This document shows positions 1 to 64,000 of a stretch of DNA of 64,000 nucleotides, piece after piece (position 1 is the first letter of the stretch; every line of letters begins with the position of its first letter). The DNA lies in contig CALZIK010000122.1 in the NCBI GenBank assembly GCA_945787635.1, positions 1 to 64,000 of the forward strand, in the 5' to 3' direction. This DNA is from Thermoanaerobaculia bacterium. Its GTDB lineage: Bacteria; Acidobacteriota; Thermoanaerobaculia; Multivoradales; JAHEKO01. The translations under genes were made by a program, and so were the position numbers. Under the pieces are notes generated by a model. That model saw only the letters and a list, made by a program, of their open reading frames with translations, did no database searches and was not told the DNA's origin.

Positions 1-268
1 CGTCTCCGTCCGCTTGTAGCGGTCGACGCCTCTGTCGACCGTCTTGATTCGGTCGAGACAGAGCTCGACCGCTACAAGGCGCAGGAGCCTGATCTGCGTC
101 TCCGTCCGCTTGCAGCGGTCGACGCCTCCGTCGACCGTCTCGATTCGGTCGAGACGGAGCTCGACCGCTACAGGCCGCAAGCGCCTGATCTGCGTCTCCG
201 TCCGCTTGTAGCGGTCGACGCCTCTGTCGACCGTCTTGATTCGGTCGAGACGGAGCTCGACCGCTACA
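1..268. repeat. Three tandem 96-bp palindromic repeats
   Basis: Two full units (1-96, 97-192) and most of a third (193-about 268) differ at only a few positions. Each unit is a long imperfect inverted repeat: in unit 1 the outer arms at 13-26 and 65-78 (CTTGTAGCGGTCGA and its complement) match perfectly, and the inner parts CTCTGTCGACCG / CGGTCGAGACAGAG also pair. Because 96 is divisible by 3, a forward frame stays open from base 1 to a TAA at 343-345 and would give a 32-residue repeat, but no start is visible and about half the copy differences change the residue. Related shorter palindromes lie at 13849-13877 and 14001-14027, so a dispersed non-coding repeat family is the better reading. 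The remainder of the gap before mutS (269-322) shows nothing recognisable. Confidence 0.85.
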
Positions 269-322
269 AACCTCAGCGAAACGGTCGGGAGGGGGCACCT
301 GGGAAGGGTGAACCCGAGGGGC

Positions 323-2935
323 CTACCGGTCCAGGCGGGACTTAAGGCTCTGCAGGAGGTTGAGCGCCGCCAGGGGCGATAGGTGCTCCAGATCCACCTC
401 GCGCAGAATCGAGATCACCATCTCGTCGGCGGGAGCGAAGAGGCCCAGCTGACCCGGGCCGCTGTCGGCGAGCTCGGTCCCGGCCGCGAGGCGCGGCCGT
501 CCTGCCACGTCGTACTCGTGCGCTTCGAGGTTGGCGAGAATCTGGCCTGCGCGGTCGATGACCTCCCCGGGAATGCCCGCCAGCCGAGCGACATGCAGAC
601 CGTACGACTTGTCGGCGCTGCCGGCCACGACTCTGTGCAGAAACACGATCTTGTTTTCCCATTCCCGCACCGCCATGGTCCGATTCACGACACGCCGGAA
701 CATACCCGCCAGCTCGGTCAGCTCGTGGTAATGGGTCGCGAAGAGAGCCTTGGCCCCGACTTTCTCGTGGAGGTGCTCGACCGTCGCCCAGGCCAGCGAC
801 AGGCCGTCAAAGGTCGCCGTTCCGCGCCCGACTTCGTCGAGGATCACCATGCTGTGCCGGGTCGCGTTGTGGAGAATATTGGCGGTCTCGATCATCTCGA
901 CCATGAAGGTCGACTCTCCGCGGGTCAGGTCGTCGCTGGCGCCGACCCGAGTGAAGATTCGATCGACCAGGCCGATCTCCGCGCTCCGAGCCGGCACGAA
1001 CGAACCGGTGTGGGCCAGCAACACGATCAACGCGCTCTGACGCAGGTAAGTGGATTTGCCTCCCATATTGGGGCCGGTCAGCACCACGATCTCGCCGGCG
1101 TCGTCGCCGAGCTCCAGGTCGTTCGGCACGAAGGTCTCGGAAGAGAGTTTTTCGACCACCGGGTGACGGCCGTCCTGAATTCGGATGGGCGCGCCGAGAG
1201 CCCTCAACCGGGGTCGTGAATAGCCGTAGCGGGCCGCGGCCTCGGCGAGATTCGCCAGAACGTCGATCGTCGCCAGCGCGTCGGCCAGCGCGCGCACCCG
1301 GGATCCAGCCTGCGCTACCGACTCGACCAGCTGAGCGAAGTAGCGCTCCTCGAGCTCGATCTGACGCCCCTCGGCCTCGAGCACCTGCTCCTCGAGCTCT
1401 TTGAGCTCCGGAGTGATGTAGCGCTCGGCGTTGACCAGAGTCTGTTTGCGGACGTAGCGCTCGGGCACCAGATCCTGGTTGGCGCGAGTGACCTCGAGGT
1501 AGTAGCCGAACACCTTGTTGTACCGGATTTTGAGTGAGGTGATCCCGGTCTCCTCGCGCTCGCGCGCCTCGAGCGCGGCGAGATGCTTCTTGGTATCGCG
1601 GGTCAGCGACCGGTAACGATCGAGCTCGGCGTCCACGCCTTCCGCGATGACTCCGCCCTTACTCACGCCGGCGCTGGGCGTCGCCGCCAGGACGCGCGCG
1701 AGCTCGACCTCGAGATCCGCGACCGCATCGGTCGCCGCCAACTCGCTCAAGAGAGTTCCGCCGAAACCGGTAAGCTCGGAGAAGATCACCGGTGCGGCGC
1801 CCAGGGCCGTTCGTAGAGAATCCGCCTCCCGCGGCGTCAACGAGCCGAGGACCGCCCTCGAGAGCAGCCGCGCCGGGTCGCCGACCGCTCGAAGAGACTC
1901 TCTCAAGCGCTGGCGCTTCCCCTCGGCCTCGACCAGCTCCGCCACCGCGTCCTGCCGGTTGCCGATCCCGGACTCTGAGCGCAACGGCCGGTCCAGCCAC
2001 GACTTCAGCAATCGGCTGCCAGGCGGCGTCACGGTCCGGTCGAGCACGCCGAGGAGGGTCCCCGTGCGAGAACCGGTGTTCAGGTTTCGAAAAACCTCGA
2101 GATTCGCCAGGGTCGTCGGATCGAGCTGTAGGCGTTCCTCGCTGGTACGCACCACGACGCCCTGGATGTGGGAAAGCTCGCTCTGTTGGGTGTCCCGGGC
2201 GTAGGAAAGGGCCAGCGCCGCGGCCTGGACGGCCAGGTCGTCGCCCTCGCCGAGACCGAACGCCCGCAGGCTCCGAGCTCCGAACTGGCGCTGGAGCAGC
2301 TCTTCGGCGCGGCGCGGCTCGTACCAGGCACCGTCCTCGGCCGCGGTCAGGCACAGCCGCCTTTGTTGGCCCCAACGACTCACCGGCTCGGGAATGCTTC
2401 CGGTGAGCACCAGCTCGCGCGGATCCGAGAGGCGAAGATCCTGGACCGCGTCATCGACGTCCCGCCAGCGGCGGACGAAAAACGACCCGGTGGAAACATC
2501 CAAGAACGCGCCCGCGCCGCGATCACCGTTCCAGGCGATTCCGGCGAGAAGATTCTCTTCCTTGCCCTCGAGCAGATCCGGTTCGCTCACGGTCCCCGGG
2601 GTCACGACCCGGGTGACTTCGCGCTTGACCAGCCCCTTGGCCTCGGCCGGATCCTCGACCTGATCGCAGATCGCGACCTTGTAGCCCGCTCGAATCAGCT
2701 TGCCGAGATACACTTCCAGGGCATGATGCGGCACGCCGCACATGGGTGTCTCGCTGTCTTTGCCCTTGTGCCGGGCGGTCAGAGCGACTTCAAGAACCGG
2801 AGCGATCAGTACGGCATCATCGAAGAAGACCTCGTAGAAGTCGCCCATCCGGTAGAGCACGATCGCGTCGGGATGCTGGGCCTTGACTTCCGAGTAGTGC
2901 CGCAGCATCGGAGTCATCTGAGTGACCGAAGACAT
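323..2935 (-). CDS. mutS: DNA mismatch repair protein MutS
   Basis: This 870-residue protein recognises base mismatches and small loops and, with MutL, starts strand-specific repair in the cytoplasm. The mismatch-reading Phe-X-Glu motif is present as GDFYE at residues 31-35. The ATPase domain has the Walker A motif GPNMGGKST from about 621, the Walker B/signature ILDEVGRGT near 697-705, and the TFMVEM and THYHEL motifs typical of MutS1. Length matches the family (about 850-880). The ATG at 2935 precedes a normal MutS N-terminus (TPMLRHYSEVK). It is divergent from tsaB, whose only usable start lies inside the first codons of mutS, so the two 5' ends overlap by 14 bp and their promoters must lie within each other's coding sequence. 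Confidence 0.97.
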   Translation of the reverse strand: MSSVTQMTPMLRHYSEVKAQHPDAIVLYRMGDFYEVFFDDAVLIAPVLEVALTARHKGKDSETPMCGVPHHALEVYLGKLIRAGYKVAICDQVEDPAEAKGLVKREVTRVVTPGTVSEPDLLEGKEENLLAGIAWNGDRGAGAFLDVSTGSFFVRRWRDVDDAVQDLRLSDPRELVLTGSIPEPVSRWGQQRRLCLTAAEDGAWYEPRRAEELLQRQFGARSLRAFGLGEGDDLAVQAAALALSYARDTQQSELSHIQGVVVRTSEERLQLDPTTLANLEVFRNLNTGSRTGTLLGVLDRTVTPPGSRLLKSWLDRPLRSESGIGNRQDAVAELVEAEGKRQRLRESLRAVGDPARLLSRAVLGSLTPREADSLRTALGAAPVIFSELTGFGGTLLSELAATDAVADLEVELARVLAATPSAGVSKGGVIAEGVDAELDRYRSLTRDTKKHLAALEAREREETGITSLKIRYNKVFGYYLEVTRANQDLVPERYVRKQTLVNAERYITPELKELEEQVLEAEGRQIELEERYFAQLVESVAQAGSRVRALADALATIDVLANLAEAAARYGYSRPRLRALGAPIRIQDGRHPVVEKLSSETFVPNDLELGDDAGEIVVLTGPNMGGKSTYLRQSALIVLLAHTGSFVPARSAEIGLVDRIFTRVGASDDLTRGESTFMVEMIETANILHNATRHSMVILDEVGRGTATFDGLSLAWATVEHLHEKVGAKALFATHYHELTELAGMFRRVVNRTMAVREWENKIVFLHRVVAGSADKSYGLHVARLAGIPGEVIDRAGQILANLEAHEYDVAGRPRLAAGTELADSGPGQLGLFAPADEMVISILREVDLEHLSPLAALNLLQSLKSRLDR

Positions 2936-3647
2936 TCGACGGAAGTATAGCGACCCGCCTGGGAACGATTGCGCGTCCGAAACGACGAGCCTCTTCGCGA
3001 TCGACAGCGGCTCGCCCGCCTCGAGCGTGGCCTTGCTCTGGAACGGCGGCCTGCAAACGCGCGAGTTCGGGGTCGGCGAATCGTCAGGCCGCCTGCTCTC
3101 GGACCTTGACGAGCTGCTCGCGCTGGCCGGCGGCAGTCTTGTGGACCTGAGCGGCCTGGTCGCGCTGCGGGGACCGGGCAGCTTTACCGGACTGCGGGTA
3201 GGGCTCGCGACGATCCTGGGCTTGCATCAGGCACTGGGCACGCCCGCCACGGCGGTCACCACCTTCGAGGCGCTGGCCTGGCAGGCGCGCCGCCGTCGGG
3301 GAGCTTCGCGGTCTCCGATCGCGACCGCGGTGGACGCTCTGCGAGGCGAGCGGTTCGTGCAGACTTTCGATGGCACGAGCCTCGAGCCCCTGGAAGAGCC
3401 GACGATTCGATCCGACGCCACCGTCGCGGCGCTGCCCGAGGCCTGGGTCATCGGGTTCGGTCTGTCCCGGATCCGGGCGCTCGCGCGGACGCCGGAGGCG
3501 GAGGCGCGGCTGATCGAGGCCGAGCCGCTGGCGACGGATCTCGCCGCCCGCGCCTCCACTCCCCCATTCGAGTGGGACGCCGCCCTGCTGACCGAGCCGC
3601 TCTACCTGCGTCCGCCGGCGGTGACGGCCAGACCGGTCAGGCGCTGA
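2922..3647 (+). CDS. tsaB: tRNA threonylcarbamoyladenosine biosynthesis protein TsaB
   Basis: TsaB is the inactive-paralogue scaffold that joins TsaD and TsaE to make t6A at position 37 of ANN-decoding tRNAs. The family signature is clear: FAIDSGSPASSVAL at the N-terminal phosphate-binding fold and GPGSFTGLRVGLATILGL around residues 85-102. Length (241 aa) is normal. In frame there is no ATG, GTG or TTG between 2922 and the conserved core, so the ATG at 2922 is taken as the start; it gives a leader of about 20 residues and a 14-bp overlap with the divergent mutS start. The partner tsaE lies in this window at 29708-30121, in a different operon. It ends 23 bp from the convergent methyltransferase gene. 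Confidence 0.88.
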   Translation: MTEDIRRKYSDPPGNDCASETTSLFAIDSGSPASSVALLWNGGLQTREFGVGESSGRLLSDLDELLALAGGSLVDLSGLVALRGPGSFTGLRVGLATILGLHQALGTPATAVTTFEALAWQARRRRGASRSPIATAVDALRGERFVQTFDGTSLEPLEEPTIRSDATVAALPEAWVIGFGLSRIRALARTPEAEARLIEAEPLATDLAARASTPPFEWDAALLTEPLYLRPPAVTARPVRR

Positions 3648-3670
3648 GGTCGAACCCGCGGAGCCGGTCT

Positions 3671-5077
3671 CTACGCGCCCCTCGGCTTGTGCGCCACGAG
3701 ACCGTAGTCCTGAAAGCCGAACAGCAGCTCATCGAGGCGATCGCGCAGCCGGTTGATGCCTTCGACCAGGGGCAGGAGGTCGCCGTCGATGCCGTCGGCC
3801 GAAACCTCCGGGAGTCGGTCCTCGGAGGCGAAGGGCTGCAGGTCGACGTGCTCGACCGGATCAAAGCCGCTGAGCTCGAGCATGGTCTTGAGGCTCTCCG
3901 GATGCACAGGACGCTCGTGGGTGGGGTCGATCCAGAATCGGCTGGCGCCCACCACCACCGAGACCGGGTTGGGAGTCTCGAGAACCAGAACGCCGCCCGG
4001 CTCGAGCGCGCGCCAGGCCAGTCGAGTCAACCGATCCAGCTCGGGAGCCGGCAGATGCTCGATCACGTGGAAGGAGACGATCCCGCCCAGCGAGGCCTCC
4101 TCGCGTGCCTCGAGAGCCGAGAACAGGTCGCCGACCTCGGCCTCGAAGCCCTTTTCCCGGCATCGCGAGACCATCTCGACGTTGGAATCGACTCCCGAGC
4201 ACCGGATTCCGTGCGCCGACAGAACCTCCAGGGCCTCGCCACGCCCGCACCCCAGATCCAGGACCTGTCCCCTGCCCTTGAGCGTCTCGAGGTAGGGCTC
4301 CAGGCGGCCGGCAATGTCCTCTTCGCTGCCCCGAAAGCGATCCTCGAACTCGAGGTACTTCTCGTCGGCGACGGCCCGAGCCAGCTCGGCCCGCGGATCC
4401 GGGGATTCGCCCTCGGCCACGGCGAGCAGACCGCCCAGCCGGCCCCAGCGCTCGCGGCTCAGCTCGCGATACCGGTCCAGCTTGTTGTCGAGCTGTGCAA
4501 AGAGCGCGGCGGTGTGGTCCATGACCTCGTCGTAGCCTCGATTGTGGAAGCCCTCGAGATGATCCATGCGCTTGGCGTGCGAGCGCAGGAAGTCGGAGTG
4601 CTGCTTTTCGAGATTTTTAACGTCCACCACCCTGGCCGACTCGGTCTGGACCGCGATCAATTCTTCGGTCTGCTTGTCCCGCGTCTCTCGAAGGTCGCGT
4701 ACCAGCTCCGCTTGAACCGTCTGAAGATCGCCACCCAGGTGGGCCACTTCCGCGCTCAGCGCCCGCCGGACTTCCGCGACCAGATCTTGCAATTGCTCCG
4801 CCTCCCGCTGCAACGGCCCGATCGCTTCGATCTGGTCTTGCAGGGTGAGGTTGTACGCTCTTTGCCTCTCCCAGAGGTCCGCCTGCGGCGCGCGCACTAC
4901 GCCGCGGAGAAGCCGCTTGCCGAGAACCACCAGCCGCCCCAGCCAGCCCCGGTGGCTGACGATCGGGAACTCATGGTCGGCCTGCCAGAGCGAGCGCCAC
5001 TGCCCCAGATCTCGACTCTCTCCACTCCGGAGCGACTCGATCACCGCCTCCGGAATCTCAGGGGTGCGATCTGTCAT
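3671..5077 (-). CDS. SAM-dependent methyltransferase with N-terminal coiled coil
   Basis: A 468-residue protein. Residues about 75-215 are heptad-rich and charged, predicting a long coiled coil. The C-terminal half is a class I methyltransferase: motif I LDLGCGRGE at 273-281, the acidic SGVDSNVEM of motif II near 294-302, and FHVIEHL at 336-342, followed by LEPGGVLVLETPNP. This arrangement resembles the methyltransferases found with surface-polysaccharide genes in many Proteobacteria and Myxobacteria, where the coiled coil is thought to act as a ruler or anchor. The neighbouring gene upstream encodes a glycosyltransferase-like membrane protein, which fits a cell-surface glycan role, but the substrate cannot be told from sequence. 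The start ATG at 5077 is the only good candidate. Confidence 0.8.
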   Translation of the reverse strand: MTDRTPEIPEAVIESLRSGESRDLGQWRSLWQADHEFPIVSHRGWLGRLVVLGKRLLRGVVRAPQADLWERQRAYNLTLQDQIEAIGPLQREAEQLQDLVAEVRRALSAEVAHLGGDLQTVQAELVRDLRETRDKQTEELIAVQTESARVVDVKNLEKQHSDFLRSHAKRMDHLEGFHNRGYDEVMDHTAALFAQLDNKLDRYRELSRERWGRLGGLLAVAEGESPDPRAELARAVADEKYLEFEDRFRGSEEDIAGRLEPYLETLKGRGQVLDLGCGRGEALEVLSAHGIRCSGVDSNVEMVSRCREKGFEAEVGDLFSALEAREEASLGGIVSFHVIEHLPAPELDRLTRLAWRALEPGGVLVLETPNPVSVVVGASRFWIDPTHERPVHPESLKTMLELSGFDPVEHVDLQPFASEDRLPEVSADGIDGDLLPLVEGINRLRDRLDELLFGFQDYGLVAHKPRGA

Positions 5078-5130
5078 GGGGTTTCGAACCGGATGGACCG
5101 CGCGCGATCGCGCCAGCCTACCATGGGCTT

Positions 5131-7410
5131 CTAACCCTCAGGCTCTGCCGTCGGGTCGTCGGTCGGGTCGCCGCCGCGGCCATCGCCCGGATTGCTGATC
5201 GGCCCGACGCGGACCTCCGCGCGGGCGAGCGGCGCCTGGTTCCAGGCGCCATACCAGATCGCGCCCCCCAGGTTGAGGTCGATCACCAACTCGTAAAGCC
5301 CACTCTTGGCCGGCCAGCGCACCTCGAGCTCGGTCTCGAGCTCCGAGCCTCGCGGCACCCTGCCTTCGAACCCCTGGAGCCGGCCTCGAACCGGGCGGTC
5401 GTCCGGCCGGCGCGGCAGCCGGTAGATCCGGTAGCCGAGCCGGGTCGGCACCATTTCGCTGCTCGACCAGAACCTGGAACCGGTGTTGCGAACCCGGATC
5501 GCGAACGACTCCGAGCCGCCGGCCACCGCGGTCTCAGGCAGCGACGCCTCCATCACCACGCCTCGAAAGAACTTCGGGACCAATCTCATCGAGCCCAGGT
5601 AATGCACTTCCGCACTGCGTTCTTCGCCGGCCGCGAGCCCCTCGACTCGCTCGAGCCGAAATCGGTGCGTCCGGGTCCACAGCGGCGCGTCGGGGTGAAA
5701 CCAGAACGCGAGGCGCCGTCTCGCGGGCTTGAGCTCGATCTCCACCAGGCCCCAGGCGCCGTTCTCGTTGGGCTCGAGATCGAACGACAGCTCCTGTCCA
5801 TGCCCCCGATAGTGGAGCCGACCGCTTCCCGCGTCGGTACGCGCGAGGAAGCGCACCACCGCCGCCTCCCTCTGATTGGCGTGAAGGACCTCCGCCGCCG
5901 GGTCGCCGGCTCGCAGGGTGAACCCGGTGGGGTCGACTACGGCATAGGGGTCTACGAAGCGAAAGAACTCCTCGGTCCAGTAGACGTCGCGGCGACCGTC
6001 AATGTCTCGGGCCGTGGCCTCGTAGGGAAGCAGACGGAAGAGGCCCGCGTAGGCGTGGCTCTGACTCGATCTTTGCCGCTCGGGCGTACGCAAGACCGAG
6101 ACGCAGGCGGAAAGGAAGACCACCACGGCGACCAGCCACGCCCAGGCCAGTCCCTTCGCAGAGAGCGATCGGCGCGGCACGAAGAGGAGCCCCATGTAGC
6201 CGGTGAGAAAGTACCGGTTGCCCAGAAAGGTCGCGCCTCCGAAGTAGTTTCTCGGCATCCAGACCAGATAGAACGCGACCAGCGCAGCCACGGTCAGGAG
6301 CACGGCCCAGGACACGGCATCCGGACGGCGCAGGCCGCCGGCGACCAGAATCAAGGCGATCGGGAAGTACCAGAGCAGACCACTGTGACGGCCGGCCAGG
6401 AAATAGAAGGCCGAGTACGAGCTCACCACCGGGTCCAGGTTCGGCCGAACGCCGATCACCTGGGTCGCGAGGGCCACCTTGTCGCTGAACTGCTCTCGGG
6501 CGGTCTCGGCTCCTGCCCCCACCGGATAGCCGCTCTCGGGGTTGAAGGTCGCCCGCACCGTCTTGTAGGGCATGAACGCTCCGGCGAGCCGGTGATTGAA
6601 AGCGAATCCCACTCCACCCGCGATCACAACGAGCGCTCCCAGCAGGACCGCCCGGCGCCAGCGACCGCGAAACAACCACGCCAGCACCGGCGCCGCCGCG
6701 AGCACCAAATTGGGCAACCGCATGCCCGCGGTCAGTGCCACCAGTGCCACTCCCAGATAGGGCGCCCAGGCGCGATCGAACAGCCGAGCCGAACCGCCGA
6801 CCATTGGCGCCACGGCTGCTTGTTCCGTCTTCGACCCTGGCTCCCCTGGCACCGCCCGATCCCGGACCCCGGCGAGCCCCAGCGCCAGACCGGCGAGCGT
6901 CATGGAAGCCTGCAGGGAGTCGCTCATCGTCCACGCCGCATAGCCCAGGACGACGCTGGTCCCGCCGAAGGTCGCGACCGTCACGGCGGGCCGCGACCAG
7001 CCGAACCGCGAGAGAGCCGACCACGCCAGCCACATCGCCGCCGCCAGCGCCACGACGTTGAGCGCGATCAGCCCCGCGACCCCACCGAGCCGGTACCAGG
7101 GAGCCGCCAGAAGCGGATAGAGCACCGGCTTGGAATAGGCGATGCGGTCGCCGTACTCCTGCAAGATCACCGACTTGCGGCCGCGCTGAGGCGCCGCCTC
7201 GAGGCGCTCGAGGTCGGGCGCGCCGAAGACCAGGTCGCCGTCCAGGGCAAGGCTCTCGGTCATCGCCAGGAAGGTGCCCTCGTCACCGCTGACGACCGAG
7301 GCGCTGTGCCGGGCCGAGAGCAGAAACAGATGGCCCGCGAGAGACAGCGCCAGCAGAACGACGGCCAGCAGGCGGTCCCGATTTCTCAGAGTCTTCAGAG
7401 GTTCCCCCAT
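5131..7410 (-). CDS. Multi-pass membrane protein, GT-C glycosyltransferase-like
   Basis: This 759-residue protein begins with a membrane segment (residues about 14-32), followed by a luminal loop containing GDEGTFLAM. An acidic pair after the first helix is the place where GT-C glycosyltransferases of the PMT/ArnT kind carry their catalytic carboxylate. Some ten further hydrophobic segments run to about residue 440. The rest is soluble and beta-rich, with no hydrophobic stretches, and is probably periplasmic. It could be a lipid-linked sugar transferase, or simply an uncharacterised DUF-type membrane protein. It sits 53 bp upstream of the coiled-coil methyltransferase in the same orientation, so the two may form a surface-glycan operon. 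No specific substrate is assigned. Confidence 0.6.
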   Translation of the reverse strand: MGEPLKTLRNRDRLLAVVLLALSLAGHLFLLSARHSASVVSGDEGTFLAMTESLALDGDLVFGAPDLERLEAAPQRGRKSVILQEYGDRIAYSKPVLYPLLAAPWYRLGGVAGLIALNVVALAAAMWLAWSALSRFGWSRPAVTVATFGGTSVVLGYAAWTMSDSLQASMTLAGLALGLAGVRDRAVPGEPGSKTEQAAVAPMVGGSARLFDRAWAPYLGVALVALTAGMRLPNLVLAAAPVLAWLFRGRWRRAVLLGALVVIAGGVGFAFNHRLAGAFMPYKTVRATFNPESGYPVGAGAETAREQFSDKVALATQVIGVRPNLDPVVSSYSAFYFLAGRHSGLLWYFPIALILVAGGLRRPDAVSWAVLLTVAALVAFYLVWMPRNYFGGATFLGNRYFLTGYMGLLFVPRRSLSAKGLAWAWLVAVVVFLSACVSVLRTPERQRSSQSHAYAGLFRLLPYEATARDIDGRRDVYWTEEFFRFVDPYAVVDPTGFTLRAGDPAAEVLHANQREAAVVRFLARTDAGSGRLHYRGHGQELSFDLEPNENGAWGLVEIELKPARRRLAFWFHPDAPLWTRTHRFRLERVEGLAAGEERSAEVHYLGSMRLVPKFFRGVVMEASLPETAVAGGSESFAIRVRNTGSRFWSSSEMVPTRLGYRIYRLPRRPDDRPVRGRLQGFEGRVPRGSELETELEVRWPAKSGLYELVIDLNLGGAIWYGAWNQAPLARAEVRVGPISNPGDGRGGDPTDDPTAEPEG

Positions 7411-7482
7411 GTCCCGACTACCGGACGGATTCTGTCACTCCACGGCTCGGATTCCCGGGTCTCGGCCGGGTCCGGCTCGGCT

Positions 7483-7510
7483 TGATCGCCCAATCTCAGG
7501 GTGTTATCCT
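7483..7510 (+). promoter_or_regulatory. Possible sigma70-type promoter before the DUF465 gene
   Basis: In the 276-bp divergent gap 7411-7686, TTGATC (7483-7488) and TATCCT (7505-7510) are spaced by 16 bp and each match four of six consensus bases. The rest of the gap shows no repeat or gene; it would leave a 5' leader of roughly 170 nt. The match is weak and could be chance. Confidence 0.25.
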
Positions 7511-7686
7511 TCTCCTACGCAGTGATGAAGGCATCCCGTCGCACAACCTGCAACCTGGATGGGGCACACCGCGCGCAGTGAGCGCTCTTCGCCACAGCTG
7601 CAGTCGACCCCCCGTGGACTCACGCCACCCCACAAACCTCGTTTTCACTTCCCGATCCGACCAGGATCAAAAGGAGGATACTCGCG

Positions 7687-7923
7687 TTGCCGAATCTCGA
7701 TGACGGCCTGAAGCAGGAGTTGCTCGAAACGGATGAGGAGTTCCGCCGCTTGTTTGAGGAGCACCAGAACTACAAGCAGCGGCTGAACGAGATCAAAGAA
7801 AAGTCTTTCCCCTCGCCTGAGGACGAGACCGAAGCGAAGCAGATCAAACTCCGCAAGCTGGGCCTCAAGGACAGAATGGAAGCGATCGCCCGCATGCACC
7901 GGCAGGAGAAGGTTCCCGCCTAG
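7687..7923 (+). CDS. DUF465 (YdcH-type) small helical protein
   Basis: A 78-residue, highly charged protein made almost entirely of predicted helix. The pattern LLETDEEFRRLFEEHQNYKQRL followed by a basic KLRKLGLKDRM-like C-terminal helix (split here as KQIKLRKLGLKDRM, residues about 53-66) is that of the DUF465 family, whose function is unknown. The start is a TTG at 7687, chosen because an ideal Shine-Dalgarno AAGGAGG lies at 7671-7677 with nine bases of spacing, and the family's N-terminus fits. It is transcribed alone: a strong terminator follows immediately at 7950-7982. Confidence 0.85.
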   Translation: MPNLDDGLKQELLETDEEFRRLFEEHQNYKQRLNEIKEKSFPSPEDETEAKQIKLRKLGLKDRMEAIARMHRQEKVPA

Positions 7924-7949
7924 CCTCCCGCCCCTCCGACCGGACGCAT

Positions 7950-7982
7950 GCGAGAGGGCCGCTCGAGGCCCTCTCGCTTTTT
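7950..7982 (+). terminator. Rho-independent terminator after the DUF465 gene
   Basis: A perfect 11-bp stem, GCGAGAGGGCC (7950-7960) with GGCCCTCTCGC (7967-7977), a 6-base loop and then TTTTTG. It separates the DUF465 transcript from psd, and it rules out the ATG at 7948 as the start of psd. Confidence 0.88.
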
Positions 7983-8007
7983 GTGCGCCGGGAAGGAATC
8001 TCAATCG

Positions 8008-8661
8008 ATGACATTCGCGCGCGAAGCATGGGTTTTCGTACTTCCATTCGCCTTCCTGGCGCTGGTCGCGGTCTTGGTCCACTGGCCTAGGTCGGCGGTC
8101 GCGCTGGCCGTCCTTTCGATCCTCATCCTGGCGTTCTTTCGGATTCCCCGGCGCGACTACAGCGGTCCGGCGAGCATGGTCCTGGCGCCCGCCAACGGCA
8201 CGGTCACGGCAATCGCCACGGTCGACGAGCCGCTCATGGGTCCCGGCCCATTCCAGCGCGTGACCACCTTTCTCTCGGTTTTCAACGTACACGTCCAGCG
8301 TGCGCCGATGGACGGAAGGGTGGTCGAATCGCGCTTCCGCCCGGGCAAGAAGCTGGCCGCCTTCAAACCCGAGGCTGGAGAGGTCAACGAAAGTCATCTG
8401 GTCGTGCTCGAAACGGCTTCGGGGCAGCGCATCGGCGTCAAGCAGATCGCCGGCTTGGTCGCGCGCCGCGTGGTCAGCTATCTGGAGCCCGGGCAGGAGG
8501 TCCGCCGAGGAGACCTCATCGGAGTGATCAAGTTCGGCTCGAGAGTCGATCTCTATCTGCCCGAATCCCACCAGCTCCTGGTCTCCAAGGGAGATCGGAT
8601 GATCGAGGGCAAGACGCCGGTCGCCAAGCCTTCCGAGGCAGTGACGAAGGGTCCGTCTTGA
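8008..8661 (+). CDS. psd: Phosphatidylserine decarboxylase, short form
   Basis: This enzyme decarboxylates phosphatidylserine to phosphatidylethanolamine at the inner membrane. The protein (217 aa) has hydrophobic helices near residues 8-48, the family motif FLSVFNVHVQRAP (around 90), and near the C-terminus VIKFGSRVDLYLP, where the Gly-Ser pair is the self-cleavage site that makes the pyruvoyl cofactor on the alpha chain. It belongs to the short bacterial/archaeal class. The start is the ATG at 8008, with GGAAGGA at 7991-7997; an earlier ATG lies inside the terminator. Unusually, it is not followed by pssA but overlaps by four bases (TTGA) an ASADH-like gene. Confidence 0.92.
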   Translation: MTFAREAWVFVLPFAFLALVAVLVHWPRSAVALAVLSILILAFFRIPRRDYSGPASMVLAPANGTVTAIATVDEPLMGPGPFQRVTTFLSVFNVHVQRAPMDGRVVESRFRPGKKLAAFKPEAGEVNESHLVVLETASGQRIGVKQIAGLVARRVVSYLEPGQEVRRGDLIGVIKFGSRVDLYLPESHQLLVSKGDRMIEGKTPVAKPSEAVTKGPS

Positions 8662-9647
8662 CCCGCCTGGCCATCTGTAACGCCGAGTCTTTCCTGGGGC
8701 GCGAGATCAAAGACGCCCTGGCGCGGCGCCGCGAGCTCTGGGATGACCTGAGGCTGCTGAGCGAGACCTCGGAGGAGGCTCTGGTCACCGACATCGGAGG
8801 CGACGCGGCACTTGTGCTGCCCGCGACCGCCGACAACCTGGAGGACGTGGATCTCCTGTTCTTCTGTCCCGGAGCCTCCGAATCGGTGGAGATCCCGAGC
8901 GTCGTGCCCCGCAACGTCGCGTCCGTCGTGGCGGTCGAAGACGGCCTGGTCCCCGGGCTACCGCCGGTCGTCGCCGGCGTCAACGCGCCGCCCGCGGGGA
9001 GTGCCGACGTCGCGCCCCGGGTATCGAGCGCTCATCCGGCGCTGGTCGCGCTGGCCCACCTGCTGTCGCCGCTCGTCGATCTGGGACTCGAGGCCTGCAC
9101 GGCGTCCGTGGTCCTGCCGAGCTCGACCCGAGGGCAGGCGGGGGTCGATCAGCTCCTCGCGCAGACCCGATCGATTCTCGCCTTCCAGTCGCCGCCCGCC
9201 GACGAGGTGTTCGGCTTTCAGCTGGCATTCAATCTGGTTCCGGGTTCGCTGGCCGGCGGTCGGCTGGTCGAGCCGCTGCGCGCTGTTCTCGGCGCCGAAC
9301 AGCTCGAGTTGGCAATCCAGACCTCGCTCGGAGGCGTCTTTCACGGGCTGGCGGTCGGAGCATTCGTCCGGCTCGGCACGAAGGCAACCGAGGCCCGAAT
9401 TCGCAAGACGCTGAAGGCTTCGCCGGCGCTCGGGTTCGCCCGACATCCCGACAAGCTCGGCCCGATCGACGTCGCCGGCTCCTCCACCATCCGGCTCGGC
9501 GCGATCGAGGCTTCGCCGGACGGCCGGGGTTTCTGGCTGCGTGCGGTCATGGACAACCTCACCCTGGGCGGCGCGCTCAACGCGATCGGCGTGGCCGAAG
9601 CGATCTTGGGGGCGCAGCCGTCCGGCCCGCGCAACCGCGTGATGTAG
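8658..9647 (+). CDS. Aspartate-semialdehyde-dehydrogenase-like protein lacking the catalytic cysteine
   Basis: The 329-residue product has the overall plan of aspartate-semialdehyde dehydrogenase: an N-terminal nucleotide-fold (TRLAICNAESFLGREI at 2-17), a middle dimerisation part with PSSTRGQAGVDQLL in place of the usual QAVSGAG region, and a C-terminal HGLAVGAFVRL. However, where active enzymes have the catalytic Asn-Pro-Asn-Cys, this protein has VSSAHPALVAL without any cysteine. A reductive dephosphorylation by the normal thioacyl route is therefore unlikely. It begins with TTG overlapping the psd stop (TTGA), suggesting translational coupling and perhaps a structural or regulatory role. 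The USG-1 type of dead ASADH homologue is a precedent. Confidence 0.72.
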   Translation: MTRLAICNAESFLGREIKDALARRRELWDDLRLLSETSEEALVTDIGGDAALVLPATADNLEDVDLLFFCPGASESVEIPSVVPRNVASVVAVEDGLVPGLPPVVAGVNAPPAGSADVAPRVSSAHPALVALAHLLSPLVDLGLEACTASVVLPSSTRGQAGVDQLLAQTRSILAFQSPPADEVFGFQLAFNLVPGSLAGGRLVEPLRAVLGAEQLELAIQTSLGGVFHGLAVGAFVRLGTKATEARIRKTLKASPALGFARHPDKLGPIDVAGSSTIRLGAIEASPDGRGFWLRAVMDNLTLGGALNAIGVAEAILGAQPSGPRNRVM

Positions 9648-9656
9648 GCGAGCAGC

Positions 9657-10160
9657 CTATTCGCCGGCGTGCGGGTCCGGCCGCCGCTCCAGGTACTGCT
9701 CGACCGCCAGCAGCCCGTCTTCGCCCGCCATCGCCACGACGTCGAGCAGCTCGCTCATCGTCGTGACCTCTTCGAACTGCTCGTTGACGAACCAGTCGAG
9801 AAATCGCTGCGCGATGTAGCTGCGATCTTCATTGCCCTGAGCGACCAGGTCGTAGATCTGCTGGGTCACCGTTTTCTCCGACTCCAGCGCCAGCGCCACA
9901 GCCTCGCGCGCATTGCCAAAACCGCATTTCGGCGCGGGAATCGACGGAATCGAGAGGTCGCCGTCAGCATCGACCACGAACTTCTGGAATTTCATGGCGT
10001 GCATACGCTCTTCTTCGGCCTGCAAATAGAAAAAGTCGGCCAGTTTGGGCAGGCTCCGGGCATCGAAGTACGAGGCGATGGCCACGTATTGCATCGACGC
10101 CGCCATCTCGTGGCCGATCTGCTGGTTCATACCCTGGATCAACGTTTCGCTGGCGATCAT
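9657..10160 (-). CDS. Ferritin (non-haem, FtnA-type)
   Basis: A 167-residue four-helix ferritin that stores iron as a mineral core in a 24-mer. Ferroxidase-centre ligands are visible: Glu18 in IGHEMAAS, Glu50/Glu51 and His54 in AEEERMHAM, the glutamate of LESEKTVT near 94 and the glutamates of NEQFEEV near 127. There is no haem-binding methionine pattern pointing to bacterioferritin. It diverges from trxB across about 100 bp, a region that includes TATAGT at 10213-10218, which could serve as a -10 element in either direction. Nothing in the gap looks like a convincing Fur box. Confidence 0.92.
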
Positions 10161-10261
10161 TGGCTCTCCCTGTTGGTTCTCCGGGGAACAGAATCGGCTC
10201 CCGGCCAGTTGCTATAGTAACGCGCCCGGCGCAGCTCGAGCGCGCTGAATCTGGAGACAAT

Positions 10262-11208
10262 ATGGCACCCATCGATCCAAGCAACCGGCATCGCGTGATC
10301 ATTCTCGGTTCCGGGCCGGCCGGACTGACCGCCGCGCTCTACGCCGCTCGAGCCAACCTCGCGCCACTGGTGCTCGAGGGCACTCAGCCCGGTGGCCAGC
10401 TGACCATCACCACGGACGTCGAAAACTACCCCGGCTTTCCAGAGGGCATCCTGGGGCCCGAGCTGATGGACAAGATGCGCGAGCAGGCAAAGCGCTTCGG
10501 CGCCGAGGTCAAGTTCGAGCAGGTCACCTCGGTCGACTTCACCGGGCACCCTCGGACCGTGGTCACCGATGGGGCAACCTACCGAGGCGATGCGATCGTG
10601 ATCGCCACCGGGGCCAGCGCGATGTCGCTCGGTCTCGAGTCCGAGCAGAAGCTGATGGGCTACGGCGTATCGTCCTGCGCGACCTGCGACGGCTTCTTCT
10701 TCAAAGAGAAGGAGCTGGTCGTCGTCGGAGGCGGCGACTCGGCCATCGAAGAGGCCATCTACCTCACCAAGTTCGCCACCAAGGTGACCGTGGTCCACCG
10801 CCGTGACGAGCTGCGCGCCTCGAAGATCATGCAGGACCGGGCTTTTGCCCACGAACGGGTCGAGTTCATTTGGGACTCCGTGGTGCGCGAGATCCTCGGG
10901 TCGCGGGAGGACAAGGTGCGTGGCGTGGTACTCGAGAACGTGAAGACCGGAGAAGTTACCGAATTCCCCTGCCAGGGGGTCTTTGTCGCGATCGGGCACA
11001 AGCCGAACACCGGTTTTCTCGAGGGCGTCATCGACATGGACGAGAAAGGGTATCTGGTGGCCGAGGAGCCCACCACGCAAACCAACGTAGACGGGGTCTT
11101 CGCCTGCGGCGACGTCATCGACGCGAGCTACCGTCAAGCGGTGACCGCGGCGGGATCGGGCTGCAAGGCCGCGATCGACGCCGAACGCTGGCTCGAGGCA
11201 CGGGATTG

Positions 11209-11209
<1 letters not shown>
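10262..11209 (+). CDS. trxB: Thioredoxin reductase (NADPH)
   Basis: This flavoenzyme passes electrons from NADPH through FAD and a disulfide to thioredoxin. The FAD-binding GSGPAG is at residues 16-21, the redox-active Cys-Ala-Thr-Cys at 139-142, the NADPH-binding [10 protein letters not shown] around 158 and the C-terminal FAD motif GVFACGDV near 280. Length (315 aa) is typical. The start is the ATG at 10262, preceded by CTGGAGA; the frame is open further upstream but that part is not conserved. Its TGA stop shares one base with the ATG of the following MoxR gene (TGATG), so the two are probably co-translated. Confidence 0.95.
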
Positions 11210-12687
<1,478 letters not shown>

Positions 12688-12749
12688 GCCCAGGCAAGGT
12701 CTCTCCGACCGGCGCGGCCGCTCGCGGCTAGCGACACGGAAACGCCGCC

Positions 12750-13838
12750 GTGCGCCATCGGTTCTTCCACCTGGACCCCGCGCTTCTCGATTCCATCCTC
12801 GCTGGTCTCAGCCTCGAACGGCTGTTCAACCAGCTTTTGCTCGCCGCCGGCGGCGACGTCGAGGAAGCAATAAACTGGATGCGCTACCTCCAGGAGCAGG
12901 GACACATCGACCTCGCAGTCGACCTCGAGGCCTTCTTCGACGAGCTCGAAGGCCGGCGGCTCATCGCCCGCGACGGCGACGGTTCGGCAGTGCTCACCGG
13001 CAGCGGCGAACGGCGGATTCGGAAAGAGGCCTTCGAGGAGATCTTCTCCAGCCTGTCGCGCAGCTCGACTGGTTATCATCCGGTGCGCTCGGTCGGCGAG
13101 GGCACCGAGCAGCTGCCCGAGACGCGCGCTTATCGATTCGGAGACGACGTGCACCGGCTCGATGCCGCCTCCTCGGTGCGTAACGCGCTCAAGCGCACGC
13201 TCGGCAGCCTCGAGCTCGCCGAGCAAGATCTCGAGGTCCACGAGACCGAGCACCTGACCGCCTGCGCCACCGTGCTCGCGATCGACATCAGCCACTCGAT
13301 GATCCTTTACGGCGAGGACCGCATTACCCCGGCCAAGAAGGTCGCGCTGGCGCTGACCGAGCTCATCACCACCAAGTACCCCAAGGATTCGCTCGGCGTT
13401 CTGCTCTTCGGTGATCGAGCCGAGCGAATCGAGCTCGCCGACCTTGCCTACATCGAAGCCGGTCCGTACCACACCAACACCCGCGAAGGCCTGCAGCTGG
13501 CCCGCTCGATGCTCGCCCGGCACAAGCAGCCGAACAAGCAGATCTTCCTGATCACCGACGGCAAGCCCTCAGCGATCACCGAAGGCGGAGCAGTCTACAA
13601 GAACCCCTTCGGGCTGGACATGAAGATCGTCAACTGGACCTTGGAAGAGGCCGACCTTTGTCGGCGCCAGAAGATCGTGATCACGACCTTCATGCTCGCG
13701 ACCGACCCGACGCTCACCGACTTCGTCGAAAAGCTCACCCAGATCAACCGGGGGCGGGCCTACTTCGCCTCACCCTACGATCTGGGCGAGTTCATCCTCG
13801 CCGACTACATCAAGAATCGGCGCAAGCGGCTGCACTAG
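12750..13838 (+). CDS. VWA-domain protein, partner of the MoxR ATPase
   Basis: A 362-residue soluble protein. Residues about 165-350 form a von Willebrand A domain with an intact metal-ion-dependent adhesion site: Asp-X-Ser-X-Ser as AIDISHSM near 173-180, a threonine in YHTNTREGL near 240, and the aspartate of LITDGKPSA near 270. The N-terminal half is charged and helical with no recognised domain. It is analogous to ChlD/CoxE/YehP-type proteins, which pair with MoxR ATPases. It starts at a GTG (12750), 62 bp after the ATPase gene. The target of the pair is unknown; the neighbouring trxB does not specify it. Confidence 0.85.
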   Translation: MRHRFFHLDPALLDSILAGLSLERLFNQLLLAAGGDVEEAINWMRYLQEQGHIDLAVDLEAFFDELEGRRLIARDGDGSAVLTGSGERRIRKEAFEEIFSSLSRSSTGYHPVRSVGEGTEQLPETRAYRFGDDVHRLDAASSVRNALKRTLGSLELAEQDLEVHETEHLTACATVLAIDISHSMILYGEDRITPAKKVALALTELITTKYPKDSLGVLLFGDRAERIELADLAYIEAGPYHTNTREGLQLARSMLARHKQPNKQIFLITDGKPSAITEGGAVYKNPFGLDMKIVNWTLEEADLCRRQKIVITTFMLATDPTLTDFVEKLTQINRGRAYFASPYDLGEFILADYIKNRRKRLH

Positions 13839-13848
13839 GAGAGGAAAG

Positions 13849-13877
13849 TCGGTCGACAGGGACGTCGACCGCGACAG
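13849..13877. repeat. Short palindrome of the GTCGACC family
   Basis: GGTCGAC at 13852-13858 pairs with GTCGACC seven bases later. Sequence and symmetry match the core of the 96-bp repeats at the start of the window, so this looks like a shortened or decayed copy. It lies 10 bp after the VWA gene in the 256-bp convergent gap 13839-14094, which contains no gene. Confidence 0.6.
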
Positions 13878-14000
13878 CAAGAATCGGTCCGATGCCTGAA
13901 GGGCCGGCCGCGTGCCTCTTACGAGGGAGGTCCGCCAACCGAGAAGAGGCGCCCGCGGCCCACTATCGGTGGTGGCGCCCCAGAGATTCAATTGCCAGAC

Positions 14001-14027
14001 TGTCGACATGGACGTCGACCGCTACAA
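14001..14027. repeat. Second short palindrome of the GTCGACC family
   Basis: TGTCGACATGGACGTCGACC with the tail GCTACAAGG reproduces the outer arm of the 96-bp units (TCGACCGCTACAAG is identical). It is the second member in the same convergent intergenic region. Confidence 0.6.
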
Positions 14028-14049
14028 GGCCCGCGGCAAAACCAATCGC

Positions 14050-14091
14050 ATGGGGGACACCAAGGAATGGTGTCCCCCATTGGGTGTCCCC
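14050..14091. repeat. REP-like palindrome with GGGGACACC arms
   Basis: ATGGGGGACACC (14050-14061) and its exact complement GGTGTCCCCCAT (14069-14080) form a 12-bp stem with a 7-base loop, followed by a third GGGTGTCCCC arm (14082-14091). This resembles REP elements mobilised by REP-associated tyrosine transposases; no such gene is in the window. Lying between two convergent genes it could also stop transcription in both directions, though no T-run follows. Confidence 0.75.
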
Positions 14092-14094
14092 GGT

Positions 14095-15555
14095 TTAGTT
14101 CGCCTTGGAGCCGCCGACTATCTGCTTGGCCTCGCCGGCGCGGACGACGCCGTCCGGCGTCGTGTGGTTGATCAATGCCAAGAGCTCGGGCTCCGTGTTG
14201 GAGGGGTACCGCCGCGCGAATTCGCCGAACGGCATGTCGCGCCGGAGGTTGACCACTTTCACCCGCGCCGGCTGCACATCGAGGACCCGGCGATCGGTCA
14301 CTTTGTCGAAGCTGCCGATGAAATCAGCGATCGTTCCGCCATAGCCGGACCACTTGCTCTGAAGGGTGTACCCGAGCAGGCGGTAGGTATTGTCGTTGTA
14401 ACGGACGAAGCCGACCTGGCCTACGAGCGCGTCCTGCTCCTGGGGAACCTTGAACTCGGCCATCGCGGCCGGAAAGCCGTGAATCCGTCCGGTCTGCGTC
14501 CGCCCAGCCTCGATGCCCTCCTGATCGAGAAACGCTTTGGCGGCCGCGACCGGATCGGCTTCGGACTCGAGCGTCAACGCAACGACGGCGTCCTGCGCCT
14601 GACTTTGGCCGACCACGGCCTGGGTCTGGTTCTGGGTCGCCCAGCCCTCTGGAAACACCAGCTGGAAGGCGAGCTCGGGATGCAGGAAACGGCGCTCCTC
14701 GAAGTAGCCCTGACGAGGGTTCGGACCGAAGACCATGCCGTCGAGCCGGCCGAAATAGGTCGGTCGGTTTCGCTTGGCATTGGTGAAGTCCTGATTGAGT
14801 TGACCGATCTGACCATTGATTCTCGCGGCCCGGGCGTCCGGATCCGGATGGGTCGAAAGCCAGTTGGGCAGTCGCCCGGCGCCGGACAGAGCGGAGACGT
14901 TCTTGAGGATCCCGAACACCTCGGGCATCTCCCGCACGTCCCAACCGCCGTCGATCGTGTAGCGAACCCCCAGATCGTCCGCCTGGCGCTCATCGTCGCG
15001 GGAGTACTTGAGAAACAGAAGGCCGAGGCTCTGTTGGGCCAGATCACCGAACCGAGCGAACTCGGGCGACGCGATCATGCCGACACCCAGCCCGATGGTC
15101 GCGAGCTGCGCCTTGCTCATCCGGTTGGCGCCGTGGCGCCCGGTGACGTGGCCGATTTCGTGCCCCAGTACCGAAACCAGCTCAGCCTCACTCGAGAGAT
15201 GGGTCATGATGCCCCGGGTCACGTAGATGAACCCGCCCGGCAGCGCGAAGGCGTTGACAATGGGGTCGTCGATGATCGTAAAGGTCCACGGCAGATCCGG
15301 CCGCTCCGACAGTGCCGCGAGCTCCTGGCCGAGGGTCGCGACGTAGGCCTGAGCCTGCTCGTCGGGGTAGACGCCCATGGTCGCCGAGATCTGGCCGTGA
15401 GCCTCCTGCCCCATCGCGATCTCCTGCTCCTCGGAGATGAGCATGAGCTGCCTCTCCCCGGTCGCGGGGTTGACCGCGCATCCGGCAATCACAACCAGCA
15501 ATCCGGCGGCCGCTCCCAATCGAGCAAAGACGCTCCTCAGTTTCGATGTTCTCAT
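14095..15555 (-). CDS. M48-family metalloprotease, lipoprotein
   Basis: A 486-residue periplasmic protease related to BepA/YfgC. A signal peptide ends in the lipobox VVIAGC, so Cys26 should be lipidated. The zinc site is HEIGH (about residues 131-135) with the third ligand glutamate in DDERQADDLG. The GGFIYVTRG segment typical of BepA-like enzymes precedes it. Instead of the TPR repeats of E. coli BepA, the C-terminal 200 residues carry a beta-rich region and an end resembling LysM (AGEAKQIVGG). A role in outer-membrane protein quality control is likely by family. It starts at ATG 15555 and diverges from the hydrolase gene across about 200 bp. Confidence 0.88.
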   Translation of the reverse strand: MRTSKLRSVFARLGAAAGLLVVIAGCAVNPATGERQLMLISEEQEIAMGQEAHGQISATMGVYPDEQAQAYVATLGQELAALSERPDLPWTFTIIDDPIVNAFALPGGFIYVTRGIMTHLSSEAELVSVLGHEIGHVTGRHGANRMSKAQLATIGLGVGMIASPEFARFGDLAQQSLGLLFLKYSRDDERQADDLGVRYTIDGGWDVREMPEVFGILKNVSALSGAGRLPNWLSTHPDPDARAARINGQIGQLNQDFTNAKRNRPTYFGRLDGMVFGPNPRQGYFEERRFLHPELAFQLVFPEGWATQNQTQAVVGQSQAQDAVVALTLESEADPVAAAKAFLDQEGIEAGRTQTGRIHGFPAAMAEFKVPQEQDALVGQVGFVRYNDNTYRLLGYTLQSKWSGYGGTIADFIGSFDKVTDRRVLDVQPARVKVVNLRRDMPFGEFARRYPSNTEPELLALINHTTPDGVVRAGEAKQIVGGSKAN

Positions 15556-15753
15556 CTACCGTCCTTCCCGAGCCTGCTCGGCCCGTGCCTTTCGATCCAA
15601 TCCTCCGTAGGCGCCATTCTAGCCTCGCCGCCCACCGACTTTCGAGGATCTCTGCCGTAATACCGACCGCAACGAGCGATATCCTCTTACACACCTGTAG
15701 AATCAGCGCCCCGAAGCCCGTTTCTTGAATCGTCTGCCCGGGAGGCGCACGCC

Positions 15754-17007
15754 ATGCAGTCCAGTCAGCGTCAGCTCGCCCGCATCGTTCCCCTCCTCGC
15801 CTTCCTGAGCTACCCATCGCTCGCAGGCGCTCAGGCGGTCGCCGAGGGGCAGACCGCTTCGGGAGCGCACTACCGCCTCGTCGTGCCCGACGGATGGAAC
15901 CCGGCCGATGGCCTCGTTGTCTGGAATCACGGGTTCTCGCTCAGCCCGGTCGGACCTGTCGATGTGGACGAGACCGCGCTGATCGAGGCGTTCGCCCTGC
16001 CCCAGGGATACGCGGTCGCCGCCTCGAGCTACTCGCTCGCCGGCTGGGCCGTTTTTCGAACCAACCAGGATCTCGAGCAGATGGTAGGCGCCTTCGAGGA
16101 CGAGTTCGGGGTTCCTGATGAAGTCATACTGACCGGTGCCTCCCTCGGCGGTATCGTCACGGCGGCGGCGCTCGAAAGAGCGGATCTCGGCAACGTAACC
16201 GGCGCCCTGACGATCTGCGGGGCGGTCGGCGGAAGTCGCAACTGGAATGGCGGGCTGGACTTGCGTCTGCTCTACGACGCGGTTTGTGACCTTCGAAAGG
16301 CGCGCATACCGGGTGGTCCCAAGGGCCTGGAAAAGAACTCGAATCTGACGACCGCGAAGGTCGCCAAGGCGGTCAACGCTTGCTTCGGGTTGAACAAGCC
16401 CGAGAACCAGCGCAAGAACAAGCAGAAAAAGCGACTGGCGAAGTTTCTCGATCTCGCGAAGATCCCGGAGAACTTCGTTCACCGCAACATGGCCTACGTC
16501 ACCTTCGCGATGGCCGATCTCGTCTATGACAGAAGGAAGATGAAGGGCAAGCAGGGCGCGGGCAACCAGAACGTCGACTACGGCGACGCCGACATCAACC
16601 GGCGAATCGAGCGTTTCCAGCCCAAGAACTCCAAAGCGCGAAAGCTCGGCAGAAACTACACCCCGAGCGGCAACGTCGGGGACGTGAAGATCGTCTCGAT
16701 CCACACCGACAAGGACGGCCTGGTGATCGTCGAAAACGAGAGCGAGTGGGCCAAGGTAGTGCCCGCCGACCAGCTCACCGTAGGGATCGTCGTCGAGGAT
16801 GTGCCGAGCCACTGCGACTTCAGCAACGCCGAGATCATCGGAGCCTGGGACGCCCTGCGGAACTGGGTCGGCGGCGGCCCACAACCCAGCCCGGAAGATC
16901 TCCAGGTGTCCTGCCGGTCCTGGGAGCCCTTCGTCGGGGGCCCCTGCCGGATCGACGCCGACTACGAGATCCCCGACATGGACACCCGGATCCGCCCACG
17001 CGGCTAG
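15754..17007 (+). CDS. Secreted alpha/beta hydrolase
   Basis: The 417-residue protein has an N-terminal signal peptide (cleavage plausible after SLAGA, about residue 26). It then shows an alpha/beta-hydrolase core: VVWNHGF as the oxyanion strand, the nucleophile elbow GASLGG near residues 130-135, a likely acid in IHTDKDGLV and a likely catalytic histidine in VPSHCDFS. A long basic insertion (GLNKPENQRKNKQKKRL) sits between the nucleophile and the acid, like a lid. The general plan resembles secreted esterases or peptidases; substrate is unknown. No partner gene is obvious. Confidence 0.7.
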   Translation: MQSSQRQLARIVPLLAFLSYPSLAGAQAVAEGQTASGAHYRLVVPDGWNPADGLVVWNHGFSLSPVGPVDVDETALIEAFALPQGYAVAASSYSLAGWAVFRTNQDLEQMVGAFEDEFGVPDEVILTGASLGGIVTAAALERADLGNVTGALTICGAVGGSRNWNGGLDLRLLYDAVCDLRKARIPGGPKGLEKNSNLTTAKVAKAVNACFGLNKPENQRKNKQKKRLAKFLDLAKIPENFVHRNMAYVTFAMADLVYDRRKMKGKQGAGNQNVDYGDADINRRIERFQPKNSKARKLGRNYTPSGNVGDVKIVSIHTDKDGLVIVENESEWAKVVPADQLTVGIVVEDVPSHCDFSNAEIIGAWDALRNWVGGGPQPSPEDLQVSCRSWEPFVGGPCRIDADYEIPDMDTRIRPRG

Positions 17008-17026
17008 AGGCAGCAGGGCGACTCGA

Positions 17027-17278
17027 CTAGAGGCTCGTGATCTTCTGGGTCCCGCCGTGATGGCTGCAAAAGGCCCGGGCCTCGGCAACTGCGTTTTCGA
17101 CCGCCTCGGCCCGATCGTCCCCGTAGCCGATGATCTGCCGGCCCAACTCGCCGTTGGCGCAAAGCACCCTTACGGCGGCCTGGGCTCGGCCCTGCGGCCG
17201 CTTGAGCTCACTGTCGGCCCGATCCGCGCGGCCCCGCGGATTCGCGCCGGTCTCTTTGGTAGCAGTTTCCCTTGTCAC
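17027..17278 (-). CDS. Small protein of unknown function
   Basis: An 83-residue frame starting at GTG 17278; the frame stays open further upstream, but that part looks random. The last 50 residues (VRVLCANGELGRQIIGYGDD then a helix AEAVENAVAEARAF) look like a real folded domain, while the first 30 are Arg/Asp/Glu-rich. It lies convergent to the secreted hydrolase. I do not recognise it, and it may be a chance frame. Confidence 0.4.
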   Translation of the reverse strand: MTRETATKETGANPRGRADRADSELKRPQGRAQAAVRVLCANGELGRQIIGYGDDRAEAVENAVAEARAFCSHHGGTQKITSL

Positions 17279-17361
17279 ACTAAGTACTTTCCGCTCGGCG
17301 CCGAATCCTGACAAGGTTCTCGCGCGGCGCACGCCGCTCGGCGCCGGAACCGGAACCGGTC

Positions 17362-17922
17362 TCAGGCTCGCCTGCGCTCGGCGATACGGCGCGCGTGATG
17401 GGCGTTGTGGTAGAGAGTGAAATACAGGAGCTCACGCACGGTCATCGTGCCGAGCAGTGGGTGCTTGGCCTGCTGGCGATCCAGAGACCGCTCCGGCCAG
17501 GCCCCAATCGCTCGATCGAGATCTCCCCCGGCGGCAACCCACTGCCGCATGAGGAGTTCTCGCAACGCCTCGGGCTCCGGATTGGGAGTACCCTTCGTAG
17601 GATCGTACCGGCCGGAAGCCTGGCCGCCGGCCCGTAGCGCCTCCCGGTACAGCGCGCGCACCTCTTCGAACGTGCCGGAGCCCCTCCGGCTCAGGCCGAA
17701 CCTGAGAGTCAGGAGCGGCCTCGGCACCGACATGCCCTGAGTGAGCGCTCCGATCGCGGTGATCAGATGACGAAGATGCTCGGCGGGAGACCAGTGCTCG
17801 CCCTGCCGCGAGTGAAACTCCTCGAGGGACATCGAAGCAACCAGGCCGGAGACCTCGACATGCAGCCCTGCCAGGCTCTCTCGCAGAGCGGCAGTCGTTC
17901 TCGGTGGCTCGATGTCGAACAT
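17362..17922 (-). CDS. DinB-family protein
   Basis: A 186-residue four-helix-bundle protein of the DinB/YfiT superfamily, whose members bind a divalent metal through three histidines and include thiol-dependent S-transferases. The candidate ligands are His in HWSPAEHLRHL (about 43-53) and the paired histidines in YHNAHHARRI near the C-terminus. The physiological substrate is unknown. In bacillithiol-using bacteria some DinB proteins are bacillithiol transferases, and a YpdA-like reductase occurs in this window, but that link is only inference. The 288-bp gap downstream in coordinates (17923-18210) shows no gene or repeat. Confidence 0.82.
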   Translation of the reverse strand: MFDIEPPRTTAALRESLAGLHVEVSGLVASMSLEEFHSRQGEHWSPAEHLRHLITAIGALTQGMSVPRPLLTLRFGLSRRGSGTFEEVRALYREALRAGGQASGRYDPTKGTPNPEPEALRELLMRQWVAAGGDLDRAIGAWPERSLDRQQAKHPLLGTMTVRELLYFTLYHNAHHARRIAERRRA

Positions 17923-18210
17923 ACCCGCGTCTCAACAGTCTAGCCGGTCTCCTCGCCGTCGGACGCTCCGCCGCTACGATAGAACCGAATCTCGACCTTC
18001 TCCAAAGTCGCCAAGCCTTCCTGGACCACCGAAGGCCACCACAATACAAGTCTAACCCGGCGCGTCCCGAGGCGAGGCCGGGCACGGCGCTCTTCGCCGG
18101 CCGCCGACCGCCCGAGGCGCGCCTACCCGATCGGACGGCGGCAGCTCATCGCCTGCGGGATAGACTGCTTCGCGCCGAGCCATGAACCGGCTTGGCGAAG
18201 GAGACCAAGC

Positions 18211-18615
18211 ATGCAAACCCGAACCGAGTACGGCATGAGCACGCGGCTGAGCCTGTCCTACGACAGCGCCGTCGCTCGCGCGACCGAAGCGCTTCAGGCC
18301 GAGGGCTTCGGCGTCCTCACCGAGATCGACGTCAAGGCAACGTTGAAAAAGAAGCTCGACGTCGATTTTCGCCGCTACGTGATTCTCGGCGCCTGCAACC
18401 CCAATCTGGCACATCGCGCGCTCGGCGAAGAGTTGGAGATCGGCCTGCTGTTGCCATGCAACGTGATCGTCTATGAAACCGAAGGCGGCAGCGCCGTAGC
18501 CATCGCCGACCCCCGGGCAATGATGGAGATCTCCGCCAACCCCGCGCTCGAGCCGGTGGCGACCGAGGCGCGCACACGGCTGGAGCGAGTTCTCTCGTCG
18601 CTGTCCGCGGGCTAG
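18211..18615 (+). CDS. DUF302-domain protein
   Basis: A 134-residue cytosolic protein matching the DUF302 family: VARATEALQAEGFGVLTEID in the first half, and the conserved YVILGACNPNLAHRAL followed by GLLLPCNVIVYE. The function of the family is not established; the conserved cysteines in GACNP and LPCNV suggest a redox or metal role. The ATG at 18211 has a good ribosome-binding site (GAAGGAG at 18197-18203). It is convergent with the VOC gene. Confidence 0.9.
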   Translation: MQTRTEYGMSTRLSLSYDSAVARATEALQAEGFGVLTEIDVKATLKKKLDVDFRRYVILGACNPNLAHRALGEELEIGLLLPCNVIVYETEGGSAVAIADPRAMMEISANPALEPVATEARTRLERVLSSLSAG

Positions 18616-18645
18616 CTCGTTATTGGCACGGCTATCGCGGACCGC

Positions 18646-19044
18646 CTAGCGCGCCTCGCGATCCGCCACGTCGTAGGTCGTGATCTCGAGGTGAAAGCCG
18701 TCGGGATCGTCGAAGTAGACCGAGTGTGAGATGACGTGATCCTCGAACTCGGTCTCGATCCCTCGCGCAGCAAGCTCCGCGCGGGCCCGGTCGAAGTTGG
18801 CGCGATCGGCGCGAAAGGCGATGTGACGGACTTCCGAACCCCCGTCCAGAGTAACGCCCTCCCCGCCTGGACGGCGCCGTGGAAAAATCGCGATCGCGCT
18901 CTTCCCGGCGCACACGAAGATCGGGATGTCGCCCCACACCTCCTCGTGCCGCCGTTCCATGCCCAGCACCTCCGTGTACCACGCCGCCGACGCCACCGGG
19001 TCCGCAACCGCGATCGCAACATGATCGAGATCTTCGAGCTTCAC
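18646..19044 (-). CDS. VOC-family (glyoxalase-fold) protein
   Basis: The 132-residue protein has the paired beta-alpha-beta-beta-beta modules of the vicinal-oxygen-chelate fold: LDHVAIAVADPVASAAWY at the start and VRHIAFRADRANFDRAR in the second half, ending in YFDDPDGFHLEI. Candidate metal ligands are His8, His in VRHIAF and the glutamate of HLEI. The layout is similar to lactoylglutathione lyase or methylmalonyl-CoA epimerase-like proteins, but the family is too broad for a specific reaction. Confidence 0.85.
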   Translation of the reverse strand: MKLEDLDHVAIAVADPVASAAWYTEVLGMERRHEEVWGDIPIFVCAGKSAIAIFPRRRPGGEGVTLDGGSEVRHIAFRADRANFDRARAELAARGIETEFEDHVISHSVYFDDPDGFHLEITTYDVADREAR

Positions 19045-19056
19045 GAGTTCTCCTCT

Positions 19057-19374
19057 CTATCGAAAGATCACCGCGAGCGCGACGATCCCCACGCCGACGA
19101 GACCGAGCAGGCATTGCAGGTAGATCGGAATGCGCGAGAGAAGTGAAGCGCTCGCTCCCGGTCGCGACAGCTCCCTGCCCGACAACCACACGAAGATCGC
19201 CAGCGCGAAGGCCAGAAACTGCCAGCGAAAGAAGGTCCCAACGCGGTTGAGTCCCCTGGTGAATCCGCTACCGGTCGGCTCGGCAAGCAGGGCGATGGCC
19301 AACGATAGACCGAATGCAAACAACCAGAGGGCAAAGCCGATAGGCACCTTCAGCTGTCGGCGGCTCTCGGTCAC
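19057..19374 (-). CDS. Small integral membrane protein
   Basis: A 105-residue protein with three predicted membrane helices (about 10-30, 48-66 and 84-104) and a basic N-terminus. I do not recognise the family. It is 10 bp from the ybaK-like gene in the same direction and probably belongs to that operon. Confidence 0.6.
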   Translation of the reverse strand: MTESRRQLKVPIGFALWLFAFGLSLAIALLAEPTGSGFTRGLNRVGTFFRWQFLAFALAIFVWLSGRELSRPGASASLLSRIPIYLQCLLGLVGVGIVALAVIFR

Positions 19375-19383
19375 TCGCTTACC

Positions 19384-19857
19384 TTACTCCTTGAGATCCG
19401 CCCGCCGGGCGCCGCTGGCTCGCTCCAGCGCCGTTGGCGAGGTCTCGAAAAGCGCGAACGGGCCGCCCGCGGCGGCCCAGACCGTTTCGTAGACCAGCAG
19501 ATCCGCGTCCAGAAACGCGGGGATCCTCTCGACGTACCCGAACGGCGGAACTCCCCCGATCGCGTAGCCGGTCCGATCGCGCACGAATCCGGCGTCGGCC
19601 TTGCCGAGCGCCTCTCCCGCCGCCGCGGCCAGCTTGTCGAGATCGACCCGATTCGCGCCGCTCATGATCGCGATCACCGGCCGATCGGAGCACTTGCCAC
19701 GAAAAACCAGAGACTTCGCGATCTCGCCCGTCGAGCAGCCGAGAGCGACAGCCGCTTCTCGAGCGGTGCGTGTCGCAGCCGGCAGCTCGAGCACCTCGAC
19801 GGGCAAACCCAACTCGGCGGCGGCCTGCCGAAACCGCTCGGGTCCCGAGGTCTTCAT
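19384..19857 (-). CDS. YbaK/EbsC-family aminoacyl-tRNA deacylase
   Basis: A 157-residue stand-alone editing domain of the YbaK/ProX family, which hydrolyses mischarged tRNA such as Cys- or Ala-tRNA(Pro). The conserved lysine is Lys48 in TGEIAKSLVF, and the GYAIGGVPPFG signature lies near residues 97-107. Which mischarged tRNA is edited cannot be decided here. It overlaps the upstream membrane-protein gene by four bases (ATGA). Confidence 0.88.
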   Translation of the reverse strand: MKTSGPERFRQAAAELGLPVEVLELPAATRTAREAAVALGCSTGEIAKSLVFRGKCSDRPVIAIMSGANRVDLDKLAAAAGEALGKADAGFVRDRTGYAIGGVPPFGYVERIPAFLDADLLVYETVWAAAGGPFALFETSPTALERASGARRADLKE

Positions 19858-20387
19858 CGACCGTCGGAATTGACTTCCGCCAACAAAGTCTCAAAGCCCA
19901 ACCGAGCCGGTCGCTTGTGCATCGCCACGAGAACCCACGGAAAAACAAAGCACCAAAATCCCATCATCGGCAGGGCGAAGCTCACGAGCTCGGAGGCCGT
20001 GGGATAGAAGTCCTCGGGGAAGAGGTGCCACCCGGTCAAGACCGGCACCACCACCAGCACGGCGAACAGCGCCGCCAAGCCGAGGCCGAGGAACATGCAG
20101 AAGCGTGCCCAGGCCCAGTAGGCGACCCGATAGGTCACGGTCCCGGCGCCCCTGTCAGCTCGCAACTCGACGTCGTTCCACCCGATATTGGCGCTGGTCA
20201 AGAGCGCGGCGGACCGAAACCGAATCGACTCGTCCGTTTCGCTCAGCACCTCATAGCGGTTTCGCCGCGGCCGAGCGGCCGGCAGGAGTCCCGATCTCAC
20301 CCTCGCCGCCAAACGCCGCGCGAAATCTTCGGCCAGGCGCTCCGGCCGCCAAACGCCTTCGAAGCTCGGGTGGAAGGCTCCCAGCAA
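19854..20387 (-). CDS. Membrane protein of unknown function
   Basis: A 177-residue protein with a soluble N-terminal half (about 1-90) and two membrane helices at about 95-117 and 130-155. No family is recognised. It precedes and is translationally coupled to the YbaK-like gene. Confidence 0.6.
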   Translation of the reverse strand: MLGAFHPSFEGVWRPERLAEDFARRLAARVRSGLLPAARPRRNRYEVLSETDESIRFRSAALLTSANIGWNDVELRADRGAGTVTYRVAYWAWARFCMFLGLGLAALFAVLVVVPVLTGWHLFPEDFYPTASELVSFALPMMGFWCFVFPWVLVAMHKRPARLGFETLLAEVNSDGR

Positions 20388-20394
20388 GGGCGTG

Positions 20395-20676
20395 CTAGTC
20401 CGTGCGGCTGGTGATCTCGATCAGGTGATACCCGAACTGGGTCTGGACCGGTCCATGGACCTTGCCAACCTCGGCGCTGAAGACCACCGTGTCGAACTCC
20501 GGCACCATCTGGCCAGGGCCGAACTCGCCGAGCGCTCCGCCCTGAGCGCTCGAGGGACACTGCGAGTGTTCCTTGGCAACGGATCCGAACTCGGCTCCGG
20601 CTTCGATCTGGCTCTTGAGATCTTCCGCCGCCTGCTGGTCGGAAACTAGAATGTGGCGTGCCTTCGCTTTGGACAT
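20395..20676 (-). CDS. Parvulin-type peptidyl-prolyl isomerase
   Basis: A 93-residue single-domain parvulin, like PpiC of E. coli, that catalyses cis-trans isomerisation of prolyl bonds. The signature is complete: KARHILVSD, FGSVAKEHSQCPS, GGALGEFGPGQMVPEFD and TQFGYHLIEI. The start is ATG 20676, preceded by AGAGGAG, since the frame upstream is not conserved and would give a non-parvulin leader. There is no signal peptide, so it is cytosolic. Confidence 0.93.
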   Translation of the reverse strand: MSKAKARHILVSDQQAAEDLKSQIEAGAEFGSVAKEHSQCPSSAQGGALGEFGPGQMVPEFDTVVFSAEVGKVHGPVQTQFGYHLIEITSRTD

Positions 20677-20766
20677 GATGGCTCCTCTCGGATCTGTTGT
20701 TGGGTGATTGTCACCGGCGCTGTGGAACCGGTTGGGTTCGAGGCCTCCATGGTACACGGATCCGGT

Positions 20767-21291
20767 TCAGGGTTCCTCCAACTCGACGCCCAGGCCGTCG
20801 GCGATGCGATTGACGAACGCGAAATAGGCGGTGACTGAACAGATATCGTGGATGGCGCGATCGTCGAAGCCGTGCTCACGCAGGCGGGTGGCGTCCGCGG
20901 CCTCGACCGCCCCGGGAGCAAGGGTGAGCTTGATCGCGTAGTCGAGCATGGCGCGATCCCGCTCGGAGAGGTCCGCGCGGGAATAGTCCCCGGCGAGATC
21001 GCGAAGCAGAGCGTCCTGCGCCTCCGGACTCGCAGATTCGGCCTCCAGCAACGAACGGAGTCCCGCTCCGTGGTGGACGACTCAGTAGTGGCATTCATTG
21101 GCGGCCGAGACCGCCACGGCGATCATCTCGCGCTGCACTCTGGTCAGTGGACCCGGCCCCCGCATCAGCTCGCGATACAGGTCGAAGTGCAGTCGCATCG
21201 TGCGCGCGTGAACGCCATGAATCCTGAGGATGTTGTCCGTGTCGGACACCCGGTCGTCCTTCGAGACCGACGCATAGTCGATATAGGCCAT
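20767..21291 (-). CDS. AhpD-like peroxidase-related protein, probable selenoprotein with in-frame TGA
   Basis: One continuous frame of 174 residues belonging to the carboxymuconolactone-decarboxylase/AhpD superfamily (uncharacterised peroxidase-related type). The N-terminal half has the hallmark ILRIHGVHARTMRLH, LTRVQREMIAVAVSAANECHY; the C-terminal half has VVHHGAGLRSLL, and a helical tail. The two halves are in the same frame and are separated by one TGA (21082-21084) at residue 70. In relatives this is the second cysteine of the CxxC redox motif (CHYC), so the codon most likely encodes selenocysteine, giving Cys67-His-Tyr-Sec70. A SECIS-like hairpin follows at 21055-21071. AhpD proteins reduce peroxidases using this dithiol. 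The ATG at 21291 begins the conserved start MAYIDY. A TGC/TGT-to-TGA nonsense mutation in a pseudogene is the alternative. No sel genes are in this window. Confidence 0.78.
21055..21071 (-). promoter_or_regulatory. Candidate bacterial SECIS hairpin
   Basis: Directly downstream of the TGA on the minus strand, ACGGAG (21071-21066) pairs perfectly with CTCCGT (21060-21055) around the five-base loop CGGGA. The loop begins 16 nt after the TGA, the stem is 6 bp, and a G is among the first two loop bases. As I recall, these agree with the published consensus for bacterial SECIS elements (distance about 16-37 nt, G early in the loop). The stem could be chance in GC-rich DNA. Confidence 0.55.
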
Positions 21292-21386
21292 GGCGCGGAT
21301 CTTATCTTTCGATCGGTGCCAGCGCCACGGCGGTGGACGCGCACGCCCGCCTTCGAGCCGAGTGACGGCGCGCGTCGTGGCCGGTC

Positions 21387-21902
21387 TCACCCATCATCAA
21401 ACTCCGCCGAGTACTCGACCATGCCGGCGAGCGGCGCCAGCGCTCCCTCTCGCAGTTCGTGGACCATGAAGAACGGATCGAATCGCTCGCTCTTGAAGCG
21501 CAGACCATGCGCCGCGGCTGGCAGGAAGCCGAATCGCGGATAGTAGCCGGCGTGGCCGAGAACCACGACGACCTCGACCCCTCGCACTCGGCAGTCCTCC
21601 AGACCTCGCTCCACCATCTGCACACCGATTCCGCGGCGCTGAATCTCCGGCAAGACCGCCATCGGACCGAGACCCCACACCTCCGCCTGGCTGGGGTTGG
21701 TCTCTACCTCGACACGGCTGAAGAGGATATGACCGACGATCCGACCGGTCACAAGTCCCACCAGCGAGATTGTCGGCCTCCCCGCCTTCCGCAGAGCCTC
21801 TACCAATCGGGCTTCGGCTTCGCCGTCAAAGGCCCGGGCGTTGACCTCGAATACCGCGGGGGCATCTCCCCGCGCTTCGGGTCGGATGGTCGCAAGCTCC
21901 AT
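21387..21902 (-). CDS. GNAT-family N-acetyltransferase
   Basis: A 171-residue acetyl-CoA-dependent acyltransferase. The acetyl-CoA-binding motif A is LGPMAVLPEIQRRGIG around residues 77-92, and the YYPRFGF element near 120-126 is typical of YhbS-like members. Substrate unknown. The gene lies 95 bp upstream of the AhpD-like gene in the same direction. Confidence 0.9.
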   Translation of the reverse strand: MELATIRPEARGDAPAVFEVNARAFDGEAEARLVEALRKAGRPTISLVGLVTGRIVGHILFSRVEVETNPSQAEVWGLGPMAVLPEIQRRGIGVQMVERGLEDCRVRGVEVVVVLGHAGYYPRFGFLPAAAHGLRFKSERFDPFFMVHELREGALAPLAGMVEYSAEFDDG

Positions 21903-21982
21903 CAGTCGAGTCCGCTTTTCGCCATAGGCTCGAGGGATGGTAGCAGGGCCCCTGGTGAGCGGCGACGGATTGGCGCTCCGGT

Positions 21983-22462
21983 CTATTCCTGCTTGCCCCC
22001 CATCTTCGGATGGGTCATCGGGAGGGCCGGTTGGATCGACTTCAAGTAGTACACGACCTCCACGACCTTTTCCTTGATCGCGCGTTTGTCGGCATCGGGA
22101 TCTAGGCCTTTAAACGCCGCTCCCCAGACCGGCATGGCCCGGGTTCCGTGACCGGCGACTTCGCGTCCGTCGACGACGTCGTAGATCTCATCGAAGGGGA
22201 AGTCTCCTTCAGCTCGGGCGCTGATACCGGCAAGATCCGGCGGCTTCACCGTCAAGTAGTCCGCCACGGAACCGTCGCCCTTGCCTTCGACGCCGTGACA
22301 GGCGCCGCAGTGGGTCAGGTACGTCTGCCGGCCTCGTTCGACGAGCCCGGCGACCTCGTCCCCAGCGGCATCTCCCGAAGGACCGAGGGCCTGAGCCGTC
22401 GGGACCGCCAGGGAGACGAGACATGCGATCGCGAGCCCCACGACCGTCTTCCAACATCGCAT
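21983..22462 (-). CDS. Class I c-type cytochrome
   Basis: A 159-residue exported monohaem cytochrome. A signal peptide occupies about residues 1-25, the haem-binding site is CGACH near 52-56, and the axial methionine is probably that of TRAMPVWGAAF. The AMPVWG motif is characteristic of small electron carriers or of cytochrome c subunits fused to oxidases. The ATG is preceded by AAAGGAG. It stands alone, so its redox partner is not indicated. Confidence 0.9.
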   Translation of the reverse strand: MRCWKTVVGLAIACLVSLAVPTAQALGPSGDAAGDEVAGLVERGRQTYLTHCGACHGVEGKGDGSVADYLTVKPPDLAGISARAEGDFPFDEIYDVVDGREVAGHGTRAMPVWGAAFKGLDPDADKRAIKEKVVEVVYYLKSIQPALPMTHPKMGGKQE

Positions 22463-22577
22463 CTCGATCTCCTTTCGCCTAGGCGCACATTTGCGCGAGC
22501 CTCCTCAGGACGCTAGCGGCTGGCGCCGCCGTGGACCACACCCCTTGGGGTGGCATCCCAATGCGGCGAGGAGACTC

Positions 22578-24803
22578 CTACCTCGAGCCCACGACGAGTC
22601 GCCCGTCGGCCTGCACCCGCAGCCGGAGGGTCTTGGTGTCGCCGGGCGGAATCGTCACCGTCAGCGGCTCCAACTGAGTCTCCTGCTTCGGTTGACTCAG
22701 GTAGATCTTGAGATCATGCCCGCCCTCCGGCAGCTCCACGGTCTCGCTGAACGAGCCGCTGACGCCCTTGCGGACGAGAAAGTTCTTCTTCTCGACGAAA
22801 CGGTAGGGACGGCTCAGAATCTGCCTCTCACTGGAGTAGACCGTGAGTACCCCCCGTGAACGGGCGCTGGAGAACTCTACGAGAAGCGAGCCCGGCCCGG
22901 TCTTGGGCGGTGGCCGGCGAACCACCGCGGGCCTGGCGACCGGCACCGGTGCCGGAGGCTCGGCAACCGCCGCGGTTTCCACTTTCGTTTCGCGGCTGAG
23001 ACGCGCCATACGAAGCCTCTGCCGCGACTGTGCAACCGACGAGGCCAGGAGATCCAGGGCCTCTTGAGGCGCGTCGATCTCGGTCAACTCCCGGATCGAC
23101 TTCTCCGCTCCGGCGAGGTTGGTTCGCGCGATCTGCAGATGGGCCTGCTCGGTCAGCTCCTCGACCCGATCCAGCCGTTCGAACTCCCGGGCCACCGCGA
23201 CCTCGACGAGGGCCTCCTGCCTCACCTCGCCACGGGTCTCCGGAAAGAGCCCATTGGCCCGACGCAGGATCTCCACCGCCCGCTCCGTGCTCCCACCCTC
23301 ACGAAGACGGTGACTCTGGTCAAGAAGCGCCAGATAACGGAACCGGTCCGTAGACTGCACGTCCACGGTCAGATCACCCGAAGGAGCCCCGGCCTCGCCT
23401 GCGAGAATCAGCAGGAAAACCGGCAAGGCGAAGGCAAAGACCACAAGCGCCGCGAGGGCGAAACGGTTGCCGAAAATGCGGCGAAGCGGGCGCGACGAAC
23501 CGAGCGCCCCGGAACCCACGGTACGAGCGGCCGACAGCGCGGTCGACAGCACAGGTAGCACCGTCGAACGCGCGGTGCGCAGCCATCCGGCGAGGCGCAC
23601 GGCCGCTCGACGAGCCGCGTCTACGGAGACCCTGCCGGCCATCGGTTCGGACGACGCTTGGTCGGGGGCGGCGAGATCGGCAATGTCGGGAATGTCGGGA
23701 AGCTCGAGGAGCTCGGGATCCGTGGTTTCCATGGGATCCGTGGTTTCCCACTCCACCACCTCGACCGGCGCGGCGTCCTCGACCGCCTCCGGCTTGGCCG
23801 GCGCCGCCTGCGACTGGAACGGCGTTTCGAGCACAGCAGCGGGCGTGGCAGCTTCCCTGGGAGGCTTGCGGACGCTGCGGCGGGAAGTCATCGGAGCCGG
23901 AACAGTGTCGTTCATGGACGCCTGAGCTTCGACGATCTCGCGCAGGTCGCGCGCCAGATCCCCGGCTCTCGAATAGCGCTCGCCCGGCTCCTTGGCCAGC
24001 GCACGATCGAGAATGTCACGCAGACCGGTCATCAGGCCGGGAACATAGCGTTCAGGTGGTGTCGGCGCCTCCTGGACGATCTTTTGCACCAACTCCGCGA
24101 TCGAGCTGGCCTCGAACGGCAGATGTCGGGTAAGCAGCTCGTAGAGGATGACCCCAAGGGAATAGATGTCGGTGTGCTGATCGCCCGGCTGGCCCATCAC
24201 CCGTTCGGGCGCCAGATAGTTCGGTGTCCCGAGGTTGCGAAGCTCTGAAGCGAGATCCTCGCCGCGCAGTGCCGCGATACCGAAGTCGGCGACCTTGATG
24301 GTTCCGTCGTGGGCAAGCAAGACGTTGGCGGGCTTGACGTCACGATGAATGCAGCCGTTGTCGTGAGCGTGGTCGAGGACCTCTGCCACAGACGAGATGA
24401 CTTCGTTGACATAGTTGAGCGAGAGAGGATCCGGCTCATTCAGTCGGTCGCGCAGGCTCTTCCCGGCGACATACTCCATCGCCAGGGCTTCGACCTTGCC
24501 GTCCTCGTCCTCCACGACATCGAAAACCGTGACGATGCCTGGATGCTCGAGAGCACCGACGCTGCGAGCCTCGTTGATCAGTAGTCGGCGCACTACATCG
24601 GGCTCGAGCAACTTGCCTTTGATGCCGGTCAACTTCTTGACCGCCACCCAGCGACCGATCATCGGGTCGCGGGCGAGATAGACGATACCCATCGAGCCCT
24701 GGCCTATCTCTTCCAGCAGCTCGAAGCGGCCGATCCTCGTGGTGGAGTCGCCGTCACCTGTGGACAGCGGCTCAGATCTTCGTGTCTGCGCCAGCGGGTT
24801 CAT
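22578..24803 (-). CDS. Hanks-type serine/threonine protein kinase, membrane-anchored
   Basis: A 741-residue kinase with a cytoplasmic catalytic domain in about the first 280 residues: glycine loop GQGSMGIVY, catalytic lysine in VAVKKL, catalytic loop HRDVKPANVLL, DFGIA, and PERVMGQP. A linker is followed by a transmembrane helix (ALAALVVFAFALPVFLLIL, near 460) and an extracytoplasmic part with helices and, at the end, a beta-rich domain resembling PEGA-type repeats. This suggests it senses an envelope signal. I chose the ATG at 24803, with GGAGG upstream; a GTG at 24869 would add 22 residues. No phosphatase or substrate gene is next to it. Confidence 0.9.
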   Translation of the reverse strand: MNPLAQTRRSEPLSTGDGDSTTRIGRFELLEEIGQGSMGIVYLARDPMIGRWVAVKKLTGIKGKLLEPDVVRRLLINEARSVGALEHPGIVTVFDVVEDEDGKVEALAMEYVAGKSLRDRLNEPDPLSLNYVNEVISSVAEVLDHAHDNGCIHRDVKPANVLLAHDGTIKVADFGIAALRGEDLASELRNLGTPNYLAPERVMGQPGDQHTDIYSLGVILYELLTRHLPFEASSIAELVQKIVQEAPTPPERYVPGLMTGLRDILDRALAKEPGERYSRAGDLARDLREIVEAQASMNDTVPAPMTSRRSVRKPPREAATPAAVLETPFQSQAAPAKPEAVEDAAPVEVVEWETTDPMETTDPELLELPDIPDIADLAAPDQASSEPMAGRVSVDAARRAAVRLAGWLRTARSTVLPVLSTALSAARTVGSGALGSSRPLRRIFGNRFALAALVVFAFALPVFLLILAGEAGAPSGDLTVDVQSTDRFRYLALLDQSHRLREGGSTERAVEILRRANGLFPETRGEVRQEALVEVAVAREFERLDRVEELTEQAHLQIARTNLAGAEKSIRELTEIDAPQEALDLLASSVAQSRQRLRMARLSRETKVETAAVAEPPAPVPVARPAVVRRPPPKTGPGSLLVEFSSARSRGVLTVYSSERQILSRPYRFVEKKNFLVRKGVSGSFSETVELPEGGHDLKIYLSQPKQETQLEPLTVTIPPGDTKTLRLRVQADGRLVVGSR

Positions 24804-24949
24804 GCCAGATAGATCCTCCACCCCTTTAGGTATCACTAGCAGAGCCGCCGCCGCAGTGGAGTTCGTCACTTGCGGACCTCTGGACCGCCGGTTTGTGGCC
24901 TGGTATAGGCCGCTCGGCCGGGAAATCGGCCCGGAGCCGGGTGATATGG

Positions 24950-24974
24950 CTCTGAGCCGGCGCCGGCCTCAGAG
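24950..24974 (-). terminator. Possible stem-loop at the end of era
   Basis: CTCTGAGCCGGC (24950-24961) and GCCGGCCTCAGAG (24962-24974) form a 12-bp stem with one bulged base that spans the era stop codon. There is no following T-run, so it may stop the transcript or protect its end rather than be a classical intrinsic terminator. Confidence 0.35.
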
Positions 24975-25877
24975 ACTGTGGGGCAGCAGGTCGCGATCGA
25001 GGTCGCTCAAGAGACGCTTGCTCTCGCGCCAATGCGGCTCGCAGCGCACGTTGAGGTCGAGGTAAACCCGGCGGCCGAGGAGCTGCTCGAGGTCCAGCCG
25101 AGCCGCGATGCCCAGCTTCTTGATCGTCGCGCCCCCGCGGCCGATGAGGATAGCCTTCTGCCCGGGCTTCTCGACCAGAAGCGAGGCGTGAATCCGGGTG
25201 AGGTCCTTGGCCTCGTCATCGCCCCACATCTCGATGACCACCGCGGTCGTGTACGGAAGCTCGTCCCGAGTCTCAAGCAAGACCTTCTCGCGAATCAGCT
25301 CTGCGGCCAGAAACCGTTCCGAGTGAAGGGTAAATAGCGCCGCGTCGTACTGTGGCTCGCCCTCGGGCAGAGCGGCGAAAAGAAATTCGAGGAGCAGGTC
25401 GCAGCCACCGCCGTCGAGCGCGCTGATCGGAACGATCTCTTCAAACAGTCCGGACGCCGCGTAACGCTCGATCAGGGGCAGCAGCTTCGGCTTGGCGACA
25501 ACGTCTACCTTGTTGAGGGCGGCGAAACGGCGGACCTTTGTGCGCCCCAGCAACTCGAACATGTGCGCATCGCCGCCAGCGAATTTCTTGGTGGCGTCCA
25601 CCAGGAGGCAAACTACATCGGCATCGTTGAGAGCGTCGATCGCGTACTGAACCATCCGGCGATTGAGCTGGTGAAGCGGCTTGTGAACGCCGGGCGTGTC
25701 GTAGAAGACCATCTGTCCCAGGTCGGTCGAGAGAATCCCCACCAGCCGGTGCCGCGTGGTCTGCGGCTTGTCCGAAACGATCGCCAGCTTCTCGCCAAGG
25801 TAGCGATTCATCAAGGTGGACTTGCCGGCGTTGGGCCGGCCCACCAGTGCCACGGTGCCCGCGTGTCGCCCGCTCAA
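24969..25877 (-). CDS. era: GTPase Era
   Basis: Era is an essential GTPase that binds 16S rRNA and helps assemble the 30S subunit. The G1 motif GRPNAGKST is at residues 13-21, G2/G3 are seen as TTRHR and DTPGVH, G4 as NKVD, and the C-terminal KH domain contains the GRGGATIKKLG RNA-binding loop. Length (302 aa) is normal. It starts with TTG overlapping the corC stop (TTGA), consistent with translational coupling. The order phoH-ybeY-corC-era is the widely conserved one, linking rRNA maturation genes. Confidence 0.97.
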   Translation of the reverse strand: MSGRHAGTVALVGRPNAGKSTLMNRYLGEKLAIVSDKPQTTRHRLVGILSTDLGQMVFYDTPGVHKPLHQLNRRMVQYAIDALNDADVVCLLVDATKKFAGGDAHMFELLGRTKVRRFAALNKVDVVAKPKLLPLIERYAASGLFEEIVPISALDGGGCDLLLEFLFAALPEGEPQYDAALFTLHSERFLAAELIREKVLLETRDELPYTTAVVIEMWGDDEAKDLTRIHASLLVEKPGQKAILIGRGGATIKKLGIAARLDLEQLLGRRVYLDLNVRCEPHWRESKRLLSDLDRDLLPHSL

Positions 25878-27190
25878 TGCGACTCCGAAGCAGCTTCCGG
25901 CTCATCGGCGGGCGGCATCCTATCCACGCGCAGGAGATCGACCCGCCGGTCGCCCACCTCTTCGACGACGAAGCGAAGGCCGTGGGCCTCGACCGTCGCA
26001 CCCGCTTCCGGCAGGTCACCCAGATGGCCGAAGACCAACCCACCAACGGTCTCGTAAGGCTCATCATCGAGCTGAACGTCGAAGATGTCTTCCACGTCGT
26101 CTAGGGGTGTCTTGCCCTCCAATTGCCAGCTCCCATCCTCGAGCTGCCGGGCCTCGACCTCCTCGTCATCGTACTCGTCCACGATCTCGCCAACGATCTC
26201 CTCGAGCAGATCCTCGACCGTCACCAGGCCCGCGACTCCTCCGTACTCGTCCACCACGATCGCCATCTGATGATGGCCGGTTTGCATCTGTCGCAACAAC
26301 TCGTCGAGCGGCTTGGTCTCGGGCACGACAAAGGCCTCGCGAGCCAGCTTTCGAGCCGGCTGCCGCTTGTCCGAGCGTAGAGCCGCCAGCACGTCGCGGA
26401 TATGCAGAACGCCGCGAATGTCGTCCACCGTGCTTTCGTAGAGCGGGATCCGTGAATGCTTCGACTCGACCAGTAACTGTGCCAGGTCGTCCATCTCGGT
26501 GTCCGCCGGAGCGCAGACCATGTCGATACGCGGGATCATGACGCTCTTGACCACCGCATCGCCGAAGTCCATGACCCGCATGATCATGTCGCCATCGCCG
26601 GGCTCGAGAATCCCTTCCTTGGCGCCGACGTCGAGAAACGCCTCGATCTCGCCCTCCGAAGCCTCGTCATCGGGAATCGGGGAGTCGCCATTCTCCTCGG
26701 AAGCGGCTCGAACCAGCGGTGAGATCAACGGCACCAGGGGATTCAGAAGCCAGCGAACGGACCGGTAGGTCGGCGTCAACCGCCGCAAGACCATCTCGGC
26801 GTTGTTGCCGACGAAAACCCGGTTGAAAAGCTCAGTGGCCAGGAGCACCAGCACGGCGACGGCGAACCCCCAGGCGAGACCGGCGCCGTCGCCGCTCGTC
26901 ACGGTCGCTTCACTCGCTCCCGACCAGTTGACCACGGCACCGACGCTCAGCACCAGCCCGATCGGCAGAGCCTTCGAGAGAAAGCTGAGCAGGTAGCGAA
27001 AAGCCTCGAATCGAGCCGGAGCCGTGTACAGCTCCTCGAGCTTGCCGCCGGCCTCCTCGGCCCAGTGGCGCACCCGGATCGGGCCGGGCCGGTCGAGCAT
27101 CGCCGCGAGCACTTGAAACAACACCGACAAGCCACCGATCAGGACCGCGAGCAGGCTTGCCGAGATTAGCTCTGTGGCGCCCTCAGTCAT
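25874..27190 (-). CDS. CorC/HlyC-type CBS-domain membrane protein
   Basis: A 438-residue membrane protein of the CNNM/CorC group, implicated in Mg2+/Co2+ efflux. The N-terminal DUF21 part has about three to four membrane segments (5-28, 55-78, 90-115). Then follow two CBS domains (SVMIPRIDMVCAP and later DELLRQMQTGHHQMAIVVDE) and a C-terminal CorC/HlyC domain. The start is the ATG at 27190, which overlaps ybeY by eight bases; the longer upstream frame reads into ybeY antisense-frame sequence and is not credible. Confidence 0.93.
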   Translation of the reverse strand: MTEGATELISASLLAVLIGGLSVLFQVLAAMLDRPGPIRVRHWAEEAGGKLEELYTAPARFEAFRYLLSFLSKALPIGLVLSVGAVVNWSGASEATVTSGDGAGLAWGFAVAVLVLLATELFNRVFVGNNAEMVLRRLTPTYRSVRWLLNPLVPLISPLVRAASEENGDSPIPDDEASEGEIEAFLDVGAKEGILEPGDGDMIMRVMDFGDAVVKSVMIPRIDMVCAPADTEMDDLAQLLVESKHSRIPLYESTVDDIRGVLHIRDVLAALRSDKRQPARKLAREAFVVPETKPLDELLRQMQTGHHQMAIVVDEYGGVAGLVTVEDLLEEIVGEIVDEYDDEEVEARQLEDGSWQLEGKTPLDDVEDIFDVQLDDEPYETVGGLVFGHLGDLPEAGATVEAHGLRFVVEEVGDRRVDLLRVDRMPPADEPEAASESH

Positions 27191-27673
27191 TGCCGTCGAT
27201 CCAGCGGCGCCGCAGCCGGCGTTCCAGACGGAGCATCTCTCCGCCGTCGGTCTCGTGATCGTGGCCGAGGCAGTGAAGCAAACCGTGGAGCAGGAGTAGT
27301 TCGATCTCGCGGCGCACCGGGTGGCCTCGCTCCACAGCCTGCCGCCGAGCCGCCGGCAGGGAGATCGCGATATCGCCCAATTGGGGGCCTTCAGGCGTGT
27401 CGCTCCCGGGAAAGGACAGCACGTCGGTGGTCGCATCCTTGCGGCGAAACCGCAGGTTCAGACGTCGCATTTCCCGATCACTGACGAAGCGCACCGCGAG
27501 CGTACCCCTGGCGTCCTCGACCACGCCCTCCACCATAGACTCGAGCCAGGGGAGCAGCGCTCGGGCCCCGGCCTCTGGATAACGGTTCGGGTTATCGATC
27601 CGGATCCGATCCGACGAGCTCATCGTGGCGTCGTCGGGGTCCGGCTCAGGATCATCCATGGCGGCAAGCTCGA

Positions 27674-27677
<4 letters not shown>
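27183..27677 (-). CDS. ybeY: Endoribonuclease YbeY
   Basis: YbeY is a single-strand-specific metallo-RNase needed for 16S rRNA 3'-end maturation and ribosome quality control. The zinc motif is HGLLHCLGHDH, with His131, His135 and His141 as ligands. Length is 164 aa. It starts with GTG overlapping the phoH stop (GTGA). It sits in its normal place between phoH and corC. Confidence 0.96.
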
Positions 27678-28645
<968 letters not shown>

Positions 28646-28818
28646 GGAGAGTCGGATTCGGTCAACAGAGATCGGGTTCGGGGGAAGGGCGGGATGGGAG
28701 CTCGTGCGGAAACGGCATTTCGCGCTCGGTTCAAGTCTAGCAGAATCCCTCTACCGGGCCGGATCGCCAGGAACCGGTATCCGCCGCGCCGCCGCCGCCA
28801 CCGAGCTGTCACGACGGC

Positions 28819-29667
28819 TCAATACTCGTAGAAGCCCCTGCCGCTCTTCCTGCCAAACCGGCCGGCCATGACCATCTTCTTGAGCAGCGGCGGGGGCGCG
28901 AAACGGGTCTCGCGGTATTCCTCGAACATGATGTTGGCGATGTAATAGGTCGTGTCGAGACCGACGAAATCGAGCAGCCGAAACGGACCCATCGGATAGG
29001 CGCACCCGAGCTGCATCGACTTGTCGATGTCCTCGACCGAGCCGACCCCGTTTTCAAAGGCGCGAATCGCGTCGAGCAGGTACGGCACCAGCAGGCGGTT
29101 GACGATGAACCCCGAATTGTCCCGCGCGGCAACCGGCTCTTTGCCGATCGCCCGCACGAAGTCGAACGCCGCGGCCACCGCTTCGTCCGAGCTCATCAGG
29201 GTCCGTACCACCTCGACGAGCTTCATTACCGGCACCGGATTGAAGAAATGCAGACCCAGGAACCGGTCGGTCCGCCCGGTGGACATCGCCAGCTCGGTGA
29301 TCGTGAGCGACGAGGTATTGCTGGCGAACAACGCCTCTTTCTTGACGATCTTGTCGAGGGCAGCGTAGGTGCGGCACTTCTCCTCCACGTTTTCGACAAT
29401 CGCTTCGATGATCAAGTCGCAATCCGCCAGATCCTCGTCGCTGATGGTTCCGTGGAGCCTGCCGGTCGCCGCCTCTCGATCTTCGGCGGTCAGCTTGCCC
29501 TTCTCCACGGCACGAGCCAACGACTTCTCGAGCCTACCCATGCCCTTCTCGAGGAACTCGGCGTTGACCTCCCGCACGGTCGTGTCGATTCCCGCCTTGG
29601 CGCACACCTCCGCGATCCCGGAGCCCATCAAGCCGCAACCCAAGACACCTACTCTCTGGATTCCCAT
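28819..29667 (-). CDS. 3-hydroxybutyryl-CoA dehydrogenase
   Basis: A 282-residue NAD(P)-dependent 3-hydroxyacyl-CoA dehydrogenase of the short, stand-alone type (Hbd/PaaH/FadB2). The dinucleotide-binding GCGLMGSG is at about residues 9-16, and the catalytic histidine is in FLGLHFFNPVPVM. The C-terminal domain ends in GRKSGRGFYEY, the usual end of the family. The reaction interconverts acetoacetyl-CoA and 3-hydroxybutyryl-CoA, in beta-oxidation or butyrate-type pathways; no other enzyme of the path is nearby. The ATG at 29667 has GAGGGAG upstream. Confidence 0.94.
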   Translation of the reverse strand: MGIQRVGVLGCGLMGSGIAEVCAKAGIDTTVREVNAEFLEKGMGRLEKSLARAVEKGKLTAEDREAATGRLHGTISDEDLADCDLIIEAIVENVEEKCRTYAALDKIVKKEALFASNTSSLTITELAMSTGRTDRFLGLHFFNPVPVMKLVEVVRTLMSSDEAVAAAFDFVRAIGKEPVAARDNSGFIVNRLLVPYLLDAIRAFENGVGSVEDIDKSMQLGCAYPMGPFRLLDFVGLDTTYYIANIMFEEYRETRFAPPPLLKKMVMAGRFGRKSGRGFYEY

Positions 29668-29707
29668 GTCGATCTCCCTCTGAGGCCTCAAGCCTCGGTC
29701 AATCCAT

Positions 29708-30121
29708 TCACTCGGTTTCCACGATCTGCCGGCCGCCGACGCCGTCTTCGGTCAGCCGCAGGCACAGGGCTCGCGGGACGACGAAGGGCAGTCTATCGGC
29801 CCACTCAACCACCTTCACGCCCGGTCCCGCAAGAGTCTCTTCGAGACCCAATCCCTGGATCTGCTCGGGCTCGATGCGGTAGAGATCGGCATGCACGAAG
29901 CGCGAGCCCGCCCGCGCGTATTCATGGATGATCGTGTAGGTCGGCGATTGGATCTCGGATCGGTCGAACCCGAAAGCGCTAGCTACACCCTGCGTGAGCA
30001 CGGTCTTGCCGCTCCCGAGGGCTCCGATGAGCAGCAGCGCACCGTCCGGAGCCAACTCGGCGGCGAGGGCCTTGCCCAACTCGCGCGTGTCCTCCTCGGA
30101 GGCCGATCGCCAGGACCTCAT
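29708..30121 (-). CDS. tsaE: tRNA threonylcarbamoyladenosine biosynthesis ATPase TsaE
   Basis: TsaE is the ATPase that drives the TsaB-TsaD complex in t6A synthesis. The P-loop is GALGSGKT (about 31-38), followed by SPTYTIIHEY and HADLYRIE, the hallmark motifs. Length (137 aa) is typical. Its ATG overlaps the nnrDE stop (ATGA). tsaE next to the nicotinamide-hydrate repair gene is a common bacterial arrangement. Confidence 0.95.
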   Translation of the reverse strand: MRSWRSASEEDTRELGKALAAELAPDGALLLIGALGSGKTVLTQGVASAFGFDRSEIQSPTYTIIHEYARAGSRFVHADLYRIEPEQIQGLGLEETLAGPGVKVVEWADRLPFVVPRALCLRLTEDGVGGRQIVETE

Positions 30122-31737
30122 TCCGGCGCCCGAGTCTCGCCGGGCTCTTCCGCCTCGCGGCCCTTGCACGCGCCCGCGAACGGACGCCTACCCGACACGA
30201 TCTCGAACGCCGCCGGCACGCGGCCGAGCAGATCGCCGGCCGAAAGCGAGACCTCGCCCACGTCTCCGGCGGCCAGGTCGCCGGCAAGACCGTGCACGAA
30301 GGTACCCAGCTGAGCGGCGGCGATCGGGTCGAGGCCTTGACCGAGCAGCGCTCCGATCATCCCGGTCAGCACGTCGCCAGATCCTCCAGTGGCCATTCCG
30401 GGATTGCCGGTCGGATTGACGAAGACGCCTTCCCCGGGAGCCGCGATGACCGACAGATGCCCCTTGAGCACGACCACCGACCCGGAGCGCTCGGCGGCCG
30501 CCCGGACCGATCCCAAGCGGTCCGCGGTGACCTCTCCGGTCTCGACTCCGAGCAAGCGGCCCAACTCGCCCGGGTGCGGCGTCAGCACCGCCGGAGCCTT
30601 GCGCGCGGCGAGCAGCTCCAGGCGTCCGGCGAACGCGTTGAGGCCATCCGCGTCGAGCGCCAGGGGCGCTCCCGACTCCAGCACGAACCGGCGGATCGTC
30701 TCGCCGGTGGCCTCGGCCGTGCCGAGGCCGGGACCGAGAGCGACCGCACTCTTTTCGGTCGCAGCCGCACGCAGGGCCGCCAGAGCCGGATCTCCGAGAC
30801 CGCTCGACGTGACCGGCAGGCCGACGCTCATGCTCTCGATCGAGGCCGCCGCGAAGGTCGGCAGAACATCCTCGGGCACCGCCGCGGTCACCAGCCCCGC
30901 ACCCGCCCGGATCGCCGCCTGAGTCGCAAGGACCGCCGCGCCGGACTTGCCCGCCGAACCGGCGACCACCAGCAGGTGACCGAAGTCGCCCTTATGGGCG
31001 TCGACCTGCCGGGGACCCAGCAACGCGGCCACATGGGCCGGCTCGAGAAGAAAAAGGTCGCCCTCCGCTCGCTCGACCAGCTGATCGGGAATGCCCAGGT
31101 CCGAGACCACGACCTCTCCGGCCGAGCTGGCGGCGGGCATAAAGATGTGCGCGATCTTCGGGGCCGCAAAGGTAACCGTCACCTCGGCCTCGATATGAGG
31201 ACCCAGGATCTCGGCATGGTCGCCGCCGAGCCCGCTCGGCAGATCGACTGCGATGATGGGAGCGGGCAGCTCGTTGATTGCCGCCACCAACTCGGCGAAA
31301 CGACCCTCGAGAGGCCTCGACAATCCGGTGCCGAAGAGCGCGTCGATCACCAGGTCCGCTTGCGCCGCGCGTTCGAGCGCGACCGTGAGCTCCCCTGTCT
31401 GGTCGAGATCCTCCAGCTCCAGACCCAGACCCTGCATCTTGCGGGCGATCTCGAACTGGACGGCGGCGTCTCCCGTATACCCTCGTCCCTCGGTCAGCAC
31501 CAGCGCCCAAGTGCGCAGCCCCCGTACCGCCAGGTGGCGGGCGATGGCCAGACCGTCTCCGCCGTTGTTTCCCGGCCCGCAGAAGACCGCCGCCGATTCG
31601 GCGCTCGGAACTCGAGCCAGCGCCGCTTCGACGACGCCCAGAGCGGCGTTCTCCATGAGCACGACGCCGGGAACGCCCAGCTCCTCGACCGCGGCCCGAT
31701 CGACGCTGCGCATGGCGGCGGTGCTGAGAATCTTCAA
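30118..31737 (-). CDS. nnrD: Bifunctional NAD(P)H-hydrate epimerase / ADP-dependent dehydratase
   Basis: This fused repair enzyme (539 aa) converts damaged NAD(P)H hydrates back to NAD(P)H. Residues 1-about 215 are the epimerase (YjeF_N) with AAVFCGPGNNGGDGLAIARH; the rest is the ribokinase-like dehydratase with GAGLVTAAVPE, LTPHPGELGRLLG and GNPGMATGGSGDVLTGMI. The start is TTG 31737, overlapping the stop of the DUF2064 gene (TTGA); the frame extends upstream but there it is inside that other gene. Confidence 0.95.
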   Translation of the reverse strand: MKILSTAAMRSVDRAAVEELGVPGVVLMENAALGVVEAALARVPSAESAAVFCGPGNNGGDGLAIARHLAVRGLRTWALVLTEGRGYTGDAAVQFEIARKMQGLGLELEDLDQTGELTVALERAAQADLVIDALFGTGLSRPLEGRFAELVAAINELPAPIIAVDLPSGLGGDHAEILGPHIEAEVTVTFAAPKIAHIFMPAASSAGEVVVSDLGIPDQLVERAEGDLFLLEPAHVAALLGPRQVDAHKGDFGHLLVVAGSAGKSGAAVLATQAAIRAGAGLVTAAVPEDVLPTFAAASIESMSVGLPVTSSGLGDPALAALRAAATEKSAVALGPGLGTAEATGETIRRFVLESGAPLALDADGLNAFAGRLELLAARKAPAVLTPHPGELGRLLGVETGEVTADRLGSVRAAAERSGSVVVLKGHLSVIAAPGEGVFVNPTGNPGMATGGSGDVLTGMIGALLGQGLDPIAAAQLGTFVHGLAGDLAAGDVGEVSLSAGDLLGRVPAAFEIVSGRRPFAGACKGREAEEPGETRAPE

Positions 31738-32447
31738 GCCGTCACCTCGCCCGCGAAGAGACCCCACTCGCGCAGCAGCCGTTCGGTCCGCGGGCAGGCG
31801 ACGGTTTCCTGGCCGCCGGGCGCGGCCGAGAGCCGCCGAGCCAGGCTCTCGAGGTCCGTGGGTGTGTCGACGTCCGAGCCAGGCTCCAAAAGCTCCACTC
31901 GCAGGCCCAGGGAGCGGCACCGGTCGAGCGTCTCGTCCAGAACCGTCGGCGTGCTCCAGGCAATTCCATCGAAGATCTCGCGCCGGAGCCCATTGGCGGT
32001 CGCGCCGAGAAAATAGTAGCCGCCGTCAAGCGCCGGTCCGAGGACCACGTCGGTGTCGGCGCCCAAACGCGAGAAGCCCTGCTCCACGATGCCCAGCGGC
32101 AGCTCCGGATGGTCCGAGCCCACCGCAGCGGCCAGCTCATGGGTCTCGAGCGCCTCGGACAGGCCGTGCCAGAGTCGCTCCCCAAGGTCCGCGCCGCGCT
32201 GGCGGACCGCGGCAAGCCCGGAATCGGGTGGCGCTTCGCCCGGGTCCACGGCCCAGGCCAACACCAGATCGAAATCGCCCGGCGACAGCCGGGCGGTCAG
32301 GTCGCCGAGGAACGCCTGGTGAAGGCGAGCGGCCTGCGCGGCGGTGAGCCCGCCGGATTCAACGTCTCCCGGTCCGCCGATCAAACGGGTCTTTACCCGT
32401 CCCGGTCGCGCCGGTTTGGTGAACAGCAGCAGACAGGCATCGCTCAT
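31734..32447 (-). CDS. DUF2064 / TIGR04282-type glycosyltransferase-like protein
   Basis: The 237-residue protein has the nucleotidyl-sugar-transferase-like fold of the DUF2064 family: LLLFTKPARPGRVKTRL at the N-terminus, AVGSDHPELP, and VLGPALDGGYYFLG. Some members sit in arsenosugar gene clusters, but there is no arsenic gene here and that function should not be assumed. It is first in the operon leading to nnrDE and tsaE. Confidence 0.88.
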   Translation of the reverse strand: MSDACLLLFTKPARPGRVKTRLIGGPGDVESGGLTAAQAARLHQAFLGDLTARLSPGDFDLVLAWAVDPGEAPPDSGLAAVRQRGADLGERLWHGLSEALETHELAAAVGSDHPELPLGIVEQGFSRLGADTDVVLGPALDGGYYFLGATANGLRREIFDGIAWSTPTVLDETLDRCRSLGLRVELLEPGSDVDTPTDLESLARRLSAAPGGQETVACPRTERLLREWGLFAGEVTA

Positions 32448-32525
32448 ACCTTTATTCTAGCGGTGCCGACGGCCACCCGGTGGCCGAAGAGGACAATGGA
32501 CGCGCCGGCGCTAGAATCGATTTGG

Positions 32526-33299
32526 ATGACTCGGCCGATCATCACCCTGCTGACCGACTTCGGATCCTCGGACTACTACGTCAGCGCGCTCAAAGGCACC
32601 TTGCTGCGTCTGGCGCCGGAAGCGCGGCTGGTCGACGTCACCCACGAGGCGACCCCCGGTGATGTCGACGAGGGGGCCTTCCTGCTGGGTGCGTCCCACC
32701 ACCACTTCCCCACCGGAACCGTCCACCTGGCGGTCATCGACCCGGGCGTCGGCGGTCACCGCAGAATCCTGGCGGCGCGCACCGAAAGCGCCTTCTTCGT
32801 CGCTCCCGACAACGGGCTTCTCACCTACGTGCTCGACAGCTCCGAAGTCCGAAGCGTCGAGGCCAGCGATCTTTTCCTGGACGCCCCCGGCGAGACCTTC
32901 CACGGGCGCGACCGATTCGCGCCGGTTGCCGCCTACCTGGCTCAAGGCCGCCCGTTCGCGGATCTGGGCCGCCTGGCCGGCAGCCCGCTGCAACTCGATT
33001 ACGCGCCGCCCAGGCGGGGCGACGGCTATCTGGAGGGACGGATCGTCCATATAGATCGATTCGGCAACCTCGTAACCGACATCCCCAGCCGATGGTTCCC
33101 GGCCGGGGCCGAGTTCGACTGCCGCTTGGGAGAGCTGCGGATTCGCCGCTGGGCCACGCACTACGCCGAGCTGGCGCCCGGTGAGGCCGCGCTCATCCCC
33201 GGCTCGCTCGGCACGCTCGAGGTCTCGCTGAACCGCGAACGGGCCGCCGACAAGTCAGGAATCCAAAGGAGGAAACCTATTCGTATCATTTTTCGTTAG
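32526..33299 (+). CDS. SAM hydroxide adenosyltransferase (DUF62)
   Basis: A 257-residue protein of the family that hydrolyses S-adenosylmethionine to adenosine and methionine, related to fluorinase and chlorinase. Signature motifs are ITLLTDFGSSDYYV, VIDPGVGG, VAPDNGLLTYV and HIDRFGNLVTDI. The conserved Asp-Arg-His set of the hydrolases appears to be present as Asp in LLTDFG, Arg in GRDRFAPVA and His in TVHLAVIDPG. The ATG at 32526 is the family start. A long upstream extension of the frame overlaps the antisense of DUF2064 and is rejected. Confidence 0.92.
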   Translation: MTRPIITLLTDFGSSDYYVSALKGTLLRLAPEARLVDVTHEATPGDVDEGAFLLGASHHHFPTGTVHLAVIDPGVGGHRRILAARTESAFFVAPDNGLLTYVLDSSEVRSVEASDLFLDAPGETFHGRDRFAPVAAYLAQGRPFADLGRLAGSPLQLDYAPPRRGDGYLEGRIVHIDRFGNLVTDIPSRWFPAGAEFDCRLGELRIRRWATHYAELAPGEAALIPGSLGTLEVSLNRERAADKSGIQRRKPIRIIFR

Positions 33300-33345
33300 A
33301 ATGTCTGAGGATTGTGGTGCCGCTAGACGCGGCGAGGAGGTCGGC

Positions 33346-33543
33346 ATGACGAAGTGGGAATACAAGATCATCAACATACGGAGCGAGAATTACAGGCTGG
33401 ACCCCAACGCGGCGCCTCAGCTCAACGTCCTGGGGGAGGACGGCTGGGAGCTCATCTCGATCACGTCGGTGAACTTCAAGAGCGGCGCCACCGACAACAT
33501 CGCGATGGTCTTCAAGCGGCCCGCCATGGCCGACAACGGCTAA
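33346..33543 (+). CDS. DUF4177-type small protein
   Basis: A 65-residue protein with the DUF4177 pattern: TKWEYKIINI at the start and LNVLGEDGWELISI in the middle, then a strand AMVFKRP. Function unknown. The start at 33346 is supported by GAGGAGG at 33334-33340; the ATG at 33301 would add 15 unlikely residues. Confidence 0.85.
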   Translation: MTKWEYKIINIRSENYRLDPNAAPQLNVLGEDGWELISITSVNFKSGATDNIAMVFKRPAMADNG

Positions 33544-33589
33544 ACCAGTCTCCAGGCCGCGCTCGGCGGAGCCGCCGGGAGGTTTCGCC

Positions 33590-34072
33590 CTACGAAGCCG
33601 TCGGGTCGCGTTCGTCGTCGGTACTCGGCGGCAGCGAGTCGTCGCTGCCGTGCCTCCCCTGCCTGGCTCGGCCGATCGGCCGGGCGGATGCCACCCGCTC
33701 CTCCCACCAGTCGCGATGCTCGTCCAGGCGCCGGCGAACGGTTCGGGTCGGGGGCTCGATCGAGCGCAGACGCTTGCGCGCAAGGCCGGCAAAGACCGCT
33801 CCCACCAGAACGAACAAGCCCAGCACAGCCAGGGCAGCACCCCAGCGCGGCAGCCAGAGAGCGCCGACCTCTAGCAGCACGTGGGCCAGCGCGCCGATGG
33901 CCCAGAACATCGCGAAGAGGCCGAAGAGAAGCAGCAGGAGAGACCGGACCAGTTCCCGCCCCGAGGTCCTGATCTCGCTCGAAACGACGCCATACTCGGC
34001 CCGGATGAGATCGATCCCGGCCTGCCCCAGCGGAGCGAGCAGGTTGGACCACCGCTTGCGCAGACGACTCAT
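33590..34072 (-). CDS. Phage-holin-family (DUF1469-type) membrane protein
   Basis: A 160-residue protein with a basic amphipathic N-terminus, two membrane helices (about 43-65 and 78-98) and a charged soluble tail. This is the pattern of the 'holin superfamily III' proteins, common chromosomal genes that are not evidence of phage. It overlaps the end of the VWFA gene by four bases (ATGA). Confidence 0.78.
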   Translation of the reverse strand: MSRLRKRWSNLLAPLGQAGIDLIRAEYGVVSSEIRTSGRELVRSLLLLLFGLFAMFWAIGALAHVLLEVGALWLPRWGAALAVLGLFVLVGAVFAGLARKRLRSIEPPTRTVRRRLDEHRDWWEERVASARPIGRARQGRHGSDDSLPPSTDDERDPTAS

Positions 34073-35775
34073 CCGCTGCCGACGTTGACCGTGCGGGAGA
34101 TGAACGACTCGATGGCACCGATCTCGTCCCGCACCCCGATCGCCAGACGGTGGCTGCCCCCGCGCATTTCCAGCGACACCGTGTAGACATAGGACTTTTC
34201 GCGCGCCGCTTCGATCTCGGCGGCGGGAATCCTGATCTCGAGAGGAACCTGCTGCAGATCCGAGGTCCGTCCCTCCTCGTCCATCGCCGAGAAGAAGACC
34301 TTGATCCGACCCTGATGCATCTCCTCTCTCGGCACCAGGGCCAGTTCTCCAATCGGCACCATCACCGCGATCGGAACCGTGAAGTTGCCATTATCACCAG
34401 GGCTGCTCTCACCCACCCGAAGCGCCAGCGACATGGGGTTGCTTTCGAAACCGTACATCAGAGTCGACGTCGTCTTGTCCGCCATCCGGGAGGTCAGTGG
34501 CTGATCGCGGTAACCCTGGCGGTGGCGGATCTCGACCCCTTTGCGCTTGTCTTTCAAGCGCACCGAGATGTTGTGGTAGCGACCGTCGCCGAAGTGCGCG
34601 GGCTGGTAGCCCAGTGAGTAGTAGGTGTCGAAGTCGCGCGCGATCCTGGTCAGGCCCTTGTCCCAGCGGTTGGTGTTGATCAGCGCCCGGCCTCCGGTCT
34701 CCTCGGCCATGAACTGAATCGGAGACTGCATGTTGCTGATGTAGACAGAGTCGACGAAGCCGCTCAGCTGAGGCGTCGTCATTCCCCTCATGTCGGCGCT
34801 TGCGGAGGTCGCCACGCGCAAACCGGCCGCGTCGATGGTGTAGAAGCTCACCCGATTGGTGTTGGCCATCTGGGTCAGCCGTTCGATATCCCGATGGACG
34901 TTGAAGTCCTGCATGCGCGAAAACGCCGCAGTGTCTTGAAACTTCTGGCTCACGGCGTGAAACAGGTCCTCGCCCTGGATCATCTCGAGACCATCGCTAA
35001 CATAGAGAAGAGCCTTGCGGCCTTCCAGGCCTCCCAGAGAGCCAACGTATTCCTTCAACGCGCTCAAGGTGAAGCTCACATCGTTGTAGAGCGACTCGGC
35101 GTACTGGACCACCCGCCATTCGACGTCGGTACGGTTTTCGGCTTCGTCGATGTCGCGCAGCAGATCGCGCCGCTCCGAGTCCTTGTGCACGCCATGCCCG
35201 GTCATGTCCTCGAGCTCGAACAGGGCTCGCGCGATCACACCCACATCGTTGGTGAAAGGGTGCCGGATCTTGAGAGAGCGATCGTAGGACACCAGCATGA
35301 CCTGATCGCGCGGAGTGAGCTCCTGGTTGAGAAACGCTCGTAGGTCTCGAAAAACACGGTTGCGGTTGAACGGACGGATATTGAAGTTGTCGACATAGAC
35401 GCACAGGTAGAGCTTCTGCTCTTCCGGAATGACCGGCAGCTTGGATCGCTCGACGCCCGGGATCTGCTCTACAGGATCGGGTACGTCCACGGTGGTCGGG
35501 ATCTTCGGAATCCCCTTCTCCATCACGTAGAAGTTGGTGATCTCCACCGGGCGCTTGTCCTCGAGAATCTCGAAGTCGTCCTTGGTAAGACCCTCGACCG
35601 GCTCTCCCTGTTTGTCGGTGACGTAGACCTCGACGTTGACCAGGTTGACGTTCACGGTCTCGAAGAAGAAGTCGTCGCCCGAGTCCTCCTCCGGCAGCGG
35701 CATCGGCTGGGCCCCGGCGAGGCCTGTGGTCAAGAGCAGTAAGGCCACAAAAGACAAGAGTCCTGGCGTTCTCAT
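34069..35775 (-). CDS. VWFA-related Acidobacterial domain protein
   Basis: A 568-residue exported protein. The N-terminal signal peptide (LLSFVALLLLTTGLAGAQ) is followed by the family-defining beta region VNVEVYVTDKQGEPVEGLTKDDFEILED (given in parts: VNVEVYVTDKQG, then GLTKDDFEILED), and by a VWA-like domain starting LYLCVYVDNFNIRPFNRNR. The MIDAS is degenerate: Asp-X-Phe-X-Ile instead of Asp-X-Ser-X-Ser. Such proteins are strongly expanded in Acidobacteriota; function unknown, probably surface or periplasmic. I chose ATG 35775; a GTG nine bases upstream is possible. Confidence 0.88.
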   Translation of the reverse strand: MRTPGLLSFVALLLLTTGLAGAQPMPLPEEDSGDDFFFETVNVNLVNVEVYVTDKQGEPVEGLTKDDFEILEDKRPVEITNFYVMEKGIPKIPTTVDVPDPVEQIPGVERSKLPVIPEEQKLYLCVYVDNFNIRPFNRNRVFRDLRAFLNQELTPRDQVMLVSYDRSLKIRHPFTNDVGVIARALFELEDMTGHGVHKDSERRDLLRDIDEAENRTDVEWRVVQYAESLYNDVSFTLSALKEYVGSLGGLEGRKALLYVSDGLEMIQGEDLFHAVSQKFQDTAAFSRMQDFNVHRDIERLTQMANTNRVSFYTIDAAGLRVATSASADMRGMTTPQLSGFVDSVYISNMQSPIQFMAEETGGRALINTNRWDKGLTRIARDFDTYYSLGYQPAHFGDGRYHNISVRLKDKRKGVEIRHRQGYRDQPLTSRMADKTTSTLMYGFESNPMSLALRVGESSPGDNGNFTVPIAVMVPIGELALVPREEMHQGRIKVFFSAMDEEGRTSDLQQVPLEIRIPAAEIEAAREKSYVYTVSLEMRGGSHRLAIGVRDEIGAIESFISRTVNVGSG

Positions 35776-35856
35776 AGCTGGCACCTATCGTGGGGATTCG
35801 GGGATTCGCTTGCCGGCGGCGGGGATTTCCGGCCCGACCGCCATTCCGACCGGCAG

Positions 35857-37584
35857 CTACTTGGCGAGAGCCGCGATATCGAACCCGGTCGTAAAGATCC
35901 TACCACTGACCGGATCGTGAATCGCGACGACCGCCTGGTGATCGCGATTGCGCAAAAAGAGCTTGGTCTCATAGGTCCCCACCGCGTTTGCAGCGGGCAT
36001 CTCCGCAAAGCTCAGATTCAAGGGAATCACCGGTATCGGCGCCTGCTGCCCCTCCTCGTCCTGCACCGCGACTCGAAGCTCGAGACTCGCGCCGAAGCCG
36101 CCCGCGGACGGCAGGACGGTGACCTGGCTCAACGGCACCACAACCTTGATCGGCACCTCGATCCGATTCTTGCCGGCTTTCGACGTCTCGCCCACCTGAA
36201 CATCCAGACTGCCCGCGGCGGCGGCGTTGCCGAAGAGCAGGGTGCTCTCGACCGCCATCGAAACTTCGGTCGTCTGCGAGGAATCCAGAAAGCTGCCCCG
36301 CGCCCGAGCTACGAAGTCCGGGTTCTTCACGCGGACCTGAACGTCGTGGCTCCGGTCGTCGCCGGAGCGCACCGGCGAGAAGCCCAACCAGTAATACGAC
36401 TGGATGTCGTCGGAGACCGCGCGCAGAGCGCCAATGCGGCGGGAGTTGATCAGCGCCCGACCCCCGGTCTTCTTGGCAAGAAAGCTGAGGGTCGACTGCA
36501 CCTCCTGCTCGCGCAGCAGGCCCTGATTGAACACTTCGCCCGGCTGCGGGAGACCGGCGACGTCAGCGCCGACGAAGGTTCCTTCGAGACCCGGGAGATC
36601 GACGGGAAACAGAGTGTAGCCGAGGAGATTTGCGGTCTCCACCAAGCGGTTGTAGAGATTCGCACCGTAGGGGCCCTGCCGGTCGAACAGCACGCGGCTG
36701 ACGTCGCCGATCAGATAGTCGGCCGGCACGAAGGGCCATCCGCCCGAAAGCAGGATCATCACCTTGCGACCGGGCGGCTTCGCGAAGCTCCGCAATGTTG
36801 CAGAGGCGGCGGCGATCGAGCGATTCACCTGCTCAGTGATCAACTCAACGAAGGCCCGCTCCTGGGGCTCGAGCTGAGTATTGAACGGACTCGAACGCCC
36901 GGTGGCCGCGCCGTCGCCGAGAAGCAGCTCGAGCTCCTCGAAGGTGTCGAAATCGTACTGCTTGCGCTCGACGACTCGCTGAAGCCCGTAGGCCGGCCGG
37001 CTCATCGCGTCATTCAGCACCCGCTCCAGCGCCCGTTGCGACTGGCTCCAACTCGAGAGCATCTCGAGGTCGTCGCCGTTGTAGGCGACGATCGCCATAC
37101 GATCCTCGGGACGCAGGTAGGCCAGATCCTCCTTGAGCGAGCGAAGAACGGTGTTGCGGTCGGGCTTGAGACCGAAGAAATCGTCGATGAACACCAGATA
37201 GCTAACGCCCACCGGCTGGCCGGCCGCCACCGCGGGCGCGCCGGGAAGGGTCGCGCCCTCCGAGTCGAGCGCCACGCCGCCTCGGATCTCACTGAAGTAC
37301 TCGACCGGCACCCCTTCTCCATCCACGACCAGCTCGAAGTCGTCGGCACCGAGTCCGAGGATCGGCGTGCCCCGCTTGTCGGTCACGGTGACCTCGATAT
37401 TGATCACTCGAACGTCCAGCACTTCGGCGAAGATCCCCGGCAGGGCGGAAGGCGGCGGAGCCTGCGCCGACGGCCGATTCTCGACGGCAGCGGCCGAGCG
37501 ATCTTCCTGCCCCGCTCCAGGCACCGGCACGAGCAAGGAGGCAAGCAGAACGAAGACGAAGAGCGATCTGTAAGCGTTTGTCAT
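35857..37584 (-). CDS. Second VWFA-related Acidobacterial domain protein
   Basis: A 575-residue paralogue of the preceding protein, with the same plan: signal peptide (LFVFVLLASLLVPVPGAGQ), VINIEVTVTDKRGTPILGL and FELVVDGEGV, then a degenerate VWA domain beginning YLVFIDDFFGLKPDRNTVL, and the shared segment KTGGRALINSRR followed by a beta-rich tail. Identity to the neighbour is clear but low, so the duplication is old. The ATG at 37584 precedes the signal peptide; the upstream frame continues only as shadow of the next gene. Confidence 0.88.
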   Translation of the reverse strand: MTNAYRSLFVFVLLASLLVPVPGAGQEDRSAAAVENRPSAQAPPPSALPGIFAEVLDVRVINIEVTVTDKRGTPILGLGADDFELVVDGEGVPVEYFSEIRGGVALDSEGATLPGAPAVAAGQPVGVSYLVFIDDFFGLKPDRNTVLRSLKEDLAYLRPEDRMAIVAYNGDDLEMLSSWSQSQRALERVLNDAMSRPAYGLQRVVERKQYDFDTFEELELLLGDGAATGRSSPFNTQLEPQERAFVELITEQVNRSIAAASATLRSFAKPPGRKVMILLSGGWPFVPADYLIGDVSRVLFDRQGPYGANLYNRLVETANLLGYTLFPVDLPGLEGTFVGADVAGLPQPGEVFNQGLLREQEVQSTLSFLAKKTGGRALINSRRIGALRAVSDDIQSYYWLGFSPVRSGDDRSHDVQVRVKNPDFVARARGSFLDSSQTTEVSMAVESTLLFGNAAAAGSLDVQVGETSKAGKNRIEVPIKVVVPLSQVTVLPSAGGFGASLELRVAVQDEEGQQAPIPVIPLNLSFAEMPAANAVGTYETKLFLRNRDHQAVVAIHDPVSGRIFTTGFDIAALAK

Positions 37585-37639
37585 GGAGCTTGAAAGTAGC
37601 AATTCGCGTGCCTGGGCAGGGAGCTGCCTTCCTCGTAAC

Positions 37640-38671
37640 TTACTTCGCCTCCCGGGGATCTCCGGATGCGACGTGAGCCACGACGCGGTCGGCATGGACG
37701 CGCGAGTTCTCGATAAAGAGCTTCCCGATGTCCCTGCCCACCTGTATGGTGCCCGCGAGGTAAAGACCCGGCACATTGGACTCGCAGGTTGCCGGGTCGA
37801 AGGTCGGAACCAGGGTTTCGGGATCGAAGGACACGCCGCACCCTTGGGCCAGCCCAATGTCGGGCTCGTAGCCGATCAAGACGTAGGCCGCGTCCACTCC
37901 CAGGGACTCCGGGCCGGCGGGGGTCTCGACGACGACCCGGCCGCCGTGCCCGGCCTCGTCCTCGAAGCGGCCGACGGTGGCGTTCAGCCTGGCCCCGATC
38001 GAGCCCTCGGCCACCCGATTCTCGAAATCCGGCTTCATCCAGTACTTCACGGTTTCCTTAACGGCTCCGCCGCGATGGATCACGGTCACCCGGACGTGGT
38101 TGCGCCACAGGTCCAGAGCCGCCTCGACCGCGGAGTTGCCACCCCCGATGACGGCCACGTGCTCCCCGAAGTGCAGGTACGGCTCTCGGTATCGGGAGTG
38201 CACCCAGTCCAGACCTTCTCCGGGAACGCCAAGCTTGCGGGGCCGGTGGAAGTAGCCCTGCGCCAGAGCCACCGTGCGCGCCCGGCGGATGCGCTCGGGA
38301 CCACGGCCCCCACCCGCGCGGCTGACAACGCGGAACGCGTCGCCTTCCCGGACGACGCTCGACACCTCTTCGTGTAGTGCCAGGGGAATCTCGAAGCGAT
38401 CGGCGACCGCCCGGTAGTAGGCCAGCGCTTCCCGCCGCGACGGCTTGTCGTGCGGTATCGACATCGGCACTCCCGCGATCTCCATCAGGTCCCGAGTCGT
38501 GAAGAAGCCCATGTGGACCGGAAAGCCGACCAGCGCGGCGGCCAACGGCCCGCGATCCACCAGCAGAACCTTCAGACCCGCCTGGCGAGCCCGCGCCCCG
38601 ATCGCGATGCCGGTCGGCCCGGTGCCGACGACCAGCAGATCGAGAAGCGAATCGCTCGCGGGCTCAGCCAT
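37640..38671 (-). CDS. YpdA-like FAD/NAD(P)-binding oxidoreductase
   Basis: A 343-residue pyridine-nucleotide oxidoreductase of the YpdA/Bdr type, which is implicated in reducing bacillithiol disulfide. The FAD site is VVGTGPTGIAIG (about 13-24), the NAD(P)H site is VIGGGNSAVEAAL near 161, and GLYLAGTIQVG is close to the C-terminus. Unlike TrxB there is no CxxC, as in YpdA. The ATG at 38671 overlaps the thiD end by eight bases. If the assignment is right, the organism probably makes bacillithiol. Confidence 0.85.
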   Translation of the reverse strand: MAEPASDSLLDLLVVGTGPTGIAIGARARQAGLKVLLVDRGPLAAALVGFPVHMGFFTTRDLMEIAGVPMSIPHDKPSRREALAYYRAVADRFEIPLALHEEVSSVVREGDAFRVVSRAGGGRGPERIRRARTVALAQGYFHRPRKLGVPGEGLDWVHSRYREPYLHFGEHVAVIGGGNSAVEAALDLWRNHVRVTVIHRGGAVKETVKYWMKPDFENRVAEGSIGARLNATVGRFEDEAGHGGRVVVETPAGPESLGVDAAYVLIGYEPDIGLAQGCGVSFDPETLVPTFDPATCESNVPGLYLAGTIQVGRDIGKLFIENSRVHADRVVAHVASGDPREAK

Positions 38672-39563
38672 CGTCTCCGCCCGATCGGCCGCCGAGCTCG
38701 AACAGATGATCCACCGGACCATTGCCTTCGCCGCTCAGGCCGAGCGGAAACGCCGCCTTGATCGCACCCTGCAGGTAGGCGATGCCGCCGTGGACCGCGT
38801 TTCGAACCGAGTCGCCGCGAGCCAGGCGCGCAGCCAGCGCCGAGGACAGCGTGCATCCGGTTCCATGGGTGGACGTGGTCTGAATACGCGGGTGAGTCCA
38901 GGCCTCTTCCTCCTCGCCGTGCACCAGGATGTCGACAATCGCGTCGCCTTCGGCGTGCGCGCCCTTGAGGAGAACCGCGGGGCCTCGCTCGCCCAGCTCA
39001 CGCGCCAGCTCCAGCCGGGCCTCGTGAGAGAGAGCTCTCCGACCACCGAGGATCTCGGCCTCTGGAAGGTTCGGCGTGATGACGGTCGCCAGCGGAACGA
39101 GCTCTTCGCGCAGGGCGGCGACCGCATCCTCGTGCAGAAGAGCGGCTCCGCTCTTGGCCACCATGACCGGGTCCAAGACCACCGGGCAGGCAGTCTCGCC
39201 GGACCGAAGATAGGCCCGCAGCGCGGACCCGACCACCCGCACGATCTCTTCGTTGGCGAGCATTCCGATCTTGATCGCATCGGCGCCGATGTCCGAAAGC
39301 ACCGCCTCGATCTGCGCGGCCACAACCACGGCGGGAACCGCGTGCACCGCCGTCACGGTTCGAGTGTTCTGCGCGGTGACCGCCGTCACCACGGTCATGC
39401 CGTAGACGCGATGCGCGCAGAAGGTCTTGAGATCCGCCTGGAGGCCCGCACCACCCCCCGAGTCCGACCCGGCGATCGCCAAGACTCGGGGCGGCGCCGT
39501 AGCCGATCCAGGCGATGTCCCGGACAGCGGCCCCGGCGTCGGCCCGGTCGACCTTACGGTCAT
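38664..39563 (-). CDS. thiD: Hydroxymethylpyrimidine/phosphomethylpyrimidine kinase
   Basis: ThiD phosphorylates HMP and HMP-P in thiamine synthesis and salvage. The 299-residue protein shows [30 protein letters not shown], and [16 protein letters not shown], which holds the catalytic aspartate region's GTGC anion hole. The final segment fits the ribokinase fold. The start at 39563 gives a leader of about 25 residues before the conserved core and overlaps the lgt stop by four bases (ATGA). No other thiamine gene is adjacent. Confidence 0.93.
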
Positions 39564-40384
39564 GTGCGCGCCGGCGCGCCTTTCCGGCGGGCTCGGATGA
39601 CCCAGACCAGGGCCAAAAAGACGATCACGCCTAGGCTGATTACCTGGGCGAGGGTGAATTGCTCGAAGAATCGGTCGTCCTTCGCGCGCAGAAACTCGAC
39701 ACCGAAGCGCTCGAGCGCGAGCAGCCCGAAGGACACCACCGCGACCCGTCCGGCCGCCGCCCCGCGACCGAAGCCCTTCCGGATCAGAACCACACCGACG
39801 ACGCAGATCAGAAGCGCCGCAAGGGTCTCGTACAGCTGCGTCGGATGGACCGCAATCAGATCGTTGGCCGCTACGCCGTCCGGAATCGCGGCGCCGTACT
39901 CGCGCTCCATGAAGCCGGCGGTGGTCGGCGCCGGGAGCCCGTAGGGGAACTTGACGCCCCAAGGAAGATCGGTGGGATACCCGTAGTCGTCGCCGACCAG
40001 AAAACAGCCGACCCGGCCGACCGCGTAGCCGATCGCTACCGTCGGTCCCCCGGCGTCGGTCACCGCCCACAAAGACAGCTTGCGGCGCCGAACGGTCCAG
40101 ATCACCGCAACCGCGCCGCCAATCAGCGCGCCGTACCAGACCAGGCCGGACCGATCGAAAAGCAGATGCCAATCGCCGTAGAGCATCGCGTAGTAGATCT
40201 TGGCGCCGAGAATTCCGCCTATCCCGGCGGCGAGCAGCAGCGCGCTGGTGTCCTCTTCGTCACCGATGTCCAATCGCTGCATGCACCAGCGAAGCACCAT
40301 CCAGGACGACAGAAAGGCCAGCACCATCAACAGCCCGAACGGGCTGATCGAGAGGCTACCGATGTGAAACAACTCTCGGATCAT
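39560..40384 (-). CDS. lgt: Prolipoprotein diacylglyceryl transferase
   Basis: Lgt transfers diacylglycerol from phosphatidylglycerol to the lipobox cysteine of prelipoproteins in the inner membrane. The 274-residue protein has about seven membrane helices and the family marks [23 protein letters not shown] and HPTQLYETL. It differs from E. coli Lgt at residues called essential there: the loop usually written HGG(L/M)LG reads WYGALIGG, and the signature GRxGNFxNGE reads [12 protein letters not shown] recall similar variants in other deep-branching bacteria, so it is probably functional. Several lipoproteins in this window need the enzyme. Confidence 0.92.
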
Positions 40385-40459
40385 GCGCGGGCTCTCGGAT
40401 TCGGAATCGGAGTGGGGTGGGACGGGCGCCCCGGGTGGCTCGGGCGCCTATCGTAGCAG

Positions 40460-41170
40460 TCAGGTCGGCAGTGCCCGGTCCGGGTCGATCTCGGTGCGGC
40501 GCATGAAGTTCTCGAAGCGCTCCCTGTCCGTCGCCCGAAACCACACGAACCGAGCCCCCAGACCGTAGACCTTCTCGACCGCCGGATCGGCCCGGCGCAC
40601 GACCTCGGCGCGGGCTTCGATCGGCGTCTTTTCCCCGGGCAGCTCCATCTTGAGGTCCAGGATCGCGCCGGGCGGAAACCGCTCCTGGGTGCGGATCAGG
40701 AGTCCGGATCGGGAGACATTGACGGTCTGGGCAATGCGCAGGACCTTGCCGGCTCCGAGCTCGACCTCGACCTTGACCATCACTCTCGCGTCGGGGCGTG
40801 GCGCTTTCCGAAGAAAGTCCGCGAGCGCGGTTGCGCCCTTCCCGCCGGCACCGCTCAGGTTGATCAAGCGCACGCCGGCTTGCTCCAGCGGTTCGAGGTC
40901 GAACATGTCTTCGGGCGACGCCAGAACGACAGTAAACGGAAGCCTCTCTCGCCCGATCGTCGCCTCGAGACGCTCCCAGAAGACGACGGTGTCGAGCTCC
41001 GGCAAGGGATGGACGAGGATCAAAAGGTCCGGCCTGATGTCGGACAGTCGCTGCTCGGCGAGAGCGGGCTCGGCAAAGTGCTCGAGCACTACGCCACCGG
41101 CCCTTTCGAGCACAGAAGCAAGCTCTCCCCTGCTCTCTTCGCTGGCTACCGTGACGACGTGCTGTTTCAT
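40460..41170 (-). CDS. PilZ-domain protein with N-terminal receiver-like part
   Basis: A 236-residue cytosolic protein. Residues 1-about 115 look like a degenerate receiver domain (RPDLLILVHPLPELD), lacking an obvious phospho-acceptor. The C-terminal part is PilZ-like: KVEVELGAGKVLRIAQTVNVSRSGLLIRT contains the Asn-X-Ser-X-X-Gly motif (NVSRSG), but the preceding RxxxR element is weak. It may bind cyclic di-GMP or be degenerate. It is the upstream neighbour of lgt. Confidence 0.8.
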   Translation of the reverse strand: MKQHVVTVASEESRGELASVLERAGGVVLEHFAEPALAEQRLSDIRPDLLILVHPLPELDTVVFWERLEATIGRERLPFTVVLASPEDMFDLEPLEQAGVRLINLSGAGGKGATALADFLRKAPRPDARVMVKVEVELGAGKVLRIAQTVNVSRSGLLIRTQERFPPGAILDLKMELPGEKTPIEARAEVVRRADPAVEKVYGLGARFVWFRATDRERFENFMRRTEIDPDRALPT

Positions 41171-41347
41171 GTGAACGCAGTTACCTGCTCGGCGCCTTGG
41201 AGACTACACCGCGCCATCCCGCCCAATCCAGACCCCCTGCGCACGGCGCGACGGGAACGTCGCGCCACCGGCATCCCGAAATCGCGCCTCACTGCACGGT
41301 TTCTCGTATCATCGGCGGAGCAACCACGAAGGAGGACGAATCCGCAG

Positions 41348-41773
41348 ATGGCAGAGCTCAAAACGCGTCCAAATCGCGCAAGTGTCGGCAAGTTCCTGAA
41401 GTCCATCGCGAACGTTCAACGGCGCAGGGACAGCCTAGTGGTCAAGGAGATCATGGAGGAGATCACCGGCGTGAAACCCCAAATGTGGGGCCCCAGCATC
41501 GTCGGCTTCGGAAGGAGCGCCATCCGGTATGCCGACGGCAAAGAAAACGAATGGTTTCAGGTCGGTTTCTCACCGAGAAAACAGGCGCTGACCCTCTATC
41601 TTCGGTCCGGCTTTCCGCGTCACCAATCACTCATGAACAAGCTCGGCAAGCACGCCACCGGCAAGTCCTGCCTTTACATCAAGAAGCTCGACGACATCCA
41701 TCTGCCCACGCTCAGAGAGCTGATCGAGCGGTCGGTCGCGCACGCCGCTCGCTCCGGCGCCCATGGCACTTGA
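41348..41773 (+). CDS. DUF1801-domain protein
   Basis: A 141-residue protein of the DUF1801 (YdhG/YjbR-like) family: WGPSIVGFG, YADGKENEWFQVGFSPRK and CLYIKKLDDIHL. Function unknown. AAGGAGG lies just upstream of the ATG (41348). The following SnoaL-like pseudogene overlaps its last 11 bases. Confidence 0.88.
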   Translation: MAELKTRPNRASVGKFLKSIANVQRRRDSLVVKEIMEEITGVKPQMWGPSIVGFGRSAIRYADGKENEWFQVGFSPRKQALTLYLRSGFPRHQSLMNKLGKHATGKSCLYIKKLDDIHLPTLRELIERSVAHAARSGAHGT

Positions 41774-42220
41774 CGAGTTCGCCGATCTGGACGGATTGAT
41801 CGCCGCGCTGTACGGCACCGTCTCGGGACCGGCCGGCGAAGAGCCCGACTGGTAACGCGAGCGTTCGCTCTACCTGCCGGAGGCCCTTCTGGTCAGAGCC
41901 ACGCAAGTCGACGCTGGTACCCCCCGCGCCGCGGTCATGGATGTCGAAGCTTTCATCCAGTCGGGCCGCGAGTACCTGCGTGACAACGACTTCTACGAAC
42001 GTGAGCTCGCGCGCCGGACGTTCCGGTTCGGCAGGCTCGCCCATGTCCTGAGCACCTATGAGACCTCCAGTGACCCTGAGGGCGCGCTGGCCATCGCCCG
42101 CGGAGTACACAGCCTCCAGCTCTACAACGACGGTTCCAGATGGTGGATCGTCAGCGCGGTCTGGGACACAGGACAGAGGACAATCCGCTTCCCGCGGAGT
42201 TCGTGGCGGATCTCCGCTAG
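41763..42220 (+). pseudogene. SnoaL-like/DUF4440-type gene with nonsense and frameshift mutations
   Basis: Reading from ATG 41763 the frame gives a normal NTF2-fold start, hits TAA at 41853-41855 after EEPDW, then continues in the same frame as a plausible protein (RERSLYLPEALLVRA, DVEAFIQSGREYLRDNDFYE, HSLQLYNDGSRWWIVSAVWD). Near 42171 the frame shifts by two bases, after which TEDNPLPAEFVADLR and a TAG at 42218-42220 restore the expected ending. Two lesions in one small gene mean it is inactive, unless one is a sequencing error. TAA is not a known recoding codon here. Confidence 0.75.
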
Positions 42221-43011
42221 CGATCGTTCAGGGACCAGTCGTAGTCGAGGTACTTGACCGTCGGCTCGGTCGCCCGAATCCGGGTGGCGGCATCGGCCGG
42301 AAGATGCTCCAGCACCCAATCGAGAACCTTGCCGCGGGCGAAAAACGCCACGACCGTGCTGCCGCCGGTGAAGTCGCCCGCGTACCACTTGAAGATCGAC
42401 GACAACCACAGATCCTCGCCATCGAATCGCAGTCCCTTCGTGGAGTCCGCGAGAAACGCTCTCGTCTGGTCTTCGAGCTGGTGCTCCAGGTCCTCCGCCC
42501 GGTACGGCTCGAATCGCAGGTCGGGGCAGCTGGTGGAAGCACAGACCACCGCGAAGTGCACCCGCGGATCTCCTTCATCTCGCGCCCGAGTTTCGATCTC
42601 GTCGAGAGTCAGCTCTTCGCCCGCAACCGGATAGCGCAACGAATCAAAAAAACCGTCCACCGTCTTGACCGACTCGATCCCCGGGTAGCGATCGAGCACG
42701 AACTTCGCGGTGACCGCGTTGTAGGCATTCGACCAGAACGCGATCCGCGCCTCGCGGGTCGCTTCCGTCGTGCGGGCATCGACGAGGCTGCTGAGATAAG
42801 CGTCGAGATCTTCAGGCGCCGCTTGCAGCCCAGCGTAGTCGAGGCCGCCAGCTCGATGAAATCGGTCCAGAACGGCGGCCCAGGCTGCGTCTGATGGAGT
42901 CGGGTTCGACATGGGGCTCGCGGCCTCCTGGTCGGCTGCCGGCGCGCACCCCGGCCCGAGCACGGTCGAGAGCAAGGCGGCAGCTAGGGTTGAGAAGACA
43001 AGTCTTTTCAT
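42217..43011 (-). CDS. DUF547-domain lipoprotein
   Basis: A 264-residue exported protein. The signal peptide ends in a lipobox-like VLGPGC, so Cys22 may be lipidated. The DUF547 core is recognised by AFWSNAYNAVTAKFVLDRYP, VHFAVVCASTSCPDL and LWLSSIFKWYAGDF, with the cysteine pair in CASTSC conserved in the family. Function unknown, though the conserved Cys and His suggest a papain-like fold. The ATG at 43011 is chosen because the signal peptide starts there. Confidence 0.88.
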   Translation of the reverse strand: MKRLVFSTLAAALLSTVLGPGCAPAADQEAASPMSNPTPSDAAWAAVLDRFHRAGGLDYAGLQAAPEDLDAYLSSLVDARTTEATREARIAFWSNAYNAVTAKFVLDRYPGIESVKTVDGFFDSLRYPVAGEELTLDEIETRARDEGDPRVHFAVVCASTSCPDLRFEPYRAEDLEHQLEDQTRAFLADSTKGLRFDGEDLWLSSIFKWYAGDFTGGSTVVAFFARGKVLDWVLEHLPADAATRIRATEPTVKYLDYDWSLNDR

Positions 43012-43117
43012 GGAGTCTCGAATTGCGTCAACGAATATGTACGACAGTCTATTCCCGCCGGATTCGTGTGGGTACGTTCCGGCGGACTTCGAGCCCTGGT
43101 AGACTCCGCCTCTACGC

Positions 43118-44176
43118 ATGCTCAGCGATCTCACTCGAGAGAGGTATGAGGTCTTCGCCAAGCTGGTTCGGCGAAAGGCCCAGTCAGGGCGATGGCTCGT
43201 GCTCACCCATGACAATCCGGATCCCGACTCGATCGCCTCGGCGGCCGGGCTGGCGAAGGTTCTGCGCCGCTCCTTTCGTCGCCAGGTCCGCGTCGCGTAC
43301 GGTGGCATCATCGGCCGGGCCGAGAACCAGGAGCTGGTAAAGGTTCTGGGCGTGCACATTAGTCACATACGCCATCTCGACGTCAAGAAATACAAGCACT
43401 ACGCGCTCGTCGACACGCAGCCTGGAACCGGCAATAACGCGCTCGACGGGATCATCCCGGACCTGGTTTTCGATCACCACCCCGTCCGCAGCGCCACCCG
43501 CAAGGTTCCGTTCTCTGATATCCGGACGGACTACGGCGCCACCGCCACCATGATCGCCGAATACATCTCCGCGAGCGGTTGGGAATTGACCAAGAAAGAG
43601 GCGACCGCCTTTCTCTACGCGGTACGCTCCGAGACTCAGGACTTCGGACGCGAGTTCTCTCCGCACGACCGGACACTCTTCGACGAGCTGCTACCCAAGG
43701 CCGACCTGCGCGCTCTGGCACGCATCCAGACGCCGGTGCTGCCGCTCTCCTACTACCAGACCCTCCACGAAGCACTCGAGAAGCTCGAATCGGTGGGATC
43801 GCTGGTGATCAGCCACCTCGGCGCGATTCCCAACCCCGACATCGTCCCGGAGATAGCCGACCTTCTGCTGCGCATGCGTGGCATGACCTGGTCGCTATGC
43901 ACCGGCGTTCTCAACGACCGCATCTACCTGTCGTTGCGCACCACCAACAGCCGCGCCGACGCCGGCCGGCTCATGCGGCGAATCCTCGGTCGACGCGGCA
44001 GAGGCGGCGGCCACGGGATGATGGCGGGAGGCTGGATCGAGTGGCCGGGCTCCCGGAGCGGTTCGGCCGAAGGCCTGCAGCGCTACCTCGCGCAGCGCCT
44101 CGCCACGATCCTCAAGAAGAAGCCCGAGCGGATCACACCGATCGCGATGAAGAGCTCACCTACTCCCACTCGATAG
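43118..44176 (+). CDS. DHH/DHHA1 phosphoesterase, NrnA-like
   Basis: The 352-residue protein belongs to the DHH superfamily that degrades nanoRNA, pApA or pAp. The metal-binding motifs are THDNPDPDSIASA near the N-terminus, VDTQPG, FDHHP (the DHH signature), and a C-terminal DHHA1 motif GGGHGMMAGG. Both domains are complete. It converges with guaA and the two 3' ends overlap by 17 bp. Confidence 0.92.
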   Translation: MLSDLTRERYEVFAKLVRRKAQSGRWLVLTHDNPDPDSIASAAGLAKVLRRSFRRQVRVAYGGIIGRAENQELVKVLGVHISHIRHLDVKKYKHYALVDTQPGTGNNALDGIIPDLVFDHHPVRSATRKVPFSDIRTDYGATATMIAEYISASGWELTKKEATAFLYAVRSETQDFGREFSPHDRTLFDELLPKADLRALARIQTPVLPLSYYQTLHEALEKLESVGSLVISHLGAIPNPDIVPEIADLLLRMRGMTWSLCTGVLNDRIYLSLRTTNSRADAGRLMRRILGRRGRGGGHGMMAGGWIEWPGSRSGSAEGLQRYLAQRLATILKKKPERITPIAMKSSPTPTR

Positions 44177-45764
44177 TGGCTGGCGGCTTGCTGGTGACGT
44201 CGTAGACCACTCGGTTGACGCCGCGGACCTCGTTGACGATCCGGTTGGCGACCAGGCCCAGGAAGTCATGCGGCAGCGGGCTCCAGTCGGCGGTCATGAA
44301 ATCCTGAGTCTCGACGGCGCGCAGCGCCACCACGTTCTCGTAGGTCCGGCTGTCGCCCATCACGCCCACGGTGTGGACCGGAAGGAGCACAGCGAAGGCC
44401 TGGCTGACCTTGTTGTAGAGGTCGCGGCTACGCAGCTCCTGAATGAAGATCGCGTCGGCTTGCTGCAGGGTGCGCACCCGCTCGGGGGTGATCTCGCCGA
44501 GAATTCTGACGCCCAGCCCCGGACCCGGAAAGGGGTGACGACCGATGAACTCTTCCGGCAGTCCGAGTTCCCGACCCAGCTGCCGCACTTCGTCCTTGAA
44601 CAGCATCCGGAGGGGCTCGATGAGCTCGAAGCCGAGCTGCTCCGGCAGGCCACCCACATTGTGATGGGTCTTGATCACCGCCGACGGTCCCTTGACCGAA
44701 ACGGACTCGATCACGTCCGGGTAGAGCGTGCCTTGGGCGAGATATCCCGCCCCCTGGAGCTTCTCCGCCTCTGCCTGGAAGACCTCGATGAAGACACGAC
44801 CTATGATCCGGCGCTTCTCTTCCGGATCGCTGACCCCGGACAGGGCGGAAAGAAAACGCTTGCCGGCGTCGACCACGATCACCGGCAGGCCGAGGCCGGT
44901 CCCGAGGTTGTTCTCCATATGGCGGCGCTCGTCCTTGCGCAGTAGCCCGGTATCGACAAACACCGCGGCCAGTCGATCTCCCACCGCTCTCCTGAGCAGC
45001 GCCGCGACCACCGACGAATCCACGCCGCCCGAGATGCCGCACAGGACGCGCCCCTCTGGCGCCTGCCTCCGGATTGTCGCGACCGCTTCTTCCAGATAGG
45101 AAGCCATGGCCCAGTCACCGTGGGCTCCGCAGATGCGGTAGAGAAAATTGCGCAGGATCTCGTCACCCGAGACCGTGTGAGACACCTCGGGATGGAACTG
45201 GATACCGTAGATCGACCGCTCGGCATTCTCGATTCCGACCACCGGAGCGCTGTCACTCGAAGCGATGCGCTTGAAGCCCCCTGGCGCACAGGCGACACGG
45301 TCGCCGTGGCTCATCCAGACGGTTTCCCGGGCGGAGAGATTGTCGAACAGGTCACTCGAGCCGCCGAGGTCGATCTCGGCGCGACCGTACTCCCGCTTTC
45401 CGGAGGCCTCCACCTCACCGCCCAGCTGATGGGCGATCAGCTGCAACCCGTAGCAGATGCCCAGAACCGGGATCCCGAGCTCGAAGAATCCTCCATCCAC
45501 ATGAGGCGCACCCGGGTCGTACACCGACTGTGGACCGCCCGACAGGATCACCCCGATCGGTCGCAGCTCGGAGGCCTCGGCGGCGGTCATCGTGCACGGA
45601 TGCACCTCGCAATACACCCGGTTCTCCCGCAGGCGCCGGGCGATGAGCTGGGTGTACTGACTACCGAAATCGAGCACCAGCACGGTCTCATGCCGCGAAG
45701 CCAGATCCGTCTCGCGGCCCCGGAGGTTGACCACGTTGGCCCGCCGGCTCGCAGCGCCGCTCAA
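44160..45764 (-). CDS. guaA: GMP synthase (glutamine-hydrolysing)
   Basis: GuaA aminates XMP to GMP. The N-terminal class I glutaminase has GICYGLQ with the catalytic cysteine and the matching His/Glu in GIQFHPEVSHT. The ATP-pyrophosphatase domain has SGGVDSSVVAALL, and the dimerisation domain ends VNEVRGVNRVVYDVTSKPPATIEWE, in the family pattern (cited positions about 500-534). Length 534 aa. The frame's first possible start is TTG 45764 overlapping the gpsA stop (TTGA); a GTG ten codons downstream would remove a non-conserved leader. Confidence 0.96.
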   Translation of the reverse strand: MSGAASRRANVVNLRGRETDLASRHETVLVLDFGSQYTQLIARRLRENRVYCEVHPCTMTAAEASELRPIGVILSGGPQSVYDPGAPHVDGGFFELGIPVLGICYGLQLIAHQLGGEVEASGKREYGRAEIDLGGSSDLFDNLSARETVWMSHGDRVACAPGGFKRIASSDSAPVVGIENAERSIYGIQFHPEVSHTVSGDEILRNFLYRICGAHGDWAMASYLEEAVATIRRQAPEGRVLCGISGGVDSSVVAALLRRAVGDRLAAVFVDTGLLRKDERRHMENNLGTGLGLPVIVVDAGKRFLSALSGVSDPEEKRRIIGRVFIEVFQAEAEKLQGAGYLAQGTLYPDVIESVSVKGPSAVIKTHHNVGGLPEQLGFELIEPLRMLFKDEVRQLGRELGLPEEFIGRHPFPGPGLGVRILGEITPERVRTLQQADAIFIQELRSRDLYNKVSQAFAVLLPVHTVGVMGDSRTYENVVALRAVETQDFMTADWSPLPHDFLGLVANRIVNEVRGVNRVVYDVTSKPPATIEWE

Positions 45765-46780
45765 AGCTCGTGCTCCGCTTTTCGTGCTCGCTGCATCAAC
45801 TCCTCCAGCGCTTCGCGCGGGTCCTTGCCCTCGTAGAGTACACGCATCATCTGGTCGGTGATCGGAATCTCGATCTCGTGGCGCGCGGCCAGCCGACTGA
45901 GGGAGAGAGAATTGCGGATCCCCTCTGCCACCATCGAGGTCTCCGCCTGGATCTGCTCGAGGCTCTTGCCGGCGGCGAGCTCCATCCCGGTCCGGCGATT
46001 ACGAGACAGCCCGCCGGTACAGGTGAGGACGAGATCACCGAGCCCCGCCAGACCCGAAAAGGTCCGAGCCTCCCCATCGCAGGCGACGCCGAGCCGGGTC
46101 ATCTCGTGCAAGCCACGGGTGATCAACGCGGCGACGGTATTGTGGCCGAGTCCGAGACCGGTGACGACTCCGGACGCCACCGCGATCACGTTCTTAGCAG
46201 CGCCGCCCAGCTCGACGCCGATCACGTCGGAGCTCGAGTACAACCGAAAGTTGGGCGTCGCCAACGTCTCGCGCAAGCGCTTAGCGAGAGCCTCTTCTTT
46301 CGAGGCTATGACGGCTGCCGTGGGCGCGTCGCGCGCGAGCTCGGCCGCGAAGGTGGGACCGGAGAGCACCGCGAAGTGGATCTCGCGGCCGGCTTTTGCG
46401 GCTTCGGCCGCCGCGACCTCACTCATTCGCGCGGTGGTCTCGATCTCGACGCCCTTGGTGGCCGAAACCAGCACATCCGGACCGTCGCAGCCGGCGGTCG
46501 CCGCAAGGTAGGCCCTGACCGTGTCCCGGAACCCGTGCGAGGGAACGACCACCAGCGCGACGGCGCATTGCCCGACCTCACCCAGGTCGGCCCCACTCGA
46601 GAGACTCTCGGGGAACTCGACACCCGGCAGGTATTTCTGGTTCTCGCGGCGATCCGCGAGCTCGGTGGCGAACGCCGGCTCTCGGGACCAGAGCAGAACC
46701 TCGTGCCCGGCGGCCGCGAACTGAACCGCTAGCGCCGTACCCCAGGACCCGGAACCGATGACACCGATTCGCTCGCTCAT
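45761..46780 (-). CDS. gpsA: Glycerol-3-phosphate dehydrogenase [NAD(P)+]
   Basis: GpsA makes sn-glycerol 3-phosphate for phospholipid synthesis. The dinucleotide-binding motif GSGSWGTAL is at residues 9-17, VSATKGVE and SGPTFAAELA follow, and the catalytic lysine is in GGAAKNVIAVASG. FSGLAGLGDLVLTC completes the signature. Length 339 aa. Its ATG (46780) overlaps the plsY stop (ATGA), placing two consecutive steps of phospholipid synthesis in one operon. Confidence 0.97.
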   Translation of the reverse strand: MSERIGVIGSGSWGTALAVQFAAAGHEVLLWSREPAFATELADRRENQKYLPGVEFPESLSSGADLGEVGQCAVALVVVPSHGFRDTVRAYLAATAGCDGPDVLVSATKGVEIETTARMSEVAAAEAAKAGREIHFAVLSGPTFAAELARDAPTAAVIASKEEALAKRLRETLATPNFRLYSSSDVIGVELGGAAKNVIAVASGVVTGLGLGHNTVAALITRGLHEMTRLGVACDGEARTFSGLAGLGDLVLTCTGGLSRNRRTGMELAAGKSLEQIQAETSMVAEGIRNSLSLSRLAARHEIEIPITDQMMRVLYEGKDPREALEELMQRARKAEHEL

Positions 46781-47406
46781 GCCGCCCCTCTTCCAAATCG
46801 CGACTCCGTTCCGGCCGCGATCCGGCGCAGGTTGGGAAAGTGTCGGCCGATGACCAGCGCCGCGATGGCAGTCGCCGCCCACCATCCCGCTCTCCCGGCC
46901 GCCGGCGGAAAACCCAGCCGGTCGGCAAGCAGCCACAGCAGCGGCAGCAAGGCGACCGCGACCATCGAGCCGACCGAAACCATCCGCGAGAGGCCTACCG
47001 TCAGTACGAACACGACGGCCGCCAACGCGCAAGCGATTGGACTGAGCGCGGTCAGCGCTCCGAACCCGGTCGCCACGCCCTTGCCGCCGCGAAACCCCAG
47101 GAAGGGCGACAGGACATGGCCCAAGACACACGCCACGGCGACCGTGGCAACCGTGGTGCTCGGGAGTTCCGCACCTCGTGCCAACCAGACGGGCACGAAC
47201 CCCTTGCCGGTGTCCAGAGCCAGACCCACGAAGGCAGCGCCCGGGCCGGCGGTTCGCAGCGCGTTGGTCGCGCCAGGATTGCCGCTACCGACCTGCCTCA
47301 GGTCACGGCCGGTCCGAACCCGTGCCGATAGATAGCTGAAGGGAATCGCTCCCAGGAGAAAGCATCCGGCGATGAGGAGCATCCAGCTTACGGGTTGGTC
47401 TTGCAT
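46777..47406 (-). CDS. plsY: Acyl-phosphate glycerol-3-phosphate acyltransferase
   Basis: PlsY is the membrane enzyme that transfers acyl groups from acyl-phosphate to glycerol 3-phosphate, the product of the next gene. The 209-residue protein has five or more membrane helices and the three PlsY motifs: GSGNPGATNALR, GHVLSPFLGFRGGKGVATG and RHFPNLRRI. The start is ATG 47406; the ORF upstream lies in thpR. Confidence 0.96.
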   Translation of the reverse strand: MQDQPVSWMLLIAGCFLLGAIPFSYLSARVRTGRDLRQVGSGNPGATNALRTAGPGAAFVGLALDTGKGFVPVWLARGAELPSTTVATVAVACVLGHVLSPFLGFRGGKGVATGFGALTALSPIACALAAVVFVLTVGLSRMVSVGSMVAVALLPLLWLLADRLGFPPAAGRAGWWAATAIAALVIGRHFPNLRRIAAGTESRFGRGAA

Positions 47407-47966
47407 GGGCTCAGAGCATACGACCGAACTACCTCGTAATGTACCCCACCCGGATCCGGAGCGCTTTCGATCAGGCAGCCGCGGCGAACCTCGAAGGCCG
47501 GTTCCCCGATCGTCGTGGCCACGCACGCGGCGCTCCAGGCCTCGATCGCGGCGCGGGGCCAGGGCTGCCTGCAGCGGGCGAGAGTCAGGTGAGGCGAATA
47601 GCCTCGCCGTTCGAGCTCGAAGCCGCAGGCAGCCGAGGCCTCGGCGATCGCGGCCTGCAGCCGTCGGAGAGGTTCGGCGGGCGCGACGCCGATCCAGACG
47701 ATCCGGGCCGGCCGCCCTACCGGGAAGGTGCCGCTACCTTGCAGCCTGGCCTCGAACGCGCGCTCGCCGGCGAAGGCGCTGGCCAGCGAAGCATGCAGCG
47801 CCGGCAGATCGGCCGCATTAACCCTGCCGAGAAAGACCAGGGTCAGGTGCCAGTTGGCCACCGGAACCCAGCGGGCCGGTGGCAACCGGGAGCGCAGCGG
47901 TCGGAGAGCGGCGTCGAGCCGAGTGCTCACGGCGCCGGGGAGCTCGAGCGCCACGAAGGCCTTCAC
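47388..47966 (-). CDS. thpR: RNA 2',3'-cyclic phosphodiesterase
   Basis: A 192-residue 2H-phosphoesterase of the ThpR/LigT type. The two HxTx motifs are HLTLVFLG and HLTLARC. It opens RNA 2',3'-cyclic phosphates; its in vivo role is unclear. The start is GTG 47966 overlapping the cinA stop (GTGA); its 3' end overlaps plsY by 19 bp. Confidence 0.94.
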   Translation of the reverse strand: MKAFVALELPGAVSTRLDAALRPLRSRLPPARWVPVANWHLTLVFLGRVNAADLPALHASLASAFAGERAFEARLQGSGTFPVGRPARIVWIGVAPAEPLRRLQAAIAEASAACGFELERRGYSPHLTLARCRQPWPRAAIEAWSAACVATTIGEPAFEVRRGCLIESAPDPGGVHYEVVRSYALSPCKTNP

Positions 47967-49246
47967 ACCGAGAGCCTGTTCAGAGGGCCCTCTCCGGATT
48001 CCGTCCGACCGAGGAGCGATCGTCGTAGGAGGTCCAACGCCCACTGGGTGGTCAATCGCCGGACCCGCTCGCGGTTGCCGGGGAACTGGAACCGGCGTTC
48101 AGCCGCCAACGCATCCTCGGGGCCGGCTAGAGCGACGAGTACAGTACCCACGGGTTTATCCTCGGTCCCGCCTCCCGGCCCGGCGATGCCGGTGATCGCC
48201 AGGCCGTAGTGCGCGCCGAGTCGCGATCGTGCACCCAGGGCCATCGCCGCCGCGACCTCCGAGCTCACGGCTCCGTGGCGCGCCAGGAGCTCCGGTGGCA
48301 CACCCAGCATGCGCTCCTTGAGCTGGTTCGAATAGGTCACCGCGGCGCCGAGAAAGTAGCCGCTGCTGCCGGCCACGGCGGTCAACCGCTCAGCGACCCC
48401 GCCACCAGTGCAGGACTCCGCGGTGACCACCGTGCGGCCCCGGGCAGTCAGTAGGCGCCCGACTTCCGCCTCGAGCGAGCCGTCCTCCTCTCGACTGAAG
48501 ACATGCGGCCCGAGAAGCTCTCCGAGGAAGTCCTCGCGCGGATCGAGCCAGGCCGCGCGCTCCGCCGGAGCACCCCATCGGGTCAACCTGACCACGACCT
48601 CGCCCGGAGACGGTAGCAACGAGACTCCCTCCGGCCCAAACCGCTCGTACAGAGGCTCCAGCAGCGCCTCGAGGTCTGACTCGGGAAGGCAGGCGACCTT
48701 GAAGGTCCGGCGCTCGAACCCGCCACCGGTGCCTCGCTCGGCCAGCCACGGCTCGAGCTGCTCTTCCACCAGACCGCGGAGCTCGCTCGGGACGCCGGGG
48801 AACAAAAACAAGGTCGTCCCGGAGTCCTCGAGCCGTAGCGCCGGCGCCGTACCGCGCCGGTTGGCGAGCACCTTGGCCCCTTGGATTACGTCCGCCTGTC
48901 GCTCATTCAACGGAGCCATCTCACGGCCGAAGGCGGCGAACTTGCGCCGAATGTCCTCGATGATCCCGGGATCCCGATCGAGCCCGCGCTCGAGCGCTCT
49001 CGCGACCGCCTCACGGGTGAGATCGTCCCGGGTCGGGCCCAGGCCGCCAGTGATCAAGACGAGCGACGACTCGGATCTCGCCCGATCGATCTCGAGTGCG
49101 ATCTCCGCGAGCCGGTCGCCGACGATTGCCTTGCGCCCGAGCTCGACTCCATAGCGAGCCAGAACCTCCGCCAGGAAAAGCGAGTTCGTGTCCGCCCGGT
49201 CGGCTCCGAGAAGTTCGCTGCCCACCGCGATAATCGTCGCCCGCAT
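47963..49246 (-). CDS. cinA: CinA-family nicotinamide-nucleotide amidohydrolase
   Basis: A 427-residue fused protein. The N-terminal domain (about 1-170) is the molybdopterin-binding-like COG1058 part (IAVGSELLGADRADTN, TGGLGPTRDDLTREA). The C-terminal part is the PncC deamidase (VVTAESCTGGGVAERL, GAVSSEVAAAMA, ITGIAGPGGGTEDKPVG) that hydrolyses NMN to nicotinate mononucleotide. It heads the operon cinA-thpR-plsY-gpsA-guaA. Confidence 0.96.
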   Translation of the reverse strand: MRATIIAVGSELLGADRADTNSLFLAEVLARYGVELGRKAIVGDRLAEIALEIDRARSESSLVLITGGLGPTRDDLTREAVARALERGLDRDPGIIEDIRRKFAAFGREMAPLNERQADVIQGAKVLANRRGTAPALRLEDSGTTLFLFPGVPSELRGLVEEQLEPWLAERGTGGGFERRTFKVACLPESDLEALLEPLYERFGPEGVSLLPSPGEVVVRLTRWGAPAERAAWLDPREDFLGELLGPHVFSREEDGSLEAEVGRLLTARGRTVVTAESCTGGGVAERLTAVAGSSGYFLGAAVTYSNQLKERMLGVPPELLARHGAVSSEVAAAMALGARSRLGAHYGLAITGIAGPGGGTEDKPVGTVLVALAGPEDALAAERRFQFPGNRERVRRLTTQWALDLLRRSLLGRTESGEGPLNRLSV

Positions 49247-49330
49247 CCACAGATCATACCGGGGACATCAAGGCCAAGCCTCGCTAGCAGCGGCGGATTC
49301 GCCAGCCGAGGGGCAACTCGGGCGAGGAAG

Positions 49331-49510
49331 CTAGCTCTCGCGCCGATCGCCCTTGCGGCGGTCCCAGCCACTTCTCGTGGGCAGACCGCTGCGGCGGTCC
49401 TTCTCGACCGGAACGTCCACCTTGCGGCGGTCTTCTTTGCGGCGATCGTCATCGGCCCGGCGATCATCGCCTTTGCGTCGTTCGGCGTCCTTGTCCGTAG
49501 AGTCCGTCAT
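49331..49510 (-). CDS. Small Arg/Asp-rich protein with RRKxDRR repeats
   Basis: A 59-residue highly charged protein in which RR-(K/A)-x-D-RR is repeated five or six times (ERRKGDDRR, DDRRKEDRRK, and at the end WDRRKGDRR). Such arginine-aspartate repeat tails occur in many bacterial proteins, but I know no function. It is not clear that it is expressed. The ATG at 49510 is the only in-frame start near the repetitive part. Confidence 0.5.
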   Translation of the reverse strand: MTDSTDKDAERRKGDDRRADDDRRKEDRRKVDVPVEKDRRSGLPTRSGWDRRKGDRRES

Positions 49511-49636
49511 CGCACTGCGACTTATACTACCGCAGGTGCTTGATTTCTTGGGGATCCGCCAGCTGCGGAAGGAAGATTCGATCCGCCGCCGCGTTGACAC
49601 CGCTCAACCCGCCGCCGTAGGATCTACCGGCTTGCC

Positions 49637-50686
49637 ATGCGCTGCTTGACCACCAAGCTCAGCGCGATTCCGATCCTCATCCTGCTGTTCGCCTCGGCGC
49701 ACGTCGCGGCGCGAACGCACAAAGCGCGGGGACCGGTGATCGCGATCCAACCGACCGAGAGCACGACGCCACTGGTGCTGCTCGCGCGCCCGGGCTGGGC
49801 GCAAGTCGAGGGGGATCGGGGCAGGCGGAGACTTCGGCTTCGGACCGAAGAGACGCTCACCGGCATCGAGGAGACCGTTTCGGGCTGGGTCGCGGGTGGG
49901 GTACGACGGCACGAGCGCGGCAGCTCGATCTTCCTGGTGTCTTCCGAGGTCGATTCCGGCGCGCGCCTTCCAGCGGTCGACCAAACCGGCGCTTTCCAAC
50001 TGCGGCCGGTGCTCCTCGTCCACGACGGCCGACTGAGCGGCGCGGCCTGGCTCGAAGGCGAGAACCTGAAAAGCATGGCGGTTCGCTACGCCGACTGGAC
50101 CGGCGTCGACTGGGGCCCCGTGCAGACGGTCGCCCGGCCGGGGCCGGGCAGCCAGACAGCCTTGAGCGGTACCTGCCTGGACGACGGCGAGGCTCTTCTG
50201 GTGTGGAGCCGCTTCGATGGCCGCGACGACGAGATCTACTGGAGCCTTCGCGAGGGCGCGAGTTGGACCGTCCCGGCCCGCGTCGGCGCCGACAACGGTG
50301 AGCCGGACATCACGCCGGTTCTGGCTAGATCGGGTCGTAGCGCGGCCCTGGTCTGGGGCCGGCTGGGCGACGGCGAGTACAGCCTGATGTCCAGTACCTT
50401 TCGCTCAGGGCGGTGGCGAGCCGAAAGAACCGTCAGCGCGCCGGGGGCGGCGTTCCCGTCGCTGGTGCTATCGAACGACAAGCTCTACGCGCTTTATCGA
50501 AGCGCCTCACCCGCCGGATGGGTCGTCTCCGAGCTGGATGCCGAATCGCGGGTGGTGCGCCAGGCTCGGGTTTCGGAATCGGTCCGGATTCGCCCGCTCC
50601 TGACCGCTTTCGAGCCGACCGGTCCGGTGCTGCGCTGGAGGCGGCCGGGTCGATCCGCCACCCCGAGATGGAACCTCCAACGATGA
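49637..50686 (+). CDS. Secreted protein with BNR/beta-propeller-like repeats
   Basis: A 349-residue exported protein with a signal peptide (about 1-25, ILILLFASAHVAA). The remainder is rich in Trp/Gly/Asp strands of the type seen in sialidase-like propellers, for example VRYADWTGVDWGP, LVWSRFDGRDDEIYWS and LVWGRLGDGEYSLM. No catalytic residues are identified. It overlaps the next gene by four bases (ATGA), so the two exported proteins are co-expressed. Confidence 0.6.
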   Translation: MRCLTTKLSAIPILILLFASAHVAARTHKARGPVIAIQPTESTTPLVLLARPGWAQVEGDRGRRRLRLRTEETLTGIEETVSGWVAGGVRRHERGSSIFLVSSEVDSGARLPAVDQTGAFQLRPVLLVHDGRLSGAAWLEGENLKSMAVRYADWTGVDWGPVQTVARPGPGSQTALSGTCLDDGEALLVWSRFDGRDDEIYWSLREGASWTVPARVGADNGEPDITPVLARSGRSAALVWGRLGDGEYSLMSSTFRSGRWRAERTVSAPGAAFPSLVLSNDKLYALYRSASPAGWVVSELDAESRVVRQARVSESVRIRPLLTAFEPTGPVLRWRRPGRSATPRWNLQR

Positions 50687-51849
50687 CGAGCCGCTCCTGG
50701 CTGGCGCCGGCGATCGCGCTCGCCCTCCTTGCCGGCGCGCCCCGGCCCGCCGCCGGGGTCAAGGTCCTGGCTTTCGGCGATTCGATCACCTACGGGATCG
50801 GCGACGAGGAAGGGCTGGGCTATCCGAAGCGACTCAAGAAGATGCTCGGCAAGGGATCGAGCGTCTTCAACCAGGGCGAGCCCGCCGAAGACACCGGGCT
50901 CGGCCTGACTCGGCTCAGGTCGGTGCTGGGCGAGGACGGTGACGTGGTGCTCCTGATGGAGGGCACCAACGACGTCACCCTCATCGCCGAGGGCTCGCTT
51001 TCGGTCGAGACTACACTGGCCAACATCGACGCGATGATCTCGCGGGTGCGCGACGCCGACAAGGAGCCGGTGCTGTCCTCGATCATTCCCAGGGCGCCGG
51101 AGGCCCGGAGAGATCGGACCAACGAGATCACCAGCTTCCTGGCGGGTGACCTACGCGAGCTGGCGATCGAGCGCAATGTTCGATTCGCGGACATCTACGA
51201 CATCTTCGATCCGGTGCTCGTCCCCACTTTCTTCGACGAGTACTACCACCAGAATCCCGACGATCCGATCGGTCACCCGAACGGCGCCGGCTACGACCGT
51301 ATCGCGAGCGTCTTTGCCGACCTCCTCAACGAGGTCGACTCGGCACCGCCTGTGGTCGGCAACTTCGAGCCCGGACCGCTGCCCAATACCGTGCCCACTG
51401 GGATCAAGTTCGAAGTGCCGGTCTATGACTTCAAGAGCGGATCAGGTCTCGATCTGGCCGAGACCAAGCTCCTTCTCAACGGAGCCGTAATAGCGACCGG
51501 TGCCGAGAGCGAGGGCGACGCCAAGAAGGTCAACCTGGTTCACCAGGACAAAAAGGCCATCGGGTGCCGCGTGGTCTTGCGGGTGCTGGCCCAGGATTCG
51601 GCGGTGCCGCCGAATTCCCTCGATCGCACGATCGGAATCTACGACGTCACGGGTCGCACCGTCACGCCGGGCGACGTCAACTTCGATTGCCGGGTGGACG
51701 GGGCCGACCTGGTGAGCTTCGCGCTCCGCTTCGGAATCGACAGTTCCGATCCTCGCTACCTTCTCACCTGGGACTTCAACCGCGACGGGATGATCGACGA
51801 AACCGATCTCGCCACTCTGTCGAGCAACTTCGGCAAGTCGTCTCTCTAG
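50683..51849 (+). CDS. Secreted SGNH/GDSL hydrolase with dockerin-like Ca2+-binding tail
   Basis: A 388-residue exported esterase. Signal peptide about residues 1-25; SGNH blocks follow: GDSITYG (block I, nucleophile Ser), an oxyanion Gly in the next block, GTND (block III) and HPNGAGYD (block V). Residues about 230-320 are beta-sandwich-like. The C-terminus has two calcium-binding loops like type I dockerin: GDVNFDCRVDGADLVSF and WDFNRDGMIDETDLATL. No cohesin gene is in the window, so the dockerin may serve only in Ca2+ folding. Its ATG overlaps the previous stop. Confidence 0.85.
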   Translation: MTSRSWLAPAIALALLAGAPRPAAGVKVLAFGDSITYGIGDEEGLGYPKRLKKMLGKGSSVFNQGEPAEDTGLGLTRLRSVLGEDGDVVLLMEGTNDVTLIAEGSLSVETTLANIDAMISRVRDADKEPVLSSIIPRAPEARRDRTNEITSFLAGDLRELAIERNVRFADIYDIFDPVLVPTFFDEYYHQNPDDPIGHPNGAGYDRIASVFADLLNEVDSAPPVVGNFEPGPLPNTVPTGIKFEVPVYDFKSGSGLDLAETKLLLNGAVIATGAESEGDAKKVNLVHQDKKAIGCRVVLRVLAQDSAVPPNSLDRTIGIYDVTGRTVTPGDVNFDCRVDGADLVSFALRFGIDSSDPRYLLTWDFNRDGMIDETDLATLSSNFGKSSL

Positions 51850-51853
51850 TGGC

Positions 51854-53155
51854 TCAAGAAGGCGACTCGCTCGCGGCCACGCGGTCGCCAAGCAGCGGAG
51901 GCACCCCGACCTCGGTGTCGGCAATCCGGAAGCAGGCGGCGATATCGGCCGCGACAGCCGGCGCCGGTTCTCGCAAATGCAGAATCGCAATCTCCTGGCC
52001 CTGCTCGACGGACTCGCCGAGGCGCCCAAGGTAGCGCATCGACACGCCGTCGTCGATCCGGTCGCCCTCGCGCAGCCGGCCGCCGCCGGCCTGAGCGAGA
52101 GCCAAGCCCAGCCCCCGCGTGTTGACCGCGGCGAGGTATCCGGCGCGAGGTGCGACGATCGGGACCACGGTCGGGGCCAGCTCGATGTCCCGCTCGAGCC
52201 ATGCCGGGTCGCCCTCCTGGGACTCGACCCAGGCCAGGAACCGCTCGCGAGCCCGGCCCGACGAGACCGCGCGCTCCAGATCCTCGCGCTGCAGCGCAAC
52301 TCCGCTCAGCCGCGCCACCTCCACGCCAAGCGCATACGTCACCTCCATCAGATCGGCCGGGCCCTCGCCCTCCAGGCAGCGCATGGTCTCGAGTACTTCG
52401 GCGCGATGCCCGACCCACTCTCCGAGAGGCTGGCTCATGTCGGTAAGAATCGCCGATGTCTCGAGGCCGCAGGCTACGGCCGTGTCCACCAGGAGCCGGG
52501 CCAGCTCGTGGGCCTCCTGGATGTCTGGAATGAAGGCGCCGCTGCCGGTCTTCACATCCAGAACCATCGCGGCGGCACCGGTCGCGAGCTTCTTCGACAA
52601 GATGCTGCCGGTGATGAGCGATATCGAATCGACCGTCGCGGTCACATCCCGTAACGCGTAGAGCTTTCGATCTGCGGGTGCTACGTCTCCGGTCGCCATG
52701 CCGATCGCCATTCCGGTCCGTTCCAGCATCTTCAGGCACCGAGCCCGGTCGAGCGCGAGGTCGAGACCGGGCACCGACTCGAGCTTGTCGGCGGTACCAC
52801 CGGTATGACCTAGGCCCCGGCCGGTGAGCATGGCTACGGGTTGTCCGCATGCCGCCAGAATCGGTGACAGTACCAGCGAGACCTTGTCCCCGACGCCGCC
52901 GGTCGAGTGCTTGTCGGCCAGGTTGGGAACCTCGTCGGCCAGCTTCCACTGGTCTCCGGACTCGAGCATCGCGATCGTCAGAGCGCGGGTCTCCGCCTGG
53001 TCGAGGCCCCGAATCGCCGCGGCCATCAAGAAGGCTCCGAGCTGCGAGTCGCCCCAGGAGCCGGTCGCCGCCCCGTCGACCATCTCCCGAATCTCCGCCT
53101 CCTCGAGCGCCTCGCCGTTACGCTTGCGCGCCAGGATGCCGTAGGGGCTGATCAT
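51854..53155 (-). CDS. Pyrimidine-nucleoside/thymidine phosphorylase
   Basis: A 433-residue nucleoside phosphorylase that cleaves thymidine and perhaps uridine with phosphate. The conserved KHSTGGVGDKVS (about 84-95) binds phosphate, and TGRGLGHTGGTADKLES follows. The length is that of deoA/pdp. Which specificity it has cannot be read off with certainty. It ends four bases from the convergent SGNH hydrolase gene. Confidence 0.93.
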   Translation of the reverse strand: MISPYGILARKRNGEALEEAEIREMVDGAATGSWGDSQLGAFLMAAAIRGLDQAETRALTIAMLESGDQWKLADEVPNLADKHSTGGVGDKVSLVLSPILAACGQPVAMLTGRGLGHTGGTADKLESVPGLDLALDRARCLKMLERTGMAIGMATGDVAPADRKLYALRDVTATVDSISLITGSILSKKLATGAAAMVLDVKTGSGAFIPDIQEAHELARLLVDTAVACGLETSAILTDMSQPLGEWVGHRAEVLETMRCLEGEGPADLMEVTYALGVEVARLSGVALQREDLERAVSSGRARERFLAWVESQEGDPAWLERDIELAPTVVPIVAPRAGYLAAVNTRGLGLALAQAGGGRLREGDRIDDGVSMRYLGRLGESVEQGQEIAILHLREPAPAVAADIAACFRIADTEVGVPPLLGDRVAASESPS

Positions 53156-53194
53156 CGCGTACGGGCTGCCTTAGAAAAGGTCGTTCGGCTGGGA

Positions 53195-53362
53195 CTAGTG
53201 GCCTGTAACATTTGAAGCGATACTAGATTGCCGAGCCATTCGTCGTCGAGGTCAAGGCGCGCCGACGCAGTCATAGCGGTGCCTATGTCGAGGAGGCGCA
53301 ACCTAGAGATCGGCGACCAGGGCCGGCCAGGTAGTAGCGCTTTGGGTGTTAAAGGTCACTAG
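53195..53362. mobile_element. 168-bp MITE-like element with terminal inverted repeats
   Basis: CTAGTGGCCTGTAACA (53195-53210) and TGTTAAAGGTCACTAG (53347-53362) are inverted repeats matching at 14 of 16 positions and enclosing a GC-rich non-coding core with an internal short hairpin (CATAG 53272-53276, CTATG 53283-53287). A CTAG at both ends may be a target duplication. There is no transposase frame. The right end supplies the TAG stop (53359-53361, minus strand) of the TPR gene. Its source transposase is not in this window. Confidence 0.65.
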
Positions 53363-54075
53363 AGCTTCGCGAGCTTCTGGCGGGCTTCGAGCGAGTACAC
53401 TGAGCTCTCGTGCTCCTCCAGGAGCCGGTCGTACGTTCCGCGCGCCTCCTCGGTGCGCCCGGCCTGCTCCAACGCCTTCGCCAGCTCAAAAAGAACCACA
53501 TCCTCGGGCAGGACGCCGTCGTCGGCGCTCAGAAACTCTCGAAGCTGGGCTATCACCGCTTCGCTGTCTCCGCGGCTCTTGCCCAGGTTGATCAAGCTCA
53601 TCTGCAGCCGGCCGGCTAGGAGCGTGTCGTCGGAGTCGGCGAGCGCCTCACGCCAAAGCGATTCCGCTTCCTCCAGATCACCCGCGCCGGCGGCCAGGTC
53701 TCCCAGATAGGCGGCCGCGATCCCGCCGATCGGGGTGCCTACGAAGTCCGCTCGGAGCTCGGTGAAGGCCTGCCGGGCGCTCGCCGTCCGACCGGCCTCG
53801 TCGGCGAACGTCGGGTCCTCGAGATCGTCGGGCCGGGGATCGACCGTGTCAATCGGGGCACTGTAGATCTGAAGCGCCCGTGCCAGCTGGCGGTTGGCCT
53901 CCTCCGCCTGCCGCGAGCGATAGGCGAAGAAGAGCACGACCAGAATAACGGCGACGGCAACCGCGACGACCAGCCCCAGCAGCCCGCGCATGTGCTCGCG
54001 AAGGAACTGGAACGTCCGTCCCATTGAGTCGAGAATCTCGTCTCGTTTGATGTCTTTGCGTCGTAATCGGCTCAT
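53359..54075 (-). CDS. TPR-domain membrane-anchored protein (YfgM-like)
   Basis: A 238-residue protein with a short basic cytoplasmic N-terminus, one membrane helix (about 35-55, LLGLVVAVAVAVILVVLFFA) and a soluble outer part of helical repeats (TPR-like) beginning near residue 65, e.g. AAAYLGDLAAGAGDLEEAES. It resembles YfgM, a periplasmic chaperone-associated ancillary SecYEG subunit. The stop codon lies inside the terminal repeat of the MITE, so the C-terminus may have been altered by insertion. The ATG at 54075 is preferred to GTG 54090. Confidence 0.8.
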   Translation of the reverse strand: MSRLRRKDIKRDEILDSMGRTFQFLREHMRGLLGLVVAVAVAVILVVLFFAYRSRQAEEANRQLARALQIYSAPIDTVDPRPDDLEDPTFADEAGRTASARQAFTELRADFVGTPIGGIAAAYLGDLAAGAGDLEEAESLWREALADSDDTLLAGRLQMSLINLGKSRGDSEAVIAQLREFLSADDGVLPEDVVLFELAKALEQAGRTEEARGTYDRLLEEHESSVYSLEARQKLAKL

Positions 54076-54106
54076 TTTTTGGGTTTTCACTCTCTCGAGA
54101 TGAATG

Positions 54107-54183
54107 TGGTGCGGCTGGGAGGACTCGAACCCCCGACCTAGAGCTTAGGAAGCTCCCGCTCTATCCAGCTGAGCTACAGCCGC
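54107..54183 (-). tRNA. tRNA-Arg (anticodon CCT)
   Basis: A full cloverleaf: acceptor stem GCGGCTG/CAGCCGC, D-arm GCTC...GAGC, anticodon stem GGAGC/GCTCT with loop TTCCTAA, and T-arm GGGGG-TTCGAGT-CCTCC. The anticodon CCT (54147-54149) reads AGG, hence Arg. The 3' CCA is encoded (54107-54109). It lies just upstream of the TPR gene, with which it may share a transcript. Confidence 0.95.
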
Positions 54184-54241
54184 TCGACGACGGAGGATAC
54201 TACTCTACCGGCTGATCGTCGAAACCGGGGTTGGGTGCGCT

Positions 54242-54766
54242 CTATTCCCTATAAGTGATCAGAGTATCCAGTGGGTATTCCGTGAGGCGCTCACGGCCCT
54301 TGAGAAAAAGCAGCTCGACGATAAAACCGAGCCCGACGACCTGTCCGCCCCGAGAGGTCACCAACTCCGCGGTCGCCGCGGCGGTCCCGCCCGTAGCCAG
54401 CAGATCGTCCACGATCAGAACGCGCTCGCCCTTGTCGATGCCGTCCTCGTGCATCTCGATGCGATCAGATCCGTACTCGAGCTCGTACGACTTGCCTACC
54501 GTCTTGCCCGGTAGCTTTCCGGGTTTGCGCACCGGCACGAAACCCGCGTTCAGATTATAAGCGACGATCGGCGCGAACATGAAACCCCGGGACTCGATAC
54601 CTACGACTTTGTCGACATGCTGATCCGAGAAGAACCAGACGAAGCTATCGACCGTCATGCGCAAAGCCTTGGCGTCCTTGAGCAGGGTCGAAATATCGTA
54701 GAAGAGAATCCCGGGTTTCGGAAAATCGGGAATCTCGCGGATGTACTTCTTCAGTTCTTCTTCCAT
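54242..54766 (-). CDS. apt: Adenine phosphoribosyltransferase
   Basis: Apt converts adenine and PRPP to AMP. The PRPP-binding motif VLIVDDLLATGGTAAA is present (about 120-135), with the family's FPKPGILFYD near residue 15 and ESRGFMFAPIVAY. Length 174 aa is typical. The start is ATG 54766, supported by AGGAGGTGG just upstream. mtnP, also in adenine salvage, is nearby. Confidence 0.96.
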   Translation of the reverse strand: MEEELKKYIREIPDFPKPGILFYDISTLLKDAKALRMTVDSFVWFFSDQHVDKVVGIESRGFMFAPIVAYNLNAGFVPVRKPGKLPGKTVGKSYELEYGSDRIEMHEDGIDKGERVLIVDDLLATGGTAAATAELVTSRGGQVVGLGFIVELLFLKGRERLTEYPLDTLITYRE

Positions 54767-54779
54767 CTCCACCTCCTGC

Positions 54780-55043
54780 TCAGCGCGCGATCTCGAAGGT
54801 CGGGCCAACGCTTCCGTCCGGAACGTCCGTCCTCTCGACCGCTGTCACTCGCGACCCCGCCGGTCCTCGACCGATCGCCTCTTCGAATGCTGCGAGTTGC
54901 TCCTGCGAACCGACCGCCACCGCTTCCACGGAACCATCCCGGCAGTTGCGCACCCAGCCGCCGACACCGAGCTCTTGCGCGGCCTGGCGAGTAAAGAAAC
55001 GAAATCCCACTCCCTGAACCCGTCCTGTGATTCGATACCTCAT
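54780..55043 (-). CDS. acyP: Acylphosphatase
   Basis: A complete 87-residue acylphosphatase that hydrolyses acyl phosphates such as carbamoyl or acetyl phosphate. The signature GRVQGVGFRFFT contains the substrate-binding arginine (Arg15), and the catalytic asparagine is in GWVRNCRDGSVE. It lies between the VTT-protein gene and apt on the same strand. Confidence 0.93.
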   Translation of the reverse strand: MRYRITGRVQGVGFRFFTRQAAQELGVGGWVRNCRDGSVEAVAVGSQEQLAAFEEAIGRGPAGSRVTAVERTDVPDGSVGPTFEIAR

Positions 55044-55082
55044 GAGTCCACCGCGGAATCGACCTCTTCGGGCAGCAGAAAC

Positions 55083-55676
55083 CTAGCCCTCCGCCGCGGT
55101 CCGGGCCTTCCTGCCCACCGACCAGAATCCGATCACGAGAAGGATAACAAAGGCCATGGTCAGCCAACCCAAGTGTTCCTCAATGAAGATCTTGGCGGAC
55201 TCGCCGAGCCATCGCATGAGCGCCGCCACCAGGAAGAAACGCAGCGTCCTTGAGACGATCGAAGCGATGACGAAGACCTTGAAGTTGATCTGGAATGCGC
55301 CCCCGGAGACGGTGAACAACTTGTAAGGCAAGGGCGTCAGTCCGGCGATCCCGACCGCCCAGGCGTTGTAGCGGTCGTAGTAACTACGGACCTTCTCGAC
55401 CCTCTCGGCGTTGAAGAGCCGCTGAAGAATCGGCCGCCCTCCGACCAGCCCAATGCCGTATCCCGCCATGCCACCGAGCACCGATGCGACGGAACACACG
55501 AACGCGAACCAGTAGGCGCGATCCGGCTCCCCGACGCACAATGCGATCAGCAAAGCGTCCGGCGGCACCGGAAAGAAGCTGCTCTCGGCGAACGAGACGG
55601 CGGCCAGTGACCACGTGGCATAGGGCGTCTCGGCCAGCGCCTCGACCCAGTGAAACAGCTCTCGAATCCACTCCAT
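55083..55676 (-). CDS. VTT-domain (DedA/YqaA-like) membrane protein
   Basis: A 197-residue protein with about five hydrophobic segments and the YqaA/VTT pattern: FAESSFFPVPPDALLI, AGYGIGLVGGRP, and LTPLPYKLFTVSGGAF. YqaA-like proteins belong to the scramblase-like DedA superfamily and may act in lipid or membrane homeostasis. The ATG at 55676 has GGAGG at about nine bases upstream. Confidence 0.87.
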   Translation of the reverse strand: MEWIRELFHWVEALAETPYATWSLAAVSFAESSFFPVPPDALLIALCVGEPDRAYWFAFVCSVASVLGGMAGYGIGLVGGRPILQRLFNAERVEKVRSYYDRYNAWAVGIAGLTPLPYKLFTVSGGAFQINFKVFVIASIVSRTLRFFLVAALMRWLGESAKIFIEEHLGWLTMAFVILLVIGFWSVGRKARTAAEG

Positions 55677-55689
55677 CACCTAGGGCCTC

Positions 55690-56346
55690 CTAGCTCTGCT
55701 CGCGCCAACCGAAACGGCCGACGAGTGGAACGAACGCCACGGATTCACCTTCCGAGCGCTGGAATCCGCCAGCCCTCAGCTTGCGGTATTTCACCAACCT
55801 CTGGGACTCACGGTCTCCTTCGGGTATGACCAGCACGCCACCGACGCCCAGCTGTGAGAACAAGGGCTCCGGCACCGCCGGTGCTCCGGCTGTGATCAAG
55901 ATCCGATCGAAGGGTGCCACCTCCCCCCAGCCCACGGTTCCGTCGAAAGTCTGGATCTTGACGTTCTGGTAGCCCAGCTCGCGGATGCGGGCGATCGCCT
56001 GGCGCGCCAGGCTGCCGATTCGCTCGAGGCTGTAGACCCGGCTCGCCAGCTCGGCGAGGATCGCGGTCTGGTAGCCCGTCCCGGTGCCGATCTCCAGCAC
56101 AACGTGATCGGCCGAGACGTCGAGGAGCTCGGTCATACGAGCCACCACGTAGGGCTGAGAAATCGTCTGATCCGACCCGGATGGGAGAGCGAAATCTCCA
56201 TAGGCCTGGCGGCGAAGGTGCTCCCGCACGAAGAGGTGCCGTTTGACGGAACCCATTGCCGCCAGCACGCGCTGGTTCTTGATCCCGTAGCCGCGGGCAA
56301 GGTCATCGACCATCCGCTGGCGTGCATAGAGAAAATCATCCGGCAT
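55690..56346 (-). CDS. pcm: Protein-L-isoaspartate O-methyltransferase
   Basis: Pcm repairs isoaspartyl damage using SAM. The 218-residue protein has SDQTISQPYVVARMTELL, the SAM motif VLEIGTGTGYQTA and SLERIG. The start is the ATG at 56346, two bases after the surE stop. The surE-pcm pairing is widely conserved and is linked to stationary-phase survival. Confidence 0.96.
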   Translation of the reverse strand: MPDDFLYARQRMVDDLARGYGIKNQRVLAAMGSVKRHLFVREHLRRQAYGDFALPSGSDQTISQPYVVARMTELLDVSADHVVLEIGTGTGYQTAILAELASRVYSLERIGSLARQAIARIRELGYQNVKIQTFDGTVGWGEVAPFDRILITAGAPAVPEPLFSQLGVGGVLVIPEGDRESQRLVKYRKLRAGGFQRSEGESVAFVPLVGRFGWREQS

Positions 56347-56348
56347 CG

Positions 56349-57110
56349 TCAACTGCCGGACGGCTCTCCGTCCAGCTCGGATCGCAGCCATTCATAGGAG
56401 TCCAGGCCCCGATAGTCGGTCAGATCCAGGTGCAGTGGGGTGATTGATATTCGCCCGTTCGCCACTGCTTCGAAATCGGTGCCGGCGTCCTCCTGCCACG
56501 CCGGGCTGCCGGCGATCCAGAAGTAGCGTCTGCCCCTGGGGTCGAACTTCTCGACCACGGACTGCTTGTAGACCCGGCGCCCAAGCCGAGCCAGGCTGAC
56601 TCCAGTCGCCTCCCCAACGGGGACGTTAACGTTGAGCAAGAGATCTCGCGGCAGCTTCTTGGTGACCAGGAGGCCGAGCAGCCGCCCCGCGAAACGGGCG
56701 GCGCCTTCGAAGGAAAAATGCTCACCCACTTCTTGGCTGAACGCCACCGAAGGAATGCCCATGAGGGTCCCTTCGAAGGTCGCGCTAACCGTGCCCGAAT
56801 AGGTTACGTCGTCGCCAAGGTTGCAACCGAAGTTGATTCCCGAAACGATCATATCCGGCGGGTCGTCCTTCATCAGCCACTTAACTGCCAGGTTCACGCA
56901 ATCGGTGGGCGTACCATCGACCGAGTAGACCGCCTCCTCCAGTTTCCGCATTCGCAGCGGCCGGTCGAGAGTCAGCGAATGGCCACTTGCGCTCTGTTCG
57001 CGGTCGGGAGCCACCACGGTGACATCGGCGACCTCCAGGAGGGCCTTGCGAAGCAGCTTCAAGCCCTCCGAAAAGACGCCGTCGTCGTTGGTCACGAGGA
57101 TGCGCTTCAT
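56349..57110 (-). CDS. surE: 5'/3'-nucleotidase SurE
   Basis: SurE is a metal-dependent nucleotidase. VTNDDGVFSEG at residues 6-16 holds the metal-binding aspartates, and SGINFGCNLGDDVTYSGTV is the second signature. Length 253 aa. It directly abuts mtnP (its ATG follows the mtnP stop without a gap) and precedes pcm. Confidence 0.96.
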   Translation of the reverse strand: MKRILVTNDDGVFSEGLKLLRKALLEVADVTVVAPDREQSASGHSLTLDRPLRMRKLEEAVYSVDGTPTDCVNLAVKWLMKDDPPDMIVSGINFGCNLGDDVTYSGTVSATFEGTLMGIPSVAFSQEVGEHFSFEGAARFAGRLLGLLVTKKLPRDLLLNVNVPVGEATGVSLARLGRRVYKQSVVEKFDPRGRRYFWIAGSPAWQEDAGTDFEAVANGRISITPLHLDLTDYRGLDSYEWLRSELDGEPSGS

Positions 57111-57995
57111 CTATCGCTCTTCGCTTCCTCGGCGCGTGATGTAACGGCCGACGATCGGCTCCAACGCTTCGAGCGTCGCCGAAGGAACAAGCTCTGGATC
57201 GGTGATCAAGGCGTGCGCCAGGATTCCCCGAAACGGGCTCTCGCGGCCGGCGTCGATTTTGCGGATCGTGCAGCGCACCGCTTCCTGAGCGGTCTTCACG
57301 TTCTGGCGAAGAACTTCCATGACCGCACTTCCGCTGACATCGGCCTCTTCCTCGTGCCAGCAGTCGTAATCGGTCACCAGAGCCATGGTGGCGTAGCTCA
57401 TCTCCGCCTCGCGGGCCAGCTTGGCCTCCTGGAGACCGGTCATGCCGACAACGTCGAACCCGTTGCGGCGATAGTCGTGAGATTCGGCAAGCGTCGAGAA
57501 CATCGGCCCCTCCATGCAGACGTAGGTCCCTCCCTCGTGAACCGTGGCACCCGCTTCGCGCGAGCCTTCCGCCATCCAAGCCGCCAGATCTCTACACACC
57601 GGGTGAGCGAGGCTGACGTGAGCCACGAGGCCGTTGCCGAAAAACGTATCGGGCCGATGGCGGGTACGATCGAAGAACTGATCGGGAATCAGGATGTGGG
57701 TCGGCTCGTACTCCGTTTTCAGACTGCCCACGGCTGAAATCGAAACGATCCACTCGACACCCAGCAACTTCATGCCATACAGATTGGCCCGGTAGTTCAA
57801 CTCGGACGGAAGCAGCCGGTGCCCGCGACCGTGGCGGGGAAGAAACGCGACCCGCCGGCCTTCCAACTCCCCGATGATGAACGCGTCGGAGGGCTCTCCG
57901 AAAGGAGTATCGAGCTTTATCTCCTCGCGGATCGTCATGCCCTCCATCTCGTAGAGGCCGCTGCCTCCGATCACACCTATCCTTACTTCAGACAT
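57111..57995 (-). CDS. mtnP: S-methyl-5'-thioadenosine phosphorylase
   Basis: MtnP cleaves methylthioadenosine to adenine and methylthioribose 1-phosphate, feeding adenine to Apt. The family motifs are GVIGGSGLYEMEG, SAVGSLKTEYEP, EGPMFSTLAES and VVGMTGLQEAKLARE, and TDYDCWHEE is in the MTA-specific position. Length 294 aa is normal. It could in principle be a general purine phosphorylase, but the residues favour MTA. Confidence 0.94.
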   Translation of the reverse strand: MSEVRIGVIGGSGLYEMEGMTIREEIKLDTPFGEPSDAFIIGELEGRRVAFLPRHGRGHRLLPSELNYRANLYGMKLLGVEWIVSISAVGSLKTEYEPTHILIPDQFFDRTRHRPDTFFGNGLVAHVSLAHPVCRDLAAWMAEGSREAGATVHEGGTYVCMEGPMFSTLAESHDYRRNGFDVVGMTGLQEAKLAREAEMSYATMALVTDYDCWHEEEADVSGSAVMEVLRQNVKTAQEAVRCTIRKIDAGRESPFRGILAHALITDPELVPSATLEALEPIVGRYITRRGSEER

Positions 57996-58026
57996 TTTTC
58001 CTCCACACGGAAGTCGTGCAATTCGC

Positions 58027-58986
58027 TCAGGCGAATGCTTGAACTGCGCTACGTTGCTCTTCGATCAGAGTGCAAACCTCGATGGCGGTCGCCAGGGCGC
58101 GGCGCCCCTCGCGCCCGGTGACCAGCGCGACGCTTTCGCCGCGGCAAGCAGCCAGGAAGGCCCTCAGCTCGCACTCCAAGGGCTCCGCATGCTCGATCGC
58201 AACATCCAGCCGCTCCAGATCGCGGCTGCCGCCACCCTTTTGCAGCCTGTAGCCCTTGATCTGCTGCTTCTGGTAGTCGAGAGACAAATAGATCCCGGGC
58301 ACGATCACCCTGAGCTTGCGGATCTTCTGGTCCGACACCCGCGAGGCCGTCAGGTTCGCCACCAAGCCCGACTCGAATTCGAGGCGCGCATTGGCAATGT
58401 CGTCCCGGTCGGTCAGGACATTGACTCCCACGGCCGAGAGCTTCTTGAGCGGTGACGGGTCGAGGCTGTGCAGAATCTGCAGATCGTGAATCATCAGATC
58501 TCGGACCACGTCGATGTCGAGGCTGCGAGGCGAGAACTCGCCCATCCGGTGCACCTCAGCGAACCCCGGCGGGAGACCGAACTCCAGAAGAGCCTGCACC
58601 GCCGGGTTGTAGAACTCCACGTGCCCAACCGCCAGCACCCGGTCGCCGGCGGCTTCGATCAATCGATCCGCCTCTTCCAGGGTCGAGGCTATAGGTTTCT
58701 CGATCATCACGTGCACGCCGGCTTGAAGTAGCCGGCATCCGAGAGTCGCGTGCTCGGTGGTTGGCGCCGCGACCACAACGGCATCGACCTCCGCCGCGAG
58801 CGCGTCGAGGCTCTCGAACACCCGGCCGCCGTACTCCGCGGTCACCGAGGAGGCGAGGCCGTGGTCGAGGTCGCGCACGCCCACGAGGTCGGCCTCCTCC
58901 AGCTCGGAGAGGATCCGGACGTGGTGTCGGCCGAGAGCTCCTGTTCCCACGACCCCAACCCGGAGTCGCGGCGGTGCTTCAGCCAC
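58027..58986 (-). CDS. Gfo/Idh/MocA-family oxidoreductase next to lpxA
   Basis: A 319-residue NAD(P)-dependent sugar oxidoreductase. The N-terminal Rossmann motif is VGVVGTGALGRHH, and EKPIASTLEEAD holds the catalytic lysine (Glu-Lys-Pro). Overlapping lpxA by eight bases puts it in lipid A synthesis. In bacteria whose lipid A carries the 3-amino sugar, GnnA is an enzyme of this family encoded near lpxA; the required aminotransferase GnnB is not visible here, so the assignment to GnnA is only a suggestion. Confidence 0.88.
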   Translation of the reverse strand: MAEAPPRLRVGVVGTGALGRHHVRILSELEEADLVGVRDLDHGLASSVTAEYGGRVFESLDALAAEVDAVVVAAPTTEHATLGCRLLQAGVHVMIEKPIASTLEEADRLIEAAGDRVLAVGHVEFYNPAVQALLEFGLPPGFAEVHRMGEFSPRSLDIDVVRDLMIHDLQILHSLDPSPLKKLSAVGVNVLTDRDDIANARLEFESGLVANLTASRVSDQKIRKLRVIVPGIYLSLDYQKQQIKGYRLQKGGGSRDLERLDVAIEHAEPLECELRAFLAACRGESVALVTGREGRRALATAIEVCTLIEEQRSAVQAFA

Positions 58987-59809
58987 CGTTGCCCCGAGTT
59001 CTTCGCCGGCCCGGGAGGGCTGTGATGACCCCCACCTCGGAGCTCTCGATAAACTCGATCAGAGGCAAAACGTCGGCGTTCGCGCCGAACTCGCGCTTGA
59101 GCCGTTCGAGAGCCTGGGTGGTGTTCAGCCCCGATCTAAGAAGGATTCTCACCGCCGACTCGATCACTTTGACCCGATCTTCGTTCAGCCCCTTGCGGAG
59201 CAGGCCGATGCGATTGACTCCGATGCAGGCGGGCTTCGCCCCAACGATCTTCATGTACGGCAGCGCGTCCTTGGTGATGATCGAGTAGCCGCCGATGTAG
59301 GCATGCTGACCGACCCTGCAGAACTGTTGTACCGCGCTGAACGCGCCAATAGCGGCATGGTCGCCCACTAGAACGTGCCCGGCCAGAGTCGCGGCGTTGG
59401 TCAGAATCGTGCGGTTTCCCACGTGACAATCATGGGCCACGTGGGTATAGGCCATGAGTAGATTCTCGTCCCCGATCGTCGAGCTCCCGCCGCCGAGACC
59501 TGTGCCGCGATTGACAGTGCAAAACTCTCGGAAGGTATTGCCGGCACCGATCTCGAGCGTCGTGCGCTCGCCCTGGTACTTGAGATCTTGCGGGTCGAGA
59601 CCGATGCAGGCGTGCGGGAAGATCCGGTTGCGAGGGCCCAGCGTCGTCGGACCCTGAAGCTGAGCGGCCGAACCGATTTCACAGCCGTCGCCGACGACCA
59701 CCTCCGGACCGATCACCGCGTAGGCACCGATCTTGACGTGCTCACCCAACTCGGCGCTAGTGTCGACAACGGCCGTGGGATGTATGGCGACGGGCATGGC
59801 GCTGATCAA
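58979..59809 (-). CDS. lpxA: UDP-N-acetylglucosamine acyltransferase LpxA
   Basis: LpxA begins lipid A synthesis by transferring an acyl chain from acyl-ACP to UDP-GlcNAc. The 276-residue protein has the left-handed beta-helix hexapeptide repeats in its first 190 residues, then REFCTVNRGT and MAYTHVAHDCHVG with the catalytic histidine, and the C-terminal helical part. The start at TTG 59809 overlaps the fabZ stop (TTGA); an ATG at 59797 is equally possible and gives the more usual LpxA start. Confidence 0.95.
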   Translation of the reverse strand: MISAMPVAIHPTAVVDTSAELGEHVKIGAYAVIGPEVVVGDGCEIGSAAQLQGPTTLGPRNRIFPHACIGLDPQDLKYQGERTTLEIGAGNTFREFCTVNRGTGLGGGSSTIGDENLLMAYTHVAHDCHVGNRTILTNAATLAGHVLVGDHAAIGAFSAVQQFCRVGQHAYIGGYSIITKDALPYMKIVGAKPACIGVNRIGLLRKGLNEDRVKVIESAVRILLRSGLNTTQALERLKREFGANADVLPLIEFIESSEVGVITALPGRRRTRGNGG

Positions 59810-60288
59810 CCGGCCGACTTCGGCACCATTGCGGAGGTCAAAATCGCCTCGGCGACCGTTTCGCCGTCGACTCGAGCGGTGCCGGAGACCCGTGCGAACA
59901 AGCGCCGCGAGCGGATGATCTCGACATCCAGAACCAGCTGATCGCCCGGACTCACCGGACGTCGAAACTTCGCGCTCTCGACCCCGGCGAGGTAGACGAG
60001 ATGCCCCTCTCGGTCGGCCCGATCGTGAATCAGCAGAATTCCGGCGGCCTGCGCCAGCGCCTCGATCACGAGCACGCCCGGCATGACCGGCTGCCCGGGA
60101 AAGTGACCGATGAAGAACGGCTCGTTGACTGTGACGTTCTTGATCGCGCGCACGCGAGAACCCGGCTCCAGGGCCGTCACGCGGTCGACGAGGAGAAACG
60201 GGTAACGATGCGGGAGAATCGACTTGATCCAGTCGATACCGTGAGACTCGCCTGCGTCGGCTCCCTTGCCGGGGGTCGATTGCGTCAG
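59806..60288 (-). CDS. fabZ: (3R)-hydroxymyristoyl-ACP dehydratase FabZ, apparent CTG start
   Basis: FabZ dehydrates 3-hydroxyacyl-ACP in fatty-acid elongation, and its substrate is also the LpxA donor. The catalytic His in FIGHFPGQPVMPGVL and the Glu in VIEALAQAAG are present. The conserved N-terminal LPHRYPFLLVDR is encoded at about 60180-60218, upstream of the first standard start codon (GTG 60180), and no ATG, GTG or TTG precedes it before the in-frame TAG of ompH (60292-60294). CTG at 60288 follows a GGGAG Shine-Dalgarno-like sequence by seven bases and gives a 160-residue protein with a leader of about 25 residues. ATT or ATC codons close to the motif are alternatives. Confidence 0.85.
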   Translation of the reverse strand: MTQSTPGKGADAGESHGIDWIKSILPHRYPFLLVDRVTALEPGSRVRAIKNVTVNEPFFIGHFPGQPVMPGVLVIEALAQAAGILLIHDRADREGHLVYLAGVESAKFRRPVSPGDQLVLDVEIIRSRRLFARVSGTARVDGETVAEAILTSAMVPKSAG

Positions 60289-60291
60289 ATG

Positions 60292-60867
60292 CTAGCTCCC
60301 GGACGAAGAATCTTCTGCGGGAGCCCCTTCGGCCGCCGCGTGATCATTGAGCCTCTTCATGACCTCGGCGGTGATGTCGATGGCATCGCTTGCGTACACC
60401 AGACCACTCTCGAACTTGTTGAAGATCATAGTGTAGCCGAACTCCTGGCCCACCTGATTGATGATCGGCATGACCAATTCCTGAATGTTGGTCAGCATCT
60501 GCTCTTGACGGGTTTGCAGCTCCCGTGAAGTGTCGTCGTTGAACCGCTGCAACTCGATCCCCTTGTCCTCGAGTTGCTTTTGCAGTTCGGCCAGCTTGTC
60601 CTCACTCAGCGAGAACTGACCCTCGCTGATCTTGGTGCGCAGCTCCTGAATCGTGGCGCGGAGCGCGTTGCGCTCGTCGGTCTTGGTTTTCTGAAGGGTC
60701 TTGAGATCCTCGATCCCCTGCCGCCCGGGGTCAGACTCCTCGAGCAATTGAACTACATTGATCACCGCAAACTTCGACGCTTCCTGAGCGGTGACCACCG
60801 AGCTCGTGAAACCCAAAACAAGCCCGACGGTGACCGCCAGGCGGATCATTCTCTGCAACTGTCTCAT
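60292..60867 (-). CDS. OmpH/Skp-family periplasmic chaperone
   Basis: A 191-residue exported protein with a signal peptide (about 1-27) and a long, charged helical hairpin typical of Skp (from KFAVINVVQLLEES onward, with coiled-coil residues about 50-130). It guides unfolded outer-membrane proteins to BamA, encoded just upstream. Its TAG stop is in frame with the beginning of fabZ. Confidence 0.92.
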   Translation of the reverse strand: MRQLQRMIRLAVTVGLVLGFTSSVVTAQEASKFAVINVVQLLEESDPGRQGIEDLKTLQKTKTDERNALRATIQELRTKISEGQFSLSEDKLAELQKQLEDKGIELQRFNDDTSRELQTRQEQMLTNIQELVMPIINQVGQEFGYTMIFNKFESGLVYASDAIDITAEVMKRLNDHAAAEGAPAEDSSSGS

Positions 60868-60892
60868 TTCTACTTCCCCTGCTTGCCTCAGG

Positions 60893-63367
60893 CTAGAACG
60901 TCGTGCCGATGCTGAATTGGAATTTTTGGAATCGGTCGTCCAAGTAGTCGTCCGGGTTGATCGCGTAAATGAACCGCAGCGGCGCGCCGAAGATCGGGAC
61001 CAGTACCCGCAACTCGACGCCCGCGCTGTAGCGCATCAATGAAAGATCGATGTCCTGATCCTCGGCGTAGACCCCTCCGGCGTCGACGAAAGCCAGCATC
61101 CGGAACGGGCCACCAAGCACCAGATGATACTCCAAATTAGCCTGAAGAAAAGTCTCACCGCCGAGTGCGAAGCCGAACTCGTCCCGCACCGTGTTGCCGT
61201 CTTTGTCCCGAACCCAGATGCCGCGGGTCCGGAAACCACGGACCGAATTCTCGCCGCCGAGAAAGTAGCGATCCAGGGAAAACAGCTCTTTACCGCCGAA
61301 CGGCGTGATGAAGCCCGCCTCGACGTTGAGACCCGCGACCGTCAAGAGGCCTTCCTTGGTCACCGGACGGTAGATGCTGAAACTGACCCGTGGCCTGATG
61401 TAGTTGGTGTCTCCGCCCAGAAAACCGCCGGTGTACTCCAGCCCCGTCGAATAGCTGATCCCGCGCGTCGGCTCGAAGCGGCTATCGCGCCGGTCGAAGC
61501 TGTGGGTCAGCCGCATCGTCGAGATCTGACGATCGAATTCGAAGCTGACCGGCTCTCCGACCTCGTTGAAGAGCCGCTGTTGATCGAGAGAGCTGAACAA
61601 GCTGTAGGAGAGCGAGAGATTCCGGAACAGGCCCAGGTTGCGACCGTAGGTCAGTGTCCCGCCTTGGGTCTCCTGGCGGATGCTCTGACCGGTGAGCAGG
61701 TTGTAATCGAGGTCGCGCAGAAACAGCTGAACTCCCGCCGACTGCGGCCGGTCGAGAAACCACGGAACGAAATACGAGAGATCGATCAGGTCTTGACGAC
61801 CGCCCGATTGGACGTTGACGCCCAGCGTCTCGCCGCGACCCAGGAAGTTTCTCGTCTTGAAGGAGAACTGGCCGAAGAACCCGTCGAGCTCGCTGAAGCC
61901 GGCGCCGAATTGCATCTCGGTACGATCGCCTTCTTCGCCCTTGACGGTCAGATCGACCTGTTTTTCCTCGTTGTCCACGTCGATCTGCACCGGATCGCTC
62001 TCGTCGACCTTGAAGTACTCGAGCTGGCGGATTCGCAGCAGGCTGTTCTTGAGAGCTCCGGAGCTCATCACCATGCTTTCCTGAAGGCCCATCGAACGCC
62101 GCAACACCTTGTCCTTGGTCTTGCGGTTGCCTTCGAACTCGATTCGCCCGACGGTAAAGCGGTCGCCTTCGGTGACGTAGACGATCACGTCGGCGGTGTC
62201 CTCGGACACCTCTTCCACCTCGGTGTCGACTCGAGCGTAGATGTGGCCCGAATTCTGATAGATCTCGGAGATCGTTTCGACCCCCTCGTCAATCACGGTC
62301 GATCTCAACCAGCCGCCCCGAGGTTTCGGGAACTGTTGCTTCAAAATGTCCGGCTGGAACTTCTCGGCGCCCTCGATCCTGATGTCGCCGAGCCGCCAGC
62401 GATTGCCTTCTTCGAGGGGAACCGTCAGGACCAGGCGGCGGCGTTTTGCGTCGGTGTCGGGCGCGTCCGGCCGGGTGCCTCTGATCTCCACCTTGGTGTC
62501 GCCGATCACCACGTTTTTGTAGCCGGCCTTCTTGTAGATCGTTCGGACTTTCTCGAGATCCTCCTCGAGGGTCGCCGGCTTGTATACATCTTTCTTGAAG
62601 ACCTTGGCGATCGGGCCGCTTTCCTTGGTCTTGCGCATCGACAGCTTCAGACGACGGTCACTGAAGACGGTGTTGCCCTCGAAATCGATCTCGGAGATTC
62701 GGATCTTGTCGCCTTCGTCGATCGTGAAGGTCACGCGCCGGTCGGTGCCGGACACGACCTCGAGATCGTAGTGCGCCTCGGCCAGGCGGTACCCCTTCTC
62801 GCGATAGAGCTCCTCGATGACCGCCTTGAGCCGGTTCAGCTCACCGCGATTCAGGGGATCGCCCTCGCGAACGCGAAGGTTGTCCCTCGCGATCCGGTCG
62901 GTGATGTCGGTGCGACTCACTCGCTTGAGCCCGACGTATTCCACGGAGCGAAGTGTCGCGCGCTCCTTGACCGAGATCACCAGCAGAACGCCGCCGTCGA
63001 CAGCCGACGCCTCGGTGGCGATATCCTCGATCAGGCCCTTCTGCCAGAGGTCGTGGATCTTCTCGTTGAGGGTCGCCGGCGCGTACGTCTCTCCGACCGC
63101 TATTCCAAGGTAGAAGTCCAGGGTCTCCGAGGCGAGGCTCTCGAGGTTCTCGTAGCGGATCTCCTGGATGGCCTGGCCCGCGAGGCCCTGGCCCCAGCTC
63201 CATGCCGGAGCCAGCACGAGAACCGCAAGCGCCAAGGCCGTCGCGAGATGCCACGGACGCCCGCCGGCCGGTGCCGATCTGGCTCTACCCTCCGGGTCTG
63301 ACGCCGCCGCCCGGGAACAAGCCTCTCCTGCCACTTCCGAAGTGCGGCTATTCATGACGAAGCTCAT
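60893..63367 (-). CDS. bamA: Outer-membrane assembly factor BamA
   Basis: BamA is the central protein of the beta-barrel assembly machinery. The 824-residue protein has a long basic N-terminal extension (about 1-35), a signal peptide (ALALAVLVLAPAWSWG), about five POTRA repeats (IQEIRYENLESL at ~66; further repeats e.g. ISEIDFEGNTVFSD, IRIEGAEKF, VGRIEFEGNRKTK), and a C-terminal barrel with the L6 motif LGGENSVRGF and a final phenylalanine (GTTF). It begins the bamA-ompH-fabZ-lpxA operon. Confidence 0.96.
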   Translation of the reverse strand: MSFVMNSRTSEVAGEACSRAAASDPEGRARSAPAGGRPWHLATALALAVLVLAPAWSWGQGLAGQAIQEIRYENLESLASETLDFYLGIAVGETYAPATLNEKIHDLWQKGLIEDIATEASAVDGGVLLVISVKERATLRSVEYVGLKRVSRTDITDRIARDNLRVREGDPLNRGELNRLKAVIEELYREKGYRLAEAHYDLEVVSGTDRRVTFTIDEGDKIRISEIDFEGNTVFSDRRLKLSMRKTKESGPIAKVFKKDVYKPATLEEDLEKVRTIYKKAGYKNVVIGDTKVEIRGTRPDAPDTDAKRRRLVLTVPLEEGNRWRLGDIRIEGAEKFQPDILKQQFPKPRGGWLRSTVIDEGVETISEIYQNSGHIYARVDTEVEEVSEDTADVIVYVTEGDRFTVGRIEFEGNRKTKDKVLRRSMGLQESMVMSSGALKNSLLRIRQLEYFKVDESDPVQIDVDNEEKQVDLTVKGEEGDRTEMQFGAGFSELDGFFGQFSFKTRNFLGRGETLGVNVQSGGRQDLIDLSYFVPWFLDRPQSAGVQLFLRDLDYNLLTGQSIRQETQGGTLTYGRNLGLFRNLSLSYSLFSSLDQQRLFNEVGEPVSFEFDRQISTMRLTHSFDRRDSRFEPTRGISYSTGLEYTGGFLGGDTNYIRPRVSFSIYRPVTKEGLLTVAGLNVEAGFITPFGGKELFSLDRYFLGGENSVRGFRTRGIWVRDKDGNTVRDEFGFALGGETFLQANLEYHLVLGGPFRMLAFVDAGGVYAEDQDIDLSLMRYSAGVELRVLVPIFGAPLRFIYAINPDDYLDDRFQKFQFSIGTTF

Positions 63368-63410
63368 CCAAGCAAAACCCGAGCCAGAAACCGGACCCGC
63401 CGGACCTGGG

Positions 63411-64000
63411 CTAGGTCTCTTCTCCCACCGGCTCGCGCATGCGTTCCTGGAACCTCAGCACGTCCCCCTCAACGGACACCTCGATCTCCTCGATGAAGCC
63501 GTCGGAGCGTGCGATCAGGAGCTCGGAAACCGCATCCTGGACGTGGCGCTGAATCACCCGCCGTAGCGGTCGTGCTCCAGTCGACGGGTCGACGCCCGCC
63601 TGCTCCAGCAGCCACATCTTGGCGTCGTCGGAGAGCGAAACCCGCAAACCGCGCTCGCCCAGGGTGGAGTTGATCTCGGCCAGCAGAATATCGACGATCG
63701 TCCGCAGAGACTTACTGCCGAGAGGTCGGTACACGATCAGCTCGTCAACCCGATTGATGAACTCGGGACTGAAGGTCTTTCTCAGCTCTCCAAGAATCTC
63801 CTGCTCGAGCCGCTCGAAGCTCTGGTCTTCGTCGGCGTCGCCAAAGCCCATGCGACCGCCGCGCAGAACCAGCTTGCTTCCCAGATTCGAGGTCATGATG
63901 ACCAACGTGTTCTTGAAATCGACCTTGTTGCCGTAGGCGTCGGTCAGCATTCCGTCTTCGAGAATCTGCAAAAGCAGGTTGGCGACATCGGGATGCGCCT
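63411..64000 (-). CDS. ClpC/ClpA-type AAA+ unfoldase, C-terminal part (cut by window edge)
   Basis: The 3' portion of a Clp/Hsp100 ATPase: the frame enters from beyond 64000 with AHPDVANLLLQILED, then DFKNTLVIMTSNLGSK, FSPEFINRVDELIVYRPL and STGARPLRRVIQRHVQD. These match the second ATPase domain's sensor I and II regions of ClpC. The tail ends without the ClpP-loop being visible in this part. Whether it is ClpC or ClpA needs the missing N-terminal half. Confidence 0.9.
   Translation of the reverse strand, partial: AHPDVANLLLQILEDGMLTDAYGNKVDFKNTLVIMTSNLGSKLVLRGGRMGFGDADEDQSFERLEQEILGELRKTFSPEFINRVDELIVYRPLGSKSLRTIVDILLAEINSTLGERGLRVSLSDDAKMWLLEQAGVDPSTGARPLRRVIQRHVQDAVSELLIARSDGFIEEIEVSVEGDVLRFQERMREPVGEET

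Follow-up and report, generated by a model that had tools for sequence, protein, structure and literature searches.

An AhpD-like gene of an uncultured Acidobacteriota bacterium with a conserved in-frame UGA predicted to encode selenocysteine

AhpD-like selenoproteins with a CxxU motif were listed from the Sargasso Sea in 2005 (PMC1088965), and a bacterial survey of 2006 included AhpD-like selenoproteins with COG2128 members (PMC1794560). In 2008, 299 'AhpD-like 1' COG2128 sequences were counted in the GOS data (PMC2398784), and a table of 2026 enters the family TIGR01926 with CxxU (PMC13188914). This kind of selenoprotein has therefore been known since 2005-2006, and the gene described here adds a member to it. 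In two Cys-containing proteins, AhpD of M. tuberculosis and PA0269 of P. aeruginosa, peroxidase activity is supported by a five-residue proton relay (PMC3141380).

In this work, we have analysed an AhpD-like gene in a window of 64,000 nucleotides, the whole stretch of DNA under study, which belongs to a draft Acidobacteriota MAG of 203 contigs. The gene (Table 1) is a single frame that starts with ATG and comprises 175 codons, with one internal stop, the TGA at codon 70; its terminal codon is also TGA. ORF calling cuts it in two, a 102-aa ORF that ends at the internal TGA and a 94-aa ORF that starts with TTG. A previous sequence-only reading of this DNA had described one minus-strand frame with that TGA as its sole internal stop, had quoted family motifs from it, and had anticipated that standard calling would yield two truncated ORFs; translation and ORF calling bear this out, and the quoted motifs were all found. 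Nine in-frame TGAs in the window are flanked on both sides by long open coding-like frames, and this one alone has a Cys within four codons. The other in-frame TGAs of the window lack a nearby Cys and, judged by appearance and not case by case, mostly resemble antisense shadows of real genes.

Table 1. Features of the candidate selenoprotein gene, in window coordinates
Feature	Position	Strand	Basis
AhpD-like selenoprotein gene (TIGR01926/COG2128, CMD domain), 174 aa with predicted Sec70	20767..21291	-	Profile matches and full-length homologues
UGA in frame, predicted to specify selenocysteine at residue 70	21082..21084	-	TGA in 69/69 Sec-type loci; the same column has TGC/TGT in 38 Cys-type homologues
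Codon TGC of Cys67, the partner thiol in CHYU	21091..21093	-	Cys in 69/69 Sec-type loci
Codon of Glu55, predicted to act in the proton relay (equivalent to Glu118 of AhpD)	21127..21129	-	Glu in 69/69 Sec-type loci; spacing as in PA0269/MtAhpD
Codon of His74, predicted to act in the proton relay (equivalent to His137 of AhpD)	21070..21072	-	His in 69/69 Sec-type loci; motif spacing
Predicted bacterial SECIS hairpin ACGGAG-CGGGA-CTCCGT	21055..21071	-	Family fold signal and published bSECIS rules

The read-through product scores 52.1 bits against Pfam CMD (curated cut-off 23) and 135.6 bits against NCBIfam TIGR01926, the peroxidase-related enzyme family (curated cut-off 81.8), which confirms the carboxymuconolactone-decarboxylase/AhpD-family identity originally proposed. 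The profile of AhpD proper (TIGR00777) gave 20.1 bits, far under its curated cut-off of 191.95, and those of two other families gave 54.5 bits of a cut-off of 175 (NF041238, AhpD-related CFYUT (seleno)protein) and 13.7 bits of a cut-off of 110 (NF041047, GSU3128 (seleno)protein). Three genomes from the host order also gave distant CMD-type matches (G034:C16:710965-711321, G045:C6:779748-780104 and G050:C17:186263-186613), each within a 361-residue open frame carrying one TGA; these frames are possibly another AhpD-type selenoprotein family, to be compared with NF041238.

Is the internal TGA maintained in evolution? Matches turned up in 46 genomes when the genome and its relatives were searched, and in most of them the frame has a single internal stop, again a TGA. 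Homologous loci from further phyla came from a scan that took one genome for each species; they are labelled as Calditrichota, Gemmatimonadota, Neomarinimicrobiota/Fidelibacterota, Chloroflexota, Eisenbacteria, Planctomycetota, Myxococcota and others, although such MAG labels may err; by these labels, the loci bearing the TGA span from the same genus out to about ten phyla. The codon-70 column contains TGA in 69 loci (67 of them distinct, as two pairs are the same record) and TGC or TGT in 38 homologues, so that the relatives do carry the second Cys of the CxxC at the TGA position, as previously claimed. E55, C67, Y69 and H74 are conserved in the homologous loci bearing TGA, and E55, C67, U70 and H74 are invariant in the 69 Sec-type loci. 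The assignment Cys67-His-Tyr-Sec70 agrees both with the aligned Cys homologues and with the AhpD catalytic motif. Among the 69, a single homologue has a further in-frame stop, a TAG, and downstream of the TGA codon positions 1 and 2 are still more conserved than position 3, which shows that the coding constraint continues. Unrelated disruptions in the closest relatives, named beforehand as a sign of decay, were looked for, and the identical TGA was seen instead, with no pattern of decay.

The host genome contains the machinery for selenocysteine decoding. A search for the sel genes, proposed together with the original prediction, recovered all of them: tRNA-Sec (73 bits over cut-off, with the anticodon TCA assigned by ARAGORN) and, by family searches, selB (342 bits), selA (426 bits) and selD (357 bits). 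Across phyla, selB exceeds its cut-off in 31 of the 35 genomes with the Sec form of the gene versus 2 of the 13 with the Cys form (Fisher p 4e-6); within the host order no contrast was seen, nearly all genomes there having selB. Of the four Sec-form drafts without a selB match over cut-off, at least two carry strong partial selB-like pieces, and the rest may be incomplete assemblies. Separately, the selD gene of the host genome (G000:C151:2790-3722; L048, L134) has an in-frame TGA in its N-terminal motif (CAGU), so that SelD itself looks like a selenoprotein, and contig C195 has a second selD-like domain, free of TGA, within an 864-residue open frame.

Downstream of the UGA there is a candidate SECIS hairpin with a 6 bp stem and a 5-nt loop, CGGGA, that has G at position 2 and lies 16 nt past the UGA; its local energy is -7.6 to -7.9 kcal/mol. 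Published bSECIS rules ask for a stem of 4-16 bp, a loop of 3-9 nt with G in one of its first two positions, a distance of 16-37 nt from the UGA and an MFE of at most -7.5 (PMC13188914), and the hairpin agrees with all of them. The region from +13 to +29 was compared with synonymous recodings in the 57 distinct Sec genes whose motif is followed by His-His, using an 18-nt window centred on the conserved hairpin: the mean z was -1.96, with 63% of the genes below p 0.05, versus a mean z of -0.45 and 0% for the same register in Cys genes. These z values are somewhat favoured, because the hairpin windows were picked after the conserved register had been found in the same sequences; the contrast with the Cys genes and the shifted windows, in which synonymous recoding gave no signal, served as the control for this. 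The base pairs of the hairpin are kept in Sec genes, and two are broken in Cys genes. Codon choice differs between the two sets, with Gly GGA/GGG and Leu CTC in Sec genes versus Gly GGC/GGT and Leu CTG in Cys genes, and supports the hairpin. Neither a generic fold z-score for the 42 nt downstream nor synonymous recoding in a 36-nt window told Sec genes from Cys genes, and an Rfam search at the hairpin returned no match. For the window gene alone, the MFE fold of a longer downstream stretch contains a competing hairpin that is favoured by about 2 kcal/mol, so the SECIS support comes from the family and not from the single fold of this gene. Another 10 Sec genes form a second subgroup, which is without the +13 to +29 hairpin and has its own at +20 to +39, in which 6 positions are fully paired and the loop, 24 nt away from the UGA, contains G. 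Hence two SECIS-like registers occur within one family and match two sequence subgroups; the loci with the second register are L043-L046, L087-L089, L092, L095 and L102.

A pseudogene that arose by a nonsense mutation of the Cys codon would also show a TGA one base from TGC or TGT in a frame that otherwise encodes a normal CMD protein, but it would hardly show an unchanged TGA across 69 loci, with next to no additional stops, coding constraint beyond the TGA and the full Sec machinery in the genome. The draft state of the genome could likewise raise the suspicion of a sequencing or assembly error in a Cys codon; independent assemblies from the same genus, family and order and from other phyla share the TGA at this codon, and an error would have had to recur there in dozens of separately assembled genomes. 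Because the TGA is conserved, other stops are nearly absent and the constraint continues downstream, decay and sequencing error are excluded for practical purposes, and we give each of them a negligible probability. A genome-wide reassignment of UGA, for example to Trp, or a leaky read-through without selenocysteine is just as improbable: this same gene and two neighbouring ORFs terminate at TGA, the aligned residue is Cys and not Trp, tRNA-Sec, selA, selB and selD are all present, and nothing was found in favour of either. Comparative sequence evidence thus points to a functional AhpD-like selenoprotein whose UGA would be read as selenocysteine, with a probability of about 0.96. We propose that SelB with Sec-tRNA(UCA) binds the hairpin just past the UGA and that selenocysteine is inserted at residue 70 instead of termination. 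Since this gene also terminates at TGA, it would fall to the hairpin to tell the internal UGA from the terminal codon.

What reaction might such a protein catalyse? An AlphaFold2 model built from 42 aligned sequences (pLDDT 96.3) has as its best structural matches the AhpD-like peroxidase-related proteins 3c1l, 2pfx and 2prr (TM 0.84-0.87), in agreement with the sequence search, and predicts the all-helical AhpD fold. The protein carries the relay motif E55-x11-C67-H-Y-U70-x3-H74; the spacing of E55, C67, Y69, Sec/Cys70 and H74 is that of Glu36, Cys48, Tyr50, Cys51 and His55 in PA0269, and M. tuberculosis AhpD has Glu118, Cys130, His132, Cys133 and His137 spaced in the same way (PMC3141380). 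Peroxidase-type chemistry is thus probable for this AhpD-like selenoprotein. It is likely a seleno-thiol peroxidase or a peroxidase-reductant that forms a selenenylsulfide between Cys67 and Sec70 and relays protons through Glu55 and His74; Sec70 would be the attacking and Cys67 the resolving residue. In the mechanism that we envisage, Sec70, activated via Glu55/His74, would attack a (hydro)peroxide or a peroxidase disulfide, Cys67 would resolve the intermediate to a Cys-Sec selenenylsulfide, and a cellular thiol system would reduce the latter. The AhpD fold of the selenoprotein could instead serve another reaction, such as disulfide exchange or the reductive dehalogenation of Bmp8, a debrominase that also has the AhpD fold (6ohi, 6ohj). 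The family name 'peroxidase-related' is no assay, and residue 73 is His in most Sec-type members versus Ala in the Cys-type members; against this, every relay residue of the peroxidase motif is invariant, and the nearest structures belong to the peroxidase-related group, while Bmp8 scores far lower. We therefore consider another reaction unlikely, and peroxidase-type chemistry remains our preferred reading.

The immediate neighbours of the gene are a PpiC-type isomerase gene and a GNAT acetyltransferase gene. The PpiC-type parvulin gene lies directly downstream (window 20398-20673, minus strand), and its counterpart in a same-genus genome (L028) is 92% identical and also adjacent; this was the only genome in which the adjacency was seen when gene neighbourhoods were compared, and no conserved partner was found. 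No peroxiredoxin gene adjoins the window gene. The genome has at least one AhpC/1-Cys type peroxiredoxin, and no tie to the AhpD-like protein was found. A second AhpD-like gene of the same genome (G000:C33:25678-26145; L133:5001-5468) has an in-frame TGA at the CHYU position, and its motif type, TEAHGEDLR, places it in the subgroup with the +20 to +39 register.

In a maximum-likelihood tree, 68 Sec rows and 35 Cys rows fall into separate groups; the Sec group also takes in two Cys rows on long branches, whose placement is unsure. The simplest reading of this tree would be one main Sec clade. We put forward only tentatively, and regard as rather improbable, the broader idea that the Sec-type proteins, a largely separate multi-phylum clade with mostly CHYU-x2-HH and two SECIS registers, could represent an ancient or widely exchanged Sec-dependent enzyme whose reaction is distinct from that of the Cys-type peroxidase-related proteins. 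A gene that standard callers split in two would correspond to a conserved redox enzyme of uncultured Acidobacteriota and many other phyla, and the contribution of selenium to the AhpD fold can be studied with the set of 67 Sec and 38 Cys homologues.

How does this gene compare with the known systems? With the published AhpD-like CxxU selenoproteins (PMC1088965, PMC2398784, PMC1794560, PMC13188914) it has in common the family model TIGR01926, the CxxU position and, by prediction, a bacterial SECIS after the UGA; compared by description only, it differs in coming from an uncultured Acidobacteriota, and many of the Sec members found here have CHYU-x2-HHGAG. The families NF041238 and NF041047 are likewise AhpD-type selenoproteins with CxxU, but the window protein is far below their cut-offs. 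With M. tuberculosis AhpD and P. aeruginosa PA0269 it shares the E-x11-C-x2-C-x3-H relay at the same spacing, whereas its overall size and arrangement differ, its similarity to TIGR00777 is weak, and the second Cys would be replaced by Sec. The Cys-type peroxidase-related structures 3c1l, 2pfx, 2prr, 2oyo and 6k40 have the same fold and catalytic motif, with 28-36% identity in structural alignments, but carry Cys at the second position of the CxxC, where the window protein is predicted to carry Sec.
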